From an uncultured Pseudomonadota bacterium (lineage in GTDB: Bacteria > Pseudomonadota > Gammaproteobacteria > Burkholderiales > Methylophilaceae): a DNA stretch of 64,000 nucleotides. A program made the translations under genes and the position numbers. Under the pieces are notes generated by a model. The model saw nothing but the letters and a program-made list of their open reading frames with translations, ran no database searches and had not been told where the DNA came from. Below, in pieces: positions 1-64,000 of the stretch. The DNA is taken from NCBI GenBank assembly GCA_903838125.1, contig CAILXF010000024.1, positions 25,086-89,085 on the forward strand, written 5' to 3'. How positions within the stretch are numbered: the first letter of the stretch is position 1; each line of letters opens with the position of its first letter.

Positions 1-435
1 ATGTTGCTGGATGAGTTGAAGCTAGACTGGGCCGAGCGCACGCTAGAGTTGGTGCAAGTGGCATCTGGTTATCGCTTTCAAGCGCGTCAACAATTTACGC
101 CATTTCTGGCACGTTTAAATCCAGAAAAACAGAGTAAGTATTCACGCGCCTTGCTCGAAACGCTAGCAATTATTGCCTACAAACAGCCAGTGACACGTGG
201 TGATATTGAAGAAATTCGTGGAGTGGCAATTAACCCTAATCTGATCCGCCAACTACAAGAGCGGGACTGGATTGATATTGTTGGCCAGCGCGACGTTCCT
301 GGTCGGCCATCGCTTTACGCCACAACCCAGCATTTTCTAGATGACCTTAATCTACTTTCATTGACTGAGCTACCAGAGATGCAAGATTTTAGTGCGTTAG
401 ATAATTCCTCATTAGATTTTAATCTTCAGGGTTAG
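1..435 (+). CDS. scpB: ScpB, chromosome segregation/condensation protein (5' end cut by window)
   Basis: The visible 144 residues match the middle and C-terminal part of ScpB, the winged-helix kleisin-associated subunit that joins ScpA and SMC in bacterial condensin. The recognisable core is LLETLAIIAYKQPVTRGDIE (about residues 51-70), followed by VRGV-like and GRPSLYATT segments typical of the second winged-helix domain. ScpB proteins are normally about 180-280 residues and begin with a first winged helix (a segment like EALLFASGEPL), which is absent here. The ATG at base 1 is therefore probably internal and the gene starts left of the window. It is followed by rluB, a neighbour order common in proteobacteria. 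Confidence 0.9.
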   Translation: MLLDELKLDWAERTLELVQVASGYRFQARQQFTPFLARLNPEKQSKYSRALLETLAIIAYKQPVTRGDIEEIRGVAINPNLIRQLQERDWIDIVGQRDVPGRPSLYATTQHFLDDLNLLSLTELPEMQDFSALDNSSLDFNLQG

Positions 436-530
436 GTTTACTTTACTCAGCGTGCAAAAAAGCCACATAGTGTGCGGTGATTAGCACTAACTGCGGTAAA
501 ATGCGCTATTGCAATCAATAAGTTATCAAT

Positions 531-1640
531 ATGGCACGTCCCTTTAAAACCCAACGCGATCCACAGGCCACACCACGCCGCCCAAAAACTGATTTTACCA
601 AGTTGCCGGCTGATCCTGATGCGCCAGCAGAACCAACGCAAAGGCTACATAAGTTACTTGCGTTGGCTGGGTTAGGTTCGCGTCGGGATATGGAAGCGCT
701 CATTGAAACTGGACGTGTTACGGTAAACGGGGCGCCAGCCACAGTCGGTCAGGGCGTGACTCAGTTTGATTTAGTGCGCTTAGATAGTCGCCCACTTAAA
801 TTGCCATTCATTGCTGAGTTGCCACAAGTGCTGATTTATCACAAACCTGAAGGCGAGATCGTTAGTCAAGATGATCCTGAAGGCCGTGCTAGTGTATTTG
901 ATAAATTACCTAAAATTAAAAATGCTAAATGGATCGCCATCGGTCGTTTAGACATGAATACCAGTGGTTTGTTGATATTTACCACTTCTGGTGAGCTCGC
1001 GAATCGTTTTATGCATCCACGCTATGAAGTTGAGCGTGAGTATGCAGTGCGTATTTTTGGTGAACTGACCGATGGTCAGATGACGCAGTTAACTGAAGGT
1101 ATTGAACTAGAAGACGGCCCTGCCAATTTTGATAGCATTAAACCGCAGGGTGGTGAGGGTGCAAACCATTGGTATCAAGTGATACTGCGTGAAGGTCGTA
1201 ACCGTGAAGTACGTCGTTTATTTGAGGCGTTTCAGTTACCCGTCAGCCGTTTAATGCGTGTGCGTTTTGGCCCAGTTAATTTACCTCCGCGTGTAAAGCG
1301 TGGACAAATGCTTAAACTTGAACAAAAAGAAGTGGTAGGCTTGTTGGAATGGGCTGATTTGCCAGTACCAAGCGCACCTTTAAGGCAGCTTACCCAACGT
1401 GAAAAGCTAAAGGCAACGACCGTATTTATGCCTAAAGTACGTAAGCAACGCATTAGTGCGTTAGATAGACCACCACGTGATGCTGCTGATGGTTCAGCGC
1501 CTAGGCCTTATCGTAAAACGTCACCTGCAACTAAAAAGCCAGCACCTAAAAAGAATGAGAACCGACGTGTGCGTCAAACTAGCGATTTGGATGCGCCAGC
1601 CATGCAAAAGAAAAGTGACCGTAATCGCGGTCGCGGTTAA
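531..1640 (+). CDS. rluB: RluB, 23S rRNA pseudouridine(2605) synthase
   Basis: A 369-residue RsuA/RluB-family pseudouridine synthase. An S4 RNA-binding domain spans about residues 36-85 (QRLHKLLALAGLGSRRDMEA). The catalytic motif GRLDMNTSGLLIFT places the nucleophilic aspartate at residue 141. The segment REGRNREVRRLFEAF near 224-238 is typical of the RsuA/RluB/RluE/RluF branch. By family knowledge RluB modifies U2605 of 23S rRNA. The C-terminal roughly 80 residues are a Lys/Arg/Pro-rich tail longer than in E. coli RluB (about 290 residues), probably an extra RNA-contact extension. It follows scpB after about 95 bases. RsuA or RluE would be alternatives, but length and scpB context favour RluB. 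Confidence 0.88.
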   Translation: MARPFKTQRDPQATPRRPKTDFTKLPADPDAPAEPTQRLHKLLALAGLGSRRDMEALIETGRVTVNGAPATVGQGVTQFDLVRLDSRPLKLPFIAELPQVLIYHKPEGEIVSQDDPEGRASVFDKLPKIKNAKWIAIGRLDMNTSGLLIFTTSGELANRFMHPRYEVEREYAVRIFGELTDGQMTQLTEGIELEDGPANFDSIKPQGGEGANHWYQVILREGRNREVRRLFEAFQLPVSRLMRVRFGPVNLPPRVKRGQMLKLEQKEVVGLLEWADLPVPSAPLRQLTQREKLKATTVFMPKVRKQRISALDRPPRDAADGSAPRPYRKTSPATKKPAPKKNENRRVRQTSDLDAPAMQKKSDRNRGRG

Positions 1641-1661
1641 TTCAATACAGCTTTAGTGTTT

Positions 1662-1706
1662 AATAAAAAACCCTCACTACCATTAAGGTCGTGAGGGTTT
1701 TTTATT
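1662..1706. terminator. Bidirectional intrinsic terminator between rluB and a convergent methyltransferase gene
   Basis: Perfect inverted repeat: CCCTCAC (1671-1677) pairs with GTGAGGG (1691-1697), flanked by A6 on the left and T6 on the right, so a hairpin plus U-tract forms on either strand. It sits between the 3' ends of rluB (+) and the convergent gene at 1721-2863 (-). Confidence 0.9.
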
Positions 1707-1720
1707 ATTAAAACCTCTAA

Positions 1721-2863
1721 TTAAGCTTTAGCTAAGCGCCATAGTGAGGTAATTTCTGCTTTGCGTGCTGCATGCAGAGGGTCTGAAGCGTCTAGTGTTT
1801 TGCTGTGGCGGGCTTTGGTGTCGGCTTTATCAATGACCTTAAGGCCGGCGGCTTCTATCCATCCTAACAGCTCTTCACGCGTTCTAAGGCCTAGGTGCTC
1901 TGCAAAGTCAGATAAGATTAACCAGCCTTCGCCTTCTTTAGTTAAATGCGCACTTAGGCCATTTAAAAAGCCTTTTAACATTTGGCTTTTTTCGTCATAG
2001 ATGGCGGATTCTAATGCTGAGCTTGGATGCGCAGGTAACCACGGTGGGTTGCATACAATCAAATCCGCTTTGCCATGTTCTGCTTTAGGATAAAGGTTGG
2101 CTTCTTCTAAAGCGACTGCAGTTTTTAAGCCTAAATTGGTTATATTTTTCAAAGCGCAGTCGAGTGCACGATGAGAGTTATCGGTACCAATGACTTTGCT
2201 GATACCGCGATTAGATAAAATCGCCGCCAATACTCCAGTACCCGTGCCGATATCAAAGGCTAGGTTACAAGGAATAGGCAATGGAGCAGTATCGACCAAG
2301 TCTAGGTACTCGCCGCGAATTGGTGAGAACACGCCATAGCTAGGGAATATTTTGTTGTTGATGACGGAAATATCAACTCCACTTTTGCTCCACTCATAAG
2401 CGCCAACTAAGCCTAAAATTTCGCGTAATGACACCACGATACCTTGGGTGCTTTTGCCGTAAGCATGCTCACACGCTGCTTTGACATCGGGGGCGCGACG
2501 AAGACTAATGTTGTAGCCTACATTCAATTCAATTACCAGCATGCCTAAAATACGGGCTTTTTGCGATTGGCCTTGGCGATGCAAATGGAATGCTTGCAAC
2601 ATAGTATCGCCAGTTTTCTTAGGTTTTTTACGTGGGCGATCTATGCGGCGTGATAAAGCCTGCATTAATAATTTAGCATTTTGAAAGTCGCCGCGCCAAA
2701 GTAAGGCTGTGCCTTCACAACATAGTTTGTAGGCATCATCGGCCTTAATGGTATCGTCAGTAATCAATACTTTTTTTGGCACTGGCGCGTCATTTTCTGA
2801 GTGCCATATGCTGGTTTTGGTTTTACCAGCTTCTTGCCAGCTGATGGTGTTAGGTGTATTCAA
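1721..2863 (-). CDS. Class I SAM-dependent methyltransferase (HemK/PrmB-like fold, NPPW motif)
   Basis: 380 residues. The C-terminal half is a Rossmann methyltransferase: motif I FDIGTGTGVL at about 203-212, an acidic VIGTDNS motif near 224-230, and NPPW at 272-275. NPPY/W is the signature of N-methyltransferases acting on amide or ring nitrogens, as in PrmB/PrmC and RsmC. The N-terminal about 190 residues carry no motif I can name and may be a substrate-recognition domain. It lies 11 bases downstream of prmB in the same operon, hinting at protein or rRNA modification. The exact substrate cannot be told from sequence. Confidence 0.75.
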   Translation of the reverse strand: MNTPNTISWQEAGKTKTSIWHSENDAPVPKKVLITDDTIKADDAYKLCCEGTALLWRGDFQNAKLLMQALSRRIDRPRKKPKKTGDTMLQAFHLHRQGQSQKARILGMLVIELNVGYNISLRRAPDVKAACEHAYGKSTQGIVVSLREILGLVGAYEWSKSGVDISVINNKIFPSYGVFSPIRGEYLDLVDTAPLPIPCNLAFDIGTGTGVLAAILSNRGISKVIGTDNSHRALDCALKNITNLGLKTAVALEEANLYPKAEHGKADLIVCNPPWLPAHPSSALESAIYDEKSQMLKGFLNGLSAHLTKEGEGWLILSDFAEHLGLRTREELLGWIEAAGLKVIDKADTKARHSKTLDASDPLHAARKAEITSLWRLAKA

Positions 2864-2874
2864 AATATTATGGC

Positions 2875-3786
2875 CTAGAGTAACTGTGCTTTGGTGAGTA
2901 AAAATACAAATTCATTGCCTGATGAAACTTCTAACCAGTTAAATGCAATGTTTGGGTATGCGGCTTGTAAGGCATCGCGATTGTGACCAATTTCAACAAT
3001 CAAGATACCGCTTTCGTTTAAGTAATGTCCAGCTTCCCGAAGCAGGGTGTGGGTGTGGTCTAGCCCGTCATTGCCACTACCAAGCGCAATTTTTGGTTCA
3101 TTGCGATATTCGGCTGGCAATTCTGCCATGGATGTGGCATCAACGTAGGGTGGGTTGCTGATAATCACATCGTATTTTTTACCCTTAAGTGCCGTGAACA
3201 TATCAGATTGAATAGCGGTAATTTGATCTTCTAAGCCGTAGTTGGCAATATTGATATTGGCTACGTCTAGTGCATCAGTTGAAATGTCGACCACATCAAC
3301 CGCCGCATTTGGGAAGGCGCTGGCTAGCATAATGCCTAAACAGCCACTACCAGTGCAAATGTCGGCAGCGCTTTCTACTAGCTCCGGATATTCTATCCAA
3401 GGACTTAAGTCATCGTTTAGAAGCTCCGCAATAAAGGAGCGTGGAACTAGAACGCGTTCATCAACAAAGAACTTTAGACCCTGCAGCCAAGCTTCTTTTA
3501 CCAAATATGCGGTGGGGGTATGTGAACTGATACGTTGCTCAAGTAGCTGTGAAAGTTTGCTACGTTCTGCATTGGTAATACGTGCGTCAAAAAAGTTATT
3601 GAGGGTATCCATCGGTAAATGGAGTGCGCTCATCACAAGCCATACTGCTTCATCGTAGGCATTGTCGGTGCCATGACCATAGAAGATGTCAGAGGCTTCA
3701 AATTGGCTTACCGCATAGCGCAGCCAATCACGAATGGTCAACAGTTCGGTGCTTGCAGCGGTATGGATGTTGTTAGGTGTAGTCAT
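2875..3786 (-). CDS. prmB: PrmB, ribosomal protein L3 N5-glutamine methyltransferase
   Basis: 303 residues, the usual length for PrmB. Family features in order: helical N-terminal domain, a VPRSFIAEL segment (114-122; PrmB has VPRS where PrmC has VPRP), motif I DICTGSGCLGI (142-152), and catalytic NPPY at 211-214 that binds the glutamine side chain. PrmB methylates Gln150 of ribosomal protein L3. The gene is 12 bases downstream of dapE, and the yffB-dapE-prmB order is a known proteobacterial arrangement, which strengthens the assignment. PrmC is the alternative, made less likely by the VPRS motif. Confidence 0.92.
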   Translation of the reverse strand: MTTPNNIHTAASTELLTIRDWLRYAVSQFEASDIFYGHGTDNAYDEAVWLVMSALHLPMDTLNNFFDARITNAERSKLSQLLEQRISSHTPTAYLVKEAWLQGLKFFVDERVLVPRSFIAELLNDDLSPWIEYPELVESAADICTGSGCLGIMLASAFPNAAVDVVDISTDALDVANINIANYGLEDQITAIQSDMFTALKGKKYDVIISNPPYVDATSMAELPAEYRNEPKIALGSGNDGLDHTHTLLREAGHYLNESGILIVEIGHNRDALQAAYPNIAFNWLEVSSGNEFVFLLTKAQLL

Positions 3787-3798
3787 GATTATGTAAGG

Positions 3799-5267
<1,469 letters not shown>

Positions 5268-5373
5268 GACGCTAGGTGTTTGACGTAAAACACCATTTTA
5301 ACAGTTTTAGCCTAAAGTGCTGACATTCTATTTAATCAAGAGATTAAAGTGCATTCAGCTTAAATTGGGTAAG

Positions 5374-5406
5374 CAAAAAAACAAACACCCGCAAACGGCG
5401 GGTGTT
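5374..5406 (-). terminator. Intrinsic terminator downstream of dapD
   Basis: A 9-bp perfect stem (5384-5392 with 5398-5406, AACACCCGC/GCGGGTGTT, loop of 5) is followed on the minus strand by a run of seven T at 5375-5381. It separates dapD from the yffB-dapE-prmB operon. Confidence 0.85.
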
Positions 5407-5429
5407 GAGTTGAATACTTTACGAGCTAA

Positions 5430-6257
5430 TTAAATACCGCGTAATAACTCGTTAATGCCCACTTTACCAAGTGTTTTTTCATCTACTTTTTTCACGATTA
5501 CAGCGCAATAAAGACTATAAGTGCCGTCTTTAGAAGGTAAGTTGCCTGCAACGACTACTGAACCTGCTGGTACACGACCATAAGTTACGCTGCCAGTTTC
5601 ACGGTCGTAAATTTTGGTTGATTGGCCAATATAAACGCCCATAGAAATCACGCAGTTGTCTTCTACAATAACGCCTTCAACCACTTCAGAACGTGCACCG
5701 ATAAAACAGTTGTCGCCAATAATGGTTGGGCCAGCTTGCACAGGCTCTAATACGCCACCAATACCTACGCCACCAGACAAATGGACATTTTTACCAATTT
5801 GCGCACATGAACCTACAGTTGCCCAGGCATCTACCATAGTGCCTTCACCTACATAAGCACCAATGTTCACGAATGAAGGTAATAGCACCGCATTTTTGCC
5901 GATAAATGAACCGCGGCGCACCATTGCTCCAGGCACTACGCGAAAGCCGCCAGTTTTAAAATCTTCAGCAGTGTAATCAGCAAATTTTGCTGGCACTTTA
6001 TCAAAATACTGCGTGCAACCACCATCTAACAGTACATTGTCATCTAAACGGAATGACAGCAATACTGCCTTCTTTAGCCATTGGTGCGTTTCCCAATCTT
6101 GAGAAGCGCCAACGCGGCTAGCTACACGCAGCTTTCCAGAATCAAGGTCAGCCATTACGCTGGCCACAGCTTCTTTTACTTCACGGCTAGCGTTAGATGG
6201 ATTGATGTTCGCGCGGTCTTCAAATGCGCCTTCAATGATGTTTTGTAATTGACTCAT
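5430..6257 (-). CDS. dapD: DapD, tetrahydrodipicolinate N-succinyltransferase
   Basis: 275 residues, matching the family length of about 274. DapD transfers succinyl from succinyl-CoA to tetrahydrodipicolinate, the committed step of the succinylase DAP/lysine route. The central part is a left-handed beta-helix of hexapeptide repeats (for example [20 protein letters not shown] and [20 protein letters not shown]). The N-terminal helical domain and the C-terminal [13 protein letters not shown] segment are also typical. It is expressed as a separate unit from dapE, since a strong terminator follows it. Confidence 0.96.
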
Positions 6258-6394
6258 GATGGGGTAGGTAGTATTCCAAATAAAAATGTATAAATAAGGC
6301 TAATAAGCAAATGCGGTATTTTACCCTAAAGTATTAGAAATTTAGCACTCTGGGTAAGTCGGCCAGTAGCATGCTAATCTAGCGGTGCTATGGC

Positions 6395-7225
6395 TTATCT
6401 GCCCGCACCCATTTTAGTAGCATCGTATAGCGGACGTACTTTTGGCATCAGCGCACGCAATTCATTAATGCGGTTGGCATTGGCTGGGTGGGTGCTTAAG
6501 AATTCAGGGGATTTAGCCTCACCTTGAGCATTCATTTTTTGCCAGAGCGTAATAGCTGCTTCAGGGTTATAGCCAGCGCGAGCTGATAATTCTAAGCCGA
6601 TTTTATCAGCTTCTGTTTCTTGTTCACGACTGTTTGGTAAGGCAAAAAATAACTTCGAACCTAAGTTAGCGGCTTGCGTTGTTGCATTGCCAGCCAAGGC
6701 GCTAGTGCCCTTAGAGAAAAATAGCGCCATCGCTTGTAGTCCAAACTGTTGAACGTAAGCTTGTGACATACGTTCGCGACCATGCTCACGCAAGGCATGC
6801 GCGATTTCATGGCCAATGACCGCACCTAATTCATCGTCGGTGACATGTAACTTATCAATGAGTCCACTCAACACCATAATTTTTCCGCCGGGCATGCAGT
6901 AGGCATTCACTTGGTCACTTTTTTCAACATTGACCTCCCACTTCCATTGTGCGGCATCAGGTCTGAATGCCGAGACTTGTCCAATTAGATTGTTTGAAAT
7001 ACTGCGAACGCGCTCCAATTGTGATTGGTCAATATTGAGTGTGTGAGCTTTCTCAGCAGTATTTAATGTTTGCAGATAGGTTTTGCTCGACATACTGGTA
7101 ATTTGTGAGGCTGGCATTAACAGTAACTGTGAGCGCTTGACGCCAGAGATGCTGTCTTTAGTGGTTGTGGCACAGCCACTGATAAAACTCACCGTGAAAA
7201 GTGCTAACAATGCTGATTTAATCAT
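6395..7225 (-). CDS. M48-family metalloprotease lipoprotein (LoiP/YcaL-like)
   Basis: 276 residues. A signal peptide ends in the lipobox FISGC (lipidated C18), so the protein should be a lipoprotein of the outer or inner membrane. The zinc motif HEIAH is at 139-143 and the third-ligand region EQETEAD at about 201-207. Family members such as YcaL, LoiP and BepA degrade misassembled outer-membrane proteins. There are no TPR repeats after the protease domain, so this is the short LoiP/YcaL type rather than BepA. It lies 33 bases downstream of kup on the same strand, with no obvious functional link. Confidence 0.85.
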   Translation of the reverse strand: MIKSALLALFTVSFISGCATTTKDSISGVKRSQLLLMPASQITSMSSKTYLQTLNTAEKAHTLNIDQSQLERVRSISNNLIGQVSAFRPDAAQWKWEVNVEKSDQVNAYCMPGGKIMVLSGLIDKLHVTDDELGAVIGHEIAHALREHGRERMSQAYVQQFGLQAMALFFSKGTSALAGNATTQAANLGSKLFFALPNSREQETEADKIGLELSARAGYNPEAAITLWQKMNAQGEAKSPEFLSTHPANANRINELRALMPKVRPLYDATKMGAGR

Positions 7226-7258
7226 AGGTACAGTTGTAGTTTTAATAACAATTTCCGG

Positions 7259-9142
7259 TCAGAATGAAACTTGTGAGCCAAGCTCCACCACGCGATTTGG
7301 TGGCAACTTAAATTGATTGGTAACAGTTTCAGCTGATCTAAATAAGCCGATAAATATTTTCTTACGCCAAAAAGCCATTTCTGTTTTTTCATTGGCAATT
7401 AAAATTTCTTTACCGACGAAGAATGACGTATCCATCGCATCTAATATCAAGCCTTGATCCGAACATAGCAGCAAGTCACGTGGTAAATCTGGTTCATCTT
7501 TGAAGCCGTAGCGCACAATCACTTTATAAAAGTCATGTGGCAGAATTTCCACTTCTACGCGTTCATGTGGTCGCGCATGCGGAAACTCTAGAAACTTCAC
7601 GGTTAAGATGACCACGCGTTCATGTAGTACTTTGTTATGTTTTAAATTGTGCAACATGGCATGCGGCACGCCATCTGGATTGGGTGTTAAAAATAATGCC
7701 GTACCTGGCACACGTGCTGGCGGATGAGCACCTAAAGCTTCAATAAATGGCTCTAGCGCCATGGCCTCATTCTTGAGGTGCAGGTATAGCATACTGCGAC
7801 CAGTTTTCCAGGTATTCATCAGGGTGAAAATGAAGATCCCAATCACTAAGGGCACCCATCCGCCATCGGGAATTTTTAACACATTCGCACTGAAGAACGC
7901 AACATCTACCGTCAGAAATAGACCCACTAAAGCGCCGGTGCGAGATTTACTCCAGCCCCACATATGATGAAACACCATGCCTGCTAATAATGAGGTGATG
8001 ACCATGTCGCCAGTGACCGCAATACCATAGGCCGCTGCCAGATTTCCGGAAGACTTGAAGCCAAGGACCAAGGCCATTACGGCCAACATTAAACCCCAGT
8101 TGATACGTGGCATATATATTTGCCCTTCATGACTTTCTGAAGTGTGCTCTACGTGCATACGTGGCAAGTAACCTAACTGTAGGGCTTGGCGCGATACTGA
8201 AAATGCGCCAGTAATGACAGCTTGCGAGGCAATGACTGCCGCTAACGTGGCCAATATAATTAGCGGAAACAACATCCACTCTGGCGCTAGTAGGTAAAAA
8301 GGGTTTTTAACACTCTCGGGGTTCAGCAATATTAAAGCACCTTGGCCAAAATAATTCAGTACCAGCGATGGCAGCACTAAACCAAACCATGCCAAGCGTA
8401 TCGGGAATCGACCGAAATGGCCCATGTCTGCGTATAAAGCTTCTGCGCCGGTGACCGATAGCACCACTGCACCAAGTGCCACAAAGGCGATCCATGGACT
8501 GACTATAAAAAATTGCAGGGCGTAAATTGGGTTAAGCGCATGCAAAATGGAGGGGTTTTGCAAAATACTGCCAATCCCAAGTACGGCTAAGGTGCCAAAC
8601 CATAACAACATAATTGGGCCAAAAAAAGCACCGACTAAAGCCGTGCCCTTACTTTGCGCCCAAAACAGTATGAAAAGCACGACTAAAGTTACGGGTAATA
8701 TCAGAGGGTGCAACATAGGTGCCGCTAACTCTAAACCTTCTACGGCTGACAAGACTGAAATCGCTGGGGTGATCATACCGTCGGCATAAAACATACAGGC
8801 GCCTAGAATACCTAGCAGCATAATCGTGCGTTGTTTCTTTAGGTTACTACCTGCATTGTGACTGGCCAATGCCAGTAAGGCCATAATGCCGCCTTCACCG
8901 CGGTTATCTGCACGCATAATAAATAACACGTACTTAACTGATACCACCATGATCAATGCCCAAAAGATCAGCGATAAGATGCCGTACATATTGGTCGCAG
9001 TCAATGGCACTGGGTGCATGCCAGCAGAAAAAACTTCTTTCATGGTGTACAAAGGACTAGTACCGATGTCACCAAAAACCACGCCGAGGGCGGCTAGGGT
9101 TAAAGCGGAAATTTTTGTTTTATTGCCAGGGGTTGATGACAT
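7259..9142 (-). CDS. kup: Kup, low-affinity potassium uptake protein
   Basis: 627 residues, the standard Kup/HAK/KT length. The N-terminus LGVVFGDIGTSPLYTMKEVF (about 18-37) is the family's diagnostic first transmembrane segment, and GGIMALLALA and ACMFYADGMITPAISVLSAV segments follow. About 12 hydrophobic helices cover the first 430 residues, with a cytoplasmic C-terminal domain after that. Kup is a K+/H+ symporter in the inner membrane that works independently of Trk and Kdp. It appears monocistronic apart from the close downstream M48 gene. Confidence 0.95.
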   Translation of the reverse strand: MSSTPGNKTKISALTLAALGVVFGDIGTSPLYTMKEVFSAGMHPVPLTATNMYGILSLIFWALIMVVSVKYVLFIMRADNRGEGGIMALLALASHNAGSNLKKQRTIMLLGILGACMFYADGMITPAISVLSAVEGLELAAPMLHPLILPVTLVVLFILFWAQSKGTALVGAFFGPIMLLWFGTLAVLGIGSILQNPSILHALNPIYALQFFIVSPWIAFVALGAVVLSVTGAEALYADMGHFGRFPIRLAWFGLVLPSLVLNYFGQGALILLNPESVKNPFYLLAPEWMLFPLIILATLAAVIASQAVITGAFSVSRQALQLGYLPRMHVEHTSESHEGQIYMPRINWGLMLAVMALVLGFKSSGNLAAAYGIAVTGDMVITSLLAGMVFHHMWGWSKSRTGALVGLFLTVDVAFFSANVLKIPDGGWVPLVIGIFIFTLMNTWKTGRSMLYLHLKNEAMALEPFIEALGAHPPARVPGTALFLTPNPDGVPHAMLHNLKHNKVLHERVVILTVKFLEFPHARPHERVEVEILPHDFYKVIVRYGFKDEPDLPRDLLLCSDQGLILDAMDTSFFVGKEILIANEKTEMAFWRKKIFIGLFRSAETVTNQFKLPPNRVVELGSQVSF

Positions 9143-9292
9143 TAAAATGGTATGTTGAGTTTGATAAGACCGCTATTATCAATCAACTTAAATACTAAAC
9201 CAATAGATTTTTACTGATTAATGAAGAATGTATTGAAACGAAATGCCAAGTGGCGCTGTGAGTCTAGCTACGCCTCGTTTTTAGAATATGAA

Positions 9293-10522
9293 TTAAGGCT
9301 TGGTCTTATTGATTGTGGCATCTGCTGACCCTACGCCAAAGCTTAGGGAGACTTCATCGCCTGCTGTAAGTTGTTCGCTAGTGTTGATAATATTGCCAAG
9401 TTTATCTTGCACAAAGGCATAACCGCGACTAAGCACTGCTTGCGGATTGAGGTGACTCAAATTTTGACTAAGGCGAAGTAGGTTTTGTTGTTTATTACGT
9501 AATTGCTGATTAATGGCGGCGTTCAGGCGGTAGGCGCTTTGTTCCAGTTGAATTTTTTGTTGGGTGATTTGTTGTAGAGGTGAGATTAATCTACGTGCTA
9601 GGTAATCTAAGGTTTGTGCACGTTGAGCTAGCAAATATTGCATATTTTTGCCTAATTGCTGATGCATCTGTTGCAGACGGTTGAGTAGACCTTCACGTGA
9701 CGGTGTTGCTAGTTCTGCTGCTGCTGTTGGCGTGGCGGCACGTATATCTGCTACAAAGTCACAAATGGTAAAGTCTGTTTCGTGGCCAACACCGCTAATG
9801 GTTGGGATGCTGCAGTCAGCGATGGCGCGCGCAACGATTTCTTCATTAAATTGCCATAGGTCTTCAATACTACCGCCACCACGACAAATGATTAGCACGT
9901 CACATTCAGCCCGACTGCTGGCTTGATGTATGGCATTGGCAATTAAATTTGCGGCACCTTTGCCTTGTACTGGGGTAGGGTAAATGATGACCGGTATGCT
10001 CGGCATGCGTCGTTTAAGCGTAGTTAATACATCACGTAAAGCTGCCGCATCAGGGGAAGTGACGATGCCAATTTTCTGGGGGTAAGTTGGTAGCGTCTGC
10101 TTAAATATGGCATCAAATAAGCCTTCTTGCTGTAACTTGGCTTTAAGTTTTTCAAAAGCTTCAAACAGAGCACCTAAGCCCGCACGCTGTAAAAATTCTA
10201 CCGTGAGTTGAAAGTCTCCGCGGGCTTCATACAAGGTAACAGTACAGCGAGCTTCTACTTTGTCGCCTTCTTTCGGCACCCAGTCTAAATAACTATTACG
10301 GCCTTTAAACATGACGCAGCGCGCTTGTGCGCCTGCGTCCTTGAGCGAGAAATACCAATGACCGCTGGCTGCGCGAGTAAGATTAGAGACTTCGCCACCC
10401 ACCCAAAAGAGAGGAAAGCTTTGCTCTAGAAGATTGCGCGCTAAGCGATTGAGCTCACTTACGCTAAGAACATGTTTTTCCGTCAGGAGCGACTTTGTTA
10501 AATTTGATGTGAGTTCTGCCAA
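9293..10522 (-). CDS. xseA: XseA, exodeoxyribonuclease VII large subunit
   Basis: 409 residues (E. coli 456). An N-terminal OB-fold (about 16-115) contains LFWVGGEVSNLTRAASGHWY and CVMFKGR, the usual ssDNA-binding features. The catalytic core holds GIVTSPDAAALRDVL (about 152-166), RGGGSIEDLWQFNEE (about 215-229) and ISGVGHETDFTICDFVAD, all family hallmarks. A long coiled coil follows. The enzyme degrades single-stranded DNA with the small subunit XseB, which is not in the window. The gene is divergent from dsbB. Confidence 0.95.
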   Translation of the reverse strand: MAELTSNLTKSLLTEKHVLSVSELNRLARNLLEQSFPLFWVGGEVSNLTRAASGHWYFSLKDAGAQARCVMFKGRNSYLDWVPKEGDKVEARCTVTLYEARGDFQLTVEFLQRAGLGALFEAFEKLKAKLQQEGLFDAIFKQTLPTYPQKIGIVTSPDAAALRDVLTTLKRRMPSIPVIIYPTPVQGKGAANLIANAIHQASSRAECDVLIICRGGGSIEDLWQFNEEIVARAIADCSIPTISGVGHETDFTICDFVADIRAATPTAAAELATPSREGLLNRLQQMHQQLGKNMQYLLAQRAQTLDYLARRLISPLQQITQQKIQLEQSAYRLNAAINQQLRNKQQNLLRLSQNLSHLNPQAVLSRGYAFVQDKLGNIINTSEQLTAGDEVSLSFGVGSADATINKTKP

Positions 10523-10586
10523 AAGGTGCCTAATCCGTTAAAATGAATCATTCGTAATATTAAATGATTATATCGTGGAGGCAGTA

Positions 10587-11087
10587 ATGCTAAACAAACT
10601 TCTTTCGGCTCGCGCTGGCTATTTGTTGGGTTTTGTTGCAAGTTTTGCTTCTGTCGGCTTGGCGTTGTGGATACAAATGCGTTATCAACTTAATCCTTGT
10701 CCTTTATGTATTTCGCAACGCATGGTGTTAATGGGTTTAGGCTTGTTATTTTTAACTGCAGCCATTCACAATCCTGCGAAATTAGGCCGTAAAATTTATG
10801 CGGCTCTGCACGTGATGGTGGCTATAGGCGGTGCTGGTGTTGCGATACGCCATTGGTGGTTGCAAGCCCACCGCGACAGTATGGTGGCCGATTGTGGTGT
10901 AGGCTTTGATTATATGTTTGAGAATTTTCCGCTACGAAAAGCGCTGACTTTGGTGTTTCGCGGCACCGGTGACTGCGCTGCTATCGATTGGACTTATTTA
11001 GGCCTCAGTATTCCACAAATGGCCTTGATTACCTTTATCGGCTTTGCTGGCTACGCCCTATATTTGGCAAACTTAAAGCAAAAATAA
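10587..11087 (+). CDS. dsbB: DsbB, disulfide bond formation protein B
   Basis: 166 residues from the ATG at 10587. An in-frame GTG at 10575 is possible, but GGAGG at 10577-10581 sits six bases before the ATG and overlaps that GTG, so the ATG is preferred. Four membrane helices are visible. The first periplasmic loop has the redox pair NPCPLC (C38/C41); the second loop has two cysteines (VADCGVGF and TGDCAAI). DsbB reoxidises periplasmic DsbA and passes electrons to ubiquinone. It may be co-transcribed with cysM, which begins 12 bases later. Confidence 0.93.
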   Translation: MLNKLLSARAGYLLGFVASFASVGLALWIQMRYQLNPCPLCISQRMVLMGLGLLFLTAAIHNPAKLGRKIYAALHVMVAIGGAGVAIRHWWLQAHRDSMVADCGVGFDYMFENFPLRKALTLVFRGTGDCAAIDWTYLGLSIPQMALITFIGFAGYALYLANLKQK

Positions 11088-11099
11088 CTAGAGAAGCTT

Positions 11100-11987
11100 A
11101 TGTATAAAGTATTAGACGATTTTGTAGGCAATACTCCACTGGTGAAATTGCAACGTATGGCGGGCGAGACCAGCAATACTATTTTGCTTAAGTTAGAAGG
11201 AAATAATCCTGCAGGATCGGTCAAAGATAGGCCCGCTTACAGTATGATTACCCGCGCAGAAGCTCGCGGTGATATTAAGCCTGGTGACACCTTGATTGAA
11301 GCTACTAGTGGAAATACAGGCATTGCCTTGGCTATGGTGGCGGCGATGCGCGGTTATAAAATGGTATTAGTCATGCCCGATAACCAAAGCATAGAACGTC
11401 GACAAAGTATGAAGGCCTATGGTGCAGAGCTTGTACTAACGCCGAAAGAGGGCGCTATGGAACTAGCGCGCGATGTGGCGATGAAGCTACAAGCAGAGGG
11501 TGAAGGGATCGTCCTTGATCAGTTTGGCAATAGCGACAACCCGCTGGCGCACTACGAAACCACAGGACCTGAGATTTGGCGTGACACTGGCGGAAAAATT
11601 ACACATTTTGTAGCGAGCATGGGGACCACTGGCACAATTATGGGTGTTTCGCGCTATCTAAAAGAACAGAATCCAAATATACAGATTATTGGCGTGCAGC
11701 CGGAAGATGGTGCACAAATTCCTGGAATACGTAAATGGTCACAGGAATATTTACCTAAGATTTATGATCCCAAGTGCGTCGATAGTTTGATCTATGTAGG
11801 TCAGGCCCAAGCCGAAAAAACCATGCGCCGTTTAGCGACCGAGGAAGGTGTTTTTGCGGGCGTTTCATCTGGCGGTGGGTTGCATGCGGCCTTGCAACTT
11901 TCTAAAACGCTAGAGAACGCGGTGATTGTCTCAATTGTATGCGATCGAGGTGATCGCTATTTGTCCACTGGTGTTTATCCAGCCTAA
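11100..11987 (+). CDS. cysM: CysM, cysteine synthase B
   Basis: 295 residues, PLP-dependent fold type II. GNTPLVKL (10-17) and the PLP lysine in GSVKDRPA (K42) are visible, followed by the substrate loop EATSGNTGIALAM and the phosphate-binding MGTTGTIMG segment. Length and the short C-terminus fit CysM rather than CysK. It makes cysteine from O-acetylserine and sulfide or thiosulfate. It is downstream of dsbB, a plausible thiol-economy pairing, and upstream of the YdbH-like operon by 18 bases. Confidence 0.92.
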   Translation: MYKVLDDFVGNTPLVKLQRMAGETSNTILLKLEGNNPAGSVKDRPAYSMITRAEARGDIKPGDTLIEATSGNTGIALAMVAAMRGYKMVLVMPDNQSIERRQSMKAYGAELVLTPKEGAMELARDVAMKLQAEGEGIVLDQFGNSDNPLAHYETTGPEIWRDTGGKITHFVASMGTTGTIMGVSRYLKEQNPNIQIIGVQPEDGAQIPGIRKWSQEYLPKIYDPKCVDSLIYVGQAQAEKTMRRLATEEGVFAGVSSGGGLHAALQLSKTLENAVIVSIVCDRGDRYLSTGVYPA

Positions 11988-12005
11988 ATTAAGCTACGGT
12001 TGAAC

Positions 12006-13841
12006 ATGACCATTTCATACTCAATCAAACTTATCCTAACTGACATTAAGCGTTTTTTGGTGGTTAGTGCACTGTTTTTTTGTGCGCTTTTGCAGAGCTC
12101 TGCAGCAAATGCGATCAGCGAGATTTCAATAAGCGCGGAGCGTATAGAGCACGCGCAAGGTGCGACAAAAAATACAACCTTAAACTTAGATCTGCGTGAT
12201 GCGCTCCCTAAACTTAGCTTACGCTCTGGATTTAAAGCTAAATCGTCACCCGACTGGTTTCAACTTAAATTCAATTGTTCGCTGGCATCCAACCTAGGCA
12301 GCGGTCGATGTTCTGAGGGCCTCATCAAAAGTACACATCTTGAGGTGCCCTTTAGTTTTGAACTTGATCGGTTAAGTCTTAACGGGAAACCTGATATCAG
12401 CGCAACCTTAACTTTAAACAATGCCAACTATAGCGATGAAGCAGGCTTGCATGCCACAGAAAAATTCAACGGAAAATTTAAACTTGCGTTGCAGTCAATG
12501 GCGAGGGGTTGGGCTTGGCAAAGCCAAGTAGATTGGTTGTCAGGGGAAGTGTTTTGGCAGCCATTTTATGTGGCCGAAGGCGGGCACCAACTTCAGGCCA
12601 GTGGAACGCTAAATGATATTTTGCTTAATATTGATGTGGCTAGGCTACAAGTTAAGAATGTGGGCGGCTTAGATGTTAGTGGCCAACTTAGGTTGAGTGA
12701 CTACCAATTATTAAGCTTAAATGGCAGTGCCCCTAGCCTAGATTTGGCCGCGGCTTATCCTTTATTATTAAAACCAATGTTAGAAAAGTCGGCACTGTCT
12801 AATATAGAAGTAGGTGGCAAGGCAGCGCTTCAATTTTCTATAAAAAATGCTGAACTAAAGTCTTTTGAGTTGGACTTGCATCACATCGATGTTGCTGACA
12901 TCAACCAGAAGTTTGCCTTTTATAATATCAATGCCAGCCTACCTTGGAGTTATGACGAACCTAAAGAGATTATGTTTAGTTTTGATAGTGGTGAGCTACT
13001 GAATTTACCCTTAGCTAAAACCAATATAGTGGCGACGGTTAATCGGTTTTCCCTTACCTCAAATAATATCCGCTTACCCATATTGGATGGCGCCCTGAGT
13101 TTGTCAGATGTTTCAGCCGCGCGCATTGCCAATCAGTGGTATTGGCATCTACGTGCAAAGCTTGAGCCCATTTCTATGGCAGACTTCAGTTCCAGACTTA
13201 GTTTGCCTCGTATGGACGGTACAGCGTCAGCCGAGATTCCTTTAGTTACCTATGCTGGAGGCAGGCTTACTACCGATGGCAGCCTGCAGCTTAAGGTGTT
13301 TAATGGTGCTGCTACCGTAAGTCAATTAGTGATGCAAAATCCACTAGGAACTACCCCCAAACTTAATGCTGATATTGCTTTACGTAATTTGGATTTAGGG
13401 GCATTAACACGGACATTCTCATTCGGTGCTATTGAAGGCAAGTTGGATGGAGACATTAAGCAGTTGGAGTTGCAAAACTGGAAACCAGTCAAGTTTGATG
13501 CTGTCATACAAAGTAGTGCCGGACGCTACCCGAGAAAAATCTCACAACGCGCAGTGGAAAATATATCTTCACTTGGTGGTGCTGGTGCTGCCGTTGCCAT
13601 ACAGCGCAGTTTTTTACACTTTTTTGAGCAGTTTAATTATCAGGCTATTGGCTTGAGTTGCAAGTTGCGTAATGATGTTTGTACGATGGGTGGCATTGCG
13701 TCAACGCCGGGCGGCTATGTGATTGTCAAAGGTAGTGGCATTCCTGCCATAACAGTGATGGGGTACAATCAAACTGTAGCTTGGACTGATCTGTTGGCAC
13801 GCATTAAGCGTGTCACCACTGGTAATACGATTATTAAGTAA
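12006..13841 (+). CDS. YdbH-like intermembrane (AsmA-like) transport protein
   Basis: About 611 residues from the ATG at 12006 (a TTG two codons earlier is less likely). A hydrophobic segment at about residues 16-36 ends in SSAANA, consistent with a signal peptide or N-terminal anchor. The rest is beta-rich, with long stretches of alternating hydrophobic residues and no enzyme motifs, as in AsmA-like bridge proteins. The C-terminal part (VENISSLGG, then FNYQAIGLSCKLRN) resembles the conserved end of the YdbH family as I recall it. In E. coli YdbH acts with lipoprotein YnbE and periplasmic YdbL to form an intermembrane bridge for phospholipid transport. The next two genes here have those sizes and types. 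It is shorter than E. coli YdbH (about 880). Confidence 0.65.
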   Translation: MTISYSIKLILTDIKRFLVVSALFFCALLQSSAANAISEISISAERIEHAQGATKNTTLNLDLRDALPKLSLRSGFKAKSSPDWFQLKFNCSLASNLGSGRCSEGLIKSTHLEVPFSFELDRLSLNGKPDISATLTLNNANYSDEAGLHATEKFNGKFKLALQSMARGWAWQSQVDWLSGEVFWQPFYVAEGGHQLQASGTLNDILLNIDVARLQVKNVGGLDVSGQLRLSDYQLLSLNGSAPSLDLAAAYPLLLKPMLEKSALSNIEVGGKAALQFSIKNAELKSFELDLHHIDVADINQKFAFYNINASLPWSYDEPKEIMFSFDSGELLNLPLAKTNIVATVNRFSLTSNNIRLPILDGALSLSDVSAARIANQWYWHLRAKLEPISMADFSSRLSLPRMDGTASAEIPLVTYAGGRLTTDGSLQLKVFNGAATVSQLVMQNPLGTTPKLNADIALRNLDLGALTRTFSFGAIEGKLDGDIKQLELQNWKPVKFDAVIQSSAGRYPRKISQRAVENISSLGGAGAAVAIQRSFLHFFEQFNYQAIGLSCKLRNDVCTMGGIASTPGGYVIVKGSGIPAITVMGYNQTVAWTDLLARIKRVTTGNTIIK

Positions 13842-13861
13842 CCGCGAAATAAGGAGGTAAC

Positions 13862-14071
13862 ATGAAGTTTAGTTTGAAGTCTAGCGTGAAAAATGGCCTC
13901 GCAGTCATGGCATTAGCATTGGTGCTTCCAGCATGTGTGACCATTAATATTTACTTTCCTGCCGCCGCTGCAGAAAAGGCCGCAGATAAGCTTATCGATG
14001 ACATTTGGCAACTAAAAAATAGTGAAAAGGCGAACCCAGCCGAGCCTGTGCCTGTCAGTCCAGCAAAATAA
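13862..14071 (+). CDS. Small lipoprotein in the YnbE position
   Basis: 69 residues with an excellent ribosome binding site (AAGGAGG at 13851-13857, four bases before the ATG). A signal peptide ends in LVLPAC, lipidating C21. The mature part starts CVTINIYFPAAAAEKAADKL, a short beta strand followed by an amphipathic helix. Outer-membrane YnbE in E. coli has a similar size and an early TIN-type strand that stacks on the end of YdbH. It lies between the YdbH-like and YdbL-like genes with spacings of 20 and 10 bases, so this is one operon. Assignment rests mainly on position and architecture. Confidence 0.7.
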   Translation: MKFSLKSSVKNGLAVMALALVLPACVTINIYFPAAAAEKAADKLIDDIWQLKNSEKANPAEPVPVSPAK

Positions 14072-14081
14072 GGAGCACCAC

Positions 14082-14498
14082 ATGAAAAAGATTTTATTTG
14101 GATTATTAGTGATTGCTGGTTTATTGAGCAATCAATTAGCGCTAGCCGCTGCTGATTTAGAACTCAATACCCCCGCCATCTCTGCGCTTAAAGGCAGTAT
14201 GCAGCAACGCCATGGTCAGTTAGCAGGCTTTTACGCTAGTGGAGCTGTTGGTTTGACTCGCGATGGTTTAATTGCTGTCAAAGAAGCTAGTGCTGTAGCA
14301 TTAAAAGACAGGCAAAGTCTGAACTCACTTGTCGCGTCAGAAAACAATGATAGAAATGCTTTGTATAAAGAAATTGCTATTGCCAATGGCCACGCTGAAT
14401 GGGAAGCGGAAATTCGTAGTACCTTTGCACAGCGCTGGGTGCAAAAAGCGCAAAGTGGTTGGTGGTATCAAGATGCTAATGGTTGGGCTAAACGCTAA
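14082..14498 (+). CDS. YdbL-like periplasmic protein (DUF1318)
   Basis: 138 residues from the ATG at 14082, which has AGGAG at 14071-14075 directly after the stop of the preceding lipoprotein gene. A cleavable signal peptide (MKKILFGLLVIAGLLSNQ, then LALAAAD) directs it to the periplasm. The body GAVGLTRDGLIAVKEAS, then YKEIAIANGH and the C-terminal QKAQSGWWYQDANGWAKR match the DUF1318/YdbL pattern (E. coli YdbL ends GEYVRGINGLWLRK). YdbL is reported to modulate the YdbH-YnbE bridge. It completes a three-gene ydbH-ynbE-ydbL-like operon. Confidence 0.78.
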   Translation: MKKILFGLLVIAGLLSNQLALAAADLELNTPAISALKGSMQQRHGQLAGFYASGAVGLTRDGLIAVKEASAVALKDRQSLNSLVASENNDRNALYKEIAIANGHAEWEAEIRSTFAQRWVQKAQSGWWYQDANGWAKR

Positions 14499-14560
14499 AC
14501 TCACATTAACCCCCGATACAGTATTTACCTTGCCAAGTTTAGATTCTTAAAGCCCACGAT

Positions 14561-15349
14561 ATGATCCCGACTTTAGTATTTGATATAGAGACCATCCCTG
14601 ATACTGATGGTCTGCGGATTTTGTATGATTTGCCCGCAGCTATCTCAGATGATGATGTGGCTAATATTGCGCTACATAAACGCCGTCAGCAAAATGGCAG
14701 TGAGTTTTTGCCCTTGCATCAGCACAGTATTTGCGCCATCTCTTGTGCACTTCGTGAAGGTAACAGCTTTAAAGTATGGACGCTAGGCGATGCGAAATCA
14801 ACTGAAGCGGAGATTATTCAGCGCTTTTTTGATGTGATTGATAAGTATACTCCGCAGATTATCTCTTGGAATGGCAGCGGTTTTGATTTACCAGTGTTGC
14901 ATTATCGTGGACTGACACACGGCATTAATGCTGGCCGTTACTGGGACTTGGGTGAGGATGATAAAGAGTTTAAGTGGAATAATTATATAAGCCGTTACCA
15001 CACCCGCCATTTGGATCTAATGGACATTTTGGCGATGTTTAATTCCCGCGCCAATGCGCCTTTAGATGATTTAGCCAAGCTTTGCGGATTCCCTGGAAAA
15101 TTAGGCATGGACGGTAGCAAAGTGTGGGATGCGTATAAGGCAGGGAAGTTAGAAGAAATACGCAATTACTGTGAAACGGATGTCGCGAATACGCATTTGA
15201 TTTTTTTACGCTTTAAGTTAATGCGTGGACAGTTAAGTCAAAATGCCTATGATGCTGAAGTGGCGCTAGTGCGAGAAACCTTGACTGGGTATACCAAAAC
15301 TAATCCTGAACTTCCGCACTGGCCAGACTTTTTGGCAGCTTGGAAGTAA
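14561..15349 (+). CDS. PolB-type 3'-5' exonuclease domain protein
   Basis: 262 residues. The opening LVFDIETIP (5-13) gives Exo I acidic residues D8/E10, ISWNGSGFDLPVLHYRG near 105-121 gives Exo II, and YCETDVANTHLI near 207-218 gives Exo III. This is the DEDD pattern of the stand-alone exonuclease related to the proofreading domain of family B polymerases. No polymerase domain follows. Likely a 3'-5' exonuclease on DNA or RNA in the cytoplasm; the physiological role is not known to me. No strong Shine-Dalgarno is visible. Confidence 0.8.
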   Translation: MIPTLVFDIETIPDTDGLRILYDLPAAISDDDVANIALHKRRQQNGSEFLPLHQHSICAISCALREGNSFKVWTLGDAKSTEAEIIQRFFDVIDKYTPQIISWNGSGFDLPVLHYRGLTHGINAGRYWDLGEDDKEFKWNNYISRYHTRHLDLMDILAMFNSRANAPLDDLAKLCGFPGKLGMDGSKVWDAYKAGKLEEIRNYCETDVANTHLIFLRFKLMRGQLSQNAYDAEVALVRETLTGYTKTNPELPHWPDFLAAWK

Positions 15350-15451
15350 CCATAGGATAAGTCGATTGAGGGCTTGTTAACGTTGGTTTAGCAATACCTG
15401 GCACTCAAAATGCGTTAAAATCCCACCCTTACTGCAAACAGGTTTTAGCTC

Positions 15452-16816
15452 ATGGCACGCCGCTCTAGAAATCGTAATTTACCTCCACCAATACCCGAAA
15501 CAAAACATGCGTTTATTGAGTCGCTAGACCAAGAAGGCCGTGGCGTTGCGCATCTTGATGGTAAAACCATATTTATTGATGGCGCCTTGCCTAATGAGCA
15601 GGTGACGTTTCAATCGCACCGCATCAAGCCCAGCTACGAAGTGGCTAATGTGGTTGAAGTATTAAAACAATCCAACCTAAGAGTCACCCCAAAGTGCCCG
15701 CACTATGGGTTATGCGGCGGTTGCAAGTTACAGCATTTGGAGTTTACTGGACAAGTAGCAGCCAAGCAGCGCTTGCTAGAAAATGATTTATGGCACATTG
15801 GCAAAGTAAAGCCAGACAATATGTTGCCGCCCTTATATGGGCCAGCATGGGGTTATCGACACAAAGCGCGTTTAAGTGTGCGCTTTGTTGAAAAGAAAGA
15901 GCGCGTACTTGTCGGTTTTAATGAAAAAGCCACCCGCTATGTTGCTGTGATGGATAGTTGTGAGGTATTGACAACTGAAGTTTCAGCCTTGATCGCCCCT
16001 TTGCAAATATTGATTTTAGGTTTAAGTTTGCGTGAACAAATTCCGCAAATTGAACTTGCGGTAGGCGAGCCTGTAGACAATAAGCCGGTGATTGTGCTGA
16101 TTTTCCGCATTATGGCTGCACTGACTACTGAAGATGAAGTGCAGCTGAAAGCCTTTGCTGATGCACATGCGGTGCAAGTGTGGACGCAGACCAAAGGCCC
16201 CGATACGATTAAGCCATTTTATCCGCTCGATGCGCCACAGTTGAGTTATAGCTTGCCTGAATTTAATCTGCGCTACCCGTTTAAACCCAACGAATTTACA
16301 CAGGTTAATCCTCAAATTAACCAAGTAATGATACGCCGCGCCATGCAATTATTAGCGCCACAAGCGGGTGAAAAAATTGCTGATTTCTTTTGCGGTATTG
16401 GTAACTTCACCTTACCCATCGCGCGAAGTGGTGCAGAGGTATTGGGCTTAGAAGGATTAGCTAATTTGGTTGAGCGTGCCAACGAAAGCGCTGCGCTTAA
16501 TGGCATCACTAATACCCAGTTTGGGGTGTCCGATTTATTTAAAATGACACCGCAAGCACTCACCGAATTAGGCCGTTTTGATAAATGGCTCATTGACCCG
16601 CCACGTGACGGCGCGTTTGAATTAATTAAAGCATTGGATGAAACCAATAGCCCGCAACGGATTGTCTACGTCTCCTGTAGCCCAGCAACCTTAGCACGAG
16701 ACGCTGGTGTGTTAGTGAATGAAAAAGGCTACCGCTTAAAAGCGGCTGGTGTGATTAATATGTTTTCACATACCGCGCATGTGGAATCCATCGCCCTATT
16801 TGAGCGAGAGGCCTAA
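15452..16816 (+). CDS. rlmD: RlmD, 23S rRNA (uracil-1939-C5)-methyltransferase
   Basis: 454 residues (E. coli RlmD 433). An N-terminal TRAM domain (about 15-75) is followed by a 4Fe-4S motif with C82, C88 and C91 ([16 protein letters not shown]). The C-terminal methyltransferase has [12 protein letters not shown] (SAM motif), IDPPRDGA and the catalytic cysteine in [13 protein letters not shown]. It methylates U1939 of 23S rRNA. RlmC and TrmA lack this combination of TRAM and Fe-S cysteines, so RlmD is preferred. Confidence 0.93.
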
Positions 16817-16879
16817 GTAGACACTTCAATTATATATATGTTGTTATTAAGCAACATAGTGTTTGTTTTAAACAATAGT

Positions 16880-16893
16880 TTGATACAGGTCAA
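16880..16893. promoter_or_regulatory. FNR/ANR box upstream of ompW
   Basis: TTGATACAGGTCAA matches the FNR consensus TTGAT-N4-ATCAA at 9 of 10 positions. It lies about 72 bases before the ompW ATG. ompW is a known FNR target in E. coli. Confidence 0.75.
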
Positions 16894-16965
16894 ATCAACA
16901 TTTTTCAGTAAGCCATAAAATCACTCCATCGAATTTGTTTATTTCCTTATGTGGAGAGTTTGAAA

Positions 16966-17664
16966 ATGAAAAAGTCATTATTAGTATTAGCCGTAGTAGC
17001 AGCTTTTGCCCCAGTATTAGCGCAAGCTGAAGCTGGTGATTTTGTAGTACGTTTGCGCGCTACTCATGTTGCACCTGATGAGAGTAGTTCTTTAGGGGCT
17101 ACGACAAATGCAAATATACCTGGTAATCTAGCAAATACAATTTATGGCAGTCCAACTGCAGAACTCCGAGTTGATAGCAATACAATTCCAGAAATTGACT
17201 TCTCTTACTACTTTACTAAGAACATTGCTGCTGAATTGATTTTGGCTGTTGGAACTCGTCATGACGTTACGGTAACACCCGGTGCTGCTGCAGCTAAAAA
17301 TCTTGGTAGTGTAAATCTCTTGCCACCAACACTTACGGCTCAATGGCACTTTAATCCAGATCAAACTTTTGATCCTTATGTTGGTGCAGGTGTTTCCTAT
17401 GTACGCGCTATGGATAATGGACTTAAGGCAGAAGCAGGGGTTCCTATCCGGATTAGCAGAAATTCTTTTGGCCCAGCCATTCAAGCTGGTTTTGATTACA
17501 ACTTGCCTGGTCGCTGGTTAATTAATATGGATATTAAGAAAATCTGGTTTGATACAAAAGTTGAAGCAGAAGGAACGCTTCTTGGTGCCTCTGGATGGCA
17601 CAAAATTGACCAACTTGGAATAGACCCATGGGTTTTATCAGTGGGCTTCGGTAAAAAGTTCTAA
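16966..17664 (+). CDS. ompW: OmpW-family outer membrane protein
   Basis: 232 residues from the ATG at 16966; GGAGAG at 16953-16958 overlaps an in-frame GTG at 16951 and spaces correctly for the ATG. The signal peptide (MKKSLLVLAVVAAFAPVL, then AQAEA) is cleaved to a mature eight-stranded barrel. The family pattern includes EIDFSYYFTKNIAAELIL, an LPPTLTAQWHF strand, DPYVGAGVSYV and a terminal aromatic residue (GFGKKF) for BAM recognition. OmpW barrels are linked to hydrophobic compound passage and to the anaerobic transition. An FNR box upstream suggests induction at low oxygen. Confidence 0.92.
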   Translation: MKKSLLVLAVVAAFAPVLAQAEAGDFVVRLRATHVAPDESSSLGATTNANIPGNLANTIYGSPTAELRVDSNTIPEIDFSYYFTKNIAAELILAVGTRHDVTVTPGAAAAKNLGSVNLLPPTLTAQWHFNPDQTFDPYVGAGVSYVRAMDNGLKAEAGVPIRISRNSFGPAIQAGFDYNLPGRWLINMDIKKIWFDTKVEAEGTLLGASGWHKIDQLGIDPWVLSVGFGKKF

Positions 17665-17700
17665 GTCAGTTTTAATTAAAGAAATCTCCAGTTCCACCTT

Positions 17701-17732
17701 AGCCCTTACCTTGATGGTAGGGGCTTTTTTTA
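17701..17732 (+). terminator. Intrinsic terminator of ompW
   Basis: Stem AGCCCTTACC (17701-17710) pairs with GGTAGGGGCT (17716-17725) with one G-T wobble, loop of five, then a run of seven T. Confidence 0.88.
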
Positions 17733-17843
17733 TGCGGTTTAAGGATGTATTTGTATTGCTGTGCGAGGTTTTAATTCAAAATTCAATGAAGCCAAATCAC
17801 GTGACTATCACGCTATCTAATGGCATTACATATGGATTTGTAC

Positions 17844-17869
17844 AAAAAATTTGGAGCCCATGGCCCCAA
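17844..17869 (-). terminator. Probable intrinsic terminator of hemN
   Basis: On the minus strand an 8-bp hairpin with one wobble (17862-17869 with 17851-17858, loop of three) is followed by T6 (17844-17849). It lies just after the hemN stop. Confidence 0.6.
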
Positions 17870-17874
17870 ATGAT

Positions 17875-19302
17875 CTAGATGATTTTTGAGAACCTTGCGC
17901 GATTGCGGTCGGTTTGTAGGTAACGGTCAAACAACATGGCCACGGCACGGACAAAGAACCAGCCCATCTCTGTGACCTGCAGACCAGTGTCTTCTAATAC
18001 GACCATGCCATTGTTTTGAAGCGCCTGAAGTGCCAACAATTCAGTAGCAAAGTAGCTTTTAAAATCTATCATGTAGGCGAGTTCTATTGATTCGTATTGC
18101 AACTGGCCTTGGCACATGATCGCCATAATAACTGCACGGCGTACCAAGTCGTCTCTAGACAATGCTAGGCCTCGCACAACGGGGAAGCGACCTCGATCAA
18201 TATAGTCGTAATACTCTTCTAATGTTTTTGCATTTTGGCTATAAGTCGCACCAACGCGACCAATGGCTGAGACGCCTAGACTGATTAAATCACAGTCTGG
18301 TTGGGTACTATACCCTTGAAAGTTGCGATGCAATCTACCTTGACGTTTGGCGACCGCCAGTGCGTCATCTGGCAAGGCGAAGTGATCCATACCCACGTAA
18401 ACATAACCTGCACCTATAAGGGCTGCCAGTGCATCAGATAGCATGGCAATTTTGGCAGACGCAGCAGGTAATTCATATTCACTGATACGGCGCTGCGGTT
18501 TAAAGCGTTCAGGCAAATGCGCATAGGCATAAAGTGCGATGCGATCTGGACGTAGGTCAACAATCTGTGCCAGCGTACGTGCGAAAGACTCAGGAGTTTG
18601 CTTAGGCAGGCCGTAGATTAAATCTACATTAACTGATTCAAACTGTAATCGGCGTGCAGTTTCAACCAATGAAAATACTTGTTCCGCAGGTTGGATACGA
18701 TGCACTGCTTTTTGCACTTCTTCATCAAAATCTTGGACGCCAAAGCTTAAGCGATTAAAGCCTAAGGCTCTAAGATGGGCGAGACGCTCATCATTCACAG
18801 TACGTGGATCAACCTCAATTGAATACTCACCACCTTCGGCTAATACAAAGTTGCGGCGGATCATGGACATCAGTTCAGATAATTCTGCATCACTAAAAAA
18901 GGTGGGTGAACCACCACCTAAATGCAACTGAGAGATGATTTGTCCAGCACCTAGATGTTGAATATGCATATCAATTTCACGACTAAGGTAGCGCAAGTAT
19001 TCAACGCTACGTTCGTGATGTTTGGTGACAATTTTATTGCAGGCGCAAAAGAAACATAGCGACTCGCAAAATGGAATATGCACATAGATTGACAGTGGTA
19101 AGGCTAAGCCGCCAACACGGCGATTTTCTAAGGCGACTTTATAAGCCTCTTCGGTAAATGCTTCTACAAACCTGTCCGCTGTTGGGTAGGAGGTATAACG
19201 CGGCCCTGAAACATCATACTTCTGTAACATTTCTGCGCTGACGCCAGGCATAATGAAATTTTGGCTTGCTAAAGGTGTTGGTGAAGAGTTATTTGCGTCC
19301 AT
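17875..19302 (-). CDS. hemN: HemN, oxygen-independent coproporphyrinogen III oxidase
   Basis: 475 residues, radical SAM. The cluster motif is IPFCESLCFFCACN with C79, C83 and C86; the extra C88 gives the HemN-type CxxxCxxCxC. SGPRYTSYPTADRF near 32-45 and GGGSPTFFS are further HemN hallmarks, and the C-terminal HemN domain is complete. It decarboxylates coproporphyrinogen III to protoporphyrinogen IX without oxygen, allowing haem synthesis for the cbb3 oxidase under hypoxia. A perfect FNR box lies 53 bases upstream of its start, and fnr is the divergent neighbour. Confidence 0.95.
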   Translation of the reverse strand: MDANNSSPTPLASQNFIMPGVSAEMLQKYDVSGPRYTSYPTADRFVEAFTEEAYKVALENRRVGGLALPLSIYVHIPFCESLCFFCACNKIVTKHHERSVEYLRYLSREIDMHIQHLGAGQIISQLHLGGGSPTFFSDAELSELMSMIRRNFVLAEGGEYSIEVDPRTVNDERLAHLRALGFNRLSFGVQDFDEEVQKAVHRIQPAEQVFSLVETARRLQFESVNVDLIYGLPKQTPESFARTLAQIVDLRPDRIALYAYAHLPERFKPQRRISEYELPAASAKIAMLSDALAALIGAGYVYVGMDHFALPDDALAVAKRQGRLHRNFQGYSTQPDCDLISLGVSAIGRVGATYSQNAKTLEEYYDYIDRGRFPVVRGLALSRDDLVRRAVIMAIMCQGQLQYESIELAYMIDFKSYFATELLALQALQNNGMVVLEDTGLQVTEMGWFFVRAVAMLFDRYLQTDRNRARFSKII

Positions 19303-19337
19303 AATGTTACCCCTGATCTAGGGTATGACTTTGCCAT

Positions 19338-19367
19338 GATTTGAATCATCAAGCTTTGATTCAAATC
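19338..19367. repeat. 30-bp dyad overlapping the hemN/fnr FNR box
   Basis: Perfect 11-bp inverted repeat: GATTTGAATCA (19338-19348) and TGATTCAAATC (19357-19367), with spacer TCAAGCTT. The right arm overlaps the FNR box at 19356-19369. Confidence 0.8.
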
Positions 19368-19369
19368 AA
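19356..19369. promoter_or_regulatory. FNR/ANR box between hemN and fnr
   Basis: TTGATTCAAATCAA, a full match to TTGAT-N4-ATCAA. It is 53 bases from the hemN start and about 131 bases from the fnr start, so it could serve hemN activation and fnr autoregulation. Confidence 0.82.
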
Positions 19370-19500
19370 CATAAGTGAGAGTTAGACCTAGGGATACAAA
19401 AAATGGACGCCATAATAAAAACTAAAAGTGTCATCTGTTTAGGCTAGCTACTATCGCCTTAAAGCTGTATGCTTTAGCCTTAATAAACTCATAGCTCACC

Positions 19501-20232
19501 ATGAATCAACCTACCATTCAAGAAGCGATTAAAGTCGCTTGCTCAAACTGCAACTTACGCGAATTATGCATGCCAGTTGGCTTTGATAGCGAAGATATGC
19601 AGAAGCTAGATGAGGTTGTCGCAACCCGTCGCCGGGTGAAGCAAGGTGATCTTTTATTTGCCAATGGCGAGGAATTTACTTCTTTATTCGCAATTCGCAC
19701 GGGTTTCTTTAAAACCTGTATTTCTAGCGCAGATGGCCGCGAGCAAGTCACGGGCTTTCAGATGGCGGGTGAAATTATTGGGCTAGATGGTATTGTAAGT
19801 GACTTCCATAGTTGCAATGCGATTGCACTTGAAGATGCAGAAGTATGCGTGATGCCGTTTGCCAATATTGAAGACCTGTCACGCGAGTTTCCATTGCTAC
19901 AGCGTCATATGCATAAGGTGATGAGCCGTGAAATTGTGCGTGAGAATGGTGTGATGATGCTATTAGGTAATATGCGCGCTGAAGAGCGCTTAGCGGCTTT
20001 TCTTTTAAACCTAGTACAGCGCCTGCATGCCCGTGGTCTGTCACAAACAGAAATCGTGCTGAGAATGACGCGTGAGGAAATTGGTAGCTACCTGGGTCTC
20101 AAGCTTGAAACAGTGAGTCGTGCTTTTTCAAAATTCAGCGAAGAGGGTATTATCGAAGTGAAGCAACGTTATGTCCGTATTATTGACCCTGAAGCCCTAA
20201 AGAAAATCTTTAATCCACAAACTTACTGTTAA
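19501..20232 (+). CDS. fnr: FNR-family oxygen-sensing transcription regulator (paralogue 1)
   Basis: 243 residues of the CRP/FNR family. The N-terminal cluster CSNCNLRELC gives C14, C17 and C23, and a fourth cysteine sits in AEVCVMPF near residue 118, so all four ligands for an oxygen-labile 4Fe-4S cluster are present. The cyclic-nucleotide-like barrel is followed by helix-turn-helix EEIGSYLGLKLETVSRAFSKF (about 192-212), where E-VSR is the FNR recognition helix reading TTGAT. It is divergent from hemN, with a box in between. A second paralogue lies at 28424-29173. Confidence 0.94.
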   Translation: MNQPTIQEAIKVACSNCNLRELCMPVGFDSEDMQKLDEVVATRRRVKQGDLLFANGEEFTSLFAIRTGFFKTCISSADGREQVTGFQMAGEIIGLDGIVSDFHSCNAIALEDAEVCVMPFANIEDLSREFPLLQRHMHKVMSREIVRENGVMMLLGNMRAEERLAAFLLNLVQRLHARGLSQTEIVLRMTREEIGSYLGLKLETVSRAFSKFSEEGIIEVKQRYVRIIDPEALKKIFNPQTYC

Positions 20233-20284
20233 GCCAATTCCAATGCTGATAGGTCTCAGTGTTAACGCCATTTAAACTTCTAGT

Positions 20285-21148
20285 ATGACTAAACCAATTT
20301 TTCTCAATGAGGCGGATCATAATCGTGATGTTAGCGGTTTGCGCTACATTTACCCTGTGGTATCACGCCGAGCTGAGGGCGTATCCTTAGGCATTAACCT
20401 GAATGTTAATAATGCCTGTAATTGGCGTTGTGTTTATTGTCAGGTGCCGAACCTGACGCGCGGAACGCCTCCCCCGATTGACCTTAATCTATTAGAGCAA
20501 GAGCTACGCATGTTTTTAGGCGAAGTGTTGCATGGTGATTTTATGCAGCGCTATGTGGCAGAGGGTGATCGTCACCTGCAAGATATTGCCTTTTCAGGCA
20601 ATGGTGAACCTACTAGTGCTAAAGAATTTCCGCAGGTGCTTCAGATTGTAGAAAAAATATTGCGTGAATTTGGACTGCTAGATGTGGGGCGTGATAAGCC
20701 CATTAAAGTGCGTCTAATCAGCAATGGTAGTTTAATAGATAAGCCAGCAGTCATTGAGAGCATCCGCCATTTAGCAACGTGTAATGGTGAAGTTTGGTTT
20801 AAGTTGGATGCGGGTACGAAATCAGGAATAGCGCGCATTAATGATGTGAATCTAAATCCAGAGACGCATATAGCGCGGCTCAGGATGTGTGCGCAGGCAT
20901 GCCCTACATTTATACAAACATGCATGTTTGCCATGGATGATTTACCACCAACCGAAGCTGATGTTTCAGCCTATTTAGCACTGGTTGAACAAGTGAAAGA
21001 CGTGGTGCAAGGTGTGCATCTTTATGGACTAGCGCGTCCTTCTTACCAAGCAGAAGCCCCTAGGCTCAGTCGCTTAGCCCCAGAGTGGCTGGAAACGGTG
21101 GCCCAGCGTCTACGTCAACGTGGCTTTGTTGTGCATGTGAGTCCTTAG
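20285..21148 (+). CDS. Radical SAM protein of unknown substrate
   Basis: 287 residues. The radical SAM motif is NACNWRCVYCQV with C45, C49 and C52, followed by the FSGNGEPTSAKEFP segment near 98-111 (GGE-like SAM-binding strand). There is no extra C-terminal cysteine cluster of the SPASM type that I can see. Homologues are usually annotated only as radical SAM proteins, sometimes grouped with wyosine/MoaA-like enzymes. It follows fnr by about 50 bases in the same direction and could be co-transcribed. I cannot name the reaction. Confidence 0.7.
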   Translation: MTKPIFLNEADHNRDVSGLRYIYPVVSRRAEGVSLGINLNVNNACNWRCVYCQVPNLTRGTPPPIDLNLLEQELRMFLGEVLHGDFMQRYVAEGDRHLQDIAFSGNGEPTSAKEFPQVLQIVEKILREFGLLDVGRDKPIKVRLISNGSLIDKPAVIESIRHLATCNGEVWFKLDAGTKSGIARINDVNLNPETHIARLRMCAQACPTFIQTCMFAMDDLPPTEADVSAYLALVEQVKDVVQGVHLYGLARPSYQAEAPRLSRLAPEWLETVAQRLRQRGFVVHVSP

Positions 21149-21175
21149 TTCACTCAGTTCCCACTTAGGCAGAAG

Positions 21176-21385
21176 TTAGTCTTCTATTCTAAAGCCGACC
21201 TTAATGGTCACTTGATAGTGTTGTATCTGGCCATTGACGATGTGACCTCGGCTTTCTATTACTTCATACCAGTCCATGTGTTTTACAGTTTGTGCCGCTT
21301 TAGCAATAGCATTACGAATCGCTTCATCTGTGCCATTGGGTGATGATCCAACCAGTTCAATGATTTTGTAAGTATGGGCAGTCAT
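21176..21385 (-). CDS. Dodecin family flavin-binding protein
   Basis: 69 residues, the usual dodecin size. The pattern HTYKIIELVGSSPNGTDEAI, then NAIAKAAQTVKHMDWYEVIE and the terminal beta strand QVTIKVGFRIED fit the dodecin fold (beta-alpha-beta-beta). W39 in HMDWYEV is the residue that stacks against flavin in bacterial dodecins. Dodecins form hollow dodecamers that store or buffer FMN/FAD. It is convergent with the radical SAM gene, with its own short unit. Confidence 0.92.
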   Translation of the reverse strand: MTAHTYKIIELVGSSPNGTDEAIRNAIAKAAQTVKHMDWYEVIESRGHIVNGQIQHYQVTIKVGFRIED

Positions 21386-21472
21386 GGTTCGCTCCTATCA
21401 AAGTGTGTTTCAATCATACGCTTTTTCTAGCGAACACTAAATGCCTAGTCTGCAGTTAAGTACGCTCTGCTT

Positions 21473-22642
21473 TTAAGCCAAGAATCCAGCAACAGCTCGC
21501 TTAAATGGCGCTATTCTTCTCCCTAAGCGCAAAGTGTTTGCACGTAAAAATCTTGCTGGCAGACTGTCATTTGCATAAAATTTGGCGATTGCATGCGTCG
21601 CTAAAAATAATGGCCGCGTATGGCGTCTATGCGTTTGCTCATATGCGAGTAGTAATTTGCTTGAACCTATGTCTGAACCTGAAGCTAGTGCAGTTTTGAT
21701 AGCCTCGGATAAGGTGGCAACACTTTTTAAGCCAAAATTAAAGCCGTGTGCAGTGACTGGATGCATGCCTACAGCGGCATCACCAATCAAGGCAAACCTA
21801 GGACCAACCAAGCGTTTAGCGTAGACCGTCACTAATGGGTAAGCGTGGCGCGTGGAGACTAAATGCATGTTGCCGAGACGGTGCTTAAAGCGTGAGGAAA
21901 CTTCACGGTTAAAGTCTTCTTCAGGCATCGTCATTAAGTGATTCATTTCATCAGGTGGCAGTGTGATGACCACCGATGACTGCATGCCATTCATCGGTAA
22001 TAGCGCTAAGGTTTGGCCGTAATCAAACCATTCCCATGCGGCTTGTTGGTGCGAAATAGGATGCTCCATAACGCATACCATCATGCTTTTGCCAAAGTCA
22101 TGCAGGTCGGCCGCGATGCCGACAGCGCGACGTGTTTCTGAGTAACGACTATCCGCACCAACCAATAATCTGGTGGTGAGCACATTGCCATCAGCTAGGG
22201 TAAGTTGTATGCAATCTGGCATCGTTTTAATACCGGATACCTGCGTTTCTGTCATCAGGCTAACGGTAGAAGATGATTTTACCGCCTCGTAAGCAGCTTT
22301 ACGAATCAAATGATTAGGCACTAGATGACCCAGTTCACTTTGCTTAGCATCGCTGTGGGTGATATTTAAAGAGAGTAGGGAGCTGCCATTAAAGATACGT
22401 GCATCCATTAAAGGTGAAATATCTGAAGGGTCTATACGCTCCCACAGACCCAGTGTACGCATTAATTTTTCTGATGCATGCGTTAACGCGATTTCTCGAC
22501 CATCAAAAGCAGGATCTGATAAGGAGAGTTCATTTTGGCGTTCTAACAACGTAATACGTAGGCCAGTATCTGCCAGAGCTTTTGCCAAACAAAGCCCAGC
22601 AGGGCCAGCACCAATAATTGCAATATCGACGTTTGTTGTCAT
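21473..22642 (-). CDS. UbiH/UbiF/UbiM-family FAD monooxygenase (ubiquinone hydroxylase)
   Basis: 389 residues. The N-terminal dinucleotide fold is AIIGAGPAGLCLAKALADTG (about 8-27); the second FAD motif is RFALIGDAAVGMHPVTAHGF (about 287-306), the UbiH/COQ6 signature. This family adds hydroxyl groups to the ubiquinone ring using O2. UbiM, common in beta- and alphaproteobacteria, is my best guess at subfamily, but UbiH, UbiF and UbiI cannot be excluded without alignment. It lies 14 bases after the fixH-like gene, so it may be part of the cbb3 assembly transcript. Confidence 0.75.
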   Translation of the reverse strand: MTTNVDIAIIGAGPAGLCLAKALADTGLRITLLERQNELSLSDPAFDGREIALTHASEKLMRTLGLWERIDPSDISPLMDARIFNGSSLLSLNITHSDAKQSELGHLVPNHLIRKAAYEAVKSSSTVSLMTETQVSGIKTMPDCIQLTLADGNVLTTRLLVGADSRYSETRRAVGIAADLHDFGKSMMVCVMEHPISHQQAAWEWFDYGQTLALLPMNGMQSSVVITLPPDEMNHLMTMPEEDFNREVSSRFKHRLGNMHLVSTRHAYPLVTVYAKRLVGPRFALIGDAAVGMHPVTAHGFNFGLKSVATLSEAIKTALASGSDIGSSKLLLAYEQTHRRHTRPLFLATHAIAKFYANDSLPARFLRANTLRLGRRIAPFKRAVAGFLA

Positions 22643-22656
22643 GGTTTAATTGAAAC

Positions 22657-22914
22657 TTAATGTTGTGCGGGTTTAATTCCGGTGGCGGCTTGGTTTCTAC
22701 CTTGTATCGCTGGAGCCAAGCTATCGCGTTGTTCATTGAGTGTTTTGTTAATCTCTATGCCATGACGATAATAATCATCATCGGTGACTGGATCTGGACG
22801 ACTAATGGCTATATATAGCGTAATAAATGAGGCAATAACGACTAGAAGTGGTCCGGCAATGATTAGCCATACATAGCCAAAACTCCACCAGGGTTTATTG
22901 TCTTTTGTTTCCAT
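22657..22914 (-). CDS. fixH: FixH-like cbb3 oxidase accessory protein
   Basis: 85 residues from the ATG at 22912-22914, which has GGAG six bases before it; a TTG four codons upstream overlaps that GGAG. One transmembrane helix (YVWLIIAGPLLVVIASFITL) is followed by DDDYYRHGIEINKTL, the conserved FixH segment. This is the short betaproteobacterial form lacking most of the FixH periplasmic domain. FixH helps assemble cbb3 oxidase, probably through copper delivery. It lies directly after ccoG. Confidence 0.8.
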   Translation of the reverse strand: METKDNKPWWSFGYVWLIIAGPLLVVIASFITLYIAISRPDPVTDDDYYRHGIEINKTLNEQRDSLAPAIQGRNQAATGIKPAQH

Positions 22915-22955
22915 TGCGTGCTCCAATATGCTTGTTGGGCGCTATTTACTAACGC

Positions 22956-24431
22956 TTAATCCCTTGGGACTAAAAATACAGATTTTTCTTCGACTTTCTC
23001 TCCGCTTTCAAGATCTGTAATCTCAAACTCAATTTTATGCGAACCGTGTTCCACTATACCCTCTGGTATTTTTAGATCAACAATCACTGAGCGAGATTCT
23101 GTAGAGTTTACTAACAGGCTTCTGTTATGCAATGAATGCTCCGCTTTCTCATCTTGGTTAATGTCTTCTGATTCTATTTCCAGATCTTTAATACCGCTCA
23201 CATGTAGCGAGTAGTGCTGTGCATTTTCCGTTCCGTTCATGATTTGCAGGCGATAAACATTTTCTATTTTTCCATCATCTGTAAAGCGCGCCATCACACC
23301 GCGGTCGCGCATGATGTTGACTCGGAATGGTGTTCTAAACCATAAACTTGCGGCTAACGCGCTCACAAGTAAAGTGATTACAGCGGCGTAAATCAACACA
23401 CGCGGACGAAGTACATGTTGAAGAATTTGTTGACGCGTCCAATTTTTGGTAATTGCATTTTGAGTCGAGAATTTAATCAAACCTCGCTCATAACCCATCT
23501 TGTCCATTACATTATCGCAAACATCGGCACAAGCGCCGCAGTTGATACATTCATACTGTAAGCCATCACGGATATCAATACCTGTTGGACAAACTTGTAC
23601 GCACAGGCTGCAGTCTATGCATGAACCAAGCGCTAAGCTTTTGCTGTCAACCTTACTTGATCTGCCGCCACGAGGTTCTCCGCGAGCTTCGTTATAGGTG
23701 ACCATGAGTGTGTCATCATCAAACATGGCACTTTGAAAGCGTGCATACGGGCACATGTATTTACATACTTGCTCACGAAGAAATCCCGCATTACCGTAAG
23801 TGGCGAATCCGTAAAAGCCGACCCAGAATATTTCCCATGGGCTTACATCAAGATGAACAAACTCGCTGAACAGTTCGCGAATTGGAGTGAAATAACCGAC
23901 AAAGGTAAAGCCAGTCCACAAGGCAAAGGTTAGCCATAGGAAGTGTTTAGTCGATTTTTTAAATAGCTTCTTGGAAGATAATCCGGCATCGTCTAGTCGC
24001 ATGCGAGTTGCACGGTCGCCTTCAATTTTGGATTCTATCCATAGAAATATTTCGGTGTAAACGGTTTGCGGGCAAGTGAAGCCACACCATAAACGTCCTG
24101 CAATCGCTGTAAAAAGAAATAGCGATAGGGCGGAGATGATGAGTATTGCGGTGAGGTATATTAAGTCTTGCGGGTATAAGACTAATTTAAAAATATAGAA
24201 TCGTTTGGCGTTAAGATCAAACAAGAGGGCTTGGCGGTGACCCCATTCAAGCCACGGAACGCCGTAGAAAAATATCTGTGTAATCCAAACCATGACCCAG
24301 CGCCATTTGGTGAAGTAACCAAATATGCTACGTGGGTAAACTTTTTGCTGGGCTTCGTATAGCGACGCTACAACAGTATCTAAGGGAATCTTCGTGACAG
24401 ATACTTTTTTTGTTGCTGGCTTATCGCTCAT
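22956..24431 (-). CDS. ccoG: CcoG, cbb3 oxidase accessory iron-sulfur protein (FixG/RdxA)
   Basis: 491 residues. Several membrane helices in the first half contain RLWCGFTCPQTVYTEIF, the CcoG marker. Two ferredoxin-type cluster motifs follow (LGSCIDCSLCVQVCP and ECINCGACADVCD). A C-terminal Ig-like periplasmic domain completes the family architecture. CcoG reduces copper for insertion into cbb3 oxidase. A terminator separates it from ccoNOQP upstream, so it probably has its own promoter in 24432-24496. Confidence 0.95.
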   Translation of the reverse strand: MSDKPATKKVSVTKIPLDTVVASLYEAQQKVYPRSIFGYFTKWRWVMVWITQIFFYGVPWLEWGHRQALLFDLNAKRFYIFKLVLYPQDLIYLTAILIISALSLFLFTAIAGRLWCGFTCPQTVYTEIFLWIESKIEGDRATRMRLDDAGLSSKKLFKKSTKHFLWLTFALWTGFTFVGYFTPIRELFSEFVHLDVSPWEIFWVGFYGFATYGNAGFLREQVCKYMCPYARFQSAMFDDDTLMVTYNEARGEPRGGRSSKVDSKSLALGSCIDCSLCVQVCPTGIDIRDGLQYECINCGACADVCDNVMDKMGYERGLIKFSTQNAITKNWTRQQILQHVLRPRVLIYAAVITLLVSALAASLWFRTPFRVNIMRDRGVMARFTDDGKIENVYRLQIMNGTENAQHYSLHVSGIKDLEIESEDINQDEKAEHSLHNRSLLVNSTESRSVIVDLKIPEGIVEHGSHKIEFEITDLESGEKVEEKSVFLVPRD

Positions 24432-24496
24432 TAACTAACCTTCAATAATTGACTACTAACTATTTAGACTGAAACTTTTGCATTTGACCTTTAAAA

Positions 24497-24535
24497 GAAA
24501 AGTCCCGTCATTTTGACTTTCGTGGAGATGACGGG
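24497..24535 (-). terminator. Terminator after ccoNOQP
   Basis: On the minus strand CCCGTCAT (24528-24535) pairs with ATGACGGG (24504-24511), loop of 16, followed by the T-rich stretch ACTTTTCTTTT. It sits between ccoP and ccoG. Confidence 0.65.
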
Positions 24536-24586
24536 TGAATTTACTTTTCGAGATACATTCCTATTGGATAGTAGGAACTACTAAAT

Positions 24587-25489
24587 CTATTTATTAGACA
24601 TGCCCCACACATACGCTGCTACTACATGTATTTGTGCTGGTGTTAAGCGGCCTGCTTGCGCTGGCATTTGATTGATTTTACCTTCATTGATACGCTTGAT
24701 AATGTTAGCTTCACCAGCGCCATGTAACCAAATATTATCAGTCAAGTTAGGGGCGCCAATGGTTTGATTACCCTTGCCGTCTGGACCATGGCAAGCCGCA
24801 CAGGCTACAAACTTCTCTTTGCCTAGCCCAGCACGACCTGAGTCATACATGCTGCCAGAAAGGCTCAGCACGTAGTTGGCTACGTTCTTAACATCTTCAG
24901 CATTACCTACTGCAGCTGCCATAGGCGGCATCATGCCAATTCGACCACCAGTAATGGTTTCTTGAATTTTCTCAGGACTGCCACCATGAAGCCAATCATG
25001 ATCTGTTAGGTTAGGAAAGCCACGACTACCTTTCGCATCTGAACCATGACATTGTGAACAGTTGTTCATAAACAGGCGTTCACCAATGGCACGAGCCTCA
25101 GTATTTAACGCTAGCTCTTCAATAGGCATCGCCTCAAATTTTGAATAAAGAGGGTCTAAGGCTTTGTTTGCTGCTGCCACTTCTTTTTCATATTGGTTCA
25201 CTTCTGTCCAGCCTAACTTTCCAGCATAAGTTCCTAACCCTGGATAGGCGACTAAGTAAAATAAGGCAAAGATAATGGTAAGAATAAACATCCATACCCA
25301 CCAGCGTGGCAACGGGTTGTTCATTTCACGCAAATCTTCATCCCAAACATGGCCGCTTGTGTTGTCATCGTTGGCGCTGACTATTTTAATTTTACTGGTC
25401 AGCCACAACAGTAAGGCACAACCGAAAATGCCAAGCAGAGAGATGGTCGTGATGAAAATCGGCCAAAAATTATTTGTAAAGTCACTCAT
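24587..25489 (-). CDS. ccoP: CcoP, cbb3-type cytochrome c oxidase dihaem subunit
   Basis: 300 residues. Two transmembrane helices (about 10-32 and 63-83) flank the NPLPRWWVWMF segment typical of CcoP. Two c-type haem sites follow, CSQCH at 144-148 and CAACH at 230-234, each with downstream methionine candidates (MMPPM and QMPAQ). CcoP passes electrons to CcoO and CcoN. The two-helix N-terminus marks the longer CcoP variant. It is the last gene of ccoNOQP. Confidence 0.96.
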   Translation of the reverse strand: MSDFTNNFWPIFITTISLLGIFGCALLLWLTSKIKIVSANDDNTSGHVWDEDLREMNNPLPRWWVWMFILTIIFALFYLVAYPGLGTYAGKLGWTEVNQYEKEVAAANKALDPLYSKFEAMPIEELALNTEARAIGERLFMNNCSQCHGSDAKGSRGFPNLTDHDWLHGGSPEKIQETITGGRIGMMPPMAAAVGNAEDVKNVANYVLSLSGSMYDSGRAGLGKEKFVACAACHGPDGKGNQTIGAPNLTDNIWLHGAGEANIIKRINEGKINQMPAQAGRLTPAQIHVVAAYVWGMSNK

Positions 25490-25542
25490 TTTATTTTCCT
25501 TTGGTTTTCTTAACTCTAGTCGTTCAGTGATCGCTAGAATTA

Positions 25543-25686
25543 TTAACTTTGATCGTCTTCAAAGGGCAGGTTAGCTGCCTCCTTGAAGTCAGATGTGTTT
25601 CGATTGCGCCAAACCCATACCAAGATGCCAATAAAAACGATAAAACTAACAACGGTTGTCAAGATCCGGAGTGTATTGATATCCAT
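25543..25686 (-). CDS. ccoQ: CcoQ, small cbb3 oxidase subunit
   Basis: A 47-residue reading frame between ccoO and ccoP, starting MDINTLRILTTVVSFIVFIG and ending NLPFEDDQS. It has one transmembrane helix and the short acidic C-terminus (LPFEDD) typical of CcoQ/FixQ, which stabilises the interaction of CcoP with the CcoNO core. The ccoN-O-Q-P order is canonical. It falls below a 60-codon cutoff and is easily missed. Confidence 0.92.
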   Translation of the reverse strand: MDINTLRILTTVVSFIVFIGILVWVWRNRNTSDFKEAANLPFEDDQS

Positions 25687-25713
25687 TTTATATGTTCCTA
25701 TTAGTTAATGAAT

Positions 25714-26340
25714 TTACTTGAGGTTGGTACCTAAAATTTGTAGGTATGCAATCACAGCATCCATCTCAGTTTTACCTTTTACGGCTTCGCTAGCGCCGGC
25801 AATATCAGCATCTGTATAAGGCACACCCACTGTACGCAGTCCGCGCATATGAGCTGGCATAACCTCAGCGTCCACAAGTGTTTTTTCTAACCATGGGTAA
25901 GCTGGCATAATTGATTCAGGCACTAAATCACGTGGATTGCTTAAGTGGATACGTTGCCATTCATCGCTGTACTTGCCACCAACACGATGTAAGTCTGGGC
26001 CGATACGTTTACTTCCCCACAGAAATGGATGGTCGTAAACAAATTCACCCGCAACAGAGTAATGACCGTAACGCAAAGTTTCTGCACGGAATGGACGAAT
26101 CATTTGTGAGTGGCAGTTAAAACATCCTTCACGTTGATAGATGTCTCGTCCAGCTAACTGCAATGAAGTGTAAGGCATTAAGCCTTTGATTGGCTCAGTC
26201 GTTGATTTTTGAAAGAATAGTGGCACAATTTCCACTAATCCACCAAAGGCCACCACAAATAAAATCAGCACAATCATGAGAAAGTTACTGGTCTCAATTT
26301 TCTCGTGGCTGAAGCCAGTTTTTTTATCATCATTTGACAT
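25714..26340 (-). CDS. ccoO: CcoO, cbb3-type cytochrome c oxidase monohaem subunit
   Basis: 208 residues, standard length. One N-terminal membrane helix (about 20-42) is followed by [17 protein letters not shown] with haem ligands C73, C76 and H77. [18 protein letters not shown] and the MPAYPWL segment (axial methionine region) complete the CcoO pattern. It transfers electrons from CcoP to the catalytic subunit. It is 11 bases downstream of ccoN. Confidence 0.96.
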
Positions 26341-26351
26341 AATGGTTTTCC

Positions 26352-27788
26352 TTAAGCGTGAGCTGCAACGGGTGGAATAGAAGCGATAGCAGGTTTACCA
26401 CTAGTAGCTGTTTTAATTACATTCCACAACATGATAACCATACCGCTCAGATAAAGCAGACCACCAAGCAGACGAATGATGTAGTAGGGATGTTTAGCTT
26501 TTACGCTTTCTACGAAAGTGTAAGTGAGTGTGCCGTCAGTATTGATAGCGCGCCACATTAAGCCTTCCATCACACCAGAAATCCAAAGTGATGCGATGTA
26601 AAGCACGATACCTACAGTAGCTAACCAGAAGTGCAATTCAATAGCCTTCATGCTATGCATTTGTTTTTGACCAAACAAGCGAGGCACCATGTAATACAGG
26701 GCACCCATAGACACCAACCCTACCCAACCTAAAGCGCCAGAGTGCACGTGCCCTACAGTCCAGTCGGTGTAATGAGAAAGTGAGTTAACAGTTTTGATTG
26801 CCATCATCGGGCCTTCAAAGGTACTCATACCATAGAAAGATAATGAAACAATCATAAAGCGAAGAATAGGGTCAGAGCGTAATTTGTGCCATGCGCCTGA
26901 CATGGTCATCATGCCGTTAATCATGCCGCCCCAGCTTGGAGCCAATAGAATCAATGAGAAAGCCATGCCTAGAGATTGAGTCCAGTCAGGTAGGGCAGTG
27001 TAATGCAGGTGATGCGGACCTGCCCACATGTAAGTAAAAATCAATGCCCAAAAATGGACAATTGATAAACTATAAGAGTAAACCGGACGATTGGCTTGCT
27101 TAGGTACGAAGTAATACATGATGCCAAGGAAGCCAGCAGTTAAGAAAAATCCTACCGCATTATGACCATACCACCACTGCACCATCGCATCTTGGACACC
27201 AGCATAGGCTGAATAAGACTTCATATAACCGACTGGGATTGCAGCACTATTTACAATGTGCAGTAAGGCTACAGTCAGGATAAAAGCACCAAAGAACCAG
27301 TTGGCAACATAGATGTGCTTCACTTTACGTTTCGCTATAGTACCGAAGAAGACTACAGCATAAGATACCCAAACGACTGCAATTAAGATATCAATTGGCC
27401 ACTCTAGTTCTGCATACTCTTTGCTTTGTGAAAACCCTAGTGGCAGAGAAATTGCAGCCGCTAAAATGACAGCCTGCCAACCCCAGAATGTAAATGAGGC
27501 CAACTTACCGCAAAACAGGCTCGTTTGGCAGGTCCGTTGCACTACATAATAAGATGTAGCAAACAATGTACATCCGCCAAAAGCAAAAATGACCGCATTG
27601 GTATGAAGTGGACGTAAACGACCAAAACTTGTCCAAGGTAAACCTAGGTTAAGTTCAGGCCAAACCAGTTGGGCGGCAATAACGCAGCCTACCAACATGC
27701 CAACCACTCCCCAAACCACCGCCATAATAGAAAATTGCCGTATCACACCATCGTTATACGTGGCCGATTGTGTATTTGTTAATTGCAT
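26352..27788 (-). CDS. ccoN: CcoN, cbb3-type cytochrome c oxidase catalytic subunit
   Basis: 478 residues with 12 hydrophobic helices. Haem and copper ligands are visible in [17 protein letters not shown] (low-spin haem), [17 protein letters not shown] (CuB region), THMWAGPHH-type segment [17 protein letters not shown], and [16 protein letters not shown]. This subunit reduces O2 with high affinity. A perfect FNR box 66 bases upstream suggests induction at low oxygen. No ccoS or ccoI gene is found in the window. Confidence 0.96.
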
Positions 27789-27854
27789 TTCGTTACCCCA
27801 TTTTTATTGTGAGTTTCACACGTGACATTCTGACGCAGCAAAACTAAATACTGT

Positions 27855-27868
27855 TTGATCCAAATCAA
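27855..27868. promoter_or_regulatory. FNR/ANR box upstream of ccoN
   Basis: TTGATCCAAATCAA, a full consensus match 66 bases from the ccoN start. cbb3 operons are classic ANR/FNR targets. Confidence 0.85.
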
Positions 27869-28119
27869 TAGTCAAGCAAAAAGGGTTTGGTTTTAACTAC
27901 CATCCCTAAGCTATACAAGTCGTTGACTTTCAGAGAGCCCGCTTAAATTTAACGCCTAAAATATTAGGTGCTTAAAGAAAGCGGCTGAAATAAATGATCT
28001 TGCTGTGTTGTTGACCAAACATTGAACCAATTAGTTTTGCATTTTGCAGATTATAAATACAAAATGTTAATAGATTGTTAAAAAAACAACGGTAGCCATT
28101 TTTTTAGCTTTGCAGATAA

Positions 28120-28133
28120 TTGATTTACATCAA
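28120..28133. promoter_or_regulatory. FNR/ANR box upstream of small DUF2934-like gene
   Basis: TTGATTTACATCAA, a full consensus match 59 bases before the ATG at 28193. Confidence 0.8.
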
Positions 28134-28192
28134 TTTAACATCAGTAGTCACGAGTATTCTTAAATTTAAGGAAATGTTAAGGAGTATTGGTG

Positions 28193-28393
28193 ATGAAAAG
28201 GACTGAAGAAAAAGCACAGGCTGGCGGAAGTAAGCAAAATCAAGTAAAGGCGAAAGTGCCAGTTGCTTATGAGGTTGAACTTCACAGATTGGTGGAACAG
28301 CAGGCTTATTTTCGAGCTGTGTGTGATGGGTTTAGGCTACCCCCTGAAGAATACTGGTATGCGGCCGAGAAGGATGTGCATAAATACTTTTAA
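28193..28393 (+). CDS. Small DUF2934-like protein (copy 1)
   Basis: 66 residues from the ATG at 28193; AAGGAG at 28179-28184 gives eight-base spacing. A TTG at 28187 is in frame but overlaps this spacer. A basic, Lys/Gln-rich N-terminus is followed by LHRLVEQQAYFRAVCDGFRL and PPEEYWYAAEKDV. That matches the helix pattern of DUF2934 (I-x2-AY-x-RAE-x-RG then DWL-x-AE), although E-Y-W-Y-A-A-E replaces the usual DWL motif. Function unknown. Two further copies with their own FNR boxes lie at 35527 and 44463. Confidence 0.75.
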   Translation: MKRTEEKAQAGGSKQNQVKAKVPVAYEVELHRLVEQQAYFRAVCDGFRLPPEEYWYAAEKDVHKYF

Positions 28394-28423
28394 TGCATGG
28401 TAAGCATTAACCGTGCAATTGTT

Positions 28424-29173
28424 CTACTTGCTTGGGTGTTGGCCGATGCGCTTGCGTAAACCTTCCACGTCTAGAATGCGTATATTTTTTTGATGTACGC
28501 TGAGTAGTTTTTGGTCTTGGAATTTTGTAAATATTCGACTTACGGTTTCAACTTTCATTCCTAGATAACTACCAATTTCTTCACGTTTCATACGAAGAAC
28601 GATGTTGAAAGGGGAGTATCCGCGCGCATAAAATCTTTGTGACAAATTAAGCATAAAGGCTGCTATACGCTCTTCACCCTGCATGCTTCCTAAAAGCATC
28701 ATAATCGTGTGGTCGCGCACAATTTCGCGGCTCATTAGTTTGAAAAAATGATTTTGAACTTGGCTAAATTCACGACTGAAATTTTTGACTCTGTCTAGTG
28801 GAATGATGCAAATTTCCGAGTCTTCAAGTGCAACAGAGGTGCTCATATGCTCCTCAGTTGCAATACCATCAAAACCAAAAATCTCGCCCGCCATATAAAA
28901 GCCTGTAATCTGAACTCTACCATCATCATGCAAGCTTTCAGTCTTAATAAATCCAGTTTTAACGGCATATAATGCTTGAAAGCGATCGCCGCTATGATAC
29001 AGACTGTTACCAGCTTTTAACCGCCTTCTTACATAGACCAATTCATCTAATTTCTTGATGAAATCAGATGCAGCTTCTGCCGGCATACATAATGCATGCA
29101 CATTACAGTTAGAGCAGGCGATTTTAGTTTCATGTATTTCAACCTCGCTTTTGAATACATTGATTTTATTAAT
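28424..29173 (-). CDS. FNR-family regulator (paralogue 2), probable ATT start
   Basis: The frame from the first conventional codon (GTG at 29099-29101) would drop two of the three N-terminal cysteines. The frame stays open upstream to a stop at 29192-29194 and encodes ACSNCNVHALCMP. No ATG, GTG or TTG exists in that stretch. AAGGAG at 29180-29185 sits six bases before an ATT at 29171-29173; from there the protein has 249 residues, and its cysteines fall at 20, 23 and 29, the same positions as in E. coli FNR. A fourth cysteine is in SEICIIPL. The helix-turn-helix EEIGSYLGMKVETVSRIFTKF has the FNR recognition residues. A sequencing indel is the main alternative. Confidence 0.82.
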   Translation of the reverse strand: MNKINVFKSEVEIHETKIACSNCNVHALCMPAEAASDFIKKLDELVYVRRRLKAGNSLYHSGDRFQALYAVKTGFIKTESLHDDGRVQITGFYMAGEIFGFDGIATEEHMSTSVALEDSEICIIPLDRVKNFSREFSQVQNHFFKLMSREIVRDHTIMMLLGSMQGEERIAAFMLNLSQRFYARGYSPFNIVLRMKREEIGSYLGMKVETVSRIFTKFQDQKLLSVHQKNIRILDVEGLRKRIGQHPSK

Positions 29174-29179
29174 TTTAAT

Positions 29180-29185
29180 CTCCTT
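29180..29185 (-). promoter_or_regulatory. Shine-Dalgarno that supports the ATT start of fnr2
   Basis: AAGGAG on the minus strand, six bases before the ATT at 29171-29173. It is the only strong ribosome binding site near the conserved cysteine-cluster coding region. Confidence 0.65.
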
Positions 29186-29357
29186 AATCGCTTACTCAAC
29201 TCTCTACTCCACTTTACGAGAGGAGTCGGTTGCATGCAATTACTTATATTGGGAGGTTAAATGGTTAGTAAATGGCTAGTTAAATTAGCCATAGCGATTG
29301 AAGTTTTTTTCAAATCAGATCATTAAAATTCAGTGGATTGGGTAATTTTGACTTAAT

Positions 29358-29371
29358 TTGATACAGGTCAA
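29358..29371. promoter_or_regulatory. FNR/ANR box upstream of ackA
   Basis: TTGATACAGGTCAA, identical to the ompW box; 135 bases before the ackA ATG and about 185 bases from the fnr2 start. Confidence 0.72.
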
Positions 29372-29506
29372 AAATTAATTTCTCTCAGAGTAAATGATAT
29401 TCATAATCTTTATCAACCATTAATTTTCCGAGTAGTTTGCTTAAAAATCCTGAGTTTATCTAACGCTTAACTCACCTAAGTTGTTAATGAATTGGTTATC
29501 CTTAAA

Positions 29507-30733
29507 ATGCTAAATTTTTCTGTACTTGTGTTTAATGCAGGCAGTTCGTCATTAAAGTTCGCGCTTTATGAGACGAAGGTTGTAGGGGATATGCGCTTGG
29601 TTATCAGGGGTGTGGTAAGTCATATTGGTGCCATGGCCTCTTTGTATTGGAACGATGGTACTACTGGCGCGCATATTATTGTTGAAGCTAAAAATCATCA
29701 ACAAGCGGCTGAGTGGGTACTAGATTGGTTGCAACATTTATGGCCTTTCGGTTCCTTGCTTGAAGGTCTTGTATTGGTGGCGCACCGTGTTGTTCATGGA
29801 GGTACGTTTTTTTATAACCCTGTTGTCATTACAGAGCAAGTGATGGCGAAATTAGACAGTCTTACGCCCCTAGCGCCTTTACATAATCCGCAGGCAATTT
29901 CTGTGATTCGGGCAACTCAGGAAAAGTTGCATGAAAAATTATTGATGTTAGCCGTTTTTGATACGGCATTTTTTCAAGATTTACCTCAACATTCCGGTTA
30001 TGCTTTACCTGAAAGTTTTAGCCACGCGCATGGTATTAAACGTTTCGGTTTTCATGGATTGGCGCATCAATTTATGATGCAACGTTTCCATCAACTTCAC
30101 CCACGCCAGCATAGTCATCATGGCATTATTTCTTTTCAGCTCGGTCATGGCTGCTCAGTGACTGCAATTAGCGATGGTAAGCCTCTTGATACTAGTATGG
30201 GATTTACGCCACTAGAAGGTTTGGTGATGGCAACTCGCGCAGGCGATATCGATCCTGGGATACTGATCTATCTTTTGAAAAACGGACATCAGTTAGATGA
30301 GCTAGAACAAAAACTTAATCATCATTCTGGTTTACTTGGCTTGTCAAAATCTAGTGACGACATGCGAGAGTTACTAGCGCGAGAAGTTTACGATGTTGAT
30401 GCAAAGCTAGCTGTCGACATGTTTTGTTATCGAGCGCGCAAGTACTTAGGCGCCTACATGGCTGTTTTAGGGGGTGCTGATGCTGTTTTGTTTGGCGGAG
30501 GCATCGGAGAGAACTCACCAGAAATACGAAAGCGCATCTGTGCTGATATGCATTGGTGCGGCCTACAACTAGATGATGCGCGTAATCAACAGGCCACTTC
30601 TGTTACAAATGCAACGTTAATCTCGTCTGACTCATCAAGTATCAGCGTTTATGTCATTGCAGTGAGTGAAGAGGCAGTCATTGCGGAGGAGGCAAGGGCC
30701 GTCTTGATGAGTTATCCAGAAAATTTAATATAA
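29507..30733 (+). CDS. ackA: Acetate kinase
   Basis: 408 residues from the ATG at 29507 (an in-frame TTG at 29492 is less likely). The opening VLVFNAGSSSLKFALYE (6-22) and later KRFGFHGLAHQF and GGADAVLFGGGIGENSPEIR are the acetokinase signatures; phosphate loop and catalytic segment DTSMGFTPLEGLVMATRAGDI-like residues are intact. It makes ATP and acetate from acetyl phosphate. No pta is adjacent; instead a phosphoketolase-family gene and glycogen phosphorylase follow, suggesting that acetyl phosphate comes from sugar phosphates. Confidence 0.94.
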   Translation: MLNFSVLVFNAGSSSLKFALYETKVVGDMRLVIRGVVSHIGAMASLYWNDGTTGAHIIVEAKNHQQAAEWVLDWLQHLWPFGSLLEGLVLVAHRVVHGGTFFYNPVVITEQVMAKLDSLTPLAPLHNPQAISVIRATQEKLHEKLLMLAVFDTAFFQDLPQHSGYALPESFSHAHGIKRFGFHGLAHQFMMQRFHQLHPRQHSHHGIISFQLGHGCSVTAISDGKPLDTSMGFTPLEGLVMATRAGDIDPGILIYLLKNGHQLDELEQKLNHHSGLLGLSKSSDDMRELLAREVYDVDAKLAVDMFCYRARKYLGAYMAVLGGADAVLFGGGIGENSPEIRKRICADMHWCGLQLDDARNQQATSVTNATLISSDSSSISVYVIAVSEEAVIAEEARAVLMSYPENLI

Positions 30734-30764
30734 AAGTTATATTTGCAATCAATCTGTTACTCGG

Positions 30765-32459
30765 TTAACGCGTATAAGCTTCGATTAAATAACGCCGCAT
30801 CATCCGATGGCTGTTGAAATAAGATGCATTTTTGCTAATAGCGCTTTTCATTACCTTAATCCAGCCACTTTTGTTCTCTTGGTAATATAGAGGCAGCACC
30901 ACTTGTTCAAACTTATCGTAGAGAGCAATCGAAGTGCCGCCATTCTGGGTATCCTTGTCTCCGATTGCCCAGCCCGTTACCCCTTCAATACATCCTTCTA
31001 TCCACCAACCATCTAGTACCGATAGACTAGGCACGCCATTAAGAGCAGCTTTCATCCCACTGGTACCAGAAGCTTCATAAGGACGTAATGGCGTGTTGAG
31101 CCAAATATCGCTACCTGAAATTAAGTCCAATGCAATAGTGAGGTCGTAATTGGCGAGGTAGGCGCTTGGAATTATGCCGACTAAGCTTTGTAGATGCTGA
31201 TGCAACTCACCAATAAGTGCTTTACCTTCCTTATCGCTTGGGTGGGCCTTGCCTGCCATCACGATTTGAAAAGGCTGATGGTTTGCTATGTTTTTTAATC
31301 GCTCTATATCAGCAAATAATATATCAGGGCGTTTATAGGCTGTCATGCGCCGTGCAAAGCCGATAATTGGAATGTTTGGATTGAGACTAACACCAGTTAA
31401 GGCGAATACTCTTTCTATTAGCCGCATTTTGGCCTGTTGATGTGCATTCCAAATGTCTTCGTCTGAGACACAACATTCCGCGCGAGTTAGAAGCTCAGGC
31501 TCATGACACCAACCAGGAATATGTGTGTCATAAAGCGTGCTGAAACTCTGTGCAGCCCAAGTATAGGGATGCACCCCGTTGGTAATGGCATGCATTTTGT
31601 AACCAGGGAACATTTTACTTGAGACGTCTGCATGGCTTTTAGCTACGCCATTAATATACTCACTTAGATTTAAAGCCAAGCGTGTCATATTGAGCCCATC
31701 TTCGCCGGCAAACTGTTTAATTAAAACTAAATCTATGGTGCCGTCCAAAATGGCAGTGACTAAGGTGTAATCAAAACTATCATGTCCGGCATAGACTGGT
31801 GTATGCGTAGTAAAACTACACATCTTTCTAATTCTTGGAATGTCGTAATGCGAGTCACCCTCTCGAATATTTTCGGCAGGGTAAGTGTATCTGCGTAATA
31901 GTTCGACGCCTAAAAGTGCTGAGTGTCCTTCATTCATATGGTAGTGAAATATATCAAAGCCTAATGCCTGCAATAAACGGACACCACCGATGCCAAGAAC
32001 GATTTCCTGCTTGAGTCTATAGGCTGGGTCCCCGCCATACAGGCAGTTGGTCAGTTCGCGGTCTTTAGGCTCATTTTCATTCAGATCCGTATCTAGCAAC
32101 AAAACTGGTTGCCTGCCACCACTGTGACCCTCAACCACATACAGCCATGCGCTTACCCAAACCGGCTTACCTTCAATGGTGACTGCCACCTTAGCATCAA
32201 GGGATTGCGCCCAAAGTTGGGGTTCCCAAGATTCGGCAAGTTCAACTTGCAGTCCTTGAGTATCAATTTCCTGACGAAAATATCCCGATCGACTCACTAA
32301 GCTAACCGCCACCATGGGTAACATCAAATCTGCTGCTGAACGCACCATATCGCCAGCCAATACACCAAGACCCCCTGCGTAGGTAGGAATTTCATTGCGA
32401 AGTGCAACTTCCATTGAGAAGTAAGCGACGCGTGGAACATGGATAAATTCCTCAAGCAT
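30765..32459 (-). CDS. glgP: Alpha-glucan (glycogen) phosphorylase
   Basis: 564 residues, shorter than E. coli GlgP (815) and like the compact alpha-glucan phosphorylase branch. VAYFSMEVALRNEIPTYAGG (about 11-30) is the family start, LGVLAGD follows, and the PLP lysine lies in EASGTSGMKAALNG near residue 470. It releases glucose-1-phosphate from glycogen. It is convergent with ackA and divergent from the phosphoketolase gene, sharing with the latter an intergenic FNR box. Confidence 0.9.
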   Translation of the reverse strand: MLEEFIHVPRVAYFSMEVALRNEIPTYAGGLGVLAGDMVRSAADLMLPMVAVSLVSRSGYFRQEIDTQGLQVELAESWEPQLWAQSLDAKVAVTIEGKPVWVSAWLYVVEGHSGGRQPVLLLDTDLNENEPKDRELTNCLYGGDPAYRLKQEIVLGIGGVRLLQALGFDIFHYHMNEGHSALLGVELLRRYTYPAENIREGDSHYDIPRIRKMCSFTTHTPVYAGHDSFDYTLVTAILDGTIDLVLIKQFAGEDGLNMTRLALNLSEYINGVAKSHADVSSKMFPGYKMHAITNGVHPYTWAAQSFSTLYDTHIPGWCHEPELLTRAECCVSDEDIWNAHQQAKMRLIERVFALTGVSLNPNIPIIGFARRMTAYKRPDILFADIERLKNIANHQPFQIVMAGKAHPSDKEGKALIGELHQHLQSLVGIIPSAYLANYDLTIALDLISGSDIWLNTPLRPYEASGTSGMKAALNGVPSLSVLDGWWIEGCIEGVTGWAIGDKDTQNGGTSIALYDKFEQVVLPLYYQENKSGWIKVMKSAISKNASYFNSHRMMRRYLIEAYTR

Positions 32460-32552
32460 ATTGACCCTAAAATATTAACTTAACAACGGATTGGTGTTCG
32501 CAAGTGAACGAAACAGATAAAAAAGAGTGTAGTGAACGCAGATCTAAAATTT

Positions 32553-32566
32553 TTGATGTATATCAA
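32553..32566. promoter_or_regulatory. FNR/ANR box between glgP and the phosphoketolase gene
   Basis: TTGATGTATATCAA, a full consensus match; 50 bases before the phosphoketolase start and 93 bases from the glgP start. Confidence 0.8.
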
Positions 32567-32616
32567 AATTAGTATTGGAATCTCTTTTAACATCTATTCA
32601 CTTATAGAGAAAAATC

Positions 32617-35055
32617 ATGTTGATAATAAGAGGTGAATCTCATGTGGCTTCGTTTATGTTGATACAGGATAAATTAGATCATTGGGCCAATGGATATGGC
32701 GTTATTCAACACAGCCTAAGCACTGCGCAGGCTGTAAGGGAAGTGGTTTACTCCCAGCAGTCACGCGGGGTGAATGTAGATAGCCTACTTTCGCTGTTAT
32801 GCGCGGCAGATAAGTTAGCAAATGCTGCAATGTGGCTAGTGGTGCATATGACTTACGCCAATAAAGTGAAGTTGGATGGCGAGGCTTTAATGCCTAAAGA
32901 TTTTAAAGTAAATCCGCAAGGCCATACTGGGGGTGCGCTCAATATGGTGCCGGCCTATGTAGGCTATATGCTGGCCAATGCATTAAGTGGTGTTACACGA
33001 AGCTGGTTGATGGGTCAAGGTCATGCAGTTGCTGCCATTGATGCTGTTAACTTACTGCTCAACAATATGCGTACTGAGCATGCTGAGAGGTATGCCTTAA
33101 CTGAAGTTGGCCTATCTAGATTTGTACAGGATTTTTACTCGTACAAATTGGATGATAATGGCAATCAAGATTCACCATTGGGTAGTCACGTTAATATCAA
33201 TACAGCCGGCGGGATTCTAGAAGGTGGTTACCTTGGATTTGCTGATTTGCAATATGTACATATGCCACTCCTTGGAGAGCGCTTAGTCGCTTTTCTGTCT
33301 GATGGTGCTTTCGAAGAGCAACGAGGTGCCGATTGGGTGCCACGATGGTGGCGTGCAGAGGATAGCGGTTTAGTGGTGCCAATTATGATTTTTAATGGAC
33401 GACGGATAGATCAGCGTGCCACTTTGTCTCAAGGAAAGGGTTTAGAGTGGTTTAAGAAGCATTTGGAAACTTACTCATTTGAACCTGTAGAATTTGATGG
33501 TACTGATCCTGCAGCGTTTGCGTGCATGATTCTACGTGGGGAGCAGATGCTCCGTTCCCGGGCAGAACCAACACAAAAAATGCGGAACTATCCCTTACTG
33601 ATGCCTTATGGGATTGCTGTTGCAAAGAAAGGCGCAGGTTTTTATGCGGCAGGGACTAATGACGCGCACAGTTTACCATTAGGCAATAATCCTCATGAGA
33701 ATGAAGAGGCTATGCATCACTTCAACGCCTACGCAGGTAAGCTCTTTGTGCCTTTTGCTAGCTTGCAGGAAGCTAGCATTATCATGCAAAATCACCTACA
33801 GAATGGTCGTGTCTTGGAGCGTGATAACCCGATTGCAAATCGTGATGTTTATGTACAAAGCTTCCCTAAGCTCACTTACAAGGAAGTCGTCAGAGATGGT
33901 TTTGATCTAAATCACTATGGAAAAAGCTGTGTGATGGAGGCGGTAGACCAGACTTTCCTAGCCTATGTGCAAGCCAACCCGAGCTTGCGGCCTCGTGTGG
34001 GTAATCCTGATGAAATCCGCTCTAATCATCTGAACCAAACCCTCGACCACCTTAAGCACAGGGTGACCGAAACTGAATTGGGGATTGCTGAATCTGTTCA
34101 AGGTGCGGTCATTACAGCGCTCAATGAAGAGGCTGTGATTTGTGCTTGCTTAGGTAATAAAGGGGGCATTAATCTAGCGGTAACATACGAGGCATTTGGT
34201 CCCAAAATGCTGGGTGCTTTGCGCCAAGAAATTATTTGGTCTGATCATTTGGCCTCACGTGGACGTCAGGCTGGCTGGTTGTCTGTGCCAGTTGTATTGA
34301 CTTCTAACACCTATGAAAATGGAAAAAATGAGCGTTCGCATCAGGATCCATCTCTATGTGAAGCCCTACTGAGCGAGCCTGCAGATATTTCACGCGTCGT
34401 ATTTCCTGCTGATTTTAATAGTACAGTCGCAACGCTTGATGCATGTTATCAAACGAGAGGCAATATTTATACCTGCGTCATTCCTAAGACATTTGGGATT
34501 GCTGATATTTTTAGCGAGAGTAAAGCTGAGTTGCTCGTTTCCCAGGGTGGTATCACTTTGGATCAAGCTAAACTTGATCAAGCTGAATTGATTTTAACGG
34601 CCATCGGCGCTTTTCAATTGATGGAAACTATTAAAGCTGCGCAAAGGCTGGAACAGCGAGGTGTTAAGGTCGCAGTTAATTATTTAATTGAACCTGGTCG
34701 CTTCAGGCAAGCAAGGGGGCGGCGTGAATTGGCATACTGTGCGCACATTGAATTGCGTCACGCACTCTTTCCTGAACATATTTTAACTCGAGTGTTTGTT
34801 TGCCATACCCATCCTGAAATTATGTCTGGCATATTGCGACCATTAGATACTGCTGATAACACAGTATTTCTTGGATATACCAATCATGGTGGCACTCTAG
34901 ATACAGCGGGCATGTTGTTCGTCAATCGACAATCGTGGGGGCATATTGTGCGTGTTGCTGCACATAGTTTGCATCTTAATCCTAACGAAGTGCTAGATCA
35001 GGAGGAGATCGATGCTTTGGAAGGTCGTGTTAATCCACAAACTGTATTTATTTGA
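32617..35055 (+). CDS. Divergent phosphoketolase (XFP-family) protein
   Basis: 812 residues, the length of bacterial phosphoketolases. Conserved features: NPQGHTGG (H103), MGQGH (H136), GSHV (H191), and the thiamine diphosphate motif written SDG (D229-G230) with N260 in IFNGRRI as the second magnesium ligand. In the C-terminal half SHQDP, which contacts phosphate in XFP, is kept, and LNEEA replaces the usual SEH. The canonical GDGEAETGPLATSWH segment is changed to SDGAFEEQRGADW, so this is a distant branch; some databases name such proteins xylulose-5-phosphate 3-epimerase. Likely substrate xylulose-5-P or fructose-6-P, giving acetyl phosphate for ackA. Start uncertain; M14 is also possible. 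Confidence 0.82.
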   Translation: MLIIRGESHVASFMLIQDKLDHWANGYGVIQHSLSTAQAVREVVYSQQSRGVNVDSLLSLLCAADKLANAAMWLVVHMTYANKVKLDGEALMPKDFKVNPQGHTGGALNMVPAYVGYMLANALSGVTRSWLMGQGHAVAAIDAVNLLLNNMRTEHAERYALTEVGLSRFVQDFYSYKLDDNGNQDSPLGSHVNINTAGGILEGGYLGFADLQYVHMPLLGERLVAFLSDGAFEEQRGADWVPRWWRAEDSGLVVPIMIFNGRRIDQRATLSQGKGLEWFKKHLETYSFEPVEFDGTDPAAFACMILRGEQMLRSRAEPTQKMRNYPLLMPYGIAVAKKGAGFYAAGTNDAHSLPLGNNPHENEEAMHHFNAYAGKLFVPFASLQEASIIMQNHLQNGRVLERDNPIANRDVYVQSFPKLTYKEVVRDGFDLNHYGKSCVMEAVDQTFLAYVQANPSLRPRVGNPDEIRSNHLNQTLDHLKHRVTETELGIAESVQGAVITALNEEAVICACLGNKGGINLAVTYEAFGPKMLGALRQEIIWSDHLASRGRQAGWLSVPVVLTSNTYENGKNERSHQDPSLCEALLSEPADISRVVFPADFNSTVATLDACYQTRGNIYTCVIPKTFGIADIFSESKAELLVSQGGITLDQAKLDQAELILTAIGAFQLMETIKAAQRLEQRGVKVAVNYLIEPGRFRQARGRRELAYCAHIELRHALFPEHILTRVFVCHTHPEIMSGILRPLDTADNTVFLGYTNHGGTLDTAGMLFVNRQSWGHIVRVAAHSLHLNPNEVLDQEEIDALEGRVNPQTVFI

Positions 35056-35473
35056 CCAACGTTACAGGTATGTCCGTTAGATGTACAACCTGATTGGCAA
35101 TAGAACCCAATACTAAATTTCCCAAAGCACCCATGCCGCGACTACCCATCACAATGCTATCGCATGCGTGCGTCTTAGCATAGTCGACAATGGTGGTAGC
35201 GATAGGGCCAATTTCAACGTGTTGGATATATTTTAAGTTAGCCTTATCCAGCAGGGCGCAAGCTGATTTGAGTAGTTTTTTGGCCTGCGCTTGTTGCGCT
35301 TTTTCAATCAGGTCAGCGTCAATCAGAGGTAGCTCTCCAAGTGGCAGTACGATCGGTTGTACATTAAGGACATGAATTTCTGCTTGCAGGCCTTCTGCGA
35401 TTGATTTAATCACATACTTTAGAGCATGGCGTGCTTGCTCAGAACCATCAATTGGCATCAGAATTGAATGCAT
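35048..35473 (-). CDS. Universal stress protein, UspA family
   Basis: 141 residues. MHSILMPIDGSEQARHAL is the UspA start, and the ATP-binding loop GSRGMGALGNLVLGSIANQV (about 111-130, G-2x-G-9x-G-S) near the C-terminus is complete, suggesting the ATP-binding subclass. Expressed under starvation and oxygen stress in many proteobacteria. Its stop overlaps the phosphoketolase stop by eight bases, convergently. Confidence 0.93.
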   Translation of the reverse strand: MHSILMPIDGSEQARHALKYVIKSIAEGLQAEIHVLNVQPIVLPLGELPLIDADLIEKAQQAQAKKLLKSACALLDKANLKYIQHVEIGPIATTIVDYAKTHACDSIVMGSRGMGALGNLVLGSIANQVVHLTDIPVTLVK

Positions 35474-35526
35474 TTTCTTTTCTCTTTGACTTAATTTAAG
35501 TACGCATTGATGACTTTAATCCAAGG

Positions 35527-35811
35527 CTAAATCAAATTTTTAGTCACTTCAGCCTCAGCTTCTAGCCAGTCCTCTTCAATGCCATCTGGACTAAAGTTTC
35601 TACGTTGCGCTCTGAAATAGGCGTTATCGGCAATCATCTTCTTGCGCTCCTCTTCACTCACTTTAGAAGCTGCTGTTACCTTTTTTGATGCACGCGGCTT
35701 GGCGGCAACTGGTTTTTTTTCTTTAATTACACCAATTGCTAGCACCTTCTTTTCCGTCACCAGTTTTTGCGCTGCCGGTTTCTTTTCTGCTGTTTTCTTT
35801 AAGGTCGTCAT
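35527..35811 (-). CDS. DUF2934-like protein with histone H1-like Lys/Ala tail (copy 2)
   Basis: 94 residues in two parts. The first about 50 residues are Lys/Ala/Pro-rich and low-complexity (KKTAEKKPAAQK, then AAKPRASKKVTAASK), like histone H1-type tails. The last about 44 residues carry the DUF2934 pattern EERKKMIADNAYFRAQRRNF then EEDWLEAEAEV. Function unknown; the basic tail suggests nucleic-acid binding. It lies 53 bases upstream of uspA in the same direction, so the two may be co-transcribed, with an FNR box 125 bases upstream. Confidence 0.82.
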   Translation of the reverse strand: MTTLKKTAEKKPAAQKLVTEKKVLAIGVIKEKKPVAAKPRASKKVTAASKVSEEERKKMIADNAYFRAQRRNFSPDGIEEDWLEAEAEVTKNLI

Positions 35812-35935
35812 TTTTTGGATCTTTCAGTGGTTAGTGAGATTGACTATAGCGACTTCATTAAATGCATTTAATAGGGGGTAATAATAAAACTTTATAACAC
35901 AAGTCTAATGTTAAATTTAGACCGTCATCATTTTT

Positions 35936-35949
35936 TTGATGTAGGTCAA
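35936..35949. promoter_or_regulatory. FNR/ANR box between DUF2934-like gene and P-type ATPase
   Basis: TTGATGTAGGTCAA, one mismatch to consensus; 124 bases from the small gene's start and 143 bases from the ATPase start. Confidence 0.68.
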
Positions 35950-36092
35950 ATGCACTGCAAATTGAACAGCTAAATTGATTTTATTAATTTAAGCTTCTTT
36001 AGCATCACTATATTGTATTTATCACTCATTTTACTTAGCCATTTAATAGGAAGCGGGTTTGAGTTTTTTAGCCTAATATAAAGAAGGTACCT

Positions 36093-38645
36093 TTGAATCG
36101 CCAATGGTGGATAGACCCCATATCTATAATCATGCAAGAGTTGGAAAGCTCCTCCTCAGGACTAACCAGCGCTAAGGCAAAGTTACGCCTAATTAAACTT
36201 GGCCCCAATATTATAAGTTACATAAGAAAAACAAATCTACTCTTGCAGTTTTTGTCACGTTTTCGCAATCCCTTGGTTATCCTGCTTTTGTTTGCCAGTG
36301 TATTGTCTGCCTTTACTGCAGATATAACCAGTTTTGTTATCATTGTTACTATGGTTGTACTAAGCGTAAGCTTAGATTTTGTGCAGGAGTACCGTGCAGA
36401 AAAGGCAGTTGATGCTCTGCGACACCTGGTCGCAGTGAAGTCCACTGTTCTTAGAGATCAAAAGATTGTCGAAATTCCTGTTGAGCGACTGGTCACTGGT
36501 GACATAGTGTTGCTTAGTGCCGGCGACCTAGTCCCCGCCGATGGACGTTTGATTGAAGCTGATGATTTTTTTGTTAATCAGGCATTGCTGACTGGTGAGG
36601 CATATCCAGTAGAGAAGTTTTTAGAAAGCCTAGTGCAGAGTTCCCCAGAAAGTATACGAACAAACTCAGCAGATATTGATCTAACCAGTGCATCTAATAC
36701 AGTTTTTGCCGGCACCCATGTTGTGAGTGGCTCGGCGCGGGTTCTGATTTGTAGAACTGGTGCACAGACCATGCTGGGTAGCATTGCTGGGGCTTTAAAT
36801 GTTAGTACGCCAGCTACTGCATTTGAAACGAGTAGTTATCGTTTTGGTATGCTGATTCTGCGCATCACATTTTTTCTTGTTATGTTTGTGTTGCTAGTCA
36901 ACTTGCTACAACATCGCCCATGGTTAGAATCTTTTATGTTTGCGCTGGCATTAGCCGTTGGTCTGACCCCGGAATTGTTGCCAATGATTATTACGGTAAC
37001 ACTGTCACGTGGGGCAATACGCATGAGTCGCCAGCATGTGATTGTGAAACGGCTATCAGCGATCCATAACCTAGGTAGTATGGATGTGCTTTGCACTGAT
37101 AAGACTGGCACGCTCACTGAAGCTAAAATACGGTTGGAGCGGCATTTAGATTGTACGGGGCACGATAGCGAGCACGTGTTGCGATGGGCTTATCTGAATA
37201 GTTTTTTTGAAACTGGCCTGAAGAGTCCGTTAGACGAAGCTATATTGAACCATAAGCATCTTGATGTAAGTGCTTGGTCCAAGGTGGACGAGGTGCCGTT
37301 TGACTTTGAGCGACGGCGTGTTTCGGTATTGCTCAAGCACCAAGGCGCCGATTATTTGGTTGTAAAAGGCGCCTGCGAAGATGTACTGAAATTGTGTAGT
37401 AGCTATGAGCATCAACAAGGTCTGATGCAAGCACTTACTGAAGTTAAGCTTCACGCTCTAAATGAGCAGGCAGCCCAATTGGCTCAACAGGGTTTTCGGG
37501 TATTGGGGATAGCTTGGCGGCAAGTGGAAGAGACGCGACAGCATGCCGATATCAGCGACGAGTCTAATTTGGTTTTTGCGGGATTCGCTGCATTTCTTGA
37601 TCCGCCGAAAACCAGTGCCAGTTCAGCGCTAGCGCAGCTACAAAAAAGCGGTATCGCAATTAAGGTGCTGACTGGCGACAATGAGCTGGTCACTCAGCAT
37701 GTATGTAACGAACTCGGCCTTACTGTGACTGGTATGTTGACCGGCAGTCAAATTTCACAATTAGATGATGCTGCATTGCAAGCGCGGGTTGAAACTGTGA
37801 ATATTTATTGTCGTGTAACCCCTGCTTTAAAAAGTCGCGTCTTACTGGCATTAAAGCAGCGTGGCCATATTGTAGGTTTTTTGGGTGATGGTATTAATGA
37901 TGCACCAGCGTTGCATTTGGCCGACGTCAGCATTTCGGTAGACAGTGCTGTTGATGTCGCTAAGGACGCAGCTAGCCTGATTTTATTGCGACAGGACTTG
38001 AATGTATTGCATCAAGGGGTGATGGAGGGCAGGCGCACCTTTGGCAATATTATGAAATACGTGATGATGGGCACCAGTTCGAACTTTGGCAATATGTTCA
38101 GTATGGCAGGGGCTTCTTTATTTTTGCCGTTTTTGCCCATGTTGCCCATACAAATACTCCTTAATAATCTACTTTACGATTTATCAGAAGTGACTATTCC
38201 ATTTGATAATGTAGACCAAGAATACTTGAAGCAGCCACGACGGTGGTCTATGCCGATGATTCGTAACTTTATGCTGATTGTGGGTCCTATCAGTTCTTTA
38301 TTCGACTTCCTCACTTTTTATGTGATGCTGGTGCTGCTAAATGCGCATCAGGACTTGTTTCGAACAGGTTGGTTTGTTGAATCAATTGTGACTCAAGTAT
38401 TGGTCATTTTTGTTATCCGCACACAGCGTAACCCCTTTAAGAGCCTGCCTAATCATTGGCTCACCATTACTTCCTTAATGGTGGTTGCAATAGCTATTGT
38501 CTTGCCTTATACCTCTGCGGGTAGATACTTTGGATTTATTCCATTACCATTAATTTTCTTCAGTATTTTGCTGGCGATGGGCATGACTTATTTGGTAATG
38601 GTGGAGTTGGTAAAGCGCTGGTTTTATAAAAAAGTTGGATTGTAG
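36093..38645 (+). CDS. MgtA-type P-type ATPase (class IIIB)
   Basis: 850 residues starting at TTG (36093), supported by AAGAAGG at 36081-36087. P-type landmarks: LTGEA (166-170), phosphorylation site DKTGTLTE with D336, KGA nucleotide-binding lysine region, and GDGINDAPAL. The membrane motif TPELLPMI (292-299) lacks the CPC of copper pumps and matches MgtA/MgtB (TPEMLPMI). The N-terminus is short, without metal-binding CxxC. Mg2+ uptake is the best guess, but related ATPases have other roles. FNR box and island position suggest low-oxygen expression, unusual for a PhoP-type Mg2+ pump. Confidence 0.85.
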   Translation: MNRQWWIDPISIIMQELESSSSGLTSAKAKLRLIKLGPNIISYIRKTNLLLQFLSRFRNPLVILLLFASVLSAFTADITSFVIIVTMVVLSVSLDFVQEYRAEKAVDALRHLVAVKSTVLRDQKIVEIPVERLVTGDIVLLSAGDLVPADGRLIEADDFFVNQALLTGEAYPVEKFLESLVQSSPESIRTNSADIDLTSASNTVFAGTHVVSGSARVLICRTGAQTMLGSIAGALNVSTPATAFETSSYRFGMLILRITFFLVMFVLLVNLLQHRPWLESFMFALALAVGLTPELLPMIITVTLSRGAIRMSRQHVIVKRLSAIHNLGSMDVLCTDKTGTLTEAKIRLERHLDCTGHDSEHVLRWAYLNSFFETGLKSPLDEAILNHKHLDVSAWSKVDEVPFDFERRRVSVLLKHQGADYLVVKGACEDVLKLCSSYEHQQGLMQALTEVKLHALNEQAAQLAQQGFRVLGIAWRQVEETRQHADISDESNLVFAGFAAFLDPPKTSASSALAQLQKSGIAIKVLTGDNELVTQHVCNELGLTVTGMLTGSQISQLDDAALQARVETVNIYCRVTPALKSRVLLALKQRGHIVGFLGDGINDAPALHLADVSISVDSAVDVAKDAASLILLRQDLNVLHQGVMEGRRTFGNIMKYVMMGTSSNFGNMFSMAGASLFLPFLPMLPIQILLNNLLYDLSEVTIPFDNVDQEYLKQPRRWSMPMIRNFMLIVGPISSLFDFLTFYVMLVLLNAHQDLFRTGWFVESIVTQVLVIFVIRTQRNPFKSLPNHWLTITSLMVVAIAIVLPYTSAGRYFGFIPLPLIFFSILLAMGMTYLVMVELVKRWFYKKVGL

Positions 38646-38785
38646 ATTTTTTTATAATTAAAATCTTAAAAGGATTGGTATTTTATTTAAATCCGATTCA
38701 ATTTAATCGTTATCAGTGCTTACTAGCGCTGTAATTAAATGAAGATAGCGCTTCTGTAATCGTATTATCTAGTAAACTTGAAAGC

Positions 38786-40231
38786 ATGAAGCTTTTATAT
38801 GTTTTAGCCTTATTGTGCAGCTTGCAAGCTTGCCAGCAGAAGCCGCATCCATCAATGCCATCTATCGTCTTTGCTATTGCGCAGGCACCCCTCAATTTAG
38901 ATCCTCGTTATGCCACTGACGCAGGGTCGGAGCGCGTTAATCGCCTCTTATACCGTGCATTAATAGACTTTGATGCGCAATCTAAACCTATTGCCCAGTT
39001 AGCGAGTTGGCAAAAAGTCAGTATCACCCAATATAGATTTACGTTAATTAAATCCCCTGATCAGTTTCATAATGGCATGACGCTGACTGCGCACGATATC
39101 GCCGCGACCTATCAATCCATCATACAACTGAAAGACTCCGCGCACACTGCAGAATTTGCCAATATTGCACAAATAGTAGTGGTGGATAATCGCACCCTAG
39201 ATTTTTATCTACAAAAGCCGGATGCACAGTTTGTTGCCAAGTTAATTATCGGAATTTTACCAGCACCACTCATTGTTGCAGGCCATGATTTTTCACATGC
39301 GCCCGTGGGAAGTGGCCCACTCAAACTTGTGTCTTGGAATCATCAGTTAATATTAGAGCGCCGTTCTGATCAGCAACGCATCAGTTTGATTGAAGTGAAA
39401 GACCCAACAGTACGGGTGTTAAAGTTACTCCGCGGGGAGGTGGATTTGCTGCAAGGTGATTTGCAACCGGAGCTGGTTAGATACCTGCAAACCAAGCCGC
39501 AGTTAGTCATTAAAACTAGTGTCGGCAGTAATTTTTCATATCTTGGTTTTAACTGCGAGGATGCTCAACTCCAAAACCCTTTAGTGAGACGTGCAGTCGC
39601 TCACGCTATTGACCGCGCTGCGATTATTAAGCTTGCATTAGTGAGTGCTAGTCGAGAGGCTGCGGCTATTTTGCCACCTGAACATTACACCAATCAGGAT
39701 GCTGCCGCCTTAGTCTCTTATAACTACAATCCAGCGTTATCAAAGGAATTGCTGATAAAAGCTGGTGTTAAATTGCCATTAAAGCTGGTCTATAAAACTT
39801 CCACCGATGCGCAGAGGGTACGCCTTGCGACGATTATGCAAGCACAAATGGCTCCAGCAGGCATAGACTTGGAAATACGCAGTCTAGATTGGGGTACGTT
39901 TTTTGAAGATGTAAAACAAGGTCAGTTCCAGTTGTATGGACTGACTTGGGTAGGCATTAAAACCCCTGAGATTTATGCAAAGTCTTTTGCCACTAATAGC
40001 ATACCGCCTAATGGTTTTAATCGTGGACGTTATGCGGATAAGGCGCTAGATCAACTGTTGGCGAAAGAAGACTGGTCAGCAGTGACTGCACGTATTCATC
40101 AGCAATTACCCTATGTGCCGCTGTGGTATGAAGGTCAGTTTGCGGCTATGGCTAAAAATATTACACATTATTCTCCCAAGCCTGACGGTAACTGGGATGA
40201 TTTAGCTACAATAAGCAACTATGCACATTGA
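38786..40231 (+). CDS. Peptide-type ABC transporter substrate-binding lipoprotein
   Basis: 481 residues of the SBP family 5 (OppA/DppA). The signal peptide ends in LQAC, lipidating C16. The family start LNLDPRYATDAGSERVNRLL is followed by TLTAHDIAATYQSI and RRAVAHAIDRAAII, both typical of the peptide-binding family. It heads an operon with a YkuD enzyme, two permeases and nagZ, which suggests the cargo is muropeptide or murein-derived peptide. No ATPase gene is in the operon. Confidence 0.87.
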   Translation: MKLLYVLALLCSLQACQQKPHPSMPSIVFAIAQAPLNLDPRYATDAGSERVNRLLYRALIDFDAQSKPIAQLASWQKVSITQYRFTLIKSPDQFHNGMTLTAHDIAATYQSIIQLKDSAHTAEFANIAQIVVVDNRTLDFYLQKPDAQFVAKLIIGILPAPLIVAGHDFSHAPVGSGPLKLVSWNHQLILERRSDQQRISLIEVKDPTVRVLKLLRGEVDLLQGDLQPELVRYLQTKPQLVIKTSVGSNFSYLGFNCEDAQLQNPLVRRAVAHAIDRAAIIKLALVSASREAAAILPPEHYTNQDAAALVSYNYNPALSKELLIKAGVKLPLKLVYKTSTDAQRVRLATIMQAQMAPAGIDLEIRSLDWGTFFEDVKQGQFQLYGLTWVGIKTPEIYAKSFATNSIPPNGFNRGRYADKALDQLLAKEDWSAVTARIHQQLPYVPLWYEGQFAAMAKNITHYSPKPDGNWDDLATISNYAH

Positions 40232-40703
40232 AATCTCTATTCCGCTGCAAATGCTAAATCTATTTGATATAGATGGGGTGCTAGTCGCTAGCTACAAAGT
40301 TTCCACTGCGGCGAAGGGTGCGGGTTGTATAAAAAATAGCGAATGTACACCGACGGGTCAACATATTATTCGCGCTAAGATAGGGGCTGCCGAAAAATTA
40401 AATGCTGTGTATGTCGGGCGTAGAGCGACTGGTGAAATATGCACACCAGAATTGATGGCTACTCACCCTAATCGTGACTGGATTTTGACTCGAATATTAT
40501 GGCTATCAGGCACGGAAATTGGCCAAAATAGATTGGGTCAAGTGGATACCATGCAACGTTATATTTATATCCACGGCACACCTGACAGTACCGTCATGGG
40601 TAAGATCGGCTCGCATGGTTGTATTCGTATGCGCAACGCTGATGTTGTTGCATTATTTGATTTAGTTCAAGTAGGCACCTCAGTGAATATCAGTAATGAT
40701 TAA
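40221..40703 (+). CDS. Cytoplasmic YkuD-domain protein (possible L,D-carboxypeptidase, ElsL/LdcV-like)
   Basis: 160 residues made up entirely of a YkuD catalytic domain. The active site is YIHGTPDSTVMGKIGSHGCI with H118, H132 and catalytic C134, and R136 after it. There is no signal peptide, and an in-frame stop at 40212-40214, three codons before the ATG, rules out a hidden one, so the protein should be cytoplasmic. Cytoplasmic YkuD proteins such as ElsL of Acinetobacter are L,D-carboxypeptidases that trim tetrapeptides during murein recycling. It overlaps the binding-protein gene by 11 bases and the permease gene by 8. nagZ in the same operon fits this role. Confidence 0.82.
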   Translation: MHIEISIPLQMLNLFDIDGVLVASYKVSTAAKGAGCIKNSECTPTGQHIIRAKIGAAEKLNAVYVGRRATGEICTPELMATHPNRDWILTRILWLSGTEIGQNRLGQVDTMQRYIYIHGTPDSTVMGKIGSHGCIRMRNADVVALFDLVQVGTSVNISND

Positions 40704-41601
40704 GCGTTTAAGCGGTTTATTTATCGTCATTTTTGGCGTTTTACTCCTTACATTTTTATTGATTCATGTGGTGCCGGGTGATCCAGTCGAGGTCATGTTA
40801 GGCGATTCTGCAACGCAGGCAGACCGCTCGCAATTGCGAATCGAGCTAGGGCTTGAACGGCCTCTGGCACAGCAGTTTTCAATTTACCTCACTAAGATTG
40901 CCCAAGGCGATTTCGGGCAGTCTATCCATACTAAAACCCCTATTGCCAATCTAATTAAAACGCGTTATCCAGCGACCTTAAAGCTTGCCACATTAGCCTT
41001 GCTGATTGGTTTGACTATAGGGGTGCCGCTAGGTATTTATGCAGCCCTGAAAGCGGGGCAATGGCAGGACTTGGTCGTGACTTTGGTCTCGGTACGCCTG
41101 TCAGCAATGCCAGCATTCTGGCTTGGCCCCATATTAATGCTAGTGTTTGCTGTGTATTTTGGCTGGTTTCCAGTGAGTGGAATGGAGTCTAACGCCTCAA
41201 TTATTTTACCTGCGTTAACGCTGGGGTTGGGTTTAAGTGCAATTCTAACGCGCATGACCCGCACTAGTTTGCTTGAAGTGCTAAATGACGACTATATCCG
41301 AACTGCACGAGCCAAAGGCTTAAGTGAATCAACCGTTATTTTACGTCACGCATTACGTGCGGCTTTATTACCTATTATCACGATCGTTGGTTTGCAAATG
41401 GGCAGCCTGTTAGCAGGCACCGTGATTACTGAAACTATATTTAGCTGGGATGGCATTGGGCGTTTGTTGGTGGAAAGTATAGAAAAACGCGACTATCCTG
41501 TTACGCAAGCTTGTGTGCTAGTAGTGGCGCTCAGTTACGTGTTGGTGAATCAGGTGACTGATTTAGTCTATCGTTTGGCAGATCCGCGAGTTAAGGGCTA
41601 G
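40696..41601 (+). CDS. Peptide-type ABC transporter permease (OppB/DppB family)
   Basis: 301 residues, six helices. LLIHVVPGDPVEVMLGD near 22-38 and the RTARAKGLSESTVILRHALR EAA-loop are the OppB/DppB marks. It overlaps the upstream YkuD gene by eight bases, so translation is coupled. It partners with the OppC-type permease 31 bases downstream. Cargo is inferred to be murein-derived from the operon. Confidence 0.92.
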   Translation: MIKRLSGLFIVIFGVLLLTFLLIHVVPGDPVEVMLGDSATQADRSQLRIELGLERPLAQQFSIYLTKIAQGDFGQSIHTKTPIANLIKTRYPATLKLATLALLIGLTIGVPLGIYAALKAGQWQDLVVTLVSVRLSAMPAFWLGPILMLVFAVYFGWFPVSGMESNASIILPALTLGLGLSAILTRMTRTSLLEVLNDDYIRTARAKGLSESTVILRHALRAALLPIITIVGLQMGSLLAGTVITETIFSWDGIGRLLVESIEKRDYPVTQACVLVVALSYVLVNQVTDLVYRLADPRVKG

Positions 41602-41632
41602 CAGAAGAGCTCGCTTTGGAAGATTAAAGTTT

Positions 41633-42427
41633 ATGAAATTTTTTGTAGTTTTTATATTGCTATTTTGGCTAGTAGCCGTTGTGCTAGGGAGAGTCTTGCA
41701 CCTAAACCCAGATTTCATCGACCTGCATGCCATTCTAAGGGCTCCTAGTGCGCATTATTGGTTGGGTGCAGACGATTTAGGCCGCAACTTATTAGCGCGG
41801 TTATTGCGCGGTGTAGAGGTTTCTTTTCTGGTTGCAATTACGGTGACTACCGTTACGATGTGTATAGGCGTTTTGGTTGGTGTGATTGCTGGCTTTTATG
41901 GCGGTAAAGTGGATCGTTTCTTGATGCAAATTACTGATATTTTCTTGGCTTTTCCTGGTATCTTATTGGCGATTGCTTTTGCTGCAGTTTTGGGGCCTGG
42001 TATCATCAATTTAATGATTGCGTTGTGCTTAACTGGTTGGGTCAGCTATGCAAGGTTAACCCGAGGTCAAACGTTGAGTTTACGCAACCGTCAGCATGTG
42101 CAGGCATCCGAGTCCTTGGGAGCAAAGGCGCCGCGATTAATTGCGTACCACATACTACCCTTGCTGACTTCTGTTTTGGTGGTGGAAGCTACCTACAGTA
42201 TTGCTAGCGTAATCATTGCTGAGGCTAGCTTGTCGTTTCTCGGTTTGGGCATACAAGCACCCAATGCTTCTTGGGGTGCTATGCTTCGGGATGGAGTGCG
42301 TTATATGCTAGTAGCGCCACATTATGTGTTGGTGGTTGGATTCAGCTTGATGAGTTTGATTTTAGCTATTAATCTAGGTGGTGATTATCTTCGCGCCGCG
42401 CTCAATGTTCAGGCTGAAGCAGCATAG
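41633..42427 (+). CDS. Peptide-type ABC transporter permease (OppC/DppC family)
   Basis: 264 residues. HYWLGADDLGRNLLARLLRG is the OppC/DppC start, and ASESLGAKAPRLIAYHILP is the EAA loop that contacts the ATPases. The usual N-terminal extension before the first helix is short. OppD/OppF-type ATPases are missing from the operon; they must come from elsewhere in the genome. Confidence 0.92.
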   Translation: MKFFVVFILLFWLVAVVLGRVLHLNPDFIDLHAILRAPSAHYWLGADDLGRNLLARLLRGVEVSFLVAITVTTVTMCIGVLVGVIAGFYGGKVDRFLMQITDIFLAFPGILLAIAFAAVLGPGIINLMIALCLTGWVSYARLTRGQTLSLRNRQHVQASESLGAKAPRLIAYHILPLLTSVLVVEATYSIASVIIAEASLSFLGLGIQAPNASWGAMLRDGVRYMLVAPHYVLVVGFSLMSLILAINLGGDYLRAALNVQAEAA

Positions 42428-42464
42428 GTCATCAGCGCACCATTAATCAATAAAAAAGGCTCAC

Positions 42465-43511
42465 ATGACATTAGGTCCGATTATGTTAGATGTCGTCGGT
42501 ACGGAATTGACCGCGGACGATATCCGTCGAATTCAGCATCCATTGGTAGGCGGTGTGATTTTATTTAAACGCAACTACACCACTAACGCTCAGTTGAAGG
42601 CGCTTACTGCCAGTATCCATCAAATCAGGCAACCTCCGTTGTTGATTGCGGTCGACCATGAAGGTGGTCGTGTGCAGCGATTTAGAGATGGATTTACTAA
42701 AATTCCTCCAATGCGTGAGTTTGGGAAAATTTGGGATCAAAACCCGAAGCATGCCAAAGCTCTGGCGTTAGATGCTGGATGGATTCTGGCTGCAGAGTTG
42801 CGCGCCCATGGCGTAGACTTTAGCTTTACCCCAGTATTAGATATGGACTATGGCGATAGTCTAGTGATAGGTGACCGTGCTTTTCATTTAGATCCACGTG
42901 CTATTAGTGATTTGGCTTTTGCTTTAATGCAGGGTCTAAAAAAAGCGGGTATGGCGGCCGTGGGTAAGCATTTTCCAGGACATGGTTTTGTCGTGGCAGA
43001 TTCACACGTGAGTATGCCGGTGGATGAGCGTGAGTTTGATCAAATTGCACAACATGATATGCAGCCATTTAGAATGTTAATTGATGATGGCATTCCTGCA
43101 ATCATGCCCGCACATGTGATTTATCCGAAAGTGGATGATAAGCCTGCTGGATTTTCAGCCCGATGGTTGCAGAAGATCCTGAGAGAGCGTCTGGGCTTTA
43201 ACGGTGCGATATTCAGTGATGATTTAAGCATGGAAGCGGCTAGTGTAGGCGGTGATGTCACCACTCGTGCCTTAGCTGCGCTTAATGCAGGTTGTGATAT
43301 GGTGTTGCTCTGCAACCAACCCGCAATGGCAGACGAATTGCTAGCAAACCTTCAATGGACCATTTCGGCGCAAAGTTTAAGTCGTTTGGCGCGTATGCAT
43401 GGGCACAAACATCCGCCAAGTTTAGATGCCTTGCATGAAGATGCCGATTTTGTGCATGCAGTTCATCAATTAGCAAAAGTTGGCTTAAGCGAAGGTGAAT
43501 TGTTTGGTTAA
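42465..43511 (+). CDS. nagZ: NagZ, beta-N-acetylhexosaminidase
   Basis: 348 residues of glycoside hydrolase family 3. The hallmark KHFPGHG (168-174) is followed by DSHVSMP, and the catalytic aspartate sits in FSDDLSM (D252). It is cytoplasmic, without a signal peptide, and removes GlcNAc from GlcNAc-anhydroMurNAc muropeptides in cell-wall recycling. Placement after a peptide importer and a cytoplasmic YkuD enzyme makes a coherent recycling operon. Confidence 0.95.
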
Positions 43512-43622
43512 GCGACAAAATATTTAATTCGTAACAATTTACCACTTGAAACTTACGCCCTTAGTCGCTATCTTATGTAATGCAAGTGTTTTAGTTTTTT
43601 TAATACTTTAAGGAATTAAACG

Positions 43623-44312
43623 ATGTTTGATAACACCCCAGTACTAGGTCGTTCGGAATCCGCGCAGGAAGTCACCAATAAGGTCTTGCGCAACACTTAT
43701 GCGCTGTTAGGTCTTTCACTAATCCCTACCGTGCTCGGTGCGTTTATTGCCATTAACATGAGTTTTTCTTTTGCACAGCAGCATCCATTTATTTTTGCGA
43801 TTGGTGCTATGGCAGTGTTGTTCGGAATGTTTTCAGCTATTGAAGCAAATCGTAACAGTAGCGTAGGTGTGTTTTTATTGCTGGCCCTGACGTTCTTGTT
43901 AGGCTTAATGCTTGGTCCAATTCTGCAACATGCTTTGCATTTACGTAATGGCGGGCAAATTGTTGGTTTGGCAGCAGGTGGAACTGGCATTATTCTTTTA
44001 ACCCTAGCCAGTATTGCCACTACTACTAAAAGAGATTTTAGCTTTATGGGTAAATTCTTGATGGTGGGTATTATTCTGATGATTGTGGCTTCAATGGCAA
44101 ATATATTCTTACAAATTCCAGCCATGACCTTAGCGATGTCTGCTATTGGCGTGCTCTTATTTTCTGGATTTATTTTGTATGATGTCAGCCGAATTGTGAA
44201 TGGTGGTGAGACTAATTATGTAATGGCTACATTAAGCCTATACATGAGCATTTACAATCTGTTCACTAGCTTATTGCAGTTGTTGATGGGTACTATGGGT
44301 AGTAACGATTAA
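43623..44312 (+). CDS. Bax inhibitor-1 family membrane protein (YccA-like)
   Basis: 229 residues with about seven membrane helices. LRNTYALLGLSLIPTVLGAF near the start and the C-terminal FILYDVSRIVNGGETNYVMA are family hallmarks (the aspartates of the latter form the proton/Ca2+ gate in BsYetJ). In E. coli YccA modulates FtsH proteolysis. It is preceded by AAGGAATTAAACG before the ATG and followed by a strong terminator, so it is monocistronic. Confidence 0.9.
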   Translation: MFDNTPVLGRSESAQEVTNKVLRNTYALLGLSLIPTVLGAFIAINMSFSFAQQHPFIFAIGAMAVLFGMFSAIEANRNSSVGVFLLLALTFLLGLMLGPILQHALHLRNGGQIVGLAAGGTGIILLTLASIATTTKRDFSFMGKFLMVGIILMIVASMANIFLQIPAMTLAMSAIGVLLFSGFILYDVSRIVNGGETNYVMATLSLYMSIYNLFTSLLQLLMGTMGSND

Positions 44313-44382
44313 GCCTTGAAAATTTAGCCCCATTGTTAGATGGGTATGGCATAAATTTTATCCAAGATAAAAAAATGTCACG

Positions 44383-44412
44383 AAGGGCTGGGGTAAACCC
44401 CAGCCCTTTTTC
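44383..44412 (+). terminator. Intrinsic terminator of the BI-1 gene
   Basis: Perfect 11-bp stem (44383-44393 with 44398-44408), tetraloop TAAA, followed by a T-run. The A-run on the other side is weaker, so mainly a plus-strand terminator. Confidence 0.92.
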
Positions 44413-44462
44413 TTGTGGATGTCTGCTTAGAAGCTAACAGACTATTGGTAATGCTGACCTAT

Positions 44463-44702
44463 TTAATAAACACACTCGTCTATCATAAGCTCTGCAGCAA
44501 GCCAGTCTTCGTCTTCATGACCAACGGCAAAACTTCTTTTCTCTGCTAACAAGTATGCACTAATGGCAATTAATTTTCTTCGCTCATTTTCAGGTATTCT
44601 GCAAATAGAGTGACTCGCTTTTCTGCATAAATTTAACTCAACCACAATGCCAGCAGTATCAACACTTTCCTCAGCACGATCTAGACTTTGTAGGTTATTC
44701 AT
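44463..44702 (-). CDS. DUF2934-like protein (copy 3)
   Basis: 79 residues from the ATG at 44700-44702; AGGAG lies six bases ahead. The C-terminal half reads ERRKLIAISAYLLAEKRSF, then EDEDWLAAELMID, the DUF2934 pattern (AY, AE-R-F, DWLAAE). The N-terminal half is short and acidic, without the basic tail of copy 2. Function unknown. A perfect palindromic FNR box lies about 51 bases upstream. It has no operon partner, being isolated between a terminator and an empty region. Confidence 0.8.
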   Translation of the reverse strand: MNNLQSLDRAEESVDTAGIVVELNLCRKASHSICRIPENERRKLIAISAYLLAEKRSFAVGHEDEDWLAAELMIDECVY

Positions 44703-45037
44703 CATCAACTCCTCTAAAGAAATTGCAGTTTGCGCTTATGAATTCCTAGCATGTTGATATGTATCAATTTTGGCTCAAATGATTTCATTTGGTTAATTAG
44801 TCGTTAGCACTTAGTAAGCGATGCAAATTAAATCCCCTTATTGTGGTAAAGAGAATTACTTTCAGATTCAGAAAATAGATGCCACACACACATGTTCGGT
44901 GTTTGTAAGTGAAATTTGTTATCTGCACCAATAGTACTGAATCAATTTAATGTCGAGGATGTGCTGGTGCAGATGCTTGCTGGTAGTTGCATTTAAGTCG
45001 CTGGCATAAATATTATTTTTGAATTGACGTGCAATAG
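44703..45037. other. Intergenic region with one FNR box
   Basis: About 335 bases between the DUF2934-like gene and the methyltransferase gene downstream end. Beyond the FNR box at 44754-44767 I see no reading frame with a ribosome binding site; short frames near 44950 look fortuitous. Confidence 0.55.
44754..44767. promoter_or_regulatory. FNR/ANR box upstream of DUF2934-like copy 3
   Basis: TTGATATGTATCAA, a full consensus match located about 51 bases before the start of the 44463-44702 gene. Confidence 0.82.
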
Positions 45038-45622
45038 TTATTTTGATGCAATGGCTTGAACAACCGCACCAAGACCCGTGTGATAAATCCCTTCTACTAT
45101 ATCCCGCTCAAGCTCAATCAGATGTTTAAATTTCAAGCCAATTAGTTCGTGACTTAACGATTCTTTAGTGGTCATTAAATCCACCGATTTCCCGCCGCCT
45201 GTATCATGCTTTAACTGGTCTGGGGTATAGGCCTCAATAAGGTATACACCATTTGTTTTTAGTCCAGCAACTACCTTTTTATGCAATTCTTTTCTTAGTG
45301 CAGAAGGCAATGGGCAGAAAATAGAAACAATGCCATCCCATTGGTGATCGCCTAGATCAAAGTCAGCTAAGTCAGCCTTAATTAATTTAATAGAAACCTC
45401 ATTCTCTTCAGCCAATTTTCGCGCCTTCTCTAATCCGATCTGAGAGGAATCTACGGCAGTGACAACATAGCCTTGTTTCGCTAAAAAGACAGCATTCCTA
45501 CCTTCACCTTCGGCCAAACTAAGCACTTTACCTTTTGGAATAAGTTTGTAATTTTCCTCCAAAAATTGGTTTGGATTCTTGCCATATGCATACGCTTCTG
45601 CACGATATCTTTCATCCCACAT
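45038..45622 (-). CDS. Class I SAM-dependent methyltransferase (TehB/UbiG-like)
   Basis: 194 residues from the ATG at 45620-45622 (a GTG one codon earlier is also in frame; AAGGGG precedes both). MWDERYRAEAYAYGKNPNQF is the typical start of this small methyltransferase group, and motif I is VLSLAEGEGRNAVFLAKQG (about 34-52), with the acidic AVDSS strand end after it. Substrate unknown; TehB-type tellurite or selenite methylation is possible from the start motif only. It lies 45 bases after tadA. Confidence 0.8.
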   Translation of the reverse strand: MWDERYRAEAYAYGKNPNQFLEENYKLIPKGKVLSLAEGEGRNAVFLAKQGYVVTAVDSSQIGLEKARKLAEENEVSIKLIKADLADFDLGDHQWDGIVSIFCPLPSALRKELHKKVVAGLKTNGVYLIEAYTPDQLKHDTGGGKSVDLMTTKESLSHELIGLKFKHLIELERDIVEGIYHTGLGAVVQAIASK

Positions 45623-45667
45623 CACTTTCCCCTTTTATATCTTTCGACACTGCTAGTTTTTTTGGGG

Positions 45668-46465
<798 letters not shown>

Positions 46466-47188
46466 TTGAATGCTTCTAATTTACACATCCGACGGTCTGC
46501 TGAACGCGGTCATGCTAACCATGGTTGGTTAGATAGCTATCACTCATTTTCTTTCGCGAATTATTATGATCCAGCTCACATGGCGTATTCGGTATTACGT
46601 GTGATTAATGAGGATGTCATCGCCCCTAGCCAAGGTTTTGGTATGCACCCGCATAAAGATATGGAAATTATTACTTACATGCTGCAAGGCGATTTGCAAC
46701 ATAAGGATAGCTTAGGTAATGGCTCGGTGATTAGGGCGGGTGATGTGCAACGGATGACTGCAGGCACTGGCATAGTTCATAGTGAATTTAATGCTTCGAA
46801 TTCGCAAAGCGCACATTTGCTGCAAATTTGGATTTTGCCTGAGCGTGTTAGCTTAGCGCCATCTTATGAGGAGCAACACTTTACATTGGCGCAAAAACAA
46901 GATAACTGGTGCTTAATTGCTTCAGCAGATGGTCGTGATCAATCATTGTTAGTGCATCAGGATATAGCACTATATGCCTCGATTTTGAGTGCTGGTAACA
47001 ATCTTACTTACCTCTTGCAAGCCAATCGTAGCGCCTATATCCAAGTGGCTAGTGGTGCACTCGAAATTAACGGACAGCAATTATTAACAGGTGATGCTTT
47101 GATGGTTGATGCAGGCTCCCTTGACAATTCAGTCATACTAAAAGCTGGCACACAAACTGAATTACTATTATTTGATTTACCCGCGTAG
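46466..47188 (+). CDS. Pirin family protein (YhhW-like)
   Basis: 240 residues, starting at TTG (46466) with AAAGG eight bases ahead; the ATG at 46450 runs into a stop after five codons. Metal-site pattern GMHPHKDMEIITYMLQG (about 60-76) supplies two histidines and the glutamate, and HSEFNASNSQSAHLLQIWI follows. Bicupin pirins such as YhhW have quercetinase activity in vitro; the physiological role is uncertain. Followed by an ene-reductase and a nitroreductase, which suggests an electrophile-response cluster. Confidence 0.9.
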   Translation: MNASNLHIRRSAERGHANHGWLDSYHSFSFANYYDPAHMAYSVLRVINEDVIAPSQGFGMHPHKDMEIITYMLQGDLQHKDSLGNGSVIRAGDVQRMTAGTGIVHSEFNASNSQSAHLLQIWILPERVSLAPSYEEQHFTLAQKQDNWCLIASADGRDQSLLVHQDIALYASILSAGNNLTYLLQANRSAYIQVASGALEINGQQLLTGDALMVDAGSLDNSVILKAGTQTELLLFDLPA

Positions 47189-47307
47189 GCTTGCCAGAAA
47201 TTGTGATTGGTAGTTTTGATTGAACGTGCAAAATTACCTTAAGAGTGACCTATTAAGTAAGTCTGTAATTAAACTGAATTTTAAAATTAGATAAACTGGA
47301 GCATGGA

Positions 47308-48387
47308 ATGAGTACAACATTAGATTTATTTAGTCCGGTTAATTTGGGCGCTATCGCGCTTAAAAACCGCATGGTGATGGCACCGCTTACTAGAAATAGG
47401 GCCGGTGAGGGTGGTGTTCCTCAACCCCTCAATGTTACCTACTATGAGCAACGTGCAACGGCAGGTTTGATCATTACCGAAGCTACACCAATCTCTGCTA
47501 TGGCGCATGGCTACCCAGCATTGCCCGGTATTTATACGGATGCTCAGATTGCAGGCTGGAAAAAAATTACGGATGCAGTGCATGCTAAGGGCGGAAAAAT
47601 AGTCATCCAGTTATGGCATGTCGGCAGGATTTCGCATCCTAGCTTATTACCTAATGGTGCGTTGCCAGTGGCACCCTCAGCGATTAAACCCGCAGGTCAA
47701 GCGTTTACTTACCAAGGCATGTTGGACTACGTTGAGCCGCGCGCACTAGAGTTGAGTGAGTTGCCGTCTCTCGTAGCCGATTACGTGCATGCAAGCCAAT
47801 GTGCTCTCAAAGCAGGCTTTGACGGAGTTGAAATTCACGCCGCCAATGGATATTTAATAGACCAATTTTTGCGTAATGGTAGCAATAAACGCACGGACAG
47901 TTATGGCGGTAGCATAGAGAATCGCACACGATTTTTACTAGAAGTAACTAAAGCCGTTGTGGATGCTATAGGTGCAGATAAAGTTGGCATGCGTTTGTCA
48001 CCAGTCAATCCATTCAATGATATGCAAGACAGCAACCCGCAGGCGTTGTTTAACCATGTGGCTTCTGCAGTGAGCGCTTTTAAATTGGCTTACTTGCACG
48101 TGATAGAGGGCGGAATGGGCGGGACCGCTGTAGATTTTAATTTTGATGAATTACGTAAACACTTTAAAGGCGCATATATCGCCAATCTTGCCTTTGATAA
48201 GGTGCGTGGCAATGCGGTGATTGCTAGCGGTCATGCAGATGCTATTGCATTTGGTGTACCATTTATCGCTAATCCTGATTTGGTTGAGCGTTTTAGAATT
48301 GATGCGCCGCTTAATACGCCAGATTCAAAATCATTTTACGGCGGCAATGAAAAAGGTTACACCGACTATCCATTTTTAGGTGCTTAA
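47308..48387 (+). CDS. Old yellow enzyme family ene-reductase (NemA-like)
   Basis: 359 residues. LFSPVNLGAIALKNRMVMAP, then RNRAGEG, HVGRISHPS, the catalytic HAANGYLIDQF motif (H and N contact substrate) and TDSYGGSIENRTRF are all classic NemA/OYE features. FMN-dependent NAD(P)H reduction of activated alkenes and nitro compounds. The nitroreductase gene starts one base after its stop, so they are co-transcribed. Confidence 0.93.
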   Translation: MSTTLDLFSPVNLGAIALKNRMVMAPLTRNRAGEGGVPQPLNVTYYEQRATAGLIITEATPISAMAHGYPALPGIYTDAQIAGWKKITDAVHAKGGKIVIQLWHVGRISHPSLLPNGALPVAPSAIKPAGQAFTYQGMLDYVEPRALELSELPSLVADYVHASQCALKAGFDGVEIHAANGYLIDQFLRNGSNKRTDSYGGSIENRTRFLLEVTKAVVDAIGADKVGMRLSPVNPFNDMQDSNPQALFNHVASAVSAFKLAYLHVIEGGMGGTAVDFNFDELRKHFKGAYIANLAFDKVRGNAVIASGHADAIAFGVPFIANPDLVERFRIDAPLNTPDSKSFYGGNEKGYTDYPFLGA

Positions 48388-48388
48388 A

Positions 48389-48991
48389 ATGATGCATAAG
48401 CCTGCGATTACGCAAGTGGCTATTAACGACACCATCGCAAAGCGATGGAGTGGTCGTGCTTATAATCCAGAGAAAATGGTGAGCCATGATCAGTTAATTG
48501 CCTTGGTGGAAGCGGCACGTTGGGCGCCTTCTTGTTTTGGGGATCAACCTTGGCGCTTTATTGTTTGCAATAAAAATACCGATGCGCAATCTTGGCAGCA
48601 GGGATTTTCATGTCTAGCGGAGAGTAACCAACTCTGGGCCAAGGATGCGCCATTATTATTAGTAGTTTGTACCGACAATCTGTTTAGCCATAATCTGCAA
48701 GCTAACCGTTGGGCGCAATATGATACGGGGGCGGCAAGCGAGAACTTATGTTTGCAAGCCAGCAGTATGGGATTAATGGCGCATCAGATGGGTGGTTTTA
48801 ATGCTACTGACGCGCGCATCGCTTTTGCTATTCCGGATCAATTCACGTTGATGGCAATCATTTCTATAGGTTATCCCGCAGATAGTGCAAGTTTAACGCC
48901 AGATATATTGAGTCGTGAGACTGCTGCGCGTAAACGAAAGCCTTTAAATGAGCTGATTTTTGCCTCTAGCTGGGGTCGGGCTTTAGAATAG
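48389..48991 (+). CDS. Nitroreductase family protein
   Basis: 200 residues from the ATG at 48389; a GTG at 48380 overlaps the previous stop. KRWSGRAYNPEKMVSHDQLI then EAARWAPSCFGDQPWRFIV are the FMN-binding arginine and serine segments of the nitroreductase fold. SENLCLQASSMGLMAHQMGG follows. Probable NAD(P)H-dependent flavoenzyme; substrate unknown. Confidence 0.9.
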   Translation: MMHKPAITQVAINDTIAKRWSGRAYNPEKMVSHDQLIALVEAARWAPSCFGDQPWRFIVCNKNTDAQSWQQGFSCLAESNQLWAKDAPLLLVVCTDNLFSHNLQANRWAQYDTGAASENLCLQASSMGLMAHQMGGFNATDARIAFAIPDQFTLMAIISIGYPADSASLTPDILSRETAARKRKPLNELIFASSWGRALE

Positions 48992-49120
48992 TTCTATTGG
49001 ATTTAGGCCGAGTTTTTATCGACAATTGTTGCAACTGCCAACGCAGCGCTTAACTTAAAGCCTTAGCTCTGCTAAACTCACGACCATTATTAAATTAATC
49101 AACCCAGTTAGGATATTGCT

Positions 49121-49492
49121 ATGGCCGTAGTTGTACTCAATAAAGATAATTTCAAAGAAGTAATCGAAAAGAATGACTTCGTAATTGTGGATTTTTGGGC
49201 GCCTTGGTGCGAGCCTTGCTTAGACTTTACGCCAACTTTTGAAGCTGCAGCACTAGCTAACCCTGATATCGTTTTTGGTATGGTTAATACTGAAACGGAC
49301 CCTAGCATTGGTGAATACTTTGAAGTGAACCAAATTCCAGGTGTATTGGTAATTCGTGAGCAGGCTGGTATTCATGCGCAAGTGGGTGAAATTGGTGGTC
49401 CGGCGTTAGCTGAAATTATTAAATGGGCGCGTGACTTTGATTTGACTCAAGTGCGTGAGTATTACAAGCAAGAAGCTAAGAAAGCTAACTAA
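49121..49492 (+). CDS. Thioredoxin-family protein
   Basis: 123 residues. The redox site is FWAPWCEPC with C30 and C33, and the cis-proline lies in NQIPGVLVI. The CEPC dipeptide differs from the CGPC of thioredoxin 1, and the C-terminal helix is longer. A cytoplasmic thiol reductant is likely. It converges with nlpD. Confidence 0.9.
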   Translation: MAVVVLNKDNFKEVIEKNDFVIVDFWAPWCEPCLDFTPTFEAAALANPDIVFGMVNTETDPSIGEYFEVNQIPGVLVIREQAGIHAQVGEIGGPALAEIIKWARDFDLTQVREYYKQEAKKAN

Positions 49493-49517
49493 TGTAATAA
49501 GTAGGCTGTGTATTTAA

Positions 49518-49559
49518 TAGCCGGTGCTGATTGTTTGACTCAATAACTAGCGCCGGCTA
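49518..49559. terminator. Possible hairpin terminator between trx-like gene and nlpD
   Basis: TAGCCGGTGCT (49518-49528) pairs with AGCGCCGGCTA (49549-49559) with one wobble; the loop is 20 bases and no T-run follows closely, so termination is uncertain. Confidence 0.4.
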
Positions 49560-49597
49560 ACATCTTACGGAGCTTTAATAGTTTTAACTAGATTCTG

Positions 49598-50617
49598 CTA
49601 ATTTGCTGCTAAGTATTTGCTCGGATCTACTGATTTACCTAACTTGCGAATTTCAAAGTGTAACTTCACTTTATCACTATCGCTACTACCCATTTCTGCA
49701 ATTTTCTGACCGCTCACTACCTGCTGACCTTCTTTGACCAGCAAGTTACTGTTGTGCGCATAAACCGATAAATAATTGGCATTATGTTTAATAATCACCA
49801 ATTTTCCATAGCCTCGTAAATCTGACCCACTGTAGATGACTTTGCCACCGGCTGCAGCGTTTATTGCTTGACCTGCGCTACCTGCAATATCAATACCTTT
49901 GTTACTGGATTCATTAAATGGTGCTGACACTTTGCCTTTGGTTGGCCATGCCCAATCAATATCATCTGTTGACTCGGTCTTGTTATCTGATTTTTGATCG
50001 GCAGGTGCTTTGGCTACGTTATCAGCTAGGGTGGCTGGCACATTTTTTGTCGCGGCTACATTGGTGGCTGCTTTATCTGTGGAGGGTTGGCCTAGTGGAG
50101 GGGCTTTATTAAACGCGGCATCACTATAGGGCTCACGTATGGCCTTAGGGCTGTTAAGCACAGTCGCCACAGGACTTACACTATTGGTTGCGCTAGCGCT
50201 AGGGTCGCTATTTAATGCATAAGTACTCACGCCATCACTATTTTCTTGCACTAACTTGTTTTCAGCTGCCGGCAACTTGTCTTTAGTCTGCTTGAGTTTA
50301 AGTGTTTGTCCTACTTTAATATTGTAAGGTGCATTAAGGTCATTGGACTGTGCGATTTCCTTATAGTCATAACCATATTCCAGTCCGATGCTAATTAACG
50401 TGTCACCTTTTTTAACCGTATAGTAATCAGGGCGCCAATCGGTAGATTTGGCATCAGTTTTTTGTTTAGTTTGCTTGCTCAATGCAGATGGTTTATTGGT
50501 TGTTGCCTTACTTGCGCTTGAACTCATGCGATCAATTACTGGCGCAGGTGGGTTTTCACTACAAGCCGCCATAGCTAGCACAAAGCATAAAATGACCCAT
50601 GAATGAATGTTACGCAT
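49598..50617 (-). CDS. nlpD: NlpD, amidase-activator lipoprotein (LysM + LytM)
   Basis: 339 residues. The signal peptide ends in LAMAAC, lipidating C19. A LysM domain covers about 66-109 (YTVKKGDTLISIGLEYGYDY), followed by a Ser/Ala/Asn-rich linker and a C-terminal M23 domain (GIDIAGSAGQAINAAAGGKV). The first zinc-ligand histidine is absent (KGIDIAG), as in E. coli NlpD, so it is an activator of an amidase in septal splitting, not a peptidase. The surE-pcm-nlpD order is conserved, but the expected rpoS does not follow. Confidence 0.93.
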   Translation of the reverse strand: MRNIHSWVILCFVLAMAACSENPPAPVIDRMSSSASKATTNKPSALSKQTKQKTDAKSTDWRPDYYTVKKGDTLISIGLEYGYDYKEIAQSNDLNAPYNIKVGQTLKLKQTKDKLPAAENKLVQENSDGVSTYALNSDPSASATNSVSPVATVLNSPKAIREPYSDAAFNKAPPLGQPSTDKAATNVAATKNVPATLADNVAKAPADQKSDNKTESTDDIDWAWPTKGKVSAPFNESSNKGIDIAGSAGQAINAAAGGKVIYSGSDLRGYGKLVIIKHNANYLSVYAHNSNLLVKEGQQVVSGQKIAEMGSSDSDKVKLHFEIRKLGKSVDPSKYLAAN

Positions 50618-50619
50618 GT

Positions 50620-51288
50620 TTAACTGGTCCCACCTAATAATGGAACAAATTTGACTGCTTCTAATTTAGTTTGGCGGTATTCAAGTTGTGAAACACGCTC
50701 CACTAAATGTAATATTTGCTCTTCGGTCCCCACTGGAATGATCAGTCGGCCATTAATGGCAAGCTGTTCCAGTAAGTCTTGTGGAATATGGCTGGCAGCA
50801 GCAGTTACAATAATGCCGTCAAAGGGAGCAACTTCCGAGAGCCCCATATTGCCGTCTGCATGATCAAGCTTAACATTGGCGCATTTAAGTTCGCGTAGAT
50901 GCCCGCGTGCTTTCATTACCAATGGGCGTATACGTTCTACCGAGTAAACCTCTTGCGCTAACTTTGACAATACAGCAGTTTGATAGCCACATCCTGTGCC
51001 AATTTCAAGCACCTTTTGTAATACATTGCCATTACGTAAGAGTTCTGACATGCGTGCCACAATATAAGGCTGAGAGATTGTTTGCCCGAAACCAATAGGT
51101 AGCGAAACATCTTCATAAGCACGTATTGATAATGCCTCATCAACAAAGATATGACGTGGTGTGGCAGAAATGGCAGACAGCACCACTTCATCTTTAATGC
51201 CTTGCTCACGCAAACGCCCTAACATACGTTCGCGCGTCCGCAACGATGTCATCCCAATGCCAGACTGGGAATTTCTGATAATGGCCAA
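50620..51288 (-). CDS. pcm: Pcm, protein-L-isoaspartate O-methyltransferase
   Basis: 222 residues (E. coli 208). SAM motif [27 protein letters not shown] and [17 protein letters not shown] are the PCMT hallmarks. It repairs damaged aspartyl residues. It is 18 bases downstream of surE and two bases upstream of nlpD, a compact operon. An internal ATG at codon 13 is an alternative start. Confidence 0.95.
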
Positions 51289-51306
51289 CCTAAAACTCCA
51301 TTCTTG

Positions 51307-52050
51307 TTAGCATTTTAGCCATTCTTGAATTTCTGCGAGCTGCGCGTGGTGCGTTAAATCTACCTGTATCGGTGATATTGACACTTGACGGTTGGCAACA
51401 GCGAAAAAGTCAGTGCCTAAGCCGCCGTCATTGGGTTGACCAGCAGCGCCTACCCAATACACGGTTTCATTACGTGGTGTTTTCAACTGAATGACTGGCT
51501 CGGCCTTATGGCGTTTGCCTAAACGTGTTACTCGGCGCCCTTGTAATTGGTCATAAGGAATATCCGGTACATTTACATTAAGTAAGGTGGCGGTTTTAAA
51601 GCTAATTTTTTGATAATGTTGTACCAACTCAACCGCAACACGTGCAGCAGTTTCAAAGTAAGTTGAGTTGTGTTGCGACATCGAAATTGCGATTGACGGA
51701 ATTCCAAGTAAATAACCTTCCATGGCTGCAGCAACCGTGCCTGAGTAAATTGTGTCATCGCCCATGTTGGCGCCATCATTAATGCCACTAATGACCATGT
51801 CTGGTAGGGTATCCATCAGGCCCGTTAAAGCAATATGCACACAATCAGTAGGGGTGCCATTTACGTAAAAAAAGCCATTGCTAGCTTTCTTGACGCTTAG
51901 AGGTCGGTCTAGTGTCAGGGAATTGCTAGCGCCACTTCGATTACGTTCTGGCGCCACTACTGTGATGTCAGCTATTTTAGAGATATGTTCTGCGAGTACA
52001 TTGAGGCCAGGGGCAAAGTAACCATCATCGTTGGAGAGTAATATTTTCAT
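51307..52050 (-). CDS. surE: SurE, 5'/3'-nucleotidase
   Basis: 247 residues. The opening [20 protein letters not shown] gives metal ligands D8 and D9, and [19 protein letters not shown] and [19 protein letters not shown] follow, all SurE signatures. Hydrolyses nucleoside monophosphates in the cytoplasm. First gene of the surE-pcm-nlpD operon. Confidence 0.96.
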
Positions 52051-52165
52051 GGCTTAAATTATAGTAGAAGACGGAGTGTTTAGTATGTGGCTTAGCTAAA
52101 AAAGGTGCTAATAACTGAGCTTTGACGTAATTTTGCGCAAGTATTCTGCATTAAAGTAGACACAA

Positions 52166-52507
52166 CTAAATTTTACTCCGCGTAAGACGAGCGTAAAAAA
52201 TTGCGCACACAAAAAATAGCAGGGTTAATAAGATCTCAAGTAAAGCCAGTTGTGTGGAAAGCCCAACATCAGACCAAGCGCGCACCACACCTTCTGTGAA
52301 ATAGAGCAAGATAAACATGCTGGACCACTGATAGGTGTATCGCTTGCCGCGCAGGATACCAAATAAAGGGAGTAGTAAGGGAGTGGCTTTTAGCACCAAT
52401 AAGCTACCACCGGGCCTAAGAGGCGCTAATACAGCTTCCCAAGCCAAGCACAGCAAGATTAGCGCGATTAAACTGACTGTTGCGCCTAAGCGTAAATTTT
52501 TGATCAT
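52166..52507 (-). CDS. DUF2069-family membrane protein
   Basis: 113 residues with four predicted helices. LRPGGSLLVLKATPLLLPLF then GRVYTYQWSSMF-like GKRYTYQWSSMFILLYFTEG matches the DUF2069 family. Role unknown. It overlaps the hugZ-like gene by four bases (ATGA), so it is coupled to it and follows wrbA in one unit. Confidence 0.8.
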   Translation of the reverse strand: MIKNLRLGATVSLIALILLCLAWEAVLAPLRPGGSLLVLKATPLLLPLFGILRGKRYTYQWSSMFILLYFTEGVVRAWSDVGLSTQLALLEILLTLLFFVCAIFYARLTRSKI

Positions 52508-53241
52508 GCGTTTACTGCCTTGGACATCTCGACTAGCGCCATTCTGGCTGATTGCGCATCATGTATGGGTTGTTCGAAGTTAAAGCGCACATTTTGGTGC
52601 GTACCAATTGGTGATATTTGCACGCGCACATCAAAACCTTCGCTGTCTATACCCACCATCTCTGGATTGCTTACGTCTAAGCCATGGTAGTGTCTGCAAT
52701 ATGCGATAAGGCTGTGGACGTGGTCTAAATTCATATGGTCAATGATGGCCGTTTCATGGCTTGCCAACTTTGATTCAGTGGTTAAGTGAGTGCTGGCAAT
52801 TTCAGTACTCGCCAGCCAGCCCATTTTTCCAAAACCAGCAATGTAGCGTGCTTGCTTAATGTTGATGCGGTAAAAATTAAAATCGTGCATTGAAAAATAA
52901 CTTTCTGCTTGCGGTAAGTAGCGTAAATAACGTGCGCGTAGGTTGGCATCAACATTATCAATCACAGTTGCCACCCCAACTAAGGTTAAGCGCGCGCTTG
53001 CCTGTAAGTCATCATCTCCAGAGAATACCATGAGCGAGACTTTCGGGTTGCTCATAATGTTCTTGGTATGTTCGGCAATCGTGCTAATTAAAATGACTGG
53101 TTGACCGCTATGATCTAAAACAAATGGGGCGACTGAGCCAAATGGATAACCTGGATATTTGACTGATATGGTTGAAAGCATTCCACTACGCGTGGTGCGT
53201 AAAAACTGACGAGCCTCGGTGGCTAGATTAAGGTCGGCCAC
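52504..53241 (-). CDS. HugZ-like haem-binding/oxygenase family protein (PNPOx fold + DUF2470)
   Basis: 245 residues. The N-terminal pyridoxamine 5'-phosphate oxidase-like split barrel (FLRTTRSGMLSTISVKYPGY) is followed by a C-terminal DUF2470 domain starting at HMNLDHVHSLIAYCRHYHG. This is the HugZ architecture; HugZ binds and degrades haem in Helicobacter. The present protein may be a haem oxygenase or a haem-binding relative. It sits one base downstream of wrbA. Confidence 0.8.
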   Translation of the reverse strand: MADLNLATEARQFLRTTRSGMLSTISVKYPGYPFGSVAPFVLDHSGQPVILISTIAEHTKNIMSNPKVSLMVFSGDDDLQASARLTLVGVATVIDNVDANLRARYLRYLPQAESYFSMHDFNFYRINIKQARYIAGFGKMGWLASTEIASTHLTTESKLASHETAIIDHMNLDHVHSLIAYCRHYHGLDVSNPEMVGIDSEGFDVRVQISPIGTHQNVRFNFEQPIHDAQSARMALVEMSKAVNA

Positions 53242-53242
53242 T

Positions 53243-55238
<1,996 letters not shown>

Positions 55239-55331
55239 TCAATCAGGAATTCAAGAATGCGACATTTTACCACTTTTGCGCGAAAAGCTTCGTCATTTAT
55301 GGCGGAGATTCGGGTGCTAAAAGCGTTATCT

Positions 55332-55345
55332 TGATCTAGGTCAGA
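55332..55345. promoter_or_regulatory. Weak FNR-like site upstream of cytochrome b561 gene
   Basis: TTGATCTAGGTCAG, two mismatches to consensus in the right half; 116 bases before the cytochrome b561 start. Low confidence. Confidence 0.3.
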
Positions 55346-55461
55346 AGGCGATTAACTTATTAGGTGTATGTTGATACTAACAGCCCTTAATTGACTTGTA
55401 TGAATTCTCTAAAATATTTGGGTGTTGAGGCTAAGTCAATAAGATTTATGAGGAGAAGGTC

Positions 55462-56010
55462 ATGAGTTTAAGTAATAGTAATCAGCGCTATAGTTCGTTA
55501 TCGATTTGGATGCACTGGATAGTTTTTTTACTGATAGTCGCAATCTACGCCACAATTGAGCTGCGCGAGTTTTTCCCTAAAGGGAGCGACCTTCGTAATG
55601 CTTTAAAGACTTGGCATTTTATGCTGGGGCTTTCGGTATTTGCATTGGTTTGGATTCGTTTAGCGGCAGTTGCTCTAAGTAAAATCCCTCAAATTATTCC
55701 TGAGCCACCTCATTGGCAAACCTTAGCGGCTAAAGCAACCCATGGCCTGCTGTATTTGCTAATGTTAGCAATGCCGCTTCTTGGTTTGTTGTTGTTAAGC
55801 GCTTCTGGTAAGTCGATTCCCTTTTTTGGACTGGAGTTACCTGCGCTAGTTGGTGAGAGCAAAACTTGGGCTAAAACAATCAAAGAAATTCACGAAACTG
55901 GCGGGAATGTTGGATACTTTTTGATTGGGTTGCATGCAACTGCTGGTTTATTCCATCATTATGTGATGCGCGATAATACGTTGTTGCGTATGTTGCCAAA
56001 ACGGGACTAA
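55462..56010 (+). CDS. Cytochrome b561
   Basis: 182 residues with four helices. Haem ligand histidines lie in SIWMHWIVFL, LKTWHFMLGLSV, KATHGLLYLLML and LHATAGLFHHYVMRDNTL, the family pattern (CybB type). A membrane di-haem quinol-linked cytochrome, possibly an electron carrier or superoxide oxidase. AGGAGAAGG before the ATG is a strong ribosome binding site. Confidence 0.93.
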   Translation: MSLSNSNQRYSSLSIWMHWIVFLLIVAIYATIELREFFPKGSDLRNALKTWHFMLGLSVFALVWIRLAAVALSKIPQIIPEPPHWQTLAAKATHGLLYLLMLAMPLLGLLLLSASGKSIPFFGLELPALVGESKTWAKTIKEIHETGGNVGYFLIGLHATAGLFHHYVMRDNTLLRMLPKRD

Positions 56011-56097
56011 GTTTATTCAGTAGTGAAGCTAGGCTAATACTCATACTAAAGCTTGCATCTCCTAAAAGAGGGGTTTAAATGGCTGATGGATAGCTGG

Positions 56098-56268
56098 TTA
56101 TTTAGTAGCCATGAATTCTTGATAAATATTTCGGTGGCGCATACATTCGCTACCATTTTTGTCTATACAGAATTCTTTTAACTTGCAAAAGCAGGTGTTA
56201 TTTACCATTTGTTCCAACGTTGTTACTTCGCTAGTAGATAGATTGCTAGTGATTTCTTCTTGACTCAT
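56098..56268 (-). CDS. Small Cys-rich protein (56 residues)
   Basis: A short frame starting MSQEEITSNLSTSEVTTLEQ with GGAG seven bases ahead of the ATG at 56266-56268. Four cysteines occur as C26-x-C28-x5-C34-x7-C42 (NTCFCKLKEFCIDKNGSECM). There is no signal peptide or membrane helix. The spacing would suit a metal site. No homologue comes to mind. It occupies most of an otherwise empty gap between cytochrome b561 and a protease pair; the good ribosome binding site and the conserved-looking Cys arrangement argue for a real gene. Confidence 0.6.
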   Translation of the reverse strand: MSQEEITSNLSTSEVTTLEQMVNNTCFCKLKEFCIDKNGSECMRHRNIYQEFMATK

Positions 56269-56463
56269 GATATGACTCCATAATAATTACTCTCTTGCTA
56301 ATTTAGACTAGTAGTTCAGCTGTTTGTTCTTTAGTATCTCGCTAAAAACCATATCAACCTAATCTCGACATGCCTTTATTGTAAAGTTGAGGCATTTTTA
56401 GTTTAGATTGAACTAACATTGGGTAAAGCTTTCAGATATTTTATATATTATTTAGTGACTAAA

Positions 56464-56877
56464 ATGATGTTAAAAAAAATATTTATAGTTTTCCCCTTTC
56501 TGCTGTTGGTGTTTTGGCTTTATGAAAACTCAAGATCAGAGAGTAGTTTGATTGAGCATCAGCCTTCTAAGCTAGAAACAGTTGGCGCCAAGTGCATAGA
56601 TTTATCTGAGCGTTCAGTGGCCACAGTAACACCGATTATTGAATATCAAAGACTTGAACTTATTAGTCGTCAGTCCTATGTGCTTTCTCGCTGTATGATT
56701 GATAGAGGCTACATAGAAAACCCCGCTTGGCGCACAGGTGCAGAGCGACGTGCAGTTGGCATAGCCCAGCAACAAAAAATATCTATTAGCGAAGCTTTAG
56801 AAACCATGCGCAGGAAAGATATGGCGATATTTAGTGAACAAAATAAACAAATCAGCTATTGGATAGGCAAAAAATGA
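56464..56877 (+). CDS. Hypothetical membrane-anchored protein upstream of a protease
   Basis: 137 residues from the ATG at 56464 (a TTG at 56419 and an ATG at 56467 are alternatives). One N-terminal helix (KKIFIVFPFLLLVFWLY) acts as an anchor or signal; the rest is soluble and helical with two cysteines (C45 and C78 in this numbering). No known domain recognised. Its stop overlaps the protease ATG (ATGA), so the pair is translationally coupled. Confidence 0.6.
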   Translation: MMLKKIFIVFPFLLLVFWLYENSRSESSLIEHQPSKLETVGAKCIDLSERSVATVTPIIEYQRLELISRQSYVLSRCMIDRGYIENPAWRTGAERRAVGIAQQQKISISEALETMRRKDMAIFSEQNKQISYWIGKK

Positions 56878-57887
56878 AAAAATTATGCTTAATGTTAGCT
56901 ATTTATAGCTATCACTCCATTGCCTTGGCGCAACCAGATATTAGGCAGCTATTATTATTAAGTGATTCTTTGGTCCAGATTGCCGTCGCACTGCCTAATG
57001 GAAATACTGGCAATGGTTCTGGGGTTGTGGTGAGTAAAGAATACGTGGCAACGAACTGCCATGTATTAGCGAATGCCAAGGGTGCTAATATTATCAAGTA
57101 CCGAGATGCATATAAGCCTATCGCCATGAAAGCGGATTGGAAGCATGATTTATGCTTACTTAAATTCGATAATATTGCGTTTAAGATAGCGCCCATGCGT
57201 GATAGCTCAAGCTTAAAATATGAAGAAGACGTGTTTAGTCTCGGGTATCCTATAGGCAATAATGTGCCGCAACCCTCTTTTGGTAGTATCAAAGCTACTT
57301 ATGCTTTGGATGGTACCAATATTATTCGAACGGATGCAGCCTTTGGCTTAGGCTCTAGTGGAGGCGCTTTATTTGATCAGGATTTTAATCTCATTGGTAT
57401 CACCACATTCAAAAGCCCTGGACCACAGGGGTTTTTCTATAGTGTGCCGGTAGAATGGATTAAAGCTTTGTTTGATAGCCCGGATCTCATCAGCTTAGAA
57501 ACCCATGAGATTCCATTTTGGGCGTTGCCTTTAGAGCAAAGGCCCTATTTTATGCAAGTTGTCATCCCATACCAGAATCATGAATGGAATCAGCTAAAAA
57601 CTATTGCTACAGCATGGACTCAGTATGAACCTAAGTCTGCTGACTCGTGGTATTTTTTAGGCTTGGCTGAAGCGGGTGTCCAGGATATGGTGTTGGCAAA
57701 ACAGCATTTTAATCATGCCCAAGTGTTAAATGCGAGGCATTTAGATGCGATGGTGGCGTTGTCCAAAATTGCCTATTTAGAAAGTGACCTTAAAACTTTA
57801 GAAAAACTTGAGGTTGGGATCAATCAATTAAATGAAGAACAAGGACAGATCATAAGTGATGAAATTGTCAGCTTAAAAAAACATTAA
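56874..57887 (+). CDS. Secreted trypsin-like serine protease with TPR-like tail
   Basis: 337 residues from the ATG at 56874. A signal peptide (MKKLCLMLAIYSYHSIALAQ) exports it. The catalytic triad is visible: His in ATNCHVLAN, Asp in KHDLCLLKFD, Ser in GLGSSGGALFD. This is HtrA/DegP-like in the protease core, but there is no PDZ domain; instead the last about 100 residues form TPR-like helices (WYFLGLAEAGVQDMVLAKQH). Probable periplasmic protease or binding protein. It is followed by a strong bidirectional terminator. Confidence 0.82.
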   Translation: MKKLCLMLAIYSYHSIALAQPDIRQLLLLSDSLVQIAVALPNGNTGNGSGVVVSKEYVATNCHVLANAKGANIIKYRDAYKPIAMKADWKHDLCLLKFDNIAFKIAPMRDSSSLKYEEDVFSLGYPIGNNVPQPSFGSIKATYALDGTNIIRTDAAFGLGSSGGALFDQDFNLIGITTFKSPGPQGFFYSVPVEWIKALFDSPDLISLETHEIPFWALPLEQRPYFMQVVIPYQNHEWNQLKTIATAWTQYEPKSADSWYFLGLAEAGVQDMVLAKQHFNHAQVLNARHLDAMVALSKIAYLESDLKTLEKLEVGINQLNEEQGQIISDEIVSLKKH

Positions 57888-57913
57888 TTAATTTAGGCTG
57901 AATTTTGGTTAGC

Positions 57914-57952
57914 AAAAAAGGCGTCAGATTAATTTAATCTGACGCCTTTTTT
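57914..57952. terminator. Bidirectional terminator between protease and SRPBCC genes
   Basis: GGCGTCAGATTAA (57920-57932) and TTAATCTGACGCC (57934-57946) form a perfect inverted repeat with A6 before and T6 after, serving both converging genes. Confidence 0.92.
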
Positions 57953-57961
57953 AATTGAAAC

Positions 57962-58483
57962 TTATTCTGAGATTTTTTTCAGATTATCTAAACCACCACG
58001 GTAAACGCTGGTCATGGTTTTGATAGCAGTTTCGTCATCTTGACCAGTAGCTGGCATAGCCGCTAAATCTTTACGTTTAAAAGTACCTTGCCATACCACT
58101 AAAGTCTTGTCTTTGCCTTGCGCTTTAACAGTTACAGTCGACGCATAACTCGTCACTGGTAACACACCTTCAATAATTGAATATTTAAAGGTTTGTTTTT
58201 TTGCGCTGTAAGCCAGTAATTTTTCTTTAATAGTGCCGCCATCTTGCAATGTTAATAAGCGTTCGGCGCCTACTTTGTTATTAGTGCCAGTAACAATTTC
58301 CGTCTTTTTAATTGCAGGGTGCCAAGCACCTAAGTCATTAAAGTTGCTTACTGAAGACCACACCTTGGCGGCAGGGGCATTAATTGTCACTTCTTCGTGT
58401 GCTGATAATATTTTTGCCTCATCTGCAACCGCGTTAAATGTAGCACCAACTAATAGCGAAGCAACTAACAAGCTATATTTCAT
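57962..58483 (-). CDS. Exported SRPBCC-fold protein
   Basis: 173 residues. A signal peptide (MKYSLLVASLLVGATFNAVA) exports it to the periplasm. The mature part EVTINAPAAKVWSSVSNFND then LGAWHPAIKKTEIV is the polyketide-cyclase/START-like (SRPBCC) pattern, a fold with a hydrophobic ligand cavity. Ligand unknown. Monocistronic. Confidence 0.85.
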   Translation of the reverse strand: MKYSLLVASLLVGATFNAVADEAKILSAHEEVTINAPAAKVWSSVSNFNDLGAWHPAIKKTEIVTGTNNKVGAERLLTLQDGGTIKEKLLAYSAKKQTFKYSIIEGVLPVTSYASTVTVKAQGKDKTLVVWQGTFKRKDLAAMPATGQDDETAIKTMTSVYRGGLDNLKKISE

Positions 58484-58609
58484 TTGAAATCCTTTTAATT
58501 ATTAGATTGTGCAATTTTGACAACCTTACAAGTAAGAGTTTAACCTATGGTTATAGTTCATATGATATCTAAATTAAATATTGTTATTTAATTTAATGCA
58601 TTTAAATTT

Positions 58610-59452
58610 TTATGTTATTTGGCTGTCTAACGTAAACTCGGCACTTTCATCCAAAGCCAATACTCGCATCAATTCTGGCATGGTAGCGTTCAGTATTCCA
58701 GGCAAGGTCCATGGTGGATTGATTATAAACAGGCCGCTACCAAACATGCCATAACCCTCTAGGGATGGCTCCTCTATAGTCATAGCTACATGTAGCCAGT
58801 TAGGGGCATTTAGGGCAATTAACGCATCAATCATTTCATTCGGCTCAGGGCGTTGCAGTAAAGGATACCAAACAATATAAGTACCTGTGGCAAAGCGTTC
58901 TAGGCTGTCGCTAATGACTTGCACCACGCGTTGGTAGTCTTGCTTATCTTCGTAGGGAGGATCAATCAGAACCACAGCGCGTCGTGTTGTTGGAGGTAAT
59001 AAGGATTTAAGTCCTGCAAAACCATCTTGCATTTCAATTTTAGCTTGGCGCCCTGCGCCAGAAAAATTTTCTAATAGTATTTTGTAATCATTAGGGTGAA
59101 GCTCAAATAGACGCATTTTATCGTCAGGACGCAAATACTGTTGCGCAATCATGGGTGAGCCAGGATAGAGTGAAGTTGTATCGGAATTAAAGCTTTTAAT
59201 CTGGGTCACAAAGTTGACGAGTGGTTCTGGTAGATTGTCAGCAAGCAACAGTTGATCTATCCCTTGTTCAAACTCTTTATTCTGGGTGGCGTAACCGTCA
59301 TCTAAGCTATACATGCCAGCGCCAGCGTGCGTGTCTATGTACCAAAATGGTTTATTTTTTTGAGCAGCGTGCGCTAACACTAACCCTAACACATAGTGTT
59401 TTAAAACATCGGCATGGTTGCCTGCATGAAAGGCGTGGCGGTAACTAAGCAT
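58610..59452 (-). CDS. rlmJ: RlmJ, 23S rRNA (adenine-2030-N6)-methyltransferase
   Basis: 280 residues from the ATG at 59450-59452, exactly the E. coli length; the longer frame to 59524 adds 24 residues absent from the family. LSYRHAFHAGNHADVLKHYV is the RlmJ start, YIDTHAGAGMYSL motif I, and IDPPYEDKQDYQRV the DPPY catalytic motif. It methylates A2030 of 23S rRNA. Confidence 0.93.
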   Translation of the reverse strand: MLSYRHAFHAGNHADVLKHYVLGLVLAHAAQKNKPFWYIDTHAGAGMYSLDDGYATQNKEFEQGIDQLLLADNLPEPLVNFVTQIKSFNSDTTSLYPGSPMIAQQYLRPDDKMRLFELHPNDYKILLENFSGAGRQAKIEMQDGFAGLKSLLPPTTRRAVVLIDPPYEDKQDYQRVVQVISDSLERFATGTYIVWYPLLQRPEPNEMIDALIALNAPNWLHVAMTIEEPSLEGYGMFGSGLFIINPPWTLPGILNATMPELMRVLALDESAEFTLDSQIT

Positions 59453-59567
59453 GATAGATAATGAGGTGGCGTGAAATAGATGCCACATTATAGCTTTCAT
59501 CCGTAGCTTATAAAAAAATGCCAAACAATTACTTCGATTCTAGTGCTTTTCGGTTAGCATTTATACT

Positions 59568-60251
59568 ATGACGAATATCAATCAAAACACGTTGCACACG
59601 CACGACGACCATCATCAGCATCCGCATTATTTTCTCCCATTTTTATTGATCTTGATATTTGCGATTGTGGAAGTAGTAGGGGGGTTGTGGACAGAGTCTT
59701 TAGCCTTATTAAGCGATGCTGCGCACATGTTTTCGGATGTTGGTGCGCTAGCATTAGCATGGTTGGCGTCGGCGATTGCCCATAAGTCATCCGCAGTGCG
59801 TCATCGCTCAGGCGTTAGTTTCGCAGAGCTGGCGGTTTCTATTGTGAATGTAATCACCATGTTGATGGTCATTGTTTGGGTAACTTTAGAAGCGATTGCG
59901 CGCTTTAAGCACCCGCATCAGGTGCAGGGTTTTGGTTTAATGCTTATATCAACTTTGGGTTTAGTGGTGAATGTGGTTGTGGCTAAGTTAATGCATCAAC
60001 ATGCACTTCACGAAGGTGCGAGCTTAAATGCCCGTGCAGCCTTTTTACATGTGGTGGGTGATTTGTTGGGTTCCTTGGCGGCGGTGCTCGCTGGTGTGGT
60101 GATTTATTTCACAGGCTGGATGCTAATTGACCCCATACTTTCCTTGTTTATTTCTATATTACTGTTGTTATTTACGCTAAACCTGTTGCGCGACATATGG
60201 CAAACCTTGCGTGGTGGTGCTAGTGTGGTGCAACATACACATTCACATTAG
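59568..60251 (+). CDS. Cation diffusion facilitator lacking the C-terminal domain
   Basis: 227 residues. A His-rich start (HTHDDHHQHPH) precedes six helices. The Zn-site segments DAAHMFSDVGAL (helix 2) and HVVGDLLGSLAAV (helix 5) keep the conserved H/D metal ligands of ZitB/CzcD transporters. The protein ends soon after helix 6 (VVQHTHSH), so the cytoplasmic C-terminal metal-sensing domain (about 80 residues) is absent. The stop is genuine as read, so it is a short natural form or a truncation. Likely Zn2+/H+ antiport in the inner membrane. Confidence 0.85.
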   Translation: MTNINQNTLHTHDDHHQHPHYFLPFLLILIFAIVEVVGGLWTESLALLSDAAHMFSDVGALALAWLASAIAHKSSAVRHRSGVSFAELAVSIVNVITMLMVIVWVTLEAIARFKHPHQVQGFGLMLISTLGLVVNVVVAKLMHQHALHEGASLNARAAFLHVVGDLLGSLAAVLAGVVIYFTGWMLIDPILSLFISILLLLFTLNLLRDIWQTLRGGASVVQHTHSH

Positions 60252-60270
60252 TGATGCTAAGGAGACTTAT

Positions 60271-60453
60271 ATGCCCTATGTAAATATCAAACTTGCCGGA
60301 TCAGTGACACGCGAGCAAAAAATACAAATTGCTAAAGAATTTACCGAGACTTTAGAGCGCGTGGCACATAAGCCAAAGTCTTACACCTATATCACATTTG
60401 AGGAAGTCGCTTATGAAGACTGGGCCATAGGAGGTAGGTTGCTGGATGAGTAA
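60271..60453 (+). CDS. 4-oxalocrotonate tautomerase family protein
   Basis: 60 residues from the ATG at 60271, with AAGGAG six bases ahead. MPYVNIKLAGSVTREQKIQI: once Met is removed Pro1 becomes the catalytic base, and the length is normal for the family. Substrate unknown. It follows the CDF gene by 19 bases. Confidence 0.9.
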   Translation: MPYVNIKLAGSVTREQKIQIAKEFTETLERVAHKPKSYTYITFEEVAYEDWAIGGRLLDE

Positions 60454-60534
60454 TTAAATTTTAACTGGCATAGTCCATCTGCGCCAGCTTGTAACTTCAA
60501 GTAACCTCTCATTGTTAACTGATAAAATAACCAC

Positions 60535-62352
60535 ATGTTTGACGCTAAACCCATTTTAAAAAATCTCCCCAATCTGCCTGGCGTTTATCGGATGATCAAT
60601 GCCATTGATGAGGTGATTTATGTAGGGAAGGCCAAAGATTTAAAGAAACGTGTTTCTTCCTATTTTAATAAGAACCTACCTAGTCCCCGCACCACCATGA
60701 TGGTGAGCAATATCGTTAGAATTGAAACCACCGTAACCCGCAATGAAGCTGAAGCGTTGCTGTTAGAAAATAATCTAATTAAAAGCTTGATGCCACGTTA
60801 TAACGTGTTATTCCGCGATGATAAATCTTACCCCTACATTACGCTTACTAATGACGCGTTCCCTCGTTTAGCGTTTCATCGAGGTACACCTCGTGCAAGT
60901 AATAAGTCTAAAAGTAATGATCAGTATTTCGGTCCGTTTCCAAACTCAGTTGCGGTGCGCGAGAGTATTCAACTTTTACAGAAAGTATTTAAGCTACGCA
61001 CTTGTGAAAATACAGTATTTTCCAATCGAAGTCGGCCATGTTTACAGCATCAAATTGAGCGTTGCACAGCGCCTTGCGTGGGTTTAATCTCCGATTCCGA
61101 CTATCGCAATGATGTGCACCAAGCCGCCATGTTTTTGCAAGGTAAAACCAATGAGGTGATTGATGCATTGGGCGCACAAATGAACTCTGCTGCTGCTAGC
61201 CAAGATTATGAACTGGCGGTCGTGTTTAGAAATCGCATGCAAGCGCTTCGCCAAGTGCAAGCCAAGCAGTTTGTTAGCGACTTTAATGTATCTGATGCCG
61301 ATGTGGTGGCCTGCGCCGAGCTGCAAGGTCAGCATTGTATTAACCTTGTAATGATTCGCGGCGGCCGGCATATAGGCGATAGAAGTTACATGCCTAAGAA
61401 TACTGAGGGCGAAACCTTAGAAAACAGTATGCAGGCTTTTTTAGCGCAGCATTACGTAGCACAAAACTCACCGCCACTTATCGTGGTAGGCATCAAAATA
61501 GAAACTGAGTTGTTAGAAGAAGTATTGAGCGAGCAAGTAGGGCGAAAAGTTAAAATTAATACCAGTGCTATCGGGGACAAGCGCGTTTGGCTAAAGATGG
61601 CGCAAACAAATGCCGAATTGGCCCTCAGTCAACGTGCTGCAACATCCGCCAATCAGTCAGCTAAGTTGGTGGCTCTCCGTGAGGCACTGCGCTTACCAGA
61701 TCATACCCAGCGCATAGAATGTTTTGACATTAGCCATACCATGGGTGAAGCAACTGTTGGCAGTTGTGTGGTGTTTGATCGAGGTGATATGCAAAATAGT
61801 GAATACCGGCGCTATAACATTACCGGCATTACGCCAGGGGATGACTACGCTGCTATGCGCGACGTGCTGACGCGTCGCTACAAAAAAGTAGCGGCTGGGG
61901 AAGGTGCCAAACCCGACCTAATATTTATAGATGGCGGCAAAGGTCAGCTTGGCGTGGCGGTTGAGGTGATGGCCGAAGTAGGTTTACAAGATATTTTGCT
62001 CGTTGGTATTGCTAAGGGTGAGGAGCGCAGACCAGGTTTAGAAACTATGATTTTTTCTGATACCGGTGAAATGCTCAATCTGGAAAAAGACAATAAGGGT
62101 TTGCATCTATTGCAGCAAATCCGAGATGAGGCACATCGCTTTGCCATCACAGGGCATCGCGCTAGACGCGCCAAAGCGCGTATGCATTCTAGCTTGGAAG
62201 ATATTGAGGGTATAGGAGCGAAGCGGCGTAAAGCATTGCTAACGCGCTTTGGTGGCTTAGATGGTGTAAAGAGTGCTAGTATTGACGAAATCGCTAATGT
62301 TGAAGGCATTAGCCCAAGTTTGGCCGAGAAAATATACGGAGAATTACATTGA
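60535..62352 (+). CDS. uvrC: UvrC, excinuclease ABC subunit C
   Basis: 605 residues. The N-terminal GIY-YIG nuclease (PGVYRMINAIDEVIYVGKAK, then LKKRVSSYF) is followed by the UVR domain (about 200-240), the C-terminal RNase H-like nuclease (ECFDISHTMGEATVGSCVVF) and two helix-hairpin-helix motifs near the end (IEGIGAKRRKALLTRFG). Makes both incisions in nucleotide excision repair. It is 16 bases upstream of pgsA. Confidence 0.97.
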   Translation: MFDAKPILKNLPNLPGVYRMINAIDEVIYVGKAKDLKKRVSSYFNKNLPSPRTTMMVSNIVRIETTVTRNEAEALLLENNLIKSLMPRYNVLFRDDKSYPYITLTNDAFPRLAFHRGTPRASNKSKSNDQYFGPFPNSVAVRESIQLLQKVFKLRTCENTVFSNRSRPCLQHQIERCTAPCVGLISDSDYRNDVHQAAMFLQGKTNEVIDALGAQMNSAAASQDYELAVVFRNRMQALRQVQAKQFVSDFNVSDADVVACAELQGQHCINLVMIRGGRHIGDRSYMPKNTEGETLENSMQAFLAQHYVAQNSPPLIVVGIKIETELLEEVLSEQVGRKVKINTSAIGDKRVWLKMAQTNAELALSQRAATSANQSAKLVALREALRLPDHTQRIECFDISHTMGEATVGSCVVFDRGDMQNSEYRRYNITGITPGDDYAAMRDVLTRRYKKVAAGEGAKPDLIFIDGGKGQLGVAVEVMAEVGLQDILLVGIAKGEERRPGLETMIFSDTGEMLNLEKDNKGLHLLQQIRDEAHRFAITGHRARRAKARMHSSLEDIEGIGAKRRKALLTRFGGLDGVKSASIDEIANVEGISPSLAEKIYGELH

Positions 62353-62368
62353 AAGTGAGTACCCCTAA

Positions 62369-62965
62369 ATGACATGCAATGTACCTACCATGTTTACTTG
62401 GCTACGAATTTTATTGATCCCTGTGTTTGTCGGGGTATTTTATTTGCCTACTGAGTCACATAGCTTAGGTGTGATTTCCGCGCATTGGGTAAATCTGACA
62501 GCAACAGCAATTTTTGCTATTGCTGCGATCACTGATTGGCTTGATGGTTATTTAGCACGCAGACTTAATCAAACATCTTCATTTGGTGCATTTTTAGATC
62601 CTGTGGCTGACAAGTTGATGGTGGCGGCAGCATTGATTGTGCTGGTTGAATTTGAGCGCGTAGGCGCAATTGTGGCCTTAATCATTATCGGCCGCGAAAT
62701 TGCTATTAGTGCACTTCGTGAATGGATGGCAGGTGAAGGTCATAGCAGTAGCGTAGGCGTAGCGATGATAGGTAAAGTGAAAACGGCTGTCCAAATGGTG
62801 GCGATATTATTCTTGTTGTATTGGGATAAGCTTGATTGGGCGGTACTTGGCATAATTGAAACAAAAATTATTGGCCATGTGTTAATTGATATAGCTGCAT
62901 TTTTGACATTGCTATCAATGGCTTATTACATGAAGGCCGCACTACCCAAACTAAAAGCTAAATAA
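62369..62965 (+). CDS. pgsA: PgsA, CDP-diacylglycerol-glycerol-3-phosphate 3-phosphatidyltransferase
   Basis: 198 residues. NVPTMFTWLRILLIPVFVGV aligns with the E. coli PgsA start, and DWLDGYLARRLNQTSSFGAF with LDPVADK is the CDP-alcohol phosphotransferase motif (all three Asp and Arg/Gly residues present). First step of phosphatidylglycerol synthesis in the inner membrane. The uvrC-pgsA pair is common in proteobacteria. Confidence 0.95.
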   Translation: MTCNVPTMFTWLRILLIPVFVGVFYLPTESHSLGVISAHWVNLTATAIFAIAAITDWLDGYLARRLNQTSSFGAFLDPVADKLMVAAALIVLVEFERVGAIVALIIIGREIAISALREWMAGEGHSSSVGVAMIGKVKTAVQMVAILFLLYWDKLDWAVLGIIETKIIGHVLIDIAAFLTLLSMAYYMKAALPKLKAK

Positions 62966-62991
62966 AAGCGTAATAAGGTTGTCATTTAGCC

Positions 62992-63019
62992 TTGACGGTA
63001 TCTTGAAATTCGCTATAAT
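62992..63019 (+). promoter_or_regulatory. Sigma70-type promoter of the tRNA cluster
   Basis: TTGACG at 62992-62997 and a perfect TATAAT at 63014-63019 with a 16-base spacer, 16 bases before tRNA-Gly. Confidence 0.85.
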
Positions 63020-63034
63020 GGCGCCTGTCTTAAC

Positions 63035-63110
<76 letters not shown>

Positions 63111-63162
63111 AATTATTTAATAGGCTTGATGTAGTTGAAAATCAGGTTTAGTAAAATGGCAT

Positions 63163-63199
63163 AAAACGGCGAAAGCATACATGCTTTCGCCGTTTTAGT
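63163..63199 (+). terminator. Hairpin after tRNA-Gly
   Basis: Perfect 16-bp inverted repeat (63163-63178 with 63181-63196) ending in TTTT then AGTTT. Likely intrinsic terminator between tRNA-Gly and tRNA-Cys. Confidence 0.75.
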
Positions 63200-63241
63200 T
63201 TCAGCTAGTAATGTTTAGGCTTCGTTAGGCTAAACATAGAT

Positions 63242-63315
63242 GGCGCGATAGCAAAGCGGTTATGCCGCGGCCTGCAAAGCCGTTTAGACCAGTTCGACTC
63301 TGGTTCGCGCCTCCA
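63242..63315 (+). tRNA. tRNA-Cys (GCA)
   Basis: 74 bases with CCA encoded. Acceptor GGCGCGA pairs with TCGCGCC; anticodon stem GCGGC/GCCGT around loop CTGCAAA, anticodon GCA; T-loop TTCGACT. Confidence 0.97.
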
Positions 63316-63534
63316 ACATCTTGGTTCATCTTAACTTAAATATTATTTAGATCTTATTGCCTTGTAACCTCATTCCTACCTTGTTTTAGGTCATAAATTA
63401 ATGCTGATGTTGATTAACGCAATGAAAATTTGGTCGTTGTGTAAGAAATAAGAAAAAAATTCAAGAAAGTTTGTTCTAAAAGCCATAGTCGGTGCTAAAA
63501 TACGCTCCGCAATTTGTTGTACCGTAGTCCACCC

Positions 63535-63621
63535 GCCCGGATGGTGAAACTGGTAGACACAAGAGACTTAAAATCTCTCGCTCGTAAGGGTGTGCCGGTT
63601 CGATTCCGGCTCTGGGCACCA
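63535..63621 (+). tRNA. tRNA-Leu (TAA)
   Basis: 87 bases with CCA encoded, with a class II long variable arm (CGCTCGTAAGGGTG). Acceptor GCCCGGA pairs with TCTGGGC (one G-T); anticodon stem AGAGA/TCTCT around loop CTTAAAA, anticodon TAA; T-loop TTCGATT. Confidence 0.97.
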
Positions 63622-63709
63622 ATTAAATCAATAGCTTACATATTTGTAGGCTATTTTTTTGCCTAAAATTCCTGTTGTCCACTAAGTGTTAGGTGCGGTT
63701 GGCAAGGAT

Positions 63710-64000
63710 TTAGAATAAGTGTCTATTGAGTAAGAGGTGGGTAGCGATGCTCGCCATATAACCAAGCGCGACTACCGGAGTCCATTTAAGGTGTCCAAAG
63801 AAAGTGTAGCTACCATGGGCCTGGCCCATTAACGCAACCCCAGCAGCGGATCCTACAGATAATAATGAGCCGCCAACACCAGCAGTAAGCGTTACTAGCA
63901 TCCATTGTCCGATCGACATATCTGGCAGCATGGTTAGCACAGCAAACATTACGGGAATATTGTCGACTACAGCTGAAATTATGCCAATGGCGATATTAGC
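63710..64000 (-). CDS. NhaD-type sodium:proton antiporter, C-terminal part (cut by window)
   Basis: The frame runs through the right edge; the visible 96 residues read IGIISAVVDNIPVMFAVLTM then VTLTAGVGGSLLSVGSAAGV and GHLKWTPVVALGYMASIATH. The DNIPVMFA and GGSLLSVGSAAGVALMG segments are NhaD hallmarks in the Ion transporter superfamily. It exports Na+ in exchange for H+. The ATG at 63947-63949 is internal, since the conserved helix continues upstream. The rest of the gene lies beyond base 64000. Confidence 0.85.
   Translation of the reverse strand, partial: ANIAIGIISAVVDNIPVMFAVLTMLPDMSIGQWMLVTLTAGVGGSLLSVGSAAGVALMGQAHGSYTFFGHLKWTPVVALGYMASIATHLLLNRHLF

Follow-up and report, generated by a model that had tools for sequence, protein, structure and literature searches.

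Conserved start codons outside the NTG class are known for few bacterial genes, and those that have been studied proved to be translationally limited. The AUU, AUC and AUA starts of infC are non-NTG codons behind a good Shine-Dalgarno (SD) sequence, of the class that IF3 discriminates against; the ATT start described here for fnr2 is of the same kind, but infC control is autogenous, whereas the fnr2 product is a transcription factor and not the discriminating factor. In Escherichia coli, pcnB also starts at AUU (Binns and Masters, 2002, as cited in PMC5601948); the codon limits expression there, although pcnB encodes a poly(A) polymerase and no sensor. In Streptomyces, IF3 represses the GTC start of sigR, and the response is deregulated when this codon is exchanged for a canonical one (PMC5472188). 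Like fnr2, sigR encodes a redox-linked regulator, and its non-canonical start, misannotated in databases, is conserved and lies behind a strong SD; the gene differs in its codon and in its product, a sigma factor held in balance by an antisigma partner, whereas FNR2 has no known partner. Conserved ATH codons with an extended SD also occur on a regulator or likely regulator in ccpN of Staphylococcus aureus and Bacillus subtilis (AUA) and in staphylococcal cvfC1 (AUU). In S. aureus, these starts yield about 10% of AUG output, and that of ccpN is condition-sensitive, with up to 30% in rich medium (PMC13009471); both genes, however, belong to Firmicutes and their proteins are unrelated to FNR2. 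A conserved non-canonical start of the IF3 class on a regulator is already known; for an FNR-family oxygen sensor, fnr2 appears to be the first case in the literature searched.

The window, a 64 kb stretch of a metagenome-assembled genome, carries fnr2 on the minus strand (28424-29173), where it encodes an FNR-type [4Fe-4S] oxygen-sensor regulator of 249 aa, as judged from PDB matches, domains and cysteines. The reading frame (28424-29191) is open between an upstream TAA (29194-29192) and a TAG, and the codons after the TAA read GCG ATT AAG GAG ATT AAA ATT AAT AAA ATC ... GCC TGC. Re-reading of the DNA confirmed the statement of the initial annotation that this frame has no ATG, GTG or TTG from the upstream stop to C20 and C23, with which the cluster begins. 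Two further in-frame ATTs lie upstream, and only the third ATT (29173-29171) has the correct SD spacing; it follows AAGGAG (29185-29180; –9.2 kcal/mol with the anti-SD) by six bases, as had been noted. The gene had been placed at 28424-29185, of which 28424 stands, whereas the SD begins at 29185 and the upper coordinate of the gene is 29173. The first in-frame NTG is the GTG of codon 25 (29099-29101, minus strand), a likely automated but wrong start. The cysteine cluster (C20, C23 and C29 in CSNCNVHALC, 29087-29116, minus strand) had been described as lying upstream of this GTG and as lost from an automatically annotated protein; both hold for C20 and C23 but not for C29, since the GTG sits between C23 and C29 and a GTG-started protein keeps the latter.

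The stop-to-first-NTG gap of fnr2 (30 codons) is the longest among the 53 window ORFs of at least 150 aa. Taken alone, the absence of NTG is weak evidence, as the chance of finding none over 25 codons, calculated from fnr2's own codons, is P ~0.16. Of the window's 7627 ATH triplets, only 26 (0.3%) are preceded by an SD at about the spacing found in fnr2. What is decisive for a non-chance arrangement is its conservation in six of seven orthologues, and on these sequences the non-canonical start of fnr2 is almost certainly real.

When translated from the ATT, the protein has exactly four cysteines, at 20, 23, 29 and 122; the initial annotation had matched the first three to E. coli FNR, and all four are ligand positions of that protein. 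These cysteines are invariant in the seven orthologues, as are E209, S212 and R213, the recognition-helix residues that read the FNR box TTGAT-N4-ATCAA. FNR2 contains a cNMP-type effector domain (PF00027, E 5.6e-16) and a Crp-type HTH (PF13545, E 4.6e-18), and among solved structures it comes closest to FNR regulators (PDB 9qll/5cvr), which match residues 16-250 of the stop-to-stop frame. It thus resembles E. coli FNR and the regulators of PDB 5cvr and 9qll in its cysteines, both domains and the three helix residues. The NCBI Fnr model NF008365 aligned 12-245 on 12-245 with the ATT-started protein, and the score of 218.5 bits, below the cut-off of 228, speaks only against close membership of the E. 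coli-type subfamily, not against the wider FNR type. E. coli fnr further differs in that it starts at ATG. Given these features, FNR2 would be expected to sense oxygen. The window's genome encodes two further FNR paralogues, at window positions 19501-20232 (plus strand) and on contig C34. The one on C34, the third FNR paralogue (L003; G000:C34:772-1452), is fast-evolving and sits on a long branch, with 47% identity and all three N-terminal cluster cysteines.

A search of 61 relatives, 187 family genomes, 52 genus genomes and the GTDB contig collection gave seven fnr2 orthologues including that of the window, all from metagenome-assembled genomes of one Methylotenera-like genus; the other six are 61-68% identical to the window's, and no further member of the fnr2 clade was found in the 187 family genomes or the GTDB contig scan. 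Six nt after the SD, the start codon is ATT in three, ATC in three and ATG in one, the earliest-branching species. The SD, spacer and start read AAGGAG-ATTAAA-ATT in the window (L001), AGGGG-ATTGAA-ATT in L004, AGGAG-ACCGAA-ATC in L005, AGGAG-ACTGCA-ATC in L033, GAGGAG-AATAGC-ATT in L006, GAGGAG-ATTAAA-ATC in L007 and AAAGAG-ATTAAG-ATG in L008. All six ATT/ATC genes agree in columns –11, –10, –9, –7 and –6 and in the AT of the start. Four of these (L001, L005, L006 and L033) lack any NTG from the in-frame stop up to the first cysteine, a situation found in 0 of 52 other FNR homologues. The remaining two have NTG codons after the ATY and before the cysteines (GTGs in L004, ATGs in L007), all with poor SDs; in L007, the ATC has a strong SD and both in-frame ATGs lack a good one. 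Along with these two ATGs, fnr2 of L007 (genome G030) has an insertion of nine residues located after the start and ahead of the cysteine cluster. The SDs of the ATT/ATC genes range from –6.4 to –9.4 kcal/mol versus –2.9 kcal/mol for the ATG gene, a contrast that is suggestive only, as just one gene starts at ATG.

A maximum-likelihood tree of 59 FNR proteins, built from the first cysteine onwards with the start excluded, placed the seven FNR2 orthologues in one clade (100/100), in which the ATG-started L008 branched first and the six ATT/ATC genes grouped together (99/93). The simplest reading of this topology would be a single change from ATG, followed by interchange between ATT and ATC without return. 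Among the five gap-free orthologues, divergence at codon positions 1/2/3 was 0.47/0.41/0.71 after the ATT and 0.76/0.61/0.75 before it; because this position dependence is present after the ATT and absent before it, coding constraint begins at the ATT. The 18 N-terminal residues of FNR2 are only moderately constrained. The initial annotation had held that relatives with an ATG and a different upstream sequence would tell against its reading, but the single ATG species has its ATG at the identical position, and therefore this codon is the start. The comparison with close relatives that it had proposed turned up ATT or ATC at the homologous codon in five other species, which supports its view that an FNR paralogue truly starts at ATT.

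The same data bear on readings in which no ATT start is used. If the protein started at the GTG (29101), it would lack C20 and C23 and be an oxygen-blind FNR-like factor; the GTG is indeed the first NTG of the frame, but C20, C23 and C29 are invariant in 7/7 orthologues, in-frame codon constraint reaches upstream of the GTG and ends at the ATT, and the start of the ATG orthologue precedes the cysteines. This start is highly improbable, and the invariant cysteines together with the upstream constraint led us to rule it out. Translation might instead begin at an ATG or TTG that lies upstream and out of frame, and enter the frame by a programmed frameshift or stop read-through, as an out-of-frame ORF of the window (ATG at –62, TTG at –26) does cross the start. 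However, L006 has no upstream NTG frame across the start, those of L004, L005, L007 and L033 are short and differ from one another, the in-frame stops vary (TAA, TAG, TGA), and the region upstream of the SD is without codon constraint. An upstream frameshift, read-through or coupled leader ORF was rejected as not conserved, and we regard such a route as extremely improbable. A structured leader or riboswitch was also rejected: no Rfam match was found in 28300-29700, and no hairpin around the start is common to the orthologues, whose local folds differ. That a sequencing or assembly error masks a normal ATG has next to no probability left. The window comes from a metagenome-assembled genome and a single-base change would be enough, but ATT or ATC stands at the homologous codon with the same SD spacing in five further, separate assemblies that stem from different public projects. 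These independent assemblies reject a sequencing error, and they equally contradict an indel hiding an ATG, which had been considered at the outset.

It is also conceivable that the ATT/ATC start is real but is not a regulated throttle, the ATG having been lost by drift, with a strong SD compensating and the weak codon persisting without a regulatory role. As compensation predicts, all six ATY starts have strong SDs and the ATG start a weak one, and retention of ATY could be partly drift once a strong SD compensates. Yet ATT or ATC is one substitution away from ATG, and none of the six lineages has gone back to NTG at that codon, although reversion had ample opportunity because codons 2-19 show saturation at their synonymous sites (pS 0.81). 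Furthermore, the paralogue FNR1 has retained an NTG start throughout, and precedents of like anatomy are translationally limited (PMC5472188, PMC13009471). Taken together, loss by drift is unlikely, if still worth weighing. The occurrence of ATT or ATC in 6/7 species speaks for a deliberately weak start, one probably limited by IF3, and against a sequencing error; it is reasonably likely that the non-canonical start has a regulatory role.

Under the reading that we favor, translation of FNR2 would begin at the ATT (29171-29173), read by initiator fMet-tRNA, with the strong AAGGAG holding the ATT in the P site and so allowing initiation. The weak codon would keep FNR2 output low and dependent on IF3 stringency, as for infC, pcnB, sigR and ccpN, the precedents by analogy with which IF3 may throttle FNR2. 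In the ancestor of the six Methylotenera-group species, ATG would have given way to ATT/ATC in a single event that came with a stronger SD, and the arrangement would have been kept since. At low oxygen, FNR2 would act on FNR boxes near the divergent ackA; phosphoketolase, phosphorylase and ccoNOP genes are probable further targets. We consider this explanation as a whole, an ATT start with a weak-codon and strong-SD limit on FNR2, to be quite probable. The frame, SD, start position, conservation, single origin, cluster ligands and FNR boxes, and the ATA start of infC, are read from sequence, and from these and the precedents we would predict reduced FNR2 output, IF3 sensitivity and the target genes. 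Those marks of an IF3-discriminated start that can be read from sequence are found at fnr2: there is no usable NTG, a non-NTG codon stands at SD spacing and is non-canonical in 6/7 orthologues, and the SD is strong (–6.4 to –9.4 kcal/mol). That the throttle may be deliberate is a well-grounded inference from the start retained over saturated synonymous divergence, the strong compensating SD and the ATA-started infC of the genus. More tentatively, and less likely than not in our view, FNR2 translation could be a condition-dependent switch in which IF3 level or activity, tracking growth state or redox, sets the amount of oxygen sensor. If true, the FNR1/FNR2 low-oxygen network of these methylotrophs, over the acetate kinase, phosphoketolase and cbb3 oxidase genes, would gain an input at the level of translation. 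The ATG-started sister gene L008 and the six ATT/ATC-started orthologues offer a natural comparison.

The infC start is an ATA behind TTTGGAG in 12/12 genus genomes where infC was found; therefore, the genus initiates at ATH codons and has the usual IF3-sensitive infC start. In these twelve genes (L066-L077, with L074 from the window's genome), there is no NTG ahead of the conserved region, and automated annotation would probably misplace the infC start in the genus. For fnr2, gene callers will tend to pick a start that drops cluster cysteines, so that real oxygen sensors look oxygen-blind.

The divergent neighbor of fnr2 is ackA (acetate kinase; 29507-30733, plus strand), which lies beside fnr2 in most relatives: the two genes are divergent in the window, L036, L037, L038 and L040, L039 gives a partial match, and ackA was not found in L035 within the DNA examined there. 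Phosphorylase and phosphoketolase genes come next in several relatives. An FNR box with one mismatch (TTGATACAGGTCAA, 29358-29371) lies between fnr2 and ackA, and comparable boxes occur upstream of fnr2 in 5/6 relatives, which suggests that FNR1 or FNR2 may control fnr2 together with a low-oxygen route from sugar to acetate. The window has 15 FNR boxes with no more than one mismatch, compared with a mean of 3.8 in mononucleotide shuffles. The fnr2-ccoN gap (27789-28423, 635 bases) contains a perfect box (28120-28133) and a plus-strand ORF of 67 aa (28190-28393) without a Pfam match. Perfect TTGAT-N4-ATCAA boxes number five within the 64 kb, a likely sign of a low-oxygen gene cluster; besides the one in this gap, they lie upstream of ccoN, a candidate target (27855-27868), between the phosphorylase and phosphoketolase genes, also candidate targets (32553-32566), near hemN-like/fnr1 (19356-19369) and near a methyltransferase region (44754-44767).
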